A DNA stretch of 36,546 nucleotides from Candidatus Jorgensenbacteria bacterium RIFCSPHIGHO2_02_FULL_45_20. Lineage in GTDB: Bacteria > Patescibacteriota > Minisyncoccia > UBA6257 > GWB1-50-10. A model generated the notes under the pieces. It had not been told where the DNA came from, did no database searches, and worked only from the letters and a program-made list of their open reading frames with translations. How positions within the stretch are numbered: the stretch's first letter is position 1; the number at the start of each line of letters is the position of its first letter. Below are positions 1 through 36,546 of the stretch, piece after piece. Location of the stretch: contig MFKJ01000003.1 of the NCBI GenBank assembly GCA_001779535.1, forward strand, positions 1-36,546. Direction: 5' to 3'. The position numbers were made by a program, and so were the translations under genes.

Positions 1-168
1 AGAAACAAATTGTCGCCTGTTCAGTTCATGCTACAATGGTCGAAGGCAAACGTCGTAAAAATGCCCATGGAGTCCAGAATAGGGTTGCATTATACATACT
101 GTTGACACCCTATCCTTACCGCCTTACTTTTAGAAATACGCGCGTGTTATCGCGCGCAGAATAACAAC

Positions 169-738
169 ATGGATAAGATAGTATTTGACGTGGAAACGAA
201 AAACACTTTCGCGGACATAGGCGGAGAAGCGAATATGCACAAGTTTGAAATATCCGTAGCGGCGGCATACTCTTATGACAAGGACGAGTACTATTGTTTT
301 GAAGAACGGGAACTTGACGAGTTGGGAGAAATGATGCGCAAAGCGGGGCTTATTATAGGTTTTTCAAGCAAGCGTTTCGACGTGCCTATTCTGAATAACT
401 ATTTCAAATTCAATCTTGGGGCGGTTCCCCACTACGATATCCTCGAACAAATTGAGAACAAATGGGGGCGGCGGATAAGTTTGGATTTGCTTAGCGAAGC
501 GAATCTCGGAATAAGGAAAACCGGCCACGGGCTTGAGGCCATAGAGTGGTATAAAAACGGGGAAATGGAAAAACTCAAGGAATACTGCAAGCAGGACGTT
601 AAGATAACGAAGCAGATTTTCGACCTTATAAAAGCCCAAAAATATCTGTGGATTCCGCAGAGAAATAATCCGGAAATGGCGAAAGTCGAACTGAAGTACG
701 AGGAAAAAGAACCTGACCCGCAGGGCGCTTTGCTATAA
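169..738 (+). CDS. RNase H-fold DEDD 3'-5' exonuclease-like protein
   Basis: Motifs VFDVETKN (DxE), GFSSKRFDVPIL and YCKQDVKITKQIF (late acidic residue) fit a DEDD/YprB-type exonuclease fold. Confidence 0.7.
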   Translation: MDKIVFDVETKNTFADIGGEANMHKFEISVAAAYSYDKDEYYCFEERELDELGEMMRKAGLIIGFSSKRFDVPILNNYFKFNLGAVPHYDILEQIENKWGRRISLDLLSEANLGIRKTGHGLEAIEWYKNGEMEKLKEYCKQDVKITKQIFDLIKAQKYLWIPQRNNPEMAKVELKYEEKEPDPQGALL

Positions 739-750
739 TTTAATTAAGAT

Positions 751-849
751 ATGTTTTTGAACCCCAAGAAACACAAAGTGCTTATATTTGTCGTGGTGAT
801 GATTCTCGCGCTTGGAATGATAGTGATGTATATGCCGCTATTTTTTTAG
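751..849 (+). CDS. 32-aa predicted single-pass membrane microprotein
   Basis: Own translation: MFLNPKKHKVLIFVVVMILALGMIVMYMPLFF*. Positive N-terminus plus one hydrophobic helix; fits between two same-strand genes. Confidence 0.45.
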   Translation: MFLNPKKHKVLIFVVVMILALGMIVMYMPLFF

Positions 850-861
850 TGGATCGAATTT

Positions 862-2085
862 ATGCGCGACAGGGATGTGTATAAAATAATCTCGGAAGAA
901 TCAAAGCGGCAGGCAAACACGCTTAACCTTATTGCCTCCGAAAACTATGTTTCGAGCGACGTGCTTGAAGCGCTCGGAAGCGTTTTTACGAATAAATACG
1001 CCGAAGGGTACCCGCGCGCGAGGTATTACGCGGGCGGAAAAAATGTTGACGATATCGAAGAATTGGCAAAATCGCGGGCGATGAAGTTGTTCCGTCTTTC
1101 CAAAGCCAAATGGAGCGTTAATGTTCAGCCGTACTCCGGTTCCCCCGCCAACCTTGCCGTATTAAGCGCGCTTATTCCTATCGGTGAAAAGATAATGGGA
1201 ATGTCGCTTGATGCCGGTGGACATCTGACGCACGGCCACAAGGCGAGTATAACAGGGAAACTATGGGAACAGACGCGCTATGGAGTTGACAGGATAAGCG
1301 AAGAAATTGACTATGGCGAGCTTTTGAACAGGGCGCTCATCGAGAGACCGAAATGCATAATAGCCGGAGGAAGCGCGTACTCGCGCATAATTGATTTTTC
1401 AAGGATGCGCACCATCGCTGATGAAATTAACGCTCTGCTTTTCATTGATATGTCGCACTTCGCGGGGCTTGTCGCTGGCGGCTTTTATCCGTCCCCTTTC
1501 AAATATGCCGATGTCGTTATGACGACGACTCACAAGACGCTCCGCGGTCCGCGCGCCGGCGTAATATTTTCAAGAAAAGAATTTTCGGCGGCAATAGACA
1601 GGTCGGTGTTTCCCGGCATACAGGGCGGGCCGCATATAAACCAGATTGCCGCCATCGCCGTAGCGCTTAAAGAAGCCGCCGCGCCGTCATTCAAAAGCTA
1701 CGCCAAACATGTAGTCGAGAACGCTAAAATACTCGCGAATGAGTTGGACGCTTTGGGCTGGAAAATCATCTCCGGAGGAACGGATACCCACCTGTTTTTG
1801 GTTGATACTATGTCGCGCGGCATCTCCGGCAAAACAGCAAGCGATTTACTTGAGGGTGTCGGCGTAGTTGTTAATAAAAATATGATTCCGTTTGACGAGC
1901 GAAACCCGGGCGATCCTTCGGGAATCCGTATCGGCACGCCCGCCATTACAACTCGCGGTATGAAGGAAAAAGAAATGAAAATAATCGCTGGAATCATAGA
2001 TAAAACGCTTGTCAAAAAATCCCGCCGTCCGGAAATCGAATCGCAAGTAAAAGAACTTTGCGGCAAATTTACGATGAAAAATTGA
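862..2085 (+). CDS. glyA: Serine hydroxymethyltransferase
   Basis: LNLIASENYVS, KYAEGYPRARYYAGG, TTTHKTLRGPRAG (PLP lysine region). Confidence 0.96.
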   Translation: MRDRDVYKIISEESKRQANTLNLIASENYVSSDVLEALGSVFTNKYAEGYPRARYYAGGKNVDDIEELAKSRAMKLFRLSKAKWSVNVQPYSGSPANLAVLSALIPIGEKIMGMSLDAGGHLTHGHKASITGKLWEQTRYGVDRISEEIDYGELLNRALIERPKCIIAGGSAYSRIIDFSRMRTIADEINALLFIDMSHFAGLVAGGFYPSPFKYADVVMTTTHKTLRGPRAGVIFSRKEFSAAIDRSVFPGIQGGPHINQIAAIAVALKEAAAPSFKSYAKHVVENAKILANELDALGWKIISGGTDTHLFLVDTMSRGISGKTASDLLEGVGVVVNKNMIPFDERNPGDPSGIRIGTPAITTRGMKEKEMKIIAGIIDKTLVKKSRRPEIESQVKELCGKFTMKN

Positions 2086-2256
2086 CAATTCGCGAGGTGC
2101 CGTAATACAATGAACTAAATTATATGGACTTCGCGAGTAACCTTTGGACGATTATTCTTTTACCGCTTGCGGCGCGCTTGCTTGTCGCCGCGGGCAACCG
2201 GTCGGAGGTTTTTTGCAGAGGTTCTCGATAAAACAAAAGAGGAAGTTTGCAAAAAG

Positions 2257-2284
2257 CCCCCGACAAAAATCGAGGGTTTTGTTA
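2257..2284 (+). terminator. Rho-independent terminator
   Basis: CCCCCGA-caaaaa-TCGAGGG (one mismatch) followed by TTTTGTTATTT. Confidence 0.6.
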
Positions 2285-2321
2285 TTTAATAACCGAATTA
2301 ATGTTTTTATAGGAGTTGGTT

Positions 2322-2765
2322 ATGTCTGAAATCATACTTTTTACGTTGTCAGATTGTACGAAAAGCATGGAAATTTTCACCGAAATAAATAACAAAGATG
2401 TTATTGGACAGATTTATCTGTCCTCGTTAGAAATTTCCGCGGATTTAATTAAACCGATGTCGGCATGCAAAATTGCCCTTTTTGACAAGCCATTCCCACA
2501 AATAAGAAAGAGAGGAGGAAAAGAATTTAGATATCTTCAACCAAACGCACAAATAGCCCCTATTTGGGCGAAAAGTGCGGATTGGGTAGTTCAAATCTCT
2601 CCTAACATGAAGAACATACGCAGATGTGCATTGCACATCTGTAGTAGTTTTTTACATCATCGAGAAGAGAGAGAAAGAAACGGGTGGTTCCCGTGGGGGG
2701 AAAAGCCCAAAAAAATAGATAAAGACAAACAGGAAGCGCTTGGTAAAACTACAAGCGCTTGGTAA
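2322..2765 (+). CDS. Hypothetical protein
   Basis: Open frame; AGGAG a suitable distance upstream of ATG 2322. Contains internal palindromes, so coding status is uncertain. Confidence 0.45.
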   Translation: MSEIILFTLSDCTKSMEIFTEINNKDVIGQIYLSSLEISADLIKPMSACKIALFDKPFPQIRKRGGKEFRYLQPNAQIAPIWAKSADWVVQISPNMKNIRRCALHICSSFLHHREERERNGWFPWGEKPKKIDKDKQEALGKTTSAW

Positions 2766-2767
2766 AA
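2734..2767 (+). repeat. Direct repeat AAGCGCTTGGTAAAA x2, period 19 bp
   Basis: Copies at 2734-2748 and 2753-2767. Confidence 0.8.
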
Positions 2768-2772
2768 TCATC

Positions 2773-2799
2773 GTCCCCCGACCCATAAAGTCGGGGGAC
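2773..2799 (+). terminator. Strong 10-bp hairpin, probable terminator
   Basis: GTCCCCCGAC-ccataaa-GTCGGGGGAC followed by AATCTTTTATA. Confidence 0.55.
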
Positions 2800-2849
2800 A
2801 ATCTTTTATATCTGCCCGCTATTGTTAATCAAGCGCCTGCGCTGTTAAG

Positions 2850-3677
2850 ATGGTTTTAATGATTATAGATGGTAAGAAAATAGCCACAGAGATAATCGAT
2901 AAGCTGAAACAGCTTGAAAAACCGAAGAAATTCCTCGCGGCGTTTTTAATTGGTGAAAATTCGGCCTCCGAAAGTTTTATAAAACAAAAAGAAAAAACCG
3001 CGGCGGCTCTCGGCGTTGATTTCAGGACTTACAAATTTTTAAACGATATATCGCAGGATAAGCTTCGAAAAGAAGCGTTGAAAATAGTATTAGGCGGAAA
3101 ATGCGGCGGTGCCATTGTCCAGCTTCCACTCCCCGCCCACATCAATTCGCAGTATGTTCTGAACGCTATTCCGCGCGAGAAAGACGTTGACGTTCTCGGC
3201 GAACGCGCGCTCGGAGCATTTTACGCCGGACGGAATCCGGCGCTTCCTCCGGCTGTCGGCGCGTTTGAAGAAATATCGCGAGCGGCAAACTATCCGCTTA
3301 ATACTTCGCGGGTTGCTGTTGTCGGTCTCGGTAATTTAGTCGGCAAGCCGATAGCGGTTTGGTGCGCGGGCAAAGTACGGGAACTTTATCTTTTGGATAA
3401 GGGAAGCGACTTCGCGGTTTTGAAGCAGACGGATATAGCGGTGTGCGGCGCTGGAGTCCCCGGACTTATCAAACCGGAAATGTTAAAAGAAACCGCGCTT
3501 GTGGTTGACTTCGGTTACGGCTTAAAGAATGGTAAATTCTCCGGCGATTTCGACTCCGAAAGTTTAAAAATTAAAAATTACAAATTAAAAATTAACTTCA
3601 CTCCCACTCCCGGCGGTACCGGCCCCATTCTTGTCGCGAAACTATTTGAAAATTTTTTCACGCTCGCAAAAGAATGA
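2850..3677 (+). CDS. folD: Divergent methylenetetrahydrofolate dehydrogenase/cyclohydrolase
   Basis: GAIVQLPLP, EKDVD, VVGLGNLVGKPIA, TPTPGGTGPI. Start may be 2859. Confidence 0.88.
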   Translation: MVLMIIDGKKIATEIIDKLKQLEKPKKFLAAFLIGENSASESFIKQKEKTAAALGVDFRTYKFLNDISQDKLRKEALKIVLGGKCGGAIVQLPLPAHINSQYVLNAIPREKDVDVLGERALGAFYAGRNPALPPAVGAFEEISRAANYPLNTSRVAVVGLGNLVGKPIAVWCAGKVRELYLLDKGSDFAVLKQTDIAVCGAGVPGLIKPEMLKETALVVDFGYGLKNGKFSGDFDSESLKIKNYKLKINFTPTPGGTGPILVAKLFENFFTLAKE

Positions 3678-3736
3678 ATAACCGCGCCGCAAGCGGCGGG
3701 ACATCAGAGCGGGGACTTAATAAAAAATCAGATATT

Positions 3737-4777
3737 TTATTCTACCTCGGCCGGCGTTACTCCTTTCTTCTCCGCCGTTTCTTTTATTTTCTTTTTTATC
3801 GCTTCAAGCGTTTTTTTGTCCTCTTTGAGCTTCAACCGCGCGTTATCGAATCCAACTCCGAGTTTTTCTCCTTCAAACGACAAACTCGCGCCGGCTTTCG
3901 CGATAACGCCGTATTTAATTCCGGTATTCAAAACATCCGACTCATACGAAACACCCTCACCGTACATAATATCGAATTCAGCAATCCTGAACGGCGGAGC
4001 AACTTTGTTTTTTACGACTTTCGCTTTCGTCCTGTTCCCTATCACCTCCTCGCCTTTTTTCACCTGCGCGATGCGGCGCACGTCTATGCGCACCGAACAG
4101 TAAAACTTCAGAGCCATCCCGCCCGGAGTCGTTTCCGGATTGCCGAACATTATCCCTATTTTCATCCGTAGCTGGTTTATGAAAATTATAATCGTGCTGG
4201 TTTTGGCCGCTATCGCCGTAAGTTTTCGGAGCGCCTGCGACAAAAGCCGCGCCTGAAGTCCGATATGCTGCGCGCCCATTTCTCCCTCGATTTCCGCCCT
4301 TGGCGTAAGCGCCGCCACAGAATCCACGACAACAATGTTTATTATTCCGGAGCGTACCACGCTTTCAAGAATGTTCAGCGCCTCTTCGCCGTTGTCGGGC
4401 TGGGAAATGATAAGGTCTTTTACCTTCACGCCTATTCTCGCCGCGTATTCGGGGTCGAGCGCGTGTTCAGCGTCTATGAACGCCGCTTTCCCGCCGCGCT
4501 TCTGAACTTCGGCTATCGCGTGGAGAGCGAGAGTCGTTTTCCCCGAACTCTCTGGCCCGAAGATTTCTATAATTCGTCCTTTCGGCAATCCGCCGCCCAA
4601 AGCCATATCGAGCGAAAACGAGCCGGACGGAACAACTTCTACTTTCGTATGAAGATGATTGCCGAGAGTCATCACGGCTCCCTCGCCAAATCTGGAGCGA
4701 AGCGACTCCATGAGCGACTCTATACTGTCTCCTATCGGTTTACCGTCCGTTTCTTTTACATTTTTCTTTGTATTCAT
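3737..4777 (-). CDS. recA: Recombinase RecA
   Basis: [48 protein letters not shown]. Confidence 0.98.
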
Positions 4778-4786
4778 TTTTAGATA

Positions 4787-5491
4787 TTATAATCCGCCGC
4801 CGGATAACTCGCCACTCGTTTCGAATTCCGGAACGATTGCGGGGGCGCTGGTTGCGACTTCAAAGAAAATTCTTTTTTCGATTGTGTATTCCTTGCCGAG
4901 AAATTTTTTCACGTTGAATTTAAGCGTATTAAATCCGGGCGAAAGTTTTATTTCTTTCTCAAAACTCCCGTCGCTCGAAAGATAAATCTGTTCGCCGTTC
5001 AGAATCAAGTCGTTTGTGGGAGGCGTCTTTCCTTTCAGCGTGAAGTTTTCCTCTTTGACTACCATATTGTCTTCCACTCCCGAAAGCGACAGTTCCGGCG
5101 TTCCGAAATACGAATAAAGCCGTACAAAAACATACACCGCCACAATAATTCCCAAAACGGAGAACGCGACAATCTTTTTGTTTAACCGGCGCCTTAGGAA
5201 CATGTTGCCCGGAAGCGTATTACTCGTTCCGGTTTTGCGCACAAAATCAGCATCTTTGAAGTGTTTAATCCAGACCTGTTCACCATCCAATCCAAGCGCC
5301 TTTGATATTTTTATGATGTATCCGTGAAGATATGGGGATGGGGGCAATTCCTCCACGCGCTTTTCGATGAGAAGCGACAAAAAACGGTCGGAAATGCCGG
5401 TTGTTTGCGATAGATAATCAAGCGACACGCCCTTGGCGCGCATCGCTTCAAGTATAATATCGGAGAAACTGTTCTTAAACTCATCTGTCAT
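4787..5491 (-). CDS. RodZ-like membrane protein: N-terminal HTH, one TM helix, extracytoplasmic beta domain
   Basis: HTH_25-like N-terminus (ILEAMRAKGVSLDYLSQTTGISDRFL), positively charged stretch followed by a TM helix. The track ORF extends to 5599, but MTDEF at 5491 is the more natural start. Confidence 0.65.
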   Translation of the reverse strand: MTDEFKNSFSDIILEAMRAKGVSLDYLSQTTGISDRFLSLLIEKRVEELPPSPYLHGYIIKISKALGLDGEQVWIKHFKDADFVRKTGTSNTLPGNMFLRRRLNKKIVAFSVLGIIVAVYVFVRLYSYFGTPELSLSGVEDNMVVKEENFTLKGKTPPTNDLILNGEQIYLSSDGSFEKEIKLSPGFNTLKFNVKKFLGKEYTIEKRIFFEVATSAPAIVPEFETSGELSGGGL

Positions 5492-5625
5492 AATGACTAT
5501 TTTATCGCGTGAGGGTTTTTGGCACAAGCGCGCGTTTCTTATGTAACGCGAATCTCCCACCATTATAGGCGTGGGCTTCATACCGTGGGGAGACCACATT
5601 CTTATCCGCCGTCTATGACAATTTA

Positions 5626-7743
5626 TTATAACAAAACATCTCTCGGTTTCGCGCCTTCGCCGGGGCCAACTACTCCGCGCTCTTCCATCATATCAAGGAG
5701 TCGCGCGGCGCGGGCATAGCCAACTTTAAGACGGCGCTGGAGTAAAGACGCGGACGCTTTGCCGGCGCTTCTTATGACTTCAACCGCCTCCTCATAGAGT
5801 TCGTCGTCGTCCGCTTTTTCCTCAAATGCTTCAAAATTCGGAGCGTCAAGCGAAGGACGGTCATTTGCTTCCTCAAGCGACGAGCCGTTTATGAAGTCCT
5901 GCGAAAGAGACGGATTATTTTTCTTTATAAATTCAACAACTTTTTTTATCTCATCTTCCGAGATGTACGCTCCCTGAACGCGTTTCGGTTTTGACAATTC
6001 GGACGAAACGAAAAGCAAGTCCCCTCTTCCGAGAAGTTTTTCAGCTCCGGCGGAATCAAGAATCGTGCGCGAATCAACCTGGCTTGCGACTTGAAGAGCG
6101 ATTCGAGTCGTAATATTCGCCTTGATAAGACCTGTTATAACTTCAACCGATGGCCTCTGCGTTGATACGATCAAATGAATGCCAGTCGCGCGCGCCATCT
6201 GGGCGAGGCGGATTATCGCGCCCTCAACTTCCCTCCCGTATGAAGACATAAGATCGGCGAGTTCATCTATCACTATTAATATGTAAGGCAAGTCGCTGTG
6301 GTTTTTGTGATAACTTTTTATATCGCGAGAACCCGATTCAAGAAGAAGCTGATACCTGCGGTCCATTTCCTGTATCGCCCACCTAAGAGAACCAAGCGCT
6401 TTTTTGTTTTCCGTTATAACAGGCGCGAGAAGATGAGGAATGCCGCCGTATACGGACAGTTCGACTCTCTTCGGGTCAACCAATATGAGTCGCAGCGTGT
6501 CCGGTGAATTTTTGAAAAGAATGGACAGTAAAATCGCGTGTAGCATTATTGATTTTCCGCTTCCTGTGGCGCCGGCAACTAAAAGGTGCGGCATTTTGCT
6601 TATATCCTGGAATATCGGTTCGCCGCTTACATTTCTACCGAGACCGAACGTGAGTAAGCTGGATTTTTGAAATTCAGGATAAAGCAATATGCTTCCGAGA
6701 CGCACTATCGCCGCCGCCTTATTGGGAACTTCTATGCCAACGAGCGATTTTCCGGGAATAGGCGCCTCGATTCTTATAGGGTGCGCCGCGAGCGAAAGCG
6801 CGAGGTCTTGATTCAACGCTATGATTTTTGACAAACGAACCCCCTCCGCCGGTTTCAATGTGTAGCGCGTTACGGTAGGTCCGACGTTTATTTCTCCCAT
6901 TTCAACCGATATACCGAAACTTTCAAGCGTGCGCTTTATCATATTCGCGTTCGCGCGCAGGTCGCCTATCGTCGGTTTTTCTATCGTTGAAGAAAGAATG
7001 GAAAGAGGCGGGGCGATGTAATTTTTTATCCGCTTCTGTTTTAATTCCGTTAATTTTTCCGAATCGGTAACAAATTCCGGAATTTCATCACGCGCGCCGG
7101 AAGAACTCTCCCCTCTTTTTTTGTCTCTGGATAATTTCTCCTTGGTATTTTTCTGCGCGTATTCCGGCGTATTTTGCTCCGCGATTTTTTCCTCATCCGC
7201 GTAATTTTCGTAGGCGTCTTTTTTACGGAAAAGCGGAAAGTTTATATTAAGATTCAGCGGACGGTTGAGCGCAACCAAAGACGATATCACGAAAACAATA
7301 AATGTTATAAGAATGGACGCTGGAGTTCCGAACGGCTGTTTTAATTTTCCTGTAAAGCTACCCAACAGTCCCCCATGTCCGTTCGCGATAATGTCTATAA
7401 ACCCGAGCCCGGATATGAAAATAAGAATACTCGCTCCGGCGGTTATCCATATATCGCGCTTGAAGTCGCGTTCTTCGTCCGACAACAATGAAAACGCGAG
7501 TATGAAAAAAATCATGGGGAATAAGAAATACCCCCATCCGAAAAATTTAGTTAACGCATTGTATACCGAATTACCGAACGGCCCCGCCTGTCTAACTCCC
7601 GCGAGCAGGAATAATATTGCTATTCCCAAAAAAAGAACAACCCAAATAGTTTTCAAAATGTCCGGATGAAGAGAATCGGAAATTTTTGCGCTTTGTTTTT
7701 TCACGGCTGGAGTTTCTTTCTTATTTTTTGATTTTTTTGCCAT
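5626..7743 (-). CDS. ftsK: DNA translocase FtsK/SpoIIIE
   Basis: N-terminal TM helices, MPHLLVAGATGSGKSIMLHAI Walker A, LILVDPKRVELSVY, C-terminal winged-helix gamma-like domain. Confidence 0.96.
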   Translation of the reverse strand: MAKKSKNKKETPAVKKQSAKISDSLHPDILKTIWVVLFLGIAILFLLAGVRQAGPFGNSVYNALTKFFGWGYFLFPMIFFILAFSLLSDEERDFKRDIWITAGASILIFISGLGFIDIIANGHGGLLGSFTGKLKQPFGTPASILITFIVFVISSLVALNRPLNLNINFPLFRKKDAYENYADEEKIAEQNTPEYAQKNTKEKLSRDKKRGESSSGARDEIPEFVTDSEKLTELKQKRIKNYIAPPLSILSSTIEKPTIGDLRANANMIKRTLESFGISVEMGEINVGPTVTRYTLKPAEGVRLSKIIALNQDLALSLAAHPIRIEAPIPGKSLVGIEVPNKAAAIVRLGSILLYPEFQKSSLLTFGLGRNVSGEPIFQDISKMPHLLVAGATGSGKSIMLHAILLSILFKNSPDTLRLILVDPKRVELSVYGGIPHLLAPVITENKKALGSLRWAIQEMDRRYQLLLESGSRDIKSYHKNHSDLPYILIVIDELADLMSSYGREVEGAIIRLAQMARATGIHLIVSTQRPSVEVITGLIKANITTRIALQVASQVDSRTILDSAGAEKLLGRGDLLFVSSELSKPKRVQGAYISEDEIKKVVEFIKKNNPSLSQDFINGSSLEEANDRPSLDAPNFEAFEEKADDDELYEEAVEVIRSAGKASASLLQRRLKVGYARAARLLDMMEERGVVGPGEGAKPRDVLL

Positions 7744-7987
7744 ATGGTTTTGTGTGTGCTTTTAATTAAATGCTAAATTTTGGCAAAATTCAATTTTAAC
7801 CGGACCGGAAATTGTCGCTTAAAATGATATAGATATTTAGGGGGATTTTTCCGCCATAATGTGGAAACGATAAAGACATTCCCCCACCATTGCGGAAAAT
7901 ATTGAAACATCGGCGGCAAGCGGCAGAACTGTACTGGCGGAAACCGTATAAATTCGTTTCTGAACTTATTTTTAGTGATACGATAAG

Positions 7988-8008
7988 TTATCCACATATT
8001 GTGGATAA
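7988..8008. promoter_or_regulatory. Inverted pair of perfect DnaA boxes
   Basis: TTATCCACA (7988-7996), 3-bp spacer, TGTGGATAA (8000-8008). A one-mismatch box TAATCCACA lies at 8299-8307. Confidence 0.75.
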
Positions 8009-8146
8009 GTTGGAAGCACTAAGTTGTTGTTTTAAATTTGGTCATAAAAATTGAAAAAACAGGAAAAACTGAAAAACCTGCTTAAATAAAACTCGGAAGC
8101 TGGTAATGCGATGAAACCTACACTTTTGAAAAATGATACACAAAAA

Positions 8147-8162
8147 TGTTTCACGTGAAACA
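8147..8162. promoter_or_regulatory. parS site
   Basis: TGTTTCACGTGAAACA, identical to the canonical bacterial parS 16-mer. Confidence 0.92.
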
Positions 8163-8223
8163 TTTTTTACAACAAGCTGGTAATGCGATGAAACCTACAT
8201 TTCTTGAAAAACGCACTTGAAAA

Positions 8224-8239
8224 TGTTTCACGTGAAACA
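8224..8239. promoter_or_regulatory. parS site (second copy)
   Basis: TGTTTCACGTGAAACA. Confidence 0.92.
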
Positions 8240-8352
8240 TTTTGAAACAAAAATCGGGGGTCAGAAAATGGTTTTTGAAAGTGTCTTAAATTAGGCAGTA
8301 ATCCACAGGGTCGAACCAAGACCAAGCGGATGATGGGGTGTATAGTTGAGAT

Positions 8353-8745
8353 ATGGTTGAAAAAGACAGCGACGCAAACCGGAAACAATCGCTTGGGAAG
8401 GATGGGGAGGACTATGCCTGTGACATTCTTGAAAGAAAGGGCTATAAAATTATCGAGCGCAACTTCCGGCTCCAGGTAGGAGAGATAGATATAATAGCGA
8501 AAGAACTAAATGGCACGGTCGTTTTTGTGGAAGTTAAAACCGTTGGAAAATTCAGTTTTGGAGGGTTAAAACCGGAGGATAATATGTCGGTGGCAAAAAT
8601 GAAAAAATTCAGGCGAATCGCGTCGCTTTATGCGAACGCACGGAAAGAAATGATAAATGAGAACAGGGGATACAGATTAGATCTTATTGCCTTATCAAAA
8701 GTTGGAAACGATTTTATAGCGAGGCATTATGAAAATGTGGGGTAG
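8353..8745 (+). CDS. YraN family (UPF0102) endonuclease-like protein
   Basis: GEDYACDILERKGYKIIERNFRLQVGEIDIIA...VVFVEVKTV. Confidence 0.92.
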   Translation: MVEKDSDANRKQSLGKDGEDYACDILERKGYKIIERNFRLQVGEIDIIAKELNGTVVFVEVKTVGKFSFGGLKPEDNMSVAKMKKFRRIASLYANARKEMINENRGYRLDLIALSKVGNDFIARHYENVG

Positions 8746-8820
8746 CTGGAGGTACACGAAAATATAATACATAATATATTATTCTATGTGTCAATGGTGG
8801 ACTATTTGCAGATATTGTGG

Positions 8821-8826
8821 TATAAT
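8821..8826 (+). promoter_or_regulatory. -10 element of a probable nusA promoter
   Basis: TATAAT with TGGACT 17 bp upstream (4/6 to TTGACA). Confidence 0.4.
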
Positions 8827-9008
8827 TATAGATAGAGGCGCATGATAACCGAATAACGAATGGTTGCAACATTATAACATTCGTGTAATATAAGATAACC
8901 GTTCCGTTAATTAGCGAGAACGGATGTTTTTTATCCGAATACCGTAATTCGCTTATTTGGCGGTATAGAGTAAGGAGTGATAATATAAACTAATATAAAA
9001 AATAAAAC

Positions 9009-10250
9009 ATGGACACAAAATCATTAACCGCGGCCATCAATCAGATTGCCTCGGAGAAGGGAATATCTCCGGATAAGGTTCTCGCGGCCGTTGAGGTGGC
9101 GATAGCGGTTGCTTATAAAAGGGAGTATAGAAAAAAAACCGAAGTAATCCGCGCCAAATTCGATTTGACTACGGGCGGTATGAATTTCTTCCAGGTCAAG
9201 ACCGTGGTGTCTCCGGATGAGGTGCGGGTAGTAAACGACGCGGAACAAGGTGAATACGAAGAGGAAAAAGGAACCGCGTTAGCGGAAAACAGCGAGGATG
9301 AATCGCTTTTGCCGCGCTATAATTCAGACAAACATATCTTTTTGGAAGAGGCGAAAAAGATAAAACCGGACACAGTGCCAGGAGAAGAAATGGATTTTCC
9401 GCTCGAATCACACGACGATTTCGGAAGAATAGCGGCGCAGACGGCAAAACAAGTCGTGCTTCAAAGTATCAGGGAAGCGGAAAGAAAATCCATACAACAG
9501 GAATTCGTGGGCAAAGAAAGCGAGGTCGTAAGCGGCATTATTCAGCGCTTCGAGAGGGGAAATGTTTACGTTGATTTGGGACGCGCCGTGGGAATCATGT
9601 TCCCGAACGAAAGCATTCCGAGCGAACACTACCGCGTTGGGCAGAGAATGAAGTTTTTCGTACTCGCGGTTCAGGACGATCCGAGGCGTCCGGGAATAGT
9701 GCTTTCGCGCGCGCATCCGAAATTTATCGTTAAACTTTTCGAAACCGAGATTCCGGAAATGGCGGAGGGCGTTGTTGAAATAAAAAACGTAACCCGTGAG
9801 CCGGGAAGCCGCGCCAAAGTCGCGGTTGCCTCGAATAACGAAAGCGTTGACCCCGTAGGCTCGGCCGTAGGCCAGCGCGGTATGAGAGTTATGGCGGTTA
9901 CGAATGAACTGGGTAATGAAAAAGTGGATATCGTCGAATGGTCCGAAGATCCGGAAAATTTCATAGCGAGTTCTCTTTCTCCGGCCAAAGTGAAATCGGT
10001 TGAACTGCTCGCGCGCCGCGAGGCCCGCGTGATTGTCGCCGAAGACCAACTGTCGCTTGCGATAGGAAAAGGAGGGCAGAACGTGCGCCTTGCGGCAAAG
10101 CTCACCGGATGGAAAATAGACGTGCGTTCGCAATCGAATCCCGACGAGGTACAGGAAGGAGGAGTAGCGACCGCGCCGGCGTCTACTGAAACCGTAACGC
10201 CACATGAAGGTTCTTCGGAAACGACAGAAAATAAAAACGTCAAAGAATAA
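9009..10250 (+). CDS. nusA: Transcription termination/antitermination factor NusA
   Basis: S1 domain ([26 protein letters not shown]), KH domains ([37 protein letters not shown]). Confidence 0.96.
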
Positions 10251-10263
10251 TTTTTCAATACCT

Positions 10264-12237
10264 ATGCATTATTTAATTTTTGTTCCGGTTTGCGTAGCGA
10301 TTTTATACGCGGGGTATCTTATCAAGTGGCTTTCAAAACAGTCGTCCGGTAACGACAGAATGGTTGAAATTTCAAAAGCCATTCAGGCGGGGTCCAGGGC
10401 GTATCTTGACCGCCAATATAAAACGGTGGGTATCGTGGCGGCGGCTCTTTTCGTTTTGATAGCGATATTTTTGGGTTGGGTTACGGCGCTGGGATTTTTA
10501 GTCGGCTCGGTTATGTCGGCTGTGGCGGGATACATAGGAATGAATGTTTCGGTGAGGGCAAACTCAAAAACGGCGGAAGCCGCGAGAGGCGGTCTTAAGC
10601 CGGCGCTTTCGCTTGCGTTCAAAGCAGGGGCCGTAACGGGGCTTCTTGTCGTAGCGCTGGGTCTGCTCGCGGTCGCCGGATTTTATTTCCTGTCCGGGGC
10701 GCAGACAGGAGCGCTTGTGGGACTCGGGTTTGGCGCGAGCTTAATTTCTATTTTCGCGCGTCTCGGCGGAGGAATTTTCACCAAAGCGGCCGATGTCGGA
10801 ACGGATATCGTCGGGAAAATAGAAGCAGGGATACCGGAAGACGACCCGAGAAACCCTGGAGTCATAGCCGACAACGTTGGCGACAATGTGGGCGACTGCG
10901 CGGGAATGGCGGCAGACCTTTTTGAAACGTACGCGGTAACCCTGGCCGCTTCCATAATCATTGGCGCGGCGGCAACTTATTCCGGAATCAATCTCCTGTT
11001 TCCGTTTATCATCGGCGGGCTTGCGATTATCGCATCCGTCATCGGAATATTTTTCGTCAAACTCGGCAAGAGCGGGGATATTATGAAGGCGCTGTACCGC
11101 GGACTTGTCGCGTCGCTTGTCGCGTCGGCGGTGCTGTTTTTTATAACGTCAAAAATATATTTCGGCGCGGGCTATATAAAAATATTTATACCCGCATTGA
11201 TAGGACTCGCGGTAACGGTGTTGATGGTTGTAATAACCGATTACTACACAGCCAAAAAGTACCGTCCGGTAAAAAGCATAGCCGAGGCGTCGAATTCCGG
11301 GCACGGCACTAACGTAATTTTGGGGCTTTCCGTGGGGATGGAAGCCACATTCGCTCCGATAATAGTTATTGTTCTCGGGATACTTGGCGCGTACGCAACC
11401 TCCGGAATATACGGCGTAGCGATAGCGGCAGTATCAATGCTTTCGGTTTCGGGGATGATAGTCGCGATTGATTCGTTCGGACCGGTAACGGATAACGCGG
11501 GCGGAATAGCGGAGATGTCGAACGCGCCGGAGGACGTAAGAAAAATCACGGACGCGCTGGACGCGGTGGGGAATACCACGAAAGCGGTAACGAAAGGATA
11601 CGCGATAGCTTCAGCCGGGTTCGCGGCGCTCGTTCTTTTTGCCGGATACGCCGAGGGCTTTTTAGTAAAAGGCGGGAGCGTAAATTTTGACCTTCAAGAC
11701 CCGTATGTTTTAATAGGGCTTTTTATCGGCGGAGCCGTACCGTATCTTTTCGGGTCTATGGTTATGAAATCAGTCGGAAAAGCGGCGGGAACCATAGTTA
11801 CCGAGATAAGAAGGCAATTCAGGGAAATAAAAGGAATTATGGACGGAACGGCGAAGCCGGAATACGGTAAGGCGGTGGATATAGTCACGAAAGCCGCGCT
11901 TCGTGAAATGATTGTGCCGGCGATTTTGCCTATCGCGGCGGTTTTGATAGTCGGGTTCGCGCTTGGATACAAAGCCCTCGGGGGGCTACTTATTGGAACG
12001 ATTATATCCGGACTTTTTGTGGCGCTTTCAATGACCTCGGGCGGAGCGGCATGGGACAACGCGAAAAAATACATTGAAGACGGCAATTTCGGCGGTAAGG
12101 GTTCGGACGCGCACAAAGCGGCAATTACGGGAGACACGGTTGGCGACCCCTATAAGGACACGGCAGGCCCTGCGATAAATCCGCTTATCAAAGTTATAAA
12201 TATAGTTGCCCTGCTTATTGTTCCGTTTTTGCTTTAG
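10264..12237 (+). CDS. hppA: Membrane-bound proton-translocating pyrophosphatase (K+-independent type by motif)
   Basis: [51 protein letters not shown] signature. The track ORF starts inside nusA; ATG at 10264 is the likely start. Confidence 0.95.
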
Positions 12238-12273
12238 GCCATTGCGCGCTTTTACTTGACTCCGCGGTTTTAT

Positions 12274-12753
12274 ATGGAAAAGAAAAATATCATAGATAAA
12301 ATTATCGAAAAACTCGAGAAGGAAATCGAAATTCTTGACGAGGCAGTCGGCTCAATACATCACGCGAGTGTTGAAGCTCCGGGGGCTATGCAGTCGCACA
12401 GCGACACATCGAAATTTCAAAACAAGACATCCGAAGAAAATACAATATTAGCGCTGAATACAAAAAAACAGGAACTCACCGCGATAAAAAATATTCCGGT
12501 TACGGAAAAACCGACCGAAGCGCGGATAGGCGCATGTGTTTTGGTTGACGACAGCGGGATAGAAAAAAGATTTATCATTCTTCCCGGAGGAGCGGGTATA
12601 GAAGCATGGGACAGCGAGACGTTTGACTGCTATACGGCGATAACTCCGGACTCGCCGCTCGGCAAAGCGCTTGTTGGAAAACGCGAAGGGAGTATCGCGA
12701 TGGCAAAAATTGGTTCAAAAGAGAAAAAATTGTCGGTGAAAAAAGTTTGGTGA
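12274..12753 (+). CDS. GreA/GreB-like transcription elongation factor family protein
   Basis: C-terminal ITPDSPLGKALVGKREGSIAM matches the GreA/B C-terminal signature. Confidence 0.75.
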   Translation: MEKKNIIDKIIEKLEKEIEILDEAVGSIHHASVEAPGAMQSHSDTSKFQNKTSEENTILALNTKKQELTAIKNIPVTEKPTEARIGACVLVDDSGIEKRFIILPGGAGIEAWDSETFDCYTAITPDSPLGKALVGKREGSIAMAKIGSKEKKLSVKKVW

Positions 12754-12881
12754 GCTGATATTGACGTAAAATCAGCGTAGTGTTGTGGTATTTTTTGGCT
12801 TGTTATTTTAAGCGTTTGTGTTGTAACCTGAATCGGCAGTTATTTATTTTTAGTAGTACTTTTAAAAGGAGGATTCGTAAT

Positions 12882-13229
12882 ATGCGGAAAGCGATTAGAA
12901 TTCTGATTAAAATCAGAAAATTCATGGTTATTCTGCGACTTCGCCGTAAGGTGGTTGCTCTAAAGGGGGAGCACTCTATTGCAAACCACCCGGGGATGGT
13001 TGAAAAATTTATCTCGGCCTATGTTGGGCGTAGAAAAATACGCATCGATGTGGGTATGAGCCCGGCGATAAGAGATGCCGGTGAGGATATAAAATATCAC
13101 AGCGTAGCGGCGAAAATAATTTCGTTAGACCCTATGCTGATGGGCGTATCGGCCACCGTGGAGATAAATAAGCAAACATATGTTTGCATAATTTATCCTC
13201 TTGGTGGTGCGTATTTGATAAAACAATAG
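12882..13229 (+). CDS. Hypothetical 115-aa protein
   Basis: AGGAGG Shine-Dalgarno at ~12868 before ATG 12882; followed by a terminator. Confidence 0.6.
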   Translation: MRKAIRILIKIRKFMVILRLRRKVVALKGEHSIANHPGMVEKFISAYVGRRKIRIDVGMSPAIRDAGEDIKYHSVAAKIISLDPMLMGVSATVEINKQTYVCIIYPLGGAYLIKQ

Positions 13230-13256
13230 ACCCGCTACAAGCGGGTCTTCAACTTT
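13229..13256. terminator. Terminator between convergent genes
   Basis: GACCCGC-tacaa-GCGGGTC followed by TTCAACTTTT. Confidence 0.65.
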
Positions 13257-13257
13257 T

Positions 13258-13707
13258 CTAATCAATCTTTATCTTCAATTTCTTTGCTTTCCGTTTTTCA
13301 AGCTTCGGCATTCTGACTATCAGAACGCCGTTTTTCAAAACCGCAGTAGAGTGTTCGGAGTCAACTTCAGAGGGGAGTATTATCGAGCGCGAGAACTTGC
13401 CCCAAAAACATTCCTGGTAAAAATAATCCTTGTCGTTTATCTCTTCTTTACGCGCGCGATGGCCGTGTATGGTAATTGACTCGTTGGTTATGTTTATATC
13501 GAGGTCGTCCGGTTCCACGCCCGCGACGGTTGATTGCACGACTATGTCGTTTTCCGTCTGGTACACGTCAACCGTAAGTTGTCCTTCCATTTCACTTTCG
13601 GCGTCAAACGGGTTTAGAGACGACTCAACCGCGATAGGCACCGGCTCGGATTTAACTTTCGCGAGCTCCATAAAAATATCCTTTGAATTTGTTTTATCGT
13701 TATTCAT
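13258..13707 (-). CDS. Hsp20/alpha-crystallin small heat shock protein
   Basis: VDVYQTENDIVVQSTVAGVEPDDLDI...ESITIHGHR...LKNGVLIVRMPK. Confidence 0.93.
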   Translation of the reverse strand: MNNDKTNSKDIFMELAKVKSEPVPIAVESSLNPFDAESEMEGQLTVDVYQTENDIVVQSTVAGVEPDDLDINITNESITIHGHRARKEEINDKDYFYQECFWGKFSRSIILPSEVDSEHSTAVLKNGVLIVRMPKLEKRKAKKLKIKID

Positions 13708-13731
13708 ATTTTAAGTATAACACAGGAACAT

Positions 13732-14439
13732 TTATTTTCCGGCGGAAACCCGGATTGTTTTCAATTTCTCGAAATTCCAGAGGACGATGAATAAAATCAC
13801 GACAAGGAACGCGCTCGGATATATGAGCATATCGGCGTTCTGGAAATAAATAATCAGGCGGTTGAAAAAGGCGTGCACGACCGAAGCGAGAATTATTCCG
13901 AAAACAGCGTAAGCGGCTTCGCGCTTTTTCATTATTCCCTTTGCCCAATAATATCCGGCCATTCCGGAAGCGAGCGTGTGAAGCAATGTAGCTCCGACAA
14001 AGCGTATCAGGGCGGTTTCGGTAAGAGACATAATCGGATTCAGACCTCCTGCCATTATGGAGTTCGTAACCACAAATATGTTTTCGACCGTGGCGAATCC
14101 GAGCGCCGCCGCTATCATATAAATCATGGCGTCAACCGGCTCATCAAACGCCTCGTCTTTTCTCACGGTTTTGTACGCCGCTAAGAATTTAAACAACTCT
14201 TCCGCGAAAGCGAATAGCAGAAGAAAAACAAAATAATTTTCCTGTTTGCTTGAAATAGCGTTTTGAACGGCGTACTGGATGATAAAAACAATTGCGCTCA
14301 CGAATACTCCCGCGCTGAAGGCAAAAACCAGCATCCGTTTCGGTTCCGGGTGGCGGTCTTCCTTCTGAAATATGAAAAGCCACACGAGTGCCGGAACGCA
14401 GGCGGTGAAAAATGCCGTGAAAAATAATAATAAAGTCAT
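13732..14439 (-). CDS. PrsW family intramembrane protease-like protein
   Basis: Multiple TM helices; FAEELFKFLAAY and GFATVENIF motifs. ATGA overlap with the valS stop. Confidence 0.85.
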   Translation of the reverse strand: MTLLLFFTAFFTACVPALVWLFIFQKEDRHPEPKRMLVFAFSAGVFVSAIVFIIQYAVQNAISSKQENYFVFLLLFAFAEELFKFLAAYKTVRKDEAFDEPVDAMIYMIAAALGFATVENIFVVTNSIMAGGLNPIMSLTETALIRFVGATLLHTLASGMAGYYWAKGIMKKREAAYAVFGIILASVVHAFFNRLIIYFQNADMLIYPSAFLVVILFIVLWNFEKLKTIRVSAGK

Positions 14440-16697
14440 GAATTTTCCTGAATATTTTCAACCATCAAAAACTCTTTTTTGTCCGTAATAGATAAACGCT
14501 GGTAAATTTCTTCTGTTACGAACGGCACAAAAGGGTGTAGGAGCTTGAGCGATTCCAAAAAAACAAAAGACAAAACCGAAACGGTGAATTTTGCCGTTGA
14601 ATTGCTTTCTGTTTGTAGTTTCGCGGATTCTATGTATGAATCGCAAAAATCATGCCAGAAAAAGTCGTAGAGTTCGTGAAGCACTTTTGAAAACTCAAAT
14701 GATTCAATGCCGCGAGCCGAACTTGTCTTTGCGCGCATAAGGGAATCCATTATTTTTTTGTCCGCCTCCGTGCGCGCCTCCGGCTCCCGGGCGGCGGATA
14801 CGGGAAAATCACCGATTTTTTGGGAAACAAACCTGCCGGCATTCCATATTTTGTTCAGAAATTTTCTTCCGGCGGCAACCGCGCTCTCGTCCCACCGGAT
14901 ATCCTGTCCGCTTGCCTGCCATATCACGCCGAACCGAGTCGCGTCCGCCCCGTATTCATTTATGTATTTTAACGGGTCTATGCCCGTGCCGAGCGATTTC
15001 GACATCCGCTTTCCGTCTTTGGTCAAAACCGTTCCATGAACCAGTATGTTTTTAAATGGAACGGCTCCCATAAACTCGATTCCGGAAAATATCATTCGTG
15101 TGTCCCAAAGATTCAAAATGTCGCGCGCGTTCGCGACAAGGTCTCCGGGATAATAATTTTTTCTGTCTTTTTCCGACAGTCCCGCGAACGGCCAGAGCGC
15201 CGACGAAAACCAGGTATCTAATACATCAGGGGATTGTTCCATTTCGCAATTTTTACAAAACGGACACTCTTTCGGTTTTTCTATTGAAACAACGAAGTTA
15301 TCCGCGTTTTGGATTTTGTTATTTGAATTTTGAGCTTGTTTAGAAATTAGAACTTCGGATTTTGAAACTTCTTCCTGTTTATTTTTACAAAAATAAACAG
15401 GAAGCCGGTGCCCCCACCATATTTGGCGCGAAACCGTCCAATCCCTTATATTTTCGAGCCACGCGGTATACGGTTTTTCGAAATTTTCGGGGTTTATTTT
15501 TACACTCCCGCTTTTTACCGCATCAAGCGCGGTTTTCGCAAGCGGCTCCATTTTAAGGAACCATTGCTTTGAAGGAATCGGCTCTATAGCGTGAGCGCAT
15601 CTGTAGCACACGGAAACGTTATGAACATACAGCTCTTCTTTTTGAAGAAGGCCGGTCGCTTTCAAGTCCTCGACAATTTTCGCGCGGGCATCCGAGGTTT
15701 TCATTCCCGCGTATTTGCCGGCTAATTCATTCATCCGTCCGCGTTCGTCTATAACTTGGACAAGCGGAAGGTTGTGGCGCGAACCGATTTCAAAATCGGT
15801 GAGATCGTGCGCGGGGGTTACTTTAACGACTCCGGTGCCGAATTCGACATCCACCGCCTCGTCGGCTACAACTGATATTTTGTTTTTCTTCTTTGACGGC
15901 GCGTCAAGAGCGCCTTCGGTGGAAAGGGACTCAATTTCAATTTCCTTGCCGACGTATTTTTCGTATCGCTTGTCGCGCGGATTAACCGCGAGTCCGGTGT
16001 CTCCGAATTTTGTTTCCGGGCGCGTCGTGGCAAGCGTGAACGGACCGTAGGTTATGTAATAAAGCGTGGTTGTTTCTTCTTTGTATTCGAGTTCAAGATC
16101 GGACAAGCTTGTTTCACACCTCGGACACCAGCTCACTGTGCGATATCCGCGGTATAAGAGTCCCTTTTTGTAGTAACGGACGAATGCCCCGAGCACGTCT
16201 TTCGAATATGCTTCGTCCATAGTGAATCGCGTTCTTGACCAGTCGCAGGAGATGCCAAGTTTTTTCAATTGTTCGTAGATGATTCCGCCGTATTCTTTTT
16301 TCCATTCCCATACCCTTTGTGTAAACTTTTCACGTCCAAGTTCAAAACGGCTGGTATTTTCTTTTTTAAGCTGTTTTTCCACGACGTACTGGGTTGCTAT
16401 TCCGGCGTGGTCCGTGCCGGGAAGCCACAATGTACGGAAACCCTTCATTCTGTAATGGCGGATAAGAATGTCCGGAGCCGTATTATCAAGAACGTGCCCT
16501 ATATGAAGCGTGCCTGTGATGTTAGGCAGAGGCATATAAACCACGTATTTTTTTTGAGTATCGCTATCGGGTTTGGTACCCGCCAACCCGGCTAACTTGT
16601 CCGGATTAAAATAACCGGATTCTTCCCATTGTTTGTATACGCGTGCTTCAGTATCCTTTGGATTGTAAGCTCCTGAAATTGGTTCCATAAATTCCAT
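14436..16697 (-). CDS. valS: Valyl-tRNA synthetase
   Basis: PLPNITGTLHIGHVLDNT, WLPGTDHAGIATQ, GKRMSKSLGTG. Track ORF runs to 16805; MEFMEPISG at 16697 (or 16688) is the more plausible start. Confidence 0.95.
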   Translation of the reverse strand: MEFMEPISGAYNPKDTEARVYKQWEESGYFNPDKLAGLAGTKPDSDTQKKYVVYMPLPNITGTLHIGHVLDNTAPDILIRHYRMKGFRTLWLPGTDHAGIATQYVVEKQLKKENTSRFELGREKFTQRVWEWKKEYGGIIYEQLKKLGISCDWSRTRFTMDEAYSKDVLGAFVRYYKKGLLYRGYRTVSWCPRCETSLSDLELEYKEETTTLYYITYGPFTLATTRPETKFGDTGLAVNPRDKRYEKYVGKEIEIESLSTEGALDAPSKKKNKISVVADEAVDVEFGTGVVKVTPAHDLTDFEIGSRHNLPLVQVIDERGRMNELAGKYAGMKTSDARAKIVEDLKATGLLQKEELYVHNVSVCYRCAHAIEPIPSKQWFLKMEPLAKTALDAVKSGSVKINPENFEKPYTAWLENIRDWTVSRQIWWGHRLPVYFCKNKQEEVSKSEVLISKQAQNSNNKIQNADNFVVSIEKPKECPFCKNCEMEQSPDVLDTWFSSALWPFAGLSEKDRKNYYPGDLVANARDILNLWDTRMIFSGIEFMGAVPFKNILVHGTVLTKDGKRMSKSLGTGIDPLKYINEYGADATRFGVIWQASGQDIRWDESAVAAGRKFLNKIWNAGRFVSQKIGDFPVSAAREPEARTEADKKIMDSLMRAKTSSARGIESFEFSKVLHELYDFFWHDFCDSYIESAKLQTESNSTAKFTVSVLSFVFLESLKLLHPFVPFVTEEIYQRLSITDKKEFLMVENIQENS

Positions 16698-16777
16698 TAT
16701 ATCCGCATATGGGGCAAGAAATGAAGATGCCTGACCTGCCTTGCGCGACGGCAAGGCAAAATGGTATAGGTGAATCA

Positions 16778-17830
16778 ATGAGAATACTTGGAATCGAAAC
16801 ATCATGTGATGAAACCGCTATAGCGCTCGTGGATGCGTTCGGGCGCTTGCGCGCTCCGCGCTTCAAAATTATCGTTGCGGAGATTTCTTCGCAGATAGAA
16901 GTCCACAGGCCGTTTGGCGGGGTTGTGCCGAATTTAGCCAAAAGAGAGCACCTGAAAAACATCCCGTTTTTGTATCAGAATATTATTCGAAATTCAATCC
17001 ATGAACCGGCGGACGAAATTCAAAATTCTTTGGATGCCATAGCCGTTACAGTCGGACCCGGACTTGAACCGGCGCTCTGGACGGGAATAAATTTCGCTAA
17101 AGACCTGTACGAAAAACTGAAAAAAGAAAACAAGAATCTGAAAATCATCGGAGTCAATCACCTGGAGGGACATCTTTTCAGCTTTTTATTGCCTCAAAAG
17201 GCAAAAAACATAAAACTCAAAAATGTTTTTCCTGCAGTTGCGCTGATTGTCTCCGGAGGACACACGATTCTTCTTAAAATGGATTCGCTCGAAAAGTGGA
17301 AAAAAATAGGGGAGACGAAAGATGATGCCGTAGGCGAGTCGTTTGATAAAGTAGCAAAGATGCTCGAGCTTCCGTATCCGGGTGGGCCTGAAATAGAGCT
17401 CCTCGCGGCGAAAGGCGACTGCCGAGCGATACTCTTCCCTCGTCCGATGATAAATTCGAAAAATTACGATTTCAGTTTTTCCGGCTTGAAAACATCGGTT
17501 TTATATTATACGCGCGATCATAAAAACGCGCGTAAGGCGGATGTCGCCGCGAGTTTTGAAGAAGCCGCCCTTGACGCGCTTGTGAAAAAAACCGGACGCG
17601 CGGCGAAAGAATTCGCCGCGCGAAGCATTCTCCTTTCCGGCGGAGTCGCCGCAAACAAAAAACTCCACCTTAAATTAAAAGCCGTAAGCCGCGAATTACA
17701 CGTTAATTTTTTCGCCCCTCCTATAAAATTCAATACAGACAATGCCGTTATGATAGCGGGCGCGGGGTATATGGCGCACCTCCGGAAGAAAAACAGGCGG
17801 CTTACGGCTAACGGTAGCTTGGACATATAA
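16778..17830 (+). CDS. tsaD: tRNA N6-threonylcarbamoyladenosine synthase TsaD
   Basis: MRILGIETSCDETAIALVD, VNHLEGHLFS, ALIVSGGHTILL. ATG at 16778 matches the family N-terminus. Confidence 0.95.
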   Translation: MRILGIETSCDETAIALVDAFGRLRAPRFKIIVAEISSQIEVHRPFGGVVPNLAKREHLKNIPFLYQNIIRNSIHEPADEIQNSLDAIAVTVGPGLEPALWTGINFAKDLYEKLKKENKNLKIIGVNHLEGHLFSFLLPQKAKNIKLKNVFPAVALIVSGGHTILLKMDSLEKWKKIGETKDDAVGESFDKVAKMLELPYPGGPEIELLAAKGDCRAILFPRPMINSKNYDFSFSGLKTSVLYYTRDHKNARKADVAASFEEAALDALVKKTGRAAKEFAARSILLSGGVAANKKLHLKLKAVSRELHVNFFAPPIKFNTDNAVMIAGAGYMAHLRKKNRRLTANGSLDI

Positions 17831-17892
17831 CGCGCATATAAATACTGCGCGGCTTGCGGCGCGGCGCGTCTCTCTGATATATTTCATTACGT

Positions 17893-18285
17893 ATGATACA
17901 GCCGCTTTTTATATTGAGTGATTTTACGTTTCTGATATTGAGAATCGTGTTTGGAATTATTGCGGCGCGCTCGGGAATTTCAGTAATTAAGGCGAGCCGC
18001 GGCACGGACGCGAACAATTTCGCTAAAGTTCTCGGAGCGGCGAGCGTCGCGTTCGGAATGTGCGTTGTTTTTGGGTTTCTCACGCAGCTTTTCGCTTTTT
18101 TGTCAGCCGTGTTGTTTGTCGTTTCGTTTTTTATTAAATACCCGTTGGATACCCCCAAACTCCAATTTGTGAAAACGGGAAGCGCCGACTTCATTATTTT
18201 ATTTTTTGCCGCGGCGCTCGTCATTATGTCCGTGGGCGGCGGGGCATTAACCGCCGACAAGTTTTTCAGGATATTCCTTTACTGA
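17893..18285 (+). CDS. DoxX-like small membrane protein
   Basis: Four predicted hydrophobic helices; DoxX-like N-terminal RIVFGIIAARSG. Confidence 0.5.
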   Translation: MIQPLFILSDFTFLILRIVFGIIAARSGISVIKASRGTDANNFAKVLGAASVAFGMCVVFGFLTQLFAFLSAVLFVVSFFIKYPLDTPKLQFVKTGSADFIILFFAAALVIMSVGGGALTADKFFRIFLY

Positions 18286-18290
18286 TAAAT

Positions 18291-19790
18291 ATGATAAGAC
18301 GTTTTGCCGAAGCGGCTCCGGGAATAGCGGCGTGGTTCACTCTCTTGGTACTGGTTTTATTTTCGTGGAAATTACCAGTTTGGGTTGTTTTTTTCATCGT
18401 TCTTTACGACCTGTTTTGGTTCCTTAAAATCGTCTATTTATCTTTTTATCTAAGGTACTCATTCAATAAAATGCGTAAGTATATGAAAATTGACTGGAGC
18501 GCTAAACTTGCGAAAGAGAAAGGGGAGGAAAGCAAAAAAATAAAGCATCTTATAATTCTGCCGGCGCTTCATGAGCCGTACGAGACAGTTTTTAGATGTT
18601 TAGACAATTTATCGCGCATGCGGTACCGGCTTAAAGACATGTTTGTAATTTTAGCGCTCGAAGAACGCGGCGGGAGCAAAGATATGGAGGTGGGAAAAAA
18701 AATAGAGGAAAAATTCGGCAACACCTTCGGTAAATTTCTCATAACCATGCATCCGGATAAAATTCCAGGCGAACTAGCCGGCAAAGGCGCGAATGATACT
18801 TGGGCGGCGAAACAAGCGGTCGGAAAAATCATCGACACCGGCGCAATCCCGCGCGAAAACGTTATTGTTTCCACATTCGACATTGATACGATTCCCGGAC
18901 ATGAATACTTCTCGCTTTTAACCTACAAGTTTTTAACTGTCCAGAAGCCGGAACGTTCGAGTTACCAGCCGATTCCGGTTTACACGAATAATTTTTACAA
19001 TGTTCCGGTTTTCGCGCGGCTTGTCGGTTTTTCCGGAATGTTTTGGCAAATAATGCAACAGGGACGGCCGGAACAAAACGTTACTTTTTCTTCGCACTCG
19101 ATGCCTCTCCAGGCGCTTATCGAGGTCGGATATTGGAATAGGGGTATTGTATCTGAAGATTCGCGGATATTTTTCCAATGTCTTTTGCATTACGGCGGCG
19201 ACTGGAAAGTCGAGCCGCTCTTTTATCCTGTTTATATGGACGCGGTGGAAGGGACGGGCTTCTGGAACGCGCTCAGGAATTTGTACAGGCAACAGAGACG
19301 ATGGGCGTGGGGAGTTGAAAACCTTGGGTACATCGCGGAAGAGTTCACTAAAAAGACAGATAAGAAACCAGTTCCGCTAAGACAAAAACTTTTTTGGCTA
19401 TGGCATAATTTCGAAGGCAAATACTCGTGGGCGACAAGTTCTTTTGTGATTTTCTTCTTTGGGTGGCTTCCGAATATACTAGGCGGGGATGCTTTTCAGA
19501 TGACTATATTTTCGTACAATCTTCCGGAATTTACGGGTAACATTATACGTGTGGCGACTATAGGCATAGCATCTTCCGCGTTTTTAAGCATGTTTTTCAT
19601 TCCCGGCAGATCCGGCGGGGTTTCAAAGAAACAGAGATTACTTTATTTATTGCAGTGGGCGCTTACACCGCTTACGCTTATGGCATTCAGCGGCGCCCCG
19701 GCGCTTGATGCTTTAACGAGAACGGTTTTAGGCGGGAAATACAGATTGGGATTCTGGAAAACACCAAAGTCGGTAAATGCGGTAGAATGA
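18291..19790 (+). CDS. Membrane glycosyltransferase, GT2 family, processive-type motifs
   Basis: ILPALHEPYETVFRCLDNL, STFDIDTIPG (DxD), SEDSRIFFQ, YRQQRRWAWG (QxxRW), flanking TM helices. Confidence 0.8.
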   Translation: MIRRFAEAAPGIAAWFTLLVLVLFSWKLPVWVVFFIVLYDLFWFLKIVYLSFYLRYSFNKMRKYMKIDWSAKLAKEKGEESKKIKHLIILPALHEPYETVFRCLDNLSRMRYRLKDMFVILALEERGGSKDMEVGKKIEEKFGNTFGKFLITMHPDKIPGELAGKGANDTWAAKQAVGKIIDTGAIPRENVIVSTFDIDTIPGHEYFSLLTYKFLTVQKPERSSYQPIPVYTNNFYNVPVFARLVGFSGMFWQIMQQGRPEQNVTFSSHSMPLQALIEVGYWNRGIVSEDSRIFFQCLLHYGGDWKVEPLFYPVYMDAVEGTGFWNALRNLYRQQRRWAWGVENLGYIAEEFTKKTDKKPVPLRQKLFWLWHNFEGKYSWATSSFVIFFFGWLPNILGGDAFQMTIFSYNLPEFTGNIIRVATIGIASSAFLSMFFIPGRSGGVSKKQRLLYLLQWALTPLTLMAFSGAPALDALTRTVLGGKYRLGFWKTPKSVNAVE

Positions 19791-19793
19791 AAA

Positions 19794-19819
19794 GTATCGC
19801 GCCGCAGGCGGCGCGATAC
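19794..19819. repeat. Perfect 12-bp-arm GC-rich palindrome
   Basis: GTATCGCGCCGC-AG-GCGGCGCGATAC between the GT2 stop and recO ATG 19829. Confidence 0.85.
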
Positions 19820-19828
19820 AGAAAAAAT

Positions 19829-20365
19829 ATGACGGAATACGTTTCAAAAGCAATAGCGCTGGGAGTTTATTTGCGTTCCGAGAAAGATAAAGAGGTGTCA
19901 TTTTTTTCCGAAAAGCTGGGAAAATTTAAAGCAACTCTTGTAAGTGGCGCGAAAATAACATCGAAGTTTTCACAGCACTGCGATGTATTGAATTGCGTTG
20001 AAACGCGTGTTGTTTATAAAAGCAGGTTTACCGTTACCGACGTGCTTTTAGTGAACAGATTTCCGCTGGTTCGCGGGAATATACCAATGCTCAAGCGCGC
20101 TATCATGCTCGCGCACTTTTTGGATAAAAACATGCCCGATTCCGTTCCGGACGCCGTTTTTTGGCATAACTTGTATTCCGGTCTTGATAACGGAATTATT
20201 GACTTTCACAAACATCTTGCGCGCCTGGGGTACGACGCGGAGCACGCTTCGTGTTTTATGTGCAAGTCGCGGAACATAAAAGCGTTTTCGTTCCAAACGC
20301 AGGATTTCCTGTGCGAGGCGTGCGGTTTCAAAATGCGGGGAAATGAAATAGTATTAAATATATAA
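19829..20365 (+). CDS. recO: DNA repair protein RecO-like
   Basis: N-terminal OB-like EYVSKAIALGVYLRSEKDKEVSFFSEKLGKFKATLVSGAK; C-terminal zinc ribbon CFMCKS..CEACGF. Confidence 0.78.
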   Translation: MTEYVSKAIALGVYLRSEKDKEVSFFSEKLGKFKATLVSGAKITSKFSQHCDVLNCVETRVVYKSRFTVTDVLLVNRFPLVRGNIPMLKRAIMLAHFLDKNMPDSVPDAVFWHNLYSGLDNGIIDFHKHLARLGYDAEHASCFMCKSRNIKAFSFQTQDFLCEACGFKMRGNEIVLNI

Positions 20366-20370
20366 TTTTT

Positions 20371-22218
20371 ATGATGCTGAATAATTTTCACAAACCCGCG
20401 TATGATGAATCGTCGGGAAAACAGGCAGATACCGGAAGCGAGTTCGGGGGCTGGGAAAAAGACAATGAACTTTCAAATAAGGGAAGACGCGATAAAACGG
20501 CGTGGAAAAAAATAATACAACGCGGCGTATGGATTATTATCGGAATAGCCGTTATCGCCGCGGGAGCATTTTTTATTTCTCGTCTTGCCAGACGTTCAAG
20601 CGGAGTGATGGTCGAAATTCAGGGCCCGGATTCCGTAAGCAGGGGAGTTCCGTTTGAGATTACCATCCAAGTTGCGAACGACATAGATAGTTTTATAAAA
20701 AATGGCGTGATTACGGTAAATACCACGGATGGGGTCTTGTATGCCGATAACGCGTCCGGAGCGAATCTTATAAAAGAACAAATAGGAGACCTCGGAGGGG
20801 GAAGTTTATCGCGCAAAACACTGCGTTTCCTCTCCGTGGGACCCGCCAATTCGGTGCAAAAAATAACAGCCAAGCTGTCTTTTTCTTCTTTGGGAGCGGA
20901 ATATGAATTAGAAAGAAGCAAAGAGGTTATAATAGGCGAGTCGGCTGTCGGTGTTGAAGTGAAAAAGCCGGAACAAATCGTTTCCGGTTCGAAGTTTAAT
21001 CTTCAGATTGATTATGAGAATAAATCCAATTTTGATTTTTCCGGCGTAGCGATTGAAGTAAAATATCCGTCCGAATTTACGTTTTCCAGCGCGAGCTACA
21101 ATCCGTCGTCTCTCAACAATCACTGGCAATTGGGCGCGCTGAAAGCCCGAACACGCGGAAGCATACAAATAACCGGTTCGCTGGACGCTTCGGAGAAAAA
21201 TTCATTCGATTTTCCGGTCTCTGTTTTTGTGGAATTCTCCGGGCGCGATTATCTGATTGCCGAAGCGACCGGAAACGCGTTCATCGCTCCATCGCCGCTT
21301 TCTCTATCTATTACCGCGAACGGGAGCGATAATTTTACGGCTCGGCAGGGCGAGGAAATCAAATACAGAATAACGTACGAAAATAAAAGCGGCATATCGC
21401 TTGCGGACGCCGTTATAGAAGCGAAAATTGAAGGCGACATGTTCGATGTGAAAACAGTAGGCGGAAACGGGGGTTTTGATTCCCGTTTGAATACCGTAAC
21501 GTGGACGGCGTCGAAAGTTCCGGAATTATCGCTTCTCGACCCCGGCGCATCCGGCTCGGTGGAGTTTTCGGTTCGCCTTTTACCCGCGATTCCGGTTAAG
21601 CGGGCGAGCGACAAAAATTTCACGCTTAAAGTGAGCGTTCGTATGGATTCCCCGTCAGTGCCTTACTATCTTGACGCGGACAAAACAACCGGCTTTGCCG
21701 CTTTGGAGACGAAAATCGCGGGAAGCGCGTCCTTCACGGCAAAGGCGTTTTACCGCGATGCGTCGGCGCAAATCGTGAATTCCGGCGTTTTACCGCCAAA
21801 AGTGAACACACCGACCCGATATACGGTGCACTGGATTATAGAAAACTACGGGAGCGGTTTGAAGGACATCGCTGTGCGGGGATTTCTTGAGTCGGGAGTA
21901 AAATGGACAGGAGTAGTAAAAAGCAACACCGGTTCTGTTCCTGTTTATAATCCGAGAACGGAGGAAGTCGTCTGGACGGTTGATAATATAGAAGCGAACA
22001 GAGGTCTTTTCGGTGATCCAGTGGAGGCCGTGTTTCAGATCGAAGCCGTTCCGAATATAACGCAAGTCGGCAGATACGAACCGCTTGTGAAAGAAGCGAA
22101 ATTCTCTGCGACAGACGCGTTTACGGGCGCGAGCATTTCCGATTCCAGCAAGGAACTGACCACTTCTCTTTCGGACGACAAAACGGTTGGCAGGAATGAG
22201 GGAATAGTAGTCCAATAA
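20371..22218 (+). CDS. Large membrane-anchored extracytoplasmic protein with Ig-like/DUF11-like repeats
   Basis: Cytoplasmic N-terminus, TM helix (WIIIGIAVIAAGAFFI), repeated beta-domain segments (YENKSNFDFSGVAIEVKYP, YENKSGISLADAVIEAKIE). Confidence 0.7.
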   Translation: MMLNNFHKPAYDESSGKQADTGSEFGGWEKDNELSNKGRRDKTAWKKIIQRGVWIIIGIAVIAAGAFFISRLARRSSGVMVEIQGPDSVSRGVPFEITIQVANDIDSFIKNGVITVNTTDGVLYADNASGANLIKEQIGDLGGGSLSRKTLRFLSVGPANSVQKITAKLSFSSLGAEYELERSKEVIIGESAVGVEVKKPEQIVSGSKFNLQIDYENKSNFDFSGVAIEVKYPSEFTFSSASYNPSSLNNHWQLGALKARTRGSIQITGSLDASEKNSFDFPVSVFVEFSGRDYLIAEATGNAFIAPSPLSLSITANGSDNFTARQGEEIKYRITYENKSGISLADAVIEAKIEGDMFDVKTVGGNGGFDSRLNTVTWTASKVPELSLLDPGASGSVEFSVRLLPAIPVKRASDKNFTLKVSVRMDSPSVPYYLDADKTTGFAALETKIAGSASFTAKAFYRDASAQIVNSGVLPPKVNTPTRYTVHWIIENYGSGLKDIAVRGFLESGVKWTGVVKSNTGSVPVYNPRTEEVVWTVDNIEANRGLFGDPVEAVFQIEAVPNITQVGRYEPLVKEAKFSATDAFTGASISDSSKELTTSLSDDKTVGRNEGIVVQ

Positions 22219-22225
22219 AAAATCA

Positions 22226-23563
22226 ATGACTAAAACAACGGGCGAAACAAAAGGAAAGACGGATATTTTTGAAAATATATATGCTCTGTCAAAGCGGCGC
22301 GGTTTTATTTACCCCGGCTCGGAAATTTACGGCGGTCTCGCGGGCACATGGGATTACGGCCCATTGGGCGCGGAGCTTAAAAGAAACTTAAAAAACGAGT
22401 TTTGGAAGTTCGCGGTGTGGGAAAGAGATGATGTAGTTGGGCTCGACGCGTCCATAATTATGAATCCGAAAGTATGGGAGGCGTCCGGGCACTTAGAATC
22501 GTTTTCCGACCCGCTTGCCGAATGCAAAAAATGTCACCATCGTTTCCGCGCGGATAAAATCAAGGAAAACAAATGTCCCGATTGCGGGGGAGAACTTACC
22601 AAAGCAAAAAAATTCAATCTTATGGTCGAGACGTATCTTGGAGTAATCGAAGACGAAAAGCAAAAAACGTACCTGCGCGGAGAAATAACGCAGGGCGTGC
22701 ACGTTAATTTTAAGAACATTGTTTCGTCAACGCGCGTCAAATTGCCGTTCGGCGTCGCGCAAGTCGGAAAGGCCTTCAGAAACGAAATTACTCCCGGGCA
22801 GTTCACGTTCAGGTCGCGCGAGTTCGAGCAGATGGAAATTCAATTTTATACGAAGCCGGATGCGGATATTTCGATGGAGTGGTTTGAGTATTGGAAAAAG
22901 GAAAGAATGAATTGGTATGTTTCGCTTGGAATGAAAGAACGAAATTTGCGTTTTCACAAGCACGGCAAAGACGAACTGGCCCACTATGCTAAAGCCGCTT
23001 TTGACATTGAATACAACGCGGGCGGAGAGTGGAAAGAGATGGAGGGAATACACAACCGCGGGGACTGGGATTTAAGGCGGCACGGGGAATATTCAAAAAC
23101 GGATATGGCTTATTTTGATGAGGAGACAAAGGAAAAGTTTCTGCCGTGGATTATCGAGACGTCCGGCGGGGTGGACAGAGCTGCGCTTTTCTTCCTGATA
23201 GACGCGTTTTTTGAAGAAAAAACGGGCGACCGTGAATTCAGAATCGTGCTTAAACTACACCCCAAGCTCGCGCCATATAAAGCCGCGGTGTTCCCATTGC
23301 TTGCGAATAAGCCCGAACTTGTAAAACTCGCGCGCTCCATATATAAAGACCTAAAGAAAGAATGGATGGTCGCGTGGGATGAACGCGGAAATATAGGCAA
23401 GCGCTACCGCGCGCAGGATGAGGCGGGAACTCCATTTTGCGTAACAGTTGATTTTGACAGTTTGGAGAAAAATGACATTACTGTCCGCGATAGAGACACG
23501 ATGAAACAGGAAAGAATAAAAATAGGAGAACTAAAAGAGTGGATGAAAGAAAAACTTCAATAG
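22226..23563 (+). CDS. glyS: Glycyl-tRNA synthetase (dimeric class II type)
   Basis: RRGFIYPGSEIYGGLAGTWDYGPLGAELK, FRNEITPGQFTFRSREFEQMEIQFY. Confidence 0.96.
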   Translation: MTKTTGETKGKTDIFENIYALSKRRGFIYPGSEIYGGLAGTWDYGPLGAELKRNLKNEFWKFAVWERDDVVGLDASIIMNPKVWEASGHLESFSDPLAECKKCHHRFRADKIKENKCPDCGGELTKAKKFNLMVETYLGVIEDEKQKTYLRGEITQGVHVNFKNIVSSTRVKLPFGVAQVGKAFRNEITPGQFTFRSREFEQMEIQFYTKPDADISMEWFEYWKKERMNWYVSLGMKERNLRFHKHGKDELAHYAKAAFDIEYNAGGEWKEMEGIHNRGDWDLRRHGEYSKTDMAYFDEETKEKFLPWIIETSGGVDRAALFFLIDAFFEEKTGDREFRIVLKLHPKLAPYKAAVFPLLANKPELVKLARSIYKDLKKEWMVAWDERGNIGKRYRAQDEAGTPFCVTVDFDSLEKNDITVRDRDTMKQERIKIGELKEWMKEKLQ

Positions 23564-23571
23564 CGGGTTTT

Positions 23572-23593
23572 CCGCGCCTCGCGCGGGTTTTTG
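23572..23593 (+). terminator. Rho-independent terminator after glyS
   Basis: CCGCGC-ctc-GCGCGG followed by GTTTTTG. Confidence 0.65.
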
Positions 23594-23634
23594 AATTACC
23601 GGTTGATTTATTGTAGGTTTAATATATCCGGACT

Positions 23635-24903
23635 ATGAACAAGGTATCGCGCATAAAATTAAAAAACGGATTACGTCTTTTGGTGGTGCCGAATCCGGAA
23701 AGCTTGGCAACCACGATATACGTTTTTGTCGCTACCGGGTCGAAATACGAGGACAAAAAGACAAACGGATTGTCTCATTTTTTGGAACATATGTGCTTTA
23801 AGAGCACGAGAAAGCGTCCGCGACCGATAGACATAGCGTCCGACCTTGATGGAATCGGAGCTCAATACAATGCCCTTACAACCCACGAATACACGGGGTA
23901 TTACGCGAAAGTCCAAAACAGCTCGTTTCAAAAAGCGTTTGACGTGATATCCGATTTGTATCTCCACCCCGTTTTTCGGGACGACGATGTAAACACTGAA
24001 CGCGGCGTGATAACTGAAGAAATAAATATGTACGAGGACTCGCCGAAGAGCAAAGTCGGAGAGATTTTTATGGAACTGCTCTACGGCAATCAACCCGCGG
24101 GCAGAAGCGTTTTGGGGACAAAGGAAAATATAGCGAAATTTAGCAAAAACGATCTCATTTCTTACAGAAAAAATAACTATCTGCCATGCTCCACGGTTGT
24201 CGTGATTTCAGGAAAAATAAGTGCTTCCGAAGCGGCATCACTTGTGAAAAAGGAATTTTCATTACTCGCTCGTGGTGAAAAAATGAGCAAGTTGAAGGTT
24301 GTCGAACGGCAGAACTCTCCGGCGGAAAAATTATTTTACAAAAAATCGGAACAGTCGCATCTGATGCTTGGTTTACGAACTTTTCCGGCGGCGGACGAAA
24401 GGCGGTATTCGCTTTCGGTACTTGCGGAAGTTTTGGGAGGCGGTATGAGTTCCCGTCTGTTTAAAAAAGTGCGCGACGAACTTGGAGCGGCGTATTATGT
24501 GAGAGCCGAGACCGACTTTTTCTCCGACCATGGTTTTTTGAGTGTTGACGCCGGAGTGGACCACAGGAAACTGGAAGCGGTTATAGCGGCCATTGTGTCC
24601 GAATTGAAACGGCTAAAAAAGGAGAAGGTGGGCGATATCGAGCTTATAAAAGCAAAAGAGCATCTTATAGGCGACCTGTTCCTTTCTATCGAAACATCTG
24701 ACGCTCTCGGATATTTTTACGGAACGCAGGAGATTATGGATATGAAACCGTCATCTCCTTTTGAAATAGCGCGAAAGATAAGGCAGGTTACATCCGAAGA
24801 CATATTGAAAACTGCCGGCGGCATTGTGAAAAACAACCGGTTGAACATGGCTCTTGTCGGCCCTTTCAAAAACAGAAGTTTTGCTGATATATTGAAAGTA
24901 TAG
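23635..24903 (+). CDS. M16 family zinc peptidase
   Basis: HFLEHMCFKSTRKR (HxxEH), ERGVITEEINMYEDSP. Confidence 0.94.
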   Translation: MNKVSRIKLKNGLRLLVVPNPESLATTIYVFVATGSKYEDKKTNGLSHFLEHMCFKSTRKRPRPIDIASDLDGIGAQYNALTTHEYTGYYAKVQNSSFQKAFDVISDLYLHPVFRDDDVNTERGVITEEINMYEDSPKSKVGEIFMELLYGNQPAGRSVLGTKENIAKFSKNDLISYRKNNYLPCSTVVVISGKISASEAASLVKKEFSLLARGEKMSKLKVVERQNSPAEKLFYKKSEQSHLMLGLRTFPAADERRYSLSVLAEVLGGGMSSRLFKKVRDELGAAYYVRAETDFFSDHGFLSVDAGVDHRKLEAVIAAIVSELKRLKKEKVGDIELIKAKEHLIGDLFLSIETSDALGYFYGTQEIMDMKPSSPFEIARKIRQVTSEDILKTAGGIVKNNRLNMALVGPFKNRSFADILKV

Positions 24904-24906
24904 GTA

Positions 24907-25926
24907 ATGAGAAATGTTACGTATATAGAATTAAGCTGGCATACACTCTGGAAGGTATGCATTTTTTCGGCGATCATCGCCGTGCTCTACCTCTCTAAAG
25001 ACGCGATAGGAGTTCTTTTCGCGTCCGTTGTCATATCTTTGGGGCTCGACCCGATTGTTTCGTTTCTTGAAAGCAAAAAAGTTCCGCGCATTATCGGTAC
25101 GCTTATTTTGTTTATCACTGTTTTTTTAGCCGTGGCGATAGGAGTATATTTCATCATTCCCATAATAGCGGTTGAAACAAGTTCATTTCTGGAGCACTTC
25201 CACGAATTTATGTCCTCGACTTTCGGTTTCGGTTTTCCGGACAATATCGTTGATGCTCTGACGTTCAGCAAGGACAAAATTTTCAGTTATTTCTCGCTTG
25301 CTGGAATGTCCGTCGCCGAAACAATTTCCAAATTTTCAATAACGATGGCTTTTGTGGCGGCAACGATTATTATGACGTTTTATCTGTCTGTCGAAAAAGA
25401 CGGAACGGAACGTCTGCTTAAAGTTGTTTTACCGGAGTCATACGAATCGCCGGTGCTTAAAGTTTTCGGCAGATTTAAAACAAAAATAAGAAGATGGATG
25501 GCGGCGCAAGCGAGTTTAAGCGCGGTAGTCGGGCTTCTTGTCTGGCTGGGGCTTTGGGCTATCGGAGTCCGCTACGCTTTTGTGATAGGCATGCTCGCGG
25601 CTGTTTTGGAAATCGTTCCGGTTATAGGGCCGGTTATGGTTGGTGTTGTGGCATTCCTCGTCGCCGTATCGGATTCTATGATGCTCGGAGTGTATTCAGT
25701 CGCGTTTTTCTTCGGCGTTCAACAACTGGAAAATCACATTCTTCTGCCGCTTATTATGGGCAAAGGCATGAAGGTGCATCCGGTTGTCGTCTTAATGGCG
25801 CTTCTCGCCGGAGGTAAAATAGCGGGGTTTGTTGGAATTTTACTTGCTGTGCCTATCGCCGTGATAATACAGGAGATATTTGGTTATATAGCCGAGAAGA
25901 AAAACGAGCGGACGCGGCCTAATTAG
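24907..25926 (+). CDS. AI-2E family transporter-like membrane protein
   Basis: VISLGLDPIVSFLESKKVPRIIGTLI, EIVPVIGPV, QQLENHILLPLIMGKGMKVHPVVVLMALLAGGKIAGFVGILLAVP. Confidence 0.92.
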   Translation: MRNVTYIELSWHTLWKVCIFSAIIAVLYLSKDAIGVLFASVVISLGLDPIVSFLESKKVPRIIGTLILFITVFLAVAIGVYFIIPIIAVETSSFLEHFHEFMSSTFGFGFPDNIVDALTFSKDKIFSYFSLAGMSVAETISKFSITMAFVAATIIMTFYLSVEKDGTERLLKVVLPESYESPVLKVFGRFKTKIRRWMAAQASLSAVVGLLVWLGLWAIGVRYAFVIGMLAAVLEIVPVIGPVMVGVVAFLVAVSDSMMLGVYSVAFFFGVQQLENHILLPLIMGKGMKVHPVVVLMALLAGGKIAGFVGILLAVPIAVIIQEIFGYIAEKKNERTRPN

Positions 25927-25936
25927 AAAATATTTT

Positions 25937-27382
25937 ATGAAAAATTTTTATATCACGACGACGCTTCCGTATGTAAACGCACGTCTTCACATCGGGCACG
26001 CGCTTGAATTCGTGCAAGCGGATTTGATCGCGCGTTATCACAAAATAATCGGGGATAATGTTTTTTTTAATACAGGCACCGATGAACACGGACAGAAGAT
26101 ATATGAAAAATCGTTAAAGGAAAGAAAAGACCCGAAAATATACGTGGATGAGTGCGCGATAGAATTTAAGAAAGTGTTGAAAGGTCTTAATATTCTCCCG
26201 GAAGTTAATTTCATTCGCACCACAGACGAGCATCACATAATAGCGGCGCAGGAATTTTGGCGGCGGTGTTTCAAAAACGGCGACATTTACAAACGAAAAT
26301 ACAAAGTTAAGTACTGCGTCGGATGTGAGCTCGAAAAGACCGACTCGGAACTCAAAGACGGAAAATGTCCGCTTCACCCGAACAGAGAAATAGAATTCAT
26401 TGATGAAGAAAATTATTTTTTCCGGTTCTCCAAGTACGCGCAGGCGCTTTTGACGCTTTACAAGAAATATCCGGATTTTGTTGTCCCCGTTAACCGGCTC
26501 ACGGAAATCAAAAATTTCGTCGCGGCCGGGCTTCAGGATTTTAGTATCTCGCGCCTCAAAGATAAAATGCCTTGGGGTGTGCCGGTTCCGGACGACAATA
26601 GCCATATAATGTACGTTTGGTTTGATGCGCTTGTGAATTATATTTCCGCGCTCGAGTGGCCTGAAAACGAAAGAAAATTTGAAGAATTTTGGGGGACAAA
26701 AGAAAATCCCAACGCGCTTCAAATTGCCGGCAAAGACAATCTGCGTCAGCAATCGGCGATGTGGCAAGCGATGCTTCTTTCGGCCGGGTTGCCGACATCG
26801 CGGCAAATTTTAATACACGGCTTTATTAATATAGGCGGACAAAAAATAAGCAAATCATTAGGAAACACCGTTGACTTGCTCGGGCTTATAAACCGGTACG
26901 GCACGGACGCGGTAAGGTTCTGGCTGCTTAAAGAGGTAAATCCTTTCGAGGACGCGGATTTTACCTTGGAAAAATTCAAAGAATCGTATAACGCCAAACT
27001 GGCAAACGGGCTTGGCAATCTGGTAAGCCGCGTGGTGAAGCTCGCGAGAAATTGCGGGGTTGAATTTGTGAAGCCGAAGGAAGACGCAAAGGAACTAAAC
27101 GCGCACGCCGAAAAAATTAATGGGTACAGATTCGGGGAGGCAATGGGCGCGATATGGGAGAAAATTCAGATAACAGACAAGTTTATGCAGGAGCGCGAGC
27201 CGTTCAAAAAAATAAAAACAGAACCGGAAAAAGCGGTTGCCGACATCCGCGAGCTTTTGGAGGGCGTATGGGAAATCGGTGCGTTGCTCAGATCTCTTTT
27301 GCCGGAGACAAGCGAGAAAATACGTGCCGTGGTGGAAAACGATTCAATACATTTAACGCCCATTTTTCCGAGAGCCGCGTGA
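25937..27382 (+). CDS. metG: Methionyl-tRNA synthetase
   Basis: TTTLPYVNARLHIGHALEF, GTDEHGQKI, GQKISKSLGNTVD. Confidence 0.96.
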   Translation: MKNFYITTTLPYVNARLHIGHALEFVQADLIARYHKIIGDNVFFNTGTDEHGQKIYEKSLKERKDPKIYVDECAIEFKKVLKGLNILPEVNFIRTTDEHHIIAAQEFWRRCFKNGDIYKRKYKVKYCVGCELEKTDSELKDGKCPLHPNREIEFIDEENYFFRFSKYAQALLTLYKKYPDFVVPVNRLTEIKNFVAAGLQDFSISRLKDKMPWGVPVPDDNSHIMYVWFDALVNYISALEWPENERKFEEFWGTKENPNALQIAGKDNLRQQSAMWQAMLLSAGLPTSRQILIHGFINIGGQKISKSLGNTVDLLGLINRYGTDAVRFWLLKEVNPFEDADFTLEKFKESYNAKLANGLGNLVSRVVKLARNCGVEFVKPKEDAKELNAHAEKINGYRFGEAMGAIWEKIQITDKFMQEREPFKKIKTEPEKAVADIRELLEGVWEIGALLRSLLPETSEKIRAVVENDSIHLTPIFPRAA

Positions 27383-27410
27383 AACAACAGCGGGAACACG
27401 CCACAACAAG

Positions 27411-28274
27411 ATGCTTTATTTTGACTCGCACGCGCACGCACATTTTGAATCGTATAAAAACGACAGGGACGAAATGCTCCACCGCGCTTTTGACGCAGGC
27501 GTCGGTATGGTAACCGCGGGAACGCAGGAAGAGACATCCGCGCTCGCGGTTGCGCTCGCGGAAGAATACGCCGCCGAGCCGATATACGCGGCCATAGGAC
27601 TTCATCCGGACCATGCGGCTCCGGCGTCTTTTTATGACGAAGATGAGGGCGTGAGCGAAAAGGCGAAAGAAATAAATGAACGCGGAGAATCATTCGACTC
27701 CGATTTTTATAAGAAACTTGCGGCGAGTTCGAAAGTTGTTGCTGTCGGCGAATGCGGGCTTGATTATTTTCATATTCCAGAAAACAGGAAAGACGAAGTG
27801 AAACATAAACAGAAAGAGGCCTTCATTAGACAAATAGAATTTTCCGTTGATGTTAAGAAACCGCTCATAATCCACTGTCGCGACGCTTACGACGACTTGA
27901 TTCAGATGCTTAACGCGAAGAAATCCGTACTTAACGCCGTGCCGGGTATCATTCATTTTTTTTCCGGAACGCGAGACGAAGCGGAGCAACTTCTTAATAT
28001 GGGTTTTTATTTTTCATTCGGAGGAGTAATTACTTTTCCGCCGAAAAAAGGCAAAACCGATTACGCGCAAATCGTAAAAACGATGCCTATAGACAGGATA
28101 TTAAGCGAAACAGACGCGCCGTATGTCGCTCCGGTGCCGTATCGCGGCACAAGAAACGAGCCGGCATATGTTATTGAAGTGGTAAAAAAACTCGCCGAAA
28201 TGGAAAATATTTCCCTTGAAGAAATGAGAAAATGCATTTTGAAGAATTCGAAATATGTATTTAGAGTAGTGTAA
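27411..28274 (+). CDS. TatD family hydrolase
   Basis: YFDSHAHAHFE, VAVGECGLDYF, LIIHCRDAYDDL, SETDAPYVAPVPYRGTRNEP. Confidence 0.94.
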   Translation: MLYFDSHAHAHFESYKNDRDEMLHRAFDAGVGMVTAGTQEETSALAVALAEEYAAEPIYAAIGLHPDHAAPASFYDEDEGVSEKAKEINERGESFDSDFYKKLAASSKVVAVGECGLDYFHIPENRKDEVKHKQKEAFIRQIEFSVDVKKPLIIHCRDAYDDLIQMLNAKKSVLNAVPGIIHFFSGTRDEAEQLLNMGFYFSFGGVITFPPKKGKTDYAQIVKTMPIDRILSETDAPYVAPVPYRGTRNEPAYVIEVVKKLAEMENISLEEMRKCILKNSKYVFRVV

Positions 28275-28369
28275 AAAAGAACCACAAACTAACAACAGCT
28301 TTTATTTGTCGTTTTGCCAAAAACGTATACGAAGGTTAGAATGTATGCAAAATACGGGTATCAATAAGT

Positions 28370-31357
28370 ATGAAGTATAACTTTTCGGCGATTGAGAAAA
28401 AATGGGCCGCGAAATGGCTCAAAGAAAAAATATACGAACCGGATTTCGGCAAATCAGGAAATAAAAAACGCAAGTTTTATAATCTGATGATGTTTCCTTA
28501 TCCGTCGGCTGAAGGGCTGCATGTGGGGAACGCGTACGCGTTTATTGGAAGCGACATTTACGGGCGTTTCAAGCGTATGCAAGGATATGACGTTTTTGAG
28601 CCGATGGGGCTTGACGGGTTTGGCATACACTCGGAAAATTACGCGCTTAAAATAGGAACCCATCCGTTAAAGCAGTCGGAGGCGTCAGAGAAAAGATTTT
28701 ACGGACAGCTCAAAAACATAGGCAACGGCTTTGCGTGGGATGAGCGCCTCGAGACGTATAAGCCGGAATACTACAAATGGACGCAGTGGATTTTCACGGA
28801 AATGTGGCGGAACGGACTCGCGTACCGCAAAAAACAAGAAGTGAATTGGTGTCCGTCGTGCAAAACGGTGCTGTCGGATGAGCAGGCGGAGGGAGGGAAA
28901 TGCGAGAGGTGCGCGAGCGAAGTCGTAAAAAAAGAGTTGGAACAATGGTTTTTCCGCATCACAAAATACGCAGGCAAACTTTTGAAAAATTTAGACGAGA
29001 TTGACTGGTCGGAAAAAGTCAAAATAGCGCAAAGGAATTGGATAGGAAAATCAGAAGGGGCGCTTATAAAGTTCAAAGTTCCAATATCAAATATCAAAAA
29101 TAAGGAAGAGAGTGAAATTTATTTGGAGGTATTTACAACAAGGCCGGATACGCTTTTTGGCGCGACGTATATGGTGGTGGCGCCGGAACATGAGATAATC
29201 GGCCGGTTGCGAGATAAAATTCAGAACAATAAGGAAGTCGAAAATTATATTTTTAAGTCCAAGAAGAAAACAACCGAAGAAAGAATCGAAAACAAGGAAA
29301 AAACAGGCGTTGAATTGAAAAGTATAAAGGCGATAAATCCCGCGAACAATGAAGAAATTCCGATTTTTGTCGCGGATTATGTTCTTATGGGCTATGGAAC
29401 GGGGGCTATTATGGCAGTCCCCGCGCACGATGAGAGGGATTTTGAGTTTGCAAAGCAGTTCCAACTACCGGTGCGGCAGGTGGTTGCGGAGGAAACAGGC
29501 ATGAAACGCGAAAAAGAAGAACGGCGCGACGGAGTATTTGTAATTGTTTTCGACCCAAATCGGCAAAAGTATGCGGCGGGACGGCAGGAAAACGGGATAT
29601 TGCGATTATTTTCCGGAGGAGCGGATACCGGCGAAAATATGAAAAATAGCGCGCTTCGCGAACTTTCGGAAGAAAGCGGCTTGTATGATTTTCAAAAAAT
29701 GGACGAGATCGGAACAGTATTCGCGCATTACCATAACAGCTTACGAAACGTGAATAGGATTACGAAAGCGGTAAGTTTTCTTGTTGTTTTGAAAAGCGGT
29801 AAGACAAAGCCGGTCAAACTTGAGAAGCATGAAAAGTTCACGCTTGAATGGACAACAGCGGAAGATATGGAAAAAAACTGGGAAGAGCACAATAAAGAAG
29901 GGGATTTCGACCACTGGATAAAATTTTTACGGCAGTCGGTGGGACAATGTATTGAGTTCGGATTCGACAAGAAAAACGACCCAGAGCGGTACAAAACCTC
30001 CGCGTACGAGGGCGATGGCATACTTGTTAATTCGGAAAATTTCACCGGCATGGATTCCGAAAAGGCGCGATGGAAAATCACGGAATTTGTCGGCGGGAAA
30101 AAACAGACACAATATCGGCTTCGCGATTGGCTGATTTCCCGCCAAAGATACTGGGGACCTCCGATTCCCATGATTTTTTGCGAGAAGTGTTCGGTTTCCG
30201 GCAATGGGGAACAAAAAAATATGCCGGGGTGGTACACCGTACCAGAAAGCGAACTTCCGGTGAAGTTGCCAAATATTTTGAATTTCCGGCCGCGGGGTAC
30301 GGGAGAATCGCCTCTTGCGTCTGAAAAAAAGTTTTACGAAACAAAATGTCCGGCGTGCGGAAACGCGGCGCGGCGCGAAACGGACGTTTCGGATACATTT
30401 CTCGATTCCGCGTGGTACTACATCGGATACCTCATGAAAATTTCAAATTTCAAATTTCAAATTAAAGATTCGCGATTTTCTGAAATCGCGCGGCAGTGGC
30501 TTCCGGTTGATGCGTATATCGGCGGGGCGGAGCACTCGGTTTTACATCTTCTTTATGTGCGGTTTGTCGCTATGGCGCTAAAGGATTTTGGGCACATCAG
30601 CTTCGAAGAACCGTTTCCGAAATTCCGCGCGCACGGGCTTTTGGTAAAAGATGGGGCTAAAATGTCCAAGTCGAAGGGGAATGTTGTGAATCCGGACGAA
30701 TACATAAATAAATTCGGCGCGGACACTTTCAGAATGTATCTAATGTTTCTCGCGCCGTTTGAGTGCGGCGGGGACTTCAGAGATGGCGGGATTTTGGGTA
30801 TTTCGCGTTTTTTGGAGAGAGTTTGGAAGATAGGAACGCAAGGCGAGTTTTCGGATTCTCCGGCTTTAGGCGATACCGAACACCTGCTTCACAAAACAGT
30901 AAAGAAAGTCGGTGAAGATGTTGAATCGCTCCAGTACAATACCGCGATCAGCGCGCTTATGATTTTTCTCAATAAATTTGAAAAGACGAAGAACCGTTCG
31001 CTCGAGCATTTCAGGACTTTTCTTCTGCTTTTAGCTCCGTTCGCGCCGTTTGTAGCGGAAGAACTTTGGCAGATGACATTGGGTGAAAATAAATCCGCCG
31101 GTTTTCCGGGGTTCAATTCAATTCACAAAGCGGAGTGGCCGTCGTATGACGCCAAAAAACTTGAAGCGGATTATTTTGTGCTTGCGATTCAGGTGAATGG
31201 TAAAGTTAGGGATGAAATGGAGGTACCAAAAAACATGCCGCAGGGAGAAATAGAAAAACACGCGCTTCAGAGAGAGCGTATACTTAAGTTTATGGAAGAA
31301 AAAAAGCCAAAAAGAATCATATTTGTGCCGGGTAAGATTCTGAACATAGTTTTATAA
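28370..31357 (+). CDS. leuS: Leucyl-tRNA synthetase with an internal Nudix domain
   Basis: PYPSAEGLHVGNAYAF, GAKMSKSKGNVVNPDEYI, AVPAHDERDFEFAKQF, and an internal Nudix box (29615-29683). Confidence 0.95.
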   Translation: MKYNFSAIEKKWAAKWLKEKIYEPDFGKSGNKKRKFYNLMMFPYPSAEGLHVGNAYAFIGSDIYGRFKRMQGYDVFEPMGLDGFGIHSENYALKIGTHPLKQSEASEKRFYGQLKNIGNGFAWDERLETYKPEYYKWTQWIFTEMWRNGLAYRKKQEVNWCPSCKTVLSDEQAEGGKCERCASEVVKKELEQWFFRITKYAGKLLKNLDEIDWSEKVKIAQRNWIGKSEGALIKFKVPISNIKNKEESEIYLEVFTTRPDTLFGATYMVVAPEHEIIGRLRDKIQNNKEVENYIFKSKKKTTEERIENKEKTGVELKSIKAINPANNEEIPIFVADYVLMGYGTGAIMAVPAHDERDFEFAKQFQLPVRQVVAEETGMKREKEERRDGVFVIVFDPNRQKYAAGRQENGILRLFSGGADTGENMKNSALRELSEESGLYDFQKMDEIGTVFAHYHNSLRNVNRITKAVSFLVVLKSGKTKPVKLEKHEKFTLEWTTAEDMEKNWEEHNKEGDFDHWIKFLRQSVGQCIEFGFDKKNDPERYKTSAYEGDGILVNSENFTGMDSEKARWKITEFVGGKKQTQYRLRDWLISRQRYWGPPIPMIFCEKCSVSGNGEQKNMPGWYTVPESELPVKLPNILNFRPRGTGESPLASEKKFYETKCPACGNAARRETDVSDTFLDSAWYYIGYLMKISNFKFQIKDSRFSEIARQWLPVDAYIGGAEHSVLHLLYVRFVAMALKDFGHISFEEPFPKFRAHGLLVKDGAKMSKSKGNVVNPDEYINKFGADTFRMYLMFLAPFECGGDFRDGGILGISRFLERVWKIGTQGEFSDSPALGDTEHLLHKTVKKVGEDVESLQYNTAISALMIFLNKFEKTKNRSLEHFRTFLLLLAPFAPFVAEELWQMTLGENKSAGFPGFNSIHKAEWPSYDAKKLEADYFVLAIQVNGKVRDEMEVPKNMPQGEIEKHALQRERILKFMEEKKPKRIIFVPGKILNIVL
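29615..29683 (+). other. Nudix box inside leuS
   Basis: GGADTGENMKNSALRELSEESGL matches GX5EX7REUXEEXGU at every position. Confidence 0.9.
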
Positions 31358-31366
31358 CACTAAACC

Positions 31367-32308
31367 ATGAAAATTTTTGTCATAGTTCTGATTATCATTC
31401 TTATAGTGGCTGGTGTTGTATATTCCGTTGGTAGATCATTCAAAGGAAAGATAAATTTTAACAATCTTTTACTGCTCCGTCCGACAAGCTCCAGACCGGT
31501 TGCGCTTCAACCGGCCACAGGTTCGGAAACGAATGGTGAAAACGGTAGTAAATCAACATCTACATCGGCAAAGCCGGATAAAACCGCGCAAAAAGCAACC
31601 ACCGCGGAACCGGTGCCGCCATCAGGATTCAAGGTTGCGGACCTCTCGCTGTTTTATAAAAAGGTCAGCGTTTCGGGTTTCACGCGGCCGTCGTACACAA
31701 CTTCGAGAGTCGGAAAATTTACGTTACGCACTTCACTTAAAGACGGCGATGAACCGATAGACATTACCGGATGGAAGATAAAAGGAAACCGCGGAGGTGA
31801 AGTTTATGTTCCGCAGGCGATAGCGAACTATACGCCGTCCGCTTCATTCACGAACTCGGATATTATTCTTGGGCAAGGCGGTTCCGTGTCGGTTTACAGC
31901 AACAGAAGCGCGCTCGGCAAGAATTTGCGGCTCAATAAGTGTATAGGGTACCTAAACAACAGATATCTATTTTCTCCGAAACTGCCGTCTAATTGTCCGA
32001 GTATTGATGTTAAACAGTCGGTGACTTTTTCGGGAGAGTGTCAGAGTTTTTTGAAAGCTATAAATAGGTGCGAAGAGCCGTCTGCGGCCGACAAAAACAG
32101 GTTTACCGGTCCGGCGGACGCCGAGTGCAGGACTTTTCTTGACACATTAAACTATGGGGGGTGTTACGAAAAACACAAACTTGATGCCGATTTTCAGTCC
32201 AAGGAATGGAGGGTGTGGCTCGATGACGAAATGCCGTTTGATACCCAGCATGACCGCCTGATTCTTTTTGACAAATCAGGCAAGGTGGTTAATGAGTACG
32301 TGTATTAA
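31367..32308 (+). CDS. Membrane-anchored protein with lamin-tail-like domain
   Basis: N-terminal TM helix, low-complexity S/T/K linker, EPIDITGWKIKGNRGGEVYVPQA...GQGGSVSVYSNRS. Confidence 0.6.
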   Translation: MKIFVIVLIIILIVAGVVYSVGRSFKGKINFNNLLLLRPTSSRPVALQPATGSETNGENGSKSTSTSAKPDKTAQKATTAEPVPPSGFKVADLSLFYKKVSVSGFTRPSYTTSRVGKFTLRTSLKDGDEPIDITGWKIKGNRGGEVYVPQAIANYTPSASFTNSDIILGQGGSVSVYSNRSALGKNLRLNKCIGYLNNRYLFSPKLPSNCPSIDVKQSVTFSGECQSFLKAINRCEEPSAADKNRFTGPADAECRTFLDTLNYGGCYEKHKLDADFQSKEWRVWLDDEMPFDTQHDRLILFDKSGKVVNEYVY

Positions 32309-32412
32309 TCAAGCGCTCCATCCCTTTCGGCTGTGCGGTTACATTCATTACTTTATATCTCCATAGCTTTAGAGAAAGGAATAGTGGAGTTAACGTGGTG
32401 GACGCACACGCC

Positions 32413-32475
32413 GCATAAGTTCAGATACATATATTCTCATCTTTCGATGAGTGCCATATGTATCTGAACTTATGC
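32413..32475. repeat. 20-bp perfect inverted repeat with nested 6-bp hairpin
   Basis: GCATAAGTTCAGATACATAT (32413-32432) / ATATGTATCTGAACTTATGC (32456-32475); inside it CTCATC-tttc-GATGAG. Confidence 0.92.
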
Positions 32476-32481
32476 AACTTT

Positions 32482-33231
32482 TCAGAAGTTTCTTGAAATA
32501 TATTTAGGGACAATACCCAAACTTAAATATCTCTGTTGAATATCTCGTGGTAAATATTTGAAATCTCTGATGCGATGACGGCAGTTTTTACTTCTACATT
32601 CGCAATCCATTTCCCAATCATTTTCATCCATTGTCGTAGAATAATCCCAAGTTATTTCATCGCCCTCATTTATTTTTTCTACCGCTATCAGAAAAACCTT
32701 TTTACTATTAATTTTCAATCCGGTATTAGGACTACACGAATGATTAAAATAATCATCTATACCGCCCGATGGCCCCATATACAAATTTTCTCCTAATTGA
32801 ACATAATGATCTTCGACTCCATTGTAGGGCGTTGGCAATTCTTTATAAGTAAAAAACTTTCCGTGAAATTCAAAAATTATTTCGCCCTTACCGAATTTCT
32901 TAATGGCAAAAACCCCTTTACCATTTTGAGTATTTTTAACGACAAGATTTTTTTCACTTTCCATGATATATTTCATTAAATCATCAATTGAAACACCCAA
33001 CCCTTTGGCGATTTTTGCCATGGTTTCAATTGTAGGATTCAGCGTTGCGCCGGACTCAATCTTAATAATTACATTGTAAGCAATATCAGCAAGCTTCGAG
33101 AGTTTATCCTGCGAAATATCCAGTTTTTCTCTGTACTTTTTGATATTCTTCGCAATTGTTGGTAATTCTTTGCATAAATCCTTGGAAAATATTAAACTTA
33201 AATTAGTTTTTATACGGTTAAAGATTATCAT
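32482..33231 (-). CDS. XRE-type HTH fused to SET domain (putative protein lysine methyltransferase)
   Basis: HTH: IKKYREKLDISQDKLSKLADIAYNVIIKIESGATLNPTIETMAKIAKGLGVSIDDL. SET: GKGVFAIKKFGKGE, YFNHSCSPNTGL, GDEITWDYS; post-SET CECRSKNCR. Confidence 0.9.
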   Translation of the reverse strand: MIIFNRIKTNLSLIFSKDLCKELPTIAKNIKKYREKLDISQDKLSKLADIAYNVIIKIESGATLNPTIETMAKIAKGLGVSIDDLMKYIMESEKNLVVKNTQNGKGVFAIKKFGKGEIIFEFHGKFFTYKELPTPYNGVEDHYVQLGENLYMGPSGGIDDYFNHSCSPNTGLKINSKKVFLIAVEKINEGDEITWDYSTTMDENDWEMDCECRSKNCRHRIRDFKYLPRDIQQRYLSLGIVPKYISRNF

Positions 33232-33233
33232 AC

Positions 33234-33284
33234 ATTCGTATAAGATATAATATTTAAGTGTATTTATGAAAACACTTCGTATAA
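33234..33284. promoter_or_regulatory. Candidate operator of the HTH-SET gene
   Basis: TTCGTATAA at 33235-33243 and 33276-33284 (41 bp apart); inverted repeat AAGTGT-N10-ACACTT at 33256-33277. Confidence 0.4.
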
Positions 33285-33353
33285 AAATGAGTTGTGCGAC
33301 ATTTGTTCGCGCGCCTAGATAACTTTTTATAACACTATAAATTACTTTATTGT

Positions 33354-33935
33354 ATGGAAGATAGAATTAATAAAATACTCTCTTTTTTGCAGGAGATTGA
33401 AAAATACAAAACCGTTGAAAGAGAAATGTTTTCTTCAAACTTAACTAGAACAGAAAGTGATGCCGAACATTCTTGGCACTTGGCAATGTTTTTGCTTCTC
33501 TTTGAAAAAGAGCTTCCGGAAAATCTAGATATGAAAAGAATGCTGAAACTCGCCTTAATGCACGATTTGGTAGAAATTTATGCAGGAGATACTTTTGCTT
33601 TTGATAAAGAAAATCAAGCCACAAAAAAAGAGCGCGAGTTTCAGTCAGCGAAGAAGCTCTTTTCCCAACTGCCAGAAGATTTACATAAAGAATTTGACGA
33701 TTTATTTAGTGAATATGAAGAAGTAAAAACCTCTGAAGCAAAGATTGTGAAATCTTTTGACAAAATACAACCAATTCTCCAAAATCTTTGCTCTGATGGA
33801 AAATCTTGGAAAAAACACGGCATCACTTTCTCGGATATTGATGAATATAAAAGAAAACACATGGAACACAACGGTTTTGTATTAAAAATATATGAAAAAT
33901 TACTGAATGATGCAAAAAAGAGGGGTTTGATTTAA
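33354..33935 (+). CDS. HD-domain phosphohydrolase (YfbR/HDDC2-like nucleotidase family)
   Basis: ESDAEHSWHLAMF...LALMHDLVEIYAGD. Confidence 0.88.
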   Translation: MEDRINKILSFLQEIEKYKTVEREMFSSNLTRTESDAEHSWHLAMFLLLFEKELPENLDMKRMLKLALMHDLVEIYAGDTFAFDKENQATKKEREFQSAKKLFSQLPEDLHKEFDDLFSEYEEVKTSEAKIVKSFDKIQPILQNLCSDGKSWKKHGITFSDIDEYKRKHMEHNGFVLKIYEKLLNDAKKRGLI

Positions 33936-34089
33936 CGGCGCGCTCACAAACGCAAGGGGACGCTGCGCTTTCGTCGCTATCGCTCCTCACCCTCGTATAA
34001 CAAGGGATAAAAGGAAAATTGCTCGGCTCGCCCCTCACCCAAATTTTTCTTCCACTCCGTTCCAGAAAAACTTCAGACGATGCCGATAC

Positions 34090-34168
34090 GTTAGCTGAAA
34101 TATTAAAAAATTCTTTTCGGCCCCTGCGGGGCATTTAATCGGGACAAAATTATTTTTTTATTTTTTTG
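34090..34168. repeat. Left terminal inverted repeat of the nucleotidyltransferase cassette
   Basis: GTTAGCTGAAATATTAAAAAATTCTTTTCG-[GCCCCTGCGGGGC]-ATTTAATCGGGACAAAATTATTTTTTTATTTTTTT; inverted copy at 35316-35400. Confidence 0.9.
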
Positions 34169-34182
34169 AACTCAACAAACAC

Positions 34183-35325
34183 ATGAACGAAAAATACATT
34201 CCATCAAAAGAAGAAATAGAGCTAGCTGAAGAAATTGCTGTGGAGGATCATATGACTTCTGAACAAAAAAGTGATTCTGAATTTAGGGTTAAAAACTGGG
34301 AACAAGAGCAAGCGCCCTGGGTTCCATTTGACGATGACGATATTGATGAAAATTTTGAACGTAAGCCAGCTACTCCTGAACAAAAAGAAGATATGGATAG
34401 AAGATTAGCGGAGCTTGCTGACGCTTTCGAGGGTTCAGATATTAATTGGCACATGGACGGTGCTTTGAATGTTTCTTTAATGAATGGTGGATATATTGGA
34501 AATCATAAAGATGTAGATTTATCAATTGAAAAAAACGAACTTGCAAAACTTGAAGCTCAACTGCTCAAAAAAGGATTCGGATTATTTTTATCAAGAACTG
34601 AGGACAAAACAAAAAATAAAGTAATGCGAAGAGCCGGACATGCTGATTTTGCAGATTCAGACACCGAACATATGCTTATTGCCGCAATCGACGAAAATGG
34701 CCAAATCAGGAGAGATAAATCTTTAAATTTTGTTGACACGCATATTGTCGAAAGAAATGCAGACGGGCAAGCGCTTGGAAATTCGGGCGTAGTAATACCA
34801 GATAAATGGACAAAACCTTATCCCGTTGAATTTCAAGGAAAATCAATCAATTTATCACATCCAGGCAAGGTTTTGTATTACAAATTACACCAAGGGCGAG
34901 GTTATGACACTACTGACATCCAACGATTAGTTGAAACTGGAAAGGTTACAGAAGAAGATGTCGCGGATGTAGAAAAAGTATTTGAAAGCGAGTTTACTGC
35001 AAACATTGTACGTGGACGGAAAGTATTTGAGGCGGTTGCAAAACAATTAATGCCAGAAATGAATACCGACCAGATTATTGATGTTATTTTGCAACAGCGT
35101 GAATTAACAAAAGGAGGTGAAGAAGCACGAGAATTTTTTAGGCCGTTTGCACAAAAAATTTTTGAATCAGATGACAAGACAACGGATGCGATGTTAAAAA
35201 TTGGAATTGAATTATTTAAAGTTGAAGAAAAAGATAATCAAAAACGTGAGGAAATTAATCGAGTTAGACAAGCAGTCGTTGACGCGCAAAAATTAAAACA
35301 GATTCGGGAGGAATTAAAAAAATAA
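34183..35325 (+). CDS. Nucleotidyltransferase-fold protein (distantly aminoglycoside-adenylyltransferase-like)
   Basis: INWHMDGALNVSLMNGGYIGNHKDVDLSIEKNELAKLEAQLLKKGFGLF: N-terminal fold with a DxD pair. Confidence 0.55.
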   Translation: MNEKYIPSKEEIELAEEIAVEDHMTSEQKSDSEFRVKNWEQEQAPWVPFDDDDIDENFERKPATPEQKEDMDRRLAELADAFEGSDINWHMDGALNVSLMNGGYIGNHKDVDLSIEKNELAKLEAQLLKKGFGLFLSRTEDKTKNKVMRRAGHADFADSDTEHMLIAAIDENGQIRRDKSLNFVDTHIVERNADGQALGNSGVVIPDKWTKPYPVEFQGKSINLSHPGKVLYYKLHQGRGYDTTDIQRLVETGKVTEEDVADVEKVFESEFTANIVRGRKVFEAVAKQLMPEMNTDQIIDVILQQRELTKGGEEAREFFRPFAQKIFESDDKTTDAMLKIGIELFKVEEKDNQKREEINRVRQAVVDAQKLKQIREELKK

Positions 35326-35400
35326 AAAAATAATTTTGCCCCGATTAAATCTTTTGTCTAACGACAAAAGCGAAAAGAATTTTTTAATACATCAGCTAAC
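35316..35400. repeat. Right terminal inverted repeat of the nucleotidyltransferase cassette
   Basis: Reverse complement reads GTTAGCTGATGTATTAAAAAATTCTTTTCG-[CTTTTGTCGTTAGACAAAAG]-ATTTAATCGGGGCAAAATTATTTTTTTATTTTTTT. Confidence 0.9.
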
Positions 35401-35468
35401 ACGCAATATCCGCAAGGGCTAAGGCCACATCCGCTAAGGCGGACGTCGGATATTGCGAAACGTTATGT
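35394..35468 (+). other. attC-like recombination site D
   Basis: AGCTAAC...stem CGCAATATCCG (35402-35412)/CGGATATTGCG (35447-35457)...GTTATGT (35462-35468); inner hairpin TCCGC-taag-GCGGA. Confidence 0.6.
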
Positions 35469-35506
35469 GCAATAACTTTTAAGGGTCATACGCTTACTAA
35501 ACAATA

Positions 35507-35923
35507 ATGCGTGAAACTAATATAGTTGAAAAGTTTCTTGCGTCAGTTATCAATGTGGCTGTCGTCGGGATAGTTTTCTTTCCATTTATATTTTCAGATG
35601 TTAGCTCATTGATAAAAAAACTCATTCTCATTGTCATATTTCTGCTTTATAATCTACTTGTTCTTATATTCAACAAGAATAGGTGTATTGGAATGGTGTG
35701 TCTCAGGACAAGGTGGAAAGAAAACTATCCATTTGTTAACCAAGCGATCTATATATTGCTGTACACGCTTAGCTTTTCAACTCTTTTGTTTCATGTATAT
35801 TTCCTGTTCGATTTATTTTTGTTGAATATGATTTTTCTTCAGCTCCCCATGGTGGTATTGAAAAAGAATACCTTGCATGGTTATTTATCTGGCAAGATGA
35901 TTACTGTAAAAACGAGCCCTTAA
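35507..35923 (+). CDS. RDD-like small integral membrane protein
   Basis: Predicted TM helices; RDD-like pattern (VEKFLASVINVAVVGIVFF, NRCIGMVCLRTRW). Confidence 0.5.
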   Translation: MRETNIVEKFLASVINVAVVGIVFFPFIFSDVSSLIKKLILIVIFLLYNLLVLIFNKNRCIGMVCLRTRWKENYPFVNQAIYILLYTLSFSTLLFHVYFLFDLFLLNMIFLQLPMVVLKKNTLHGYLSGKMITVKTSP

Positions 35924-35970
35924 AAATTACATCCGACTTTTTAGTTTTGCTGTAATTTAGAGTATAATGA

Positions 35971-36050
35971 GATTAACAATTAAGTAAGAATATTAAGGTT
36001 TTGTGCCTAGAAACCAAAGTGCAGGACTTCAGATATTCTTAACGTTATGT
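35971..36050 (+). other. attC-like recombination site E
   Basis: GATTAAC...stem TAAGAATAT (35985-35993)/ATATTCTTA (36033-36041)...GTTATGT (36044-36050). Confidence 0.5.
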
Positions 36051-36105
36051 GAAATAGCCAGAAATTTCTTTGTTATTTTAGAATTTTTTGGCAATTTATT
36101 TCGGT
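36044..36105. repeat. Left inverted repeat of the 74-aa ORF cassette
   Basis: GTTATGTGAAATAGCCAGAAATTTCTTT...ATTTTTTGGCAATTTATTT; inverted copy at ~36386-36446. Confidence 0.88.
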
Positions 36106-36159
36106 CGAACATAGCTTGTGATATAATTTAAGCGTTTAATAATTATTAAGGAAAAAACT

Positions 36160-36384
36160 ATGTCAGAACAACAAAAAGGTTTTGAAGGAAAACCTGAAAG
36201 TCCTTCGCCAGAAGAAGAAAAAAAGGAATTGTCTTTATCCCCCAATGAAGTGCACACGATGTCATATCTAATAGATAGAGAATTACTAGACTTAAAAAAA
36301 GAAAAGAGACCAGACGATGATGATTATACAAATAAGTTGAAGCAATTATTTTTAAAATTGCAAGGAAGAGAGTTTGATAGCTAA
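36160..36384 (+). CDS. Hypothetical 74-aa acidic/charged protein
   Basis: ATG preceded by AAGGAAAAA; open frame within an inverted-repeat-bounded cassette. Confidence 0.55.
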   Translation: MSEQQKGFEGKPESPSPEEEKKELSLSPNEVHTMSYLIDRELLDLKKEKRPDDDDYTNKLKQLFLKLQGREFDS

Positions 36385-36385
36385 T

Positions 36386-36446
36386 CTATAAATAAATTGC
36401 CAAAAAATACATTAAGGAAAAGAAATTTCTGGCTACATCACATAAC
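36386..36446. repeat. Right inverted repeat of the 74-aa ORF cassette
   Basis: AAATAAATTGCCAAAAAAT...AAAGAAATTTCTGGCTACATCACATAAC. Confidence 0.88.
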
Positions 36447-36483
36447 AGCGTGTATCTGGATACGGAAAATTGGCGCAAAAATC

Positions 36484-36509
36484 AAAAACCCCGATGCAGA
36501 GCATCGAGG
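36484..36509 (-). terminator. Terminator for a minus-strand gene outside the window
   Basis: Minus strand: CCTCGATGC-TCT-GCATCGGGG followed by TTTTTGATTTTT (one stem mismatch). Confidence 0.55.
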
Positions 36510-36546
36510 TATGATCTCTTCGTTTAGAGTAAATCGAATAGAGTAG

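Follow-up and report, generated by a model that had tools for sequence, protein, structure and literature searches.

The gap of about 610 bp between ftsK (minus strand) and yraN (plus strand) carries a pair of parS sites and DnaA boxes, which raises the question of whether it is a site of chromosome segregation, a replication origin, or a regulatory leader of one of its neighbors. We analyzed this gap within its window, a stretch of 36,546 nucleotides that constitutes an entire contig (C3) of a genome of 608,199 bases in 31 contigs (96% completeness), and in related genomes of the same order, which belongs to the Parcubacteria group.

Layout of the parS array

Scanning the window for parS with up to 3 mismatches produced 2 sites where shuffled sequences predicted 0.26, and both are exact copies of TGTTTCACGTGAAACA (8147-8162 and 8224-8239). 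They are the sole copies in the genome at up to 1 mismatch. Both lie in a direct repeat with a period of 77 bp, the 70-nt copies of which span 8097-8166 and 8174-8243, which confirms the 2 perfect parS sites in a 77-bp tandem repeat described earlier from the sequence alone (the sequence-only reading). Each unit is composite and consists of a conserved block and the palindrome, a feature missed by that reading. The 2 units share the same block and the same palindrome and differ in their spacer. The features of the locus are as follows:

5626-7743, minus strand: ftsK, DNA translocase, left neighbor of the gap
7988-7996, plus strand: DnaA box, exact, left half of an inverted pair
8000-8008, minus strand: DnaA box, exact, right half of the inverted pair
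8097-8166, plus strand: composite unit 1 (conserved block, 24-bp spacer, and parS)
8097-8122, plus strand: conserved block 1, AAGCTGGTAATGCGATGAAACCTACA
8147-8162, no strand: parS 1, perfect 16-bp palindrome
8174-8243, plus strand: composite unit 2, 84% identity to unit 1 across 70 nt
8174-8199, plus strand: conserved block 2, same sequence as block 1
8224-8239, no strand: parS 2, perfect 16-bp palindrome
8299-8307, plus strand: one-mismatch DnaA box, chance-level
8353-8745, plus strand: yraN (UPF0102), right neighbor of the gap

The sequence-only reading considered a duplicated, closely spaced parS unusual and parS sites to be normally dispersed singles. Both ideas are contradicted by a pattern scan of all species, in which at least 119 stretches contained 2 exact parS sites with starts separated by 48 to 77 bp, among the matches listed in Lachnospiraceae, Streptomyces, Clostridia, and Alphaproteobacteria, as well as by multi-copy clusters in the window's order. 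Perfect parS occurs in 60 of the 244 genomes of this order, usually in clusters of 2 to 8, with a minimum spacing of 46 to 52 bp in several arrays, and clusters adjoining yraN recur across the order. Of 29 parS loci tested in relatives, 16 had a yraN homologue inside the roughly 3-kb locus, several of the loci without yraN ending at a contig edge. The congener G113 has a two-unit array at the same place, with a near-identical block and the palindrome TGTTTACCGATAAACA, so the doubling of the unit probably predates the split of the 2 species.

A conserved block and a drifting palindrome

The block is 22 to 26 bp long, asymmetric (consensus YGATAATGCGATGAAACCTACA-cTTT), and located upstream of a TGTTT-N6-AAACA palindrome. 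With up to 2 mismatches in 19 bases, it was detected in 34 of the 244 genomes (49 matches versus 3 in the reversed control), including 27 of the 42 genomes of family f1 (about two thirds). Outside f1, it was found in 6 genomes belonging to f5 (2), f20 (1), and f23 (3), again near yraN, and a match in f25 (G238) was set aside because it seems to fall within a coding sequence. A third copy was not found in the window's own genome using the 26-bp block as query and up to 3 mismatches. A PWM of the block, run over 2.9 Mb, gave 147 matches above 13 bits and its reversed control gave 1, a count that is not independent evidence because the scanned sequence was enriched for the parS/yraN locus and included the training loci and overlapping copies. 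Beyond the training loci, nearly all PWM matches lie in the parS/yraN gap of their own genome; another (L085:12393, in G139) adjoins that genome's third parS (one mismatch), and L195:2973 appears to be a chance match. The block is essentially confined to the parS/yraN locus. In G101 and G104, the array adjoins ftsK and not yraN, and in G137 it adjoins neither gene, although a palindrome is present there too. Two further observations concern the block: in some relatives (L381, L356, and L357) it occurs as an inverted pair of 2 facing copies (e.g., TGTAGATTTCATGCGATTATCCGATAATGCGATGAAATCTACA), and there is one matching stretch in viral contigs.

Block conservation reaches 1.8 bits at most columns, whereas that of the palindrome core falls to 0 to 1.0 (the palindrome arms were fixed by the search pattern and their conservation is not evidence). 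The spacing between block and palindrome is 23 to 26 bp in 25 of 35 units, usually 24 to 26. The rarer spacings of 16 (3 units), 34 to 35 (5 units), 45 (1 unit), and 6 bp (1 unit) mostly differ from this by roughly one or two turns of the helix, which is no more than suggestive given the few independent events.

The orientation of the genes around the array also varies: the array is flanked by a divergent pair in the window, by a tandem pair in G104, G101, and G223, and by a pair that appears convergent in G113 and G137 (some of these neighbors are short reading frames and perhaps not real genes). With neighbors in all three arrangements, the array is better read as a DNA site. That it is instead a cis-regulatory RNA leader of yraN or ftsK, composed of a motif and a hairpin, would fit the fixed order of the motifs towards yraN and the ability of the palindrome to fold as a hairpin. 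However, we consider this very improbable, since the neighboring genes change and those of G113 and G137 seem to converge on the array, the central complementary pair 8-9 could not form within a hairpin (a point confounded by retention of the ancestral CG), and no credible Rfam family was found at the array. Matches obtained at relaxed Rfam thresholds were miRNA-like matches to the inverted repeat and were rejected, and sigma-70 and terminator scans gave chance-level results.

The palindrome core drifts away from CACGTG and is different from it in most f1 relatives, perfect CACGTG being present in 5 f1 genera and throughout the other families of the order. The core differs between species and usually matches between copies within one species. 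Moreover, core pairs 6-11 and 8-9 are complementary above chance (p 7e-4 and 1.4e-4, respectively; related species were compared, and part of this may come from the ancestral CG). Both this complementarity and the contrast in conservation between block and core fit a dimeric DNA site. A ParB of the chromosomal Spo0J/ParB family is encoded in the window's genome (E 4e-43 to 6sdk) and a ParB match was found in 35 of the 42 f1 genomes; the 7 without a match include G139 (L081-L089), which is 98% complete and has perfect parS sites. The recognition helix of ParB, GKSRExxAN, varies very little between genomes with different palindrome cores, and by-eye comparison revealed no covariation between helix and core. 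Because the core is mostly not CACGTG while the helix hardly changes, it is uncertain from these sequences whether ParB would bind the drifted palindromes: either ParB tolerates the core changes, or the drifted palindromes are no longer ParB sites. A rival explanation is that a different dimeric protein, one that evolves fast, binds the f1 palindrome and that the perfect parS of the window reflects ancestry only. The variation of the core between species and its usual agreement within one, the above-chance complementarity of pairs 6-11 and 8-9, and the constancy of the ParB helix all accord with such a protein. Nevertheless, perfect CACGTG persists in the 5 f1 genera and throughout the other families, and ParB is kept in most f1 genomes; we regard this explanation as improbable.

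Position relative to the replication origin

The observation that the window lacks dnaA and parB was correct, as the former is on contig C18 and the latter on contig C9. In relatives bearing dnaA and the parS/yraN locus on a single contig, the distance between them is 3.5 to 65 kb. Contig C14 of the congener G113 is matched by genes of C3 as well as by C18, the contig with dnaA in the window's genome; from this synteny, dnaA would be expected at about 50 kb from the parS gap, on its left side. The parS sites thus lie in the origin region. The proposal of a detached ParB loading centre fits these data, since the genome's only perfect parS sites are located apart from dnaA and parB.

The inverted DnaA boxes reported in the sequence-only reading are exact (7988 on the plus strand and 8000 on the minus strand), and the genome has no second inverted pair of this kind, even when up to 2 mismatches are tolerated. 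The third near-match box at 8299 is present with 1 mismatch, but such boxes occur at chance frequency (8 in the window versus 6.2 expected). The cluster therefore amounts to one exact inverted pair and a chance-level box, and the dnaA-dnaN region of the same genome, which has its own boxes (C18:9187-9563), scores equally. The only other close exact pair of the genome, with 2 boxes 12 bp apart, is found at the start of a division operon with mraZ-like and rsmH-like genes (G000:C14:703-723, L317).

The sequence-only reading had also proposed an oriC away from dnaA. Because raw cumulative skew minima were scattered and distorted by gene orientation, we used strand-adjusted fits of GC3 skew, with terms for gene strand and breakpoint side, on stretches of 11 relatives, the window's own genome being too fragmented; ORFs were called mechanically, and the test is thus relative and not absolute. 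In 7 of the 11 relatives (G113, G139, G133, G107, G227, G160, and G226) the breakpoint was at dnaA or clearly nearer to dnaA than to parS/yraN. In these 7, the fits preferred dnaA over parS/yraN by about 10 to 91 log-likelihood units. They rejected parS/yraN by 11 to 102 units, and dnaA itself by 11.0 in G139 and by no more than 2.9 in the other 6. In the congener G113, the breakpoint was at dnaA and the yraN/parS locus was rejected by 33.6 units. The switch favored the parS/yraN side in 1 relative (G136), and the remaining 3 decided neither way (G181 and G116 did not separate the two loci and the breakpoint of G216 is near neither). In addition, no skew minimum was seen in G018, and G111 was masked to the left of dnaA.

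According to the remaining rival view, the gap would be oriC or a second origin, with DnaA opening the inverted boxes and parS located inside oriC. The genome-unique exact inverted pair agrees with this, as do similar inverted pairs next to parS arrays in another family (G226-G229), the raw skew minimum between the 2 parS sites of the complete genome G181, and the G136 skew. However, G181 cannot discriminate because its dnaA is just 6.4 kb from parS, the strand-adjusted switch is nearer dnaA in the congener and 6 other relatives, and the dnaA-dnaN region of the window's genome has boxes of its own. Furthermore, the raw skew minimum in the window (at about 7.7 kb) falls where ftsK, a rodZ-like gene, and recA run in the opposite orientation, and in G113 the skew trend resumes past these same genes. 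The skew of the relatives, the distance to dnaA, and this orientation effect together make it unlikely that the gap is a replication origin.

A candidate composite centromere and known systems

The parS copies and their uniqueness, the ParB gene, the block with its near-fixed spacing and confinement to the locus, and the skew breakpoints of the relatives were observed directly. We consider that the array is probably a chromosomal centromere, that is, a ParB-loading site made of composite units, located in the origin region tens of kb from an oriC at dnaA/dnaN. We infer that ParB loads at the array, that a second factor occupies the block, and that the two cooperate across the spacer. ParB-CTP would load at the two palindromes and spread, to be then moved by ParA and/or to load SMC. 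The block would be the site of a putative second protein on the same DNA face as ParB, which may help to seat or position it. A more tentative proposal, possible although we lean slightly against it, is that the near-invariant block recruits this protein to a position helically phased with a ParB palindrome, the core of which can drift freely, and that the block rather than parS defines the f1 centromere. A second conserved motif accompanying parS on a chromosome would point the way to a centromere factor that is still missing. The drifting palindrome, together with an unchanged ParB helix, makes the evolution of parS-ParB specificity testable. A full-text literature search returned no paper on parS sites in Patescibacteria or the Candidate Phyla Radiation, where chromosome segregation appears to be almost unstudied.

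Tandem centromere units are known from sopC of plasmid F. In layout, the array is likewise tandem, but with just two 77-bp units. On chromosomes, the number of parS sites varies, and having several near the origin is normal (PMC7333895). The array resembles chromosomal ParABS systems in its perfect 16-bp parS, its proximity to dnaA in relatives, and the encoded ParB, and differs from them in that all sites are in one small gap, each following a conserved motif at near-fixed spacing. By analogy, the nearest known composite centromere may be parS of plasmid P1, in which an IHF site lies between ParB boxes (PMC5016525). The array differs from it in being chromosomal, in its palindromic parS, in a motif unlike the P1 arrangement, and in having no evidence of IHF; what the two would share is a second conserved motif beside parS and, putatively, a partner protein that binds it.

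Follow-up and report, generated by a model that had tools for sequence, protein, structure and literature searches.

A probable remnant of an integron-like cassette array in a Patescibacteria genome, and related arrays beside tyrosine recombinases without the IntI-specific domain

The closest described systems to the locus reported here are integrons. Class 1 integrons and the Vibrio superintegron share with it an attI site, head-to-tail cassettes that mostly hold a single gene, hairpin attC sites, a GTT crossover and cassette-specific boxes at both cassette ends. The IntI-specific domain of integron integrases is treated as defining and serves as a search criterion for integrons (PMC9668308). 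The portion of Smyshlyaev 2021 considered here calls this insertion essential for integron function, though not fully conserved, and describes no cassette arrays for the insertion-less, integron-like tyrosine recombinases that it reports (PMC8138268). Integrons have been listed in many phyla, with Patescibacteria not among them (PMC8618304, PMC9024848), and complete integrons come, in Firmicutes, only from Limnochorda and, in Bacteroidetes proper, only from Salinibacter (PMC9024848). Archaeal integrons resemble our case in lying outside the usual phyla, in having been recovered from MAGs and in mostly lacking an integrase, but their IntIs are described with the IntI-specific domain, whereas the recombinases reported here are without it (Ghaly 2022, PMC9668308). 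Our search of the open-access literature, preprints excluded, found no published report of integrons in Patescibacteria or of XerA-type integron integrases.

The window, meaning the whole stretch of DNA analysed (36,546 nucleotides), is the entire contig C3 (MFKJ01000003.1) of Candidatus Jorgensenbacteria bacterium RIFCSPHIGHO2_02_FULL_45_20, whose 608-kb genome is 96% complete in 31 contigs. A cassette array at the end of this contig is real and exceeds the extent given in a preliminary description made from the sequence alone: the last 4 kb carry an attI-like site, then four cassettes with three or four attC-like sites. We consider it very probable that this is the decaying array of a second integron-like system, one without the IntI-specific domain, whose sites and association with a recombinase are described below and whose recombination we infer from them. 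The system works like an integron and yet, on the IntI-domain test, is not a canonical one. It differs from the integrons named above in its recombinase, in an attI consensus of its own, in its attC spacers (1 versus 4 nt), in cassette ends whose pairing spans about 16 nt or more, with an invariant mismatch at position 11, and, in Patescibacteria, in long inverted repeats. The features of the array region are as follows.

32482 to 33231, minus strand: gene for a 249-aa HTH and SET-domain protein, not a recombinase (Pfam SET 3e-14, HTH_3 2e-13)
33220 to 33301, plus strand: attI-like site with its crossover GTT at 33291 (18-site model, 49.7 bits, E 2e-13)
33291 to 34001, plus strand: cassette 1, from GTTGTGCG to CGTATAAC (sequence; boundaries from the attI and attC models)
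33989 to 34101, plus strand: attC-like site C, a hybrid (covariance model R1, 61.6 bits, E 2e-12; outside the training set)
34090 to 35400, plus strand: cassette 2, with long terminal inverted repeats (repeats; own-end alignment score 44)
35388 to 35473, plus strand: attC-like site D, with an intact 11-bp stem and asymmetric spacers of 1 nt versus 4 nt (fold; R1)
35462 to 35933, plus strand: cassette 3, with a membrane-like 138-aa ORF at 35507-35923 (inverted repeats, sequence)
35972 to 36055, plus strand: attC-like site E, with a degenerate left half and an intact right half, AACGTTATGTGAAAT (R1 19.9 bits, E 0.09)
36044 to 36446, plus strand: cassette 4, with a 74-aa ORF at 36160-36384 (terminal inverted repeats)
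36434 to 36475, plus strand: attC-like site F, left half alone (95% match to its counterpart half-site in genome G423)

Cassette 1, which had been overlooked together with the attI-like site, carries an HD-domain (YfbR-like) gene at 33354-33935 (Pfam HD_3, 6e-47). The site before 34090 had been described as having no left half; this half, also overlooked, is present as CGTATAAC at 33994-34001. We regard site C as a hybrid because its left arm, GGGATAAAAGG, and its right arm, CAGACGATGCC, are not complementary. Cassette 2 has inverted repeats at 34090-34119/35371-35400 and 34133-34167/35316-35350, and its cargo is a 380-aa nucleotidyltransferase-like gene at 34183-35325 (Pfam Aminoglyc_resit, 4e-8). 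Cassette 3 had been said to break the rule that the two ends of a cassette match. It retains its inverted-repeat end (35473-35485/35917-35929) and the usual ACATC at 35929-35933, and only the terminal CNNNNAAC box is degraded, reading CGACTTTT. Its ORF also contains a perfect 17-bp inverted repeat (35568-35584 and 35714-35730). Cassette 4 has inverted repeats at 36044-36071/36419-36446 and 36083-36101/36390-36408; its ends show 83-95% DNA identity to cassette ends of other families, and its middle is unmatched. The last 71 bp of the contig, after half-site F (36476-36546), are identical in the same orientation to the end of contig C26. The GATGCAGAGCATC palindrome in this segment recurs near the start of contig C2, and this repeat family may break the assembly. 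An Rfam scan of the window gave no match, and no plasmid DNA matching the array was found. Upstream, the leucyl-tRNA synthetase ORF (28370-31357) appears, as judged by eye, to have a NUDIX-like stretch in mid-protein.

The box coordinates of the preliminary description are correct (GTTAGCT at 34090 with AGCTAAC at 35394-35400, GTTATGT at 36044 with ACATAAC at 36440-36446, and sites D and E). Its view of D and E as attC-like palindromes holds for D, where the bottom-strand fold beats its shuffles (z -6.3, 0/200) and R1 gives 58.0 bits, D being itself a member of the R1 training set; E is weak in both its fold (z -1.4) and the R1 score listed above. Its label, CALIN-like, suits a cassette array without an integrase and is too narrow for one that has kept an attI-type site. 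The reading of an integron-like cassette array without an integrase was right, and the earlier interpretation as a whole is partly supported.

The attI-like site of the window has two direct repeats, TTCGTATA, at about -55 and -15, and its junction reads AAAATGA/GTTGTGCG. Eighteen attI sites adjacent to recombinase genes align nearly gap-free, with TTCGYATA direct repeats about 41 nt apart and an AACGA/GTT end; the GTT insertion point is present, in a consensus that differs from that of class 1. A 29-nt attI matrix (PWM) was built from 22 recombinase-adjacent sites, separately from the model made from 18 sites. Its best score in the window, 31.1, falls at 33291, followed by 11.4 for the next best position, and on contig C2 it reaches 21.5. 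Among the genomes of 149 relatives, the attI model found strong matches (E < 1e-6) in 11, nine of which were also attC-positive (p 1e-9). At seven loci (L152, L059, L061, L062, L075, L084 and L087) tRNA genes lie just upstream, in the direction of the array, of attI or of the recombinase-attI block; tRNA genes may be the platform's insertion target or supply it with read-through transcription.

A common plan is shared by 24 attC-like sites: NNNNAAC, then a single spacer base and an 11-bp stem, then a four-base spacer ending in AC, and finally GTTNNNN. Because the R1 training sites were chosen partly by arm complementarity, pairing counts and covariation in the alignment are circular and the covariation score is not used here as proof; the held-out tests alone are independent, and the model's E-values are rough. 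In the window, attC-type hairpins in the same orientation and less than 4 kb apart occur at 33989-34101 and 35388-35473, with E as a weak third. By the preliminary description's own account, a covariance search without further copies would have counted against it; many more copies were found, with a model built here rather than the reference attC model. Used as a genome-wide marker of arrays, AACGTTA is not enriched (51 occurrences versus 65 for the reversed pattern).

Matches to attC were found in 14 of the 149 relatives, and they co-occur with a particular recombinase: six of the seven genomes with the recombinase had them, compared with 8/142 others (p 1.5e-6), and with the training genomes removed the counts were 3/4 versus 4/138 (p 3e-4). 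We also used a held-out set of 20 recombinase loci from a separate sample of 380 Patescibacteria genomes, 18 of which were usable (L272 has masked stretches and L280 duplicates L078). At these loci 61 of the 62 attC matches lay on the expected side and strand. Where more than 1 kb was available on the expected side, attC was found in 13/15, and attI was present at 15/18 loci. On a class 1 integron locus R1 gave no score.

Each cassette starts with GTTNNNNG-AAAT and has the near-complement ACAT-CNNNNAAC at its end, a pattern that would arise because a cassette enters at attI keeping its own attC. For 39 cassettes (38 from other Patescibacteria loci and cassette 2 of the window, with the five bases after GTT scored), box matches between a cassette's own ends sum to 157, whereas 20,000 permutations average 103 and reach 130 at most, and chance is excluded as their source. 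Long complementarity between the ends is likewise a property of the individual cassette, with a mean alignment score of 21.7, versus 10.6 when ends are swapped inside a locus. Cassettes of Paenibacillaceae and Flavobacterium (n=22) gave 105 own-end matches versus a permuted maximum of 81. The permutation tests extend the cassette-end rule, which the preliminary description had applied to the window, to many genomes in several phyla. End pairing goes no further than about 16 nt in Flavobacterium and Paenibacillus. When 58 cassettes were profiled, positions 4-9 and 12 onward paired with the cassette's own end and position 11 never did, its start base being A in 57/58 and its reverse-complemented end base G in 48/58. 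In three class 1 integron cassettes position 11 is paired as well, and they lack this constant mismatch, which may serve in recognition. Similar shells of terminal repeats and a 5' leader surround different genes across families (34090-35400, 36044-36446, L057-L060), as if cargo had been swapped inside conserved ends.

We found no integrase in the genome, in agreement with its earlier reported absence from the window; the only tyrosine recombinase found is Xer-like and lies on contig C11. In a comparison of the array DNA with the 149 relatives, cassette ends and half-sites matched at up to 95% identity (E 1e-35 to 1e-9) in nine genomes. All nine belong to other families of the order; nothing comparable was found in the own genus or family, and the same-genus and same-family genomes gave no attC or recombinase matches. 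In three genomes (G512, G423 and G428) a second tyrosine recombinase directly adjoins the array match and is oriented away from it. G512 holds the full locus on one contig, consisting of the recombinase, the junction AAACGA/GTTATGTG, eight cassettes each closed by an attC hairpin, and ThrRS, with cargo that includes a serine hydrolase, an EamA transporter, a RibD/DHFR-like enzyme, a methyltransferase and a Bro-N protein. Contigs break less than 1 kb away on the cassette side in 12/25 loci and on the other side in 1/25, a bias that would fit cassettes differing from cell to cell. The position held by the recombinase in other genomes is occupied in the window by the HTH and SET-domain gene, and a tblastn search beside recombinase-less attI sites, this position included, gave no convincing recombinase remnant.

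This recombinase family occurs in 50 of the 380 Patescibacteria genomes. The 18 members that were aligned, which are about 270 aa long and share 48-70% identity with the G512 protein, have invariant catalytic R, K, H, R, H and Y residues and lack the IntI-specific domain around patch III, being about 42 residues shorter: box I and HxLRH are 93 residues apart in the Patescibacteria family and 91-94 apart in the other phyla checked, versus 135 in IntI1. Alignment with the V. cholerae integrase (2A3V) leaves a gap of about 45 residues at the position of the IntI extra domain, and 2A3V is also the best structural match (Foldseek E 1e-17) of a predicted recombinase model (pLDDT 86.5, pTM 0.63). All four recombinases tested score 202-226 bits with TIGR02249 (integron integrase), below the 265-bit cut-off. 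With NF040815 (XerA/integron integrase), three of the four just pass the cut-off and the fourth just misses it. XerA is named for dif resolution, whereas here the recombinase adjoins attI and arrays, and the genomes examined hold a separate Xer. In a tree, the family and the Xer proteins encoded by those genomes fall apart with an SH-aLRT of 99; with one long-branch IntI, the tree holds too few IntIs to position the family against them and does not settle the order of descent. No viral carriers of the family were found, the best full-length matches there having about 30% identity.

An attC model trained only on Patescibacteria found sites beside related domain-less recombinases in Paenibacillus, Saccharibacillus, Flavobacterium and Treponema, as well as in Nitrospirae, another spirochaete and a Nanoarchaeia genome. 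In Flavobacterium difficile, near-identical sites of about 142 bp separate the cassettes, the end boxes match exactly in the textbook integron pattern, and the array is found downstream of the recombinase and shares its direction. Beyond Paenibacillaceae and Flavobacterium there are one to three sites per genome, and we treat these as leads. On balance, we lean towards a second integron class without the IntI-specific domain in Patescibacteria, Paenibacillaceae and Flavobacterium, and probably in Spirochaetota, Nitrospirota and Nanoarchaeota. Such a class may recognise folded sites in another way, for example by the extended 16-bp end pairing and the invariant A-C mismatch, and it may be a surviving stage between Xer/dif and IntI/attC.

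In the mechanism that we propose, a small tyrosine recombinase would cleave the DNA at GTT, by a presumed chemistry, and join the folded attC-like hairpin of an excised cassette, presumably a circle used in single-stranded form, to attI. A new cassette would enter at the attI end and its own attC would stay at the far end. In the window genome the recombinase would have been lost, and several sites have decayed: C is a hybrid, E is degenerate and GTT has changed to ATT on contig C2. That contig carries a second array (L152, 4077-5873) with a tRNA-Gly gene, attI at 4315-4387, attC at 5080-5241 and 5777-5873, and no recombinase; two of its crossover GTTs have become ATT and its NUDIX ORF is frameshifted.

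The array could also be functional, served in trans by a recombinase from another replicon, another cell or an unassembled part of the genome, which we regard as unlikely but deserving of some weight. The HD and nucleotidyltransferase ORFs are open, and this reading keeps its place because attI-plus-array loci without a recombinase recur, twice in this genome (G000) and also in G488, G477 and G299. However, we favour loss over supply in trans because C is a hybrid site, E no longer has its left half and ATT stands in place of two GTTs on C2; cassette 3 also has a degraded box, and the C2 frameshift points the same way. The window array is thus most likely a remnant whose cargo still includes open genes, and the loss itself could be only apparent in a genome that is 96% complete in 31 contigs.

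That the locus is an ordinary integron remnant, with canonical attC cassettes formerly served by a standard IntI, we consider improbable. The cassette-end logic, the GTT crossover and the layout of attI plus array are shared with integrons, the relatives' recombinases do score with TIGR02249, and CALIN likewise consist of an array without an integrase in the same genome (Neron 2022, PMC9024848). Nonetheless, the adjoining recombinase lacks the IntI-specific domain (93 versus 135 residues) and stays under the TIGR02249 cut-off, which 0/380 Patescibacteria genomes pass. In addition, and unlike CALIN, attI is kept here and R1 separates this attC type from the class 1 control, in whose cassettes the invariant position-11 mismatch is missing.

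A binning or assembly artefact, in which the array end of C3 came from another organism, is very improbable. The array is absent from same-genus genomes and the contig ends in the shared 71-bp repeat, but the array is joined without a break to LeuRS and to an anchor gene common to 18/19 of the family genomes searched, its own included, and the second array, on C2, follows genes that look like rpsL, rpsG and fusA. We also considered a simple insertion between the anchor gene and HtrA, which was rejected: an HtrA-like gene neighbours the anchor gene in the seven relatives examined, the HtrA-like counterpart here is on contig C24, and no clean empty site was found. Least probable of all is that non-autonomous transposons, as separate inverted-repeat elements, lie head to tail by chance: terminal inverted repeats at least 28 nt long and the same repeat shells around different genes in different families would suit them, but neighbours share one hairpin site whose two boxes belong to different cassettes, the array begins at a conserved attI, no transposase ORF was recognised in it, the arrays of relatives adjoin a tyrosine recombinase, and in Flavobacterium and Paenibacillus the end pairing is short.

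If recombinases lacking the domain drive cassette arrays, a large group has escaped integron surveys, and ultra-small bacteria with reduced genomes would possess a gene-capture device. The origin of integrons from Xer-like enzymes would then be directly testable in cultured Paenibacillus and Flavobacterium.

A related recombinase in G142 (L013, 1483-2397) has a 32-residue insert near the position of the IntI domain and attC-like sites nearby, and may bridge the two integrase types. The Gracilibacteria recombinase locus L088 has in-frame stops under table 11, which probably reflect TGA recoding, and was omitted from the protein alignment.
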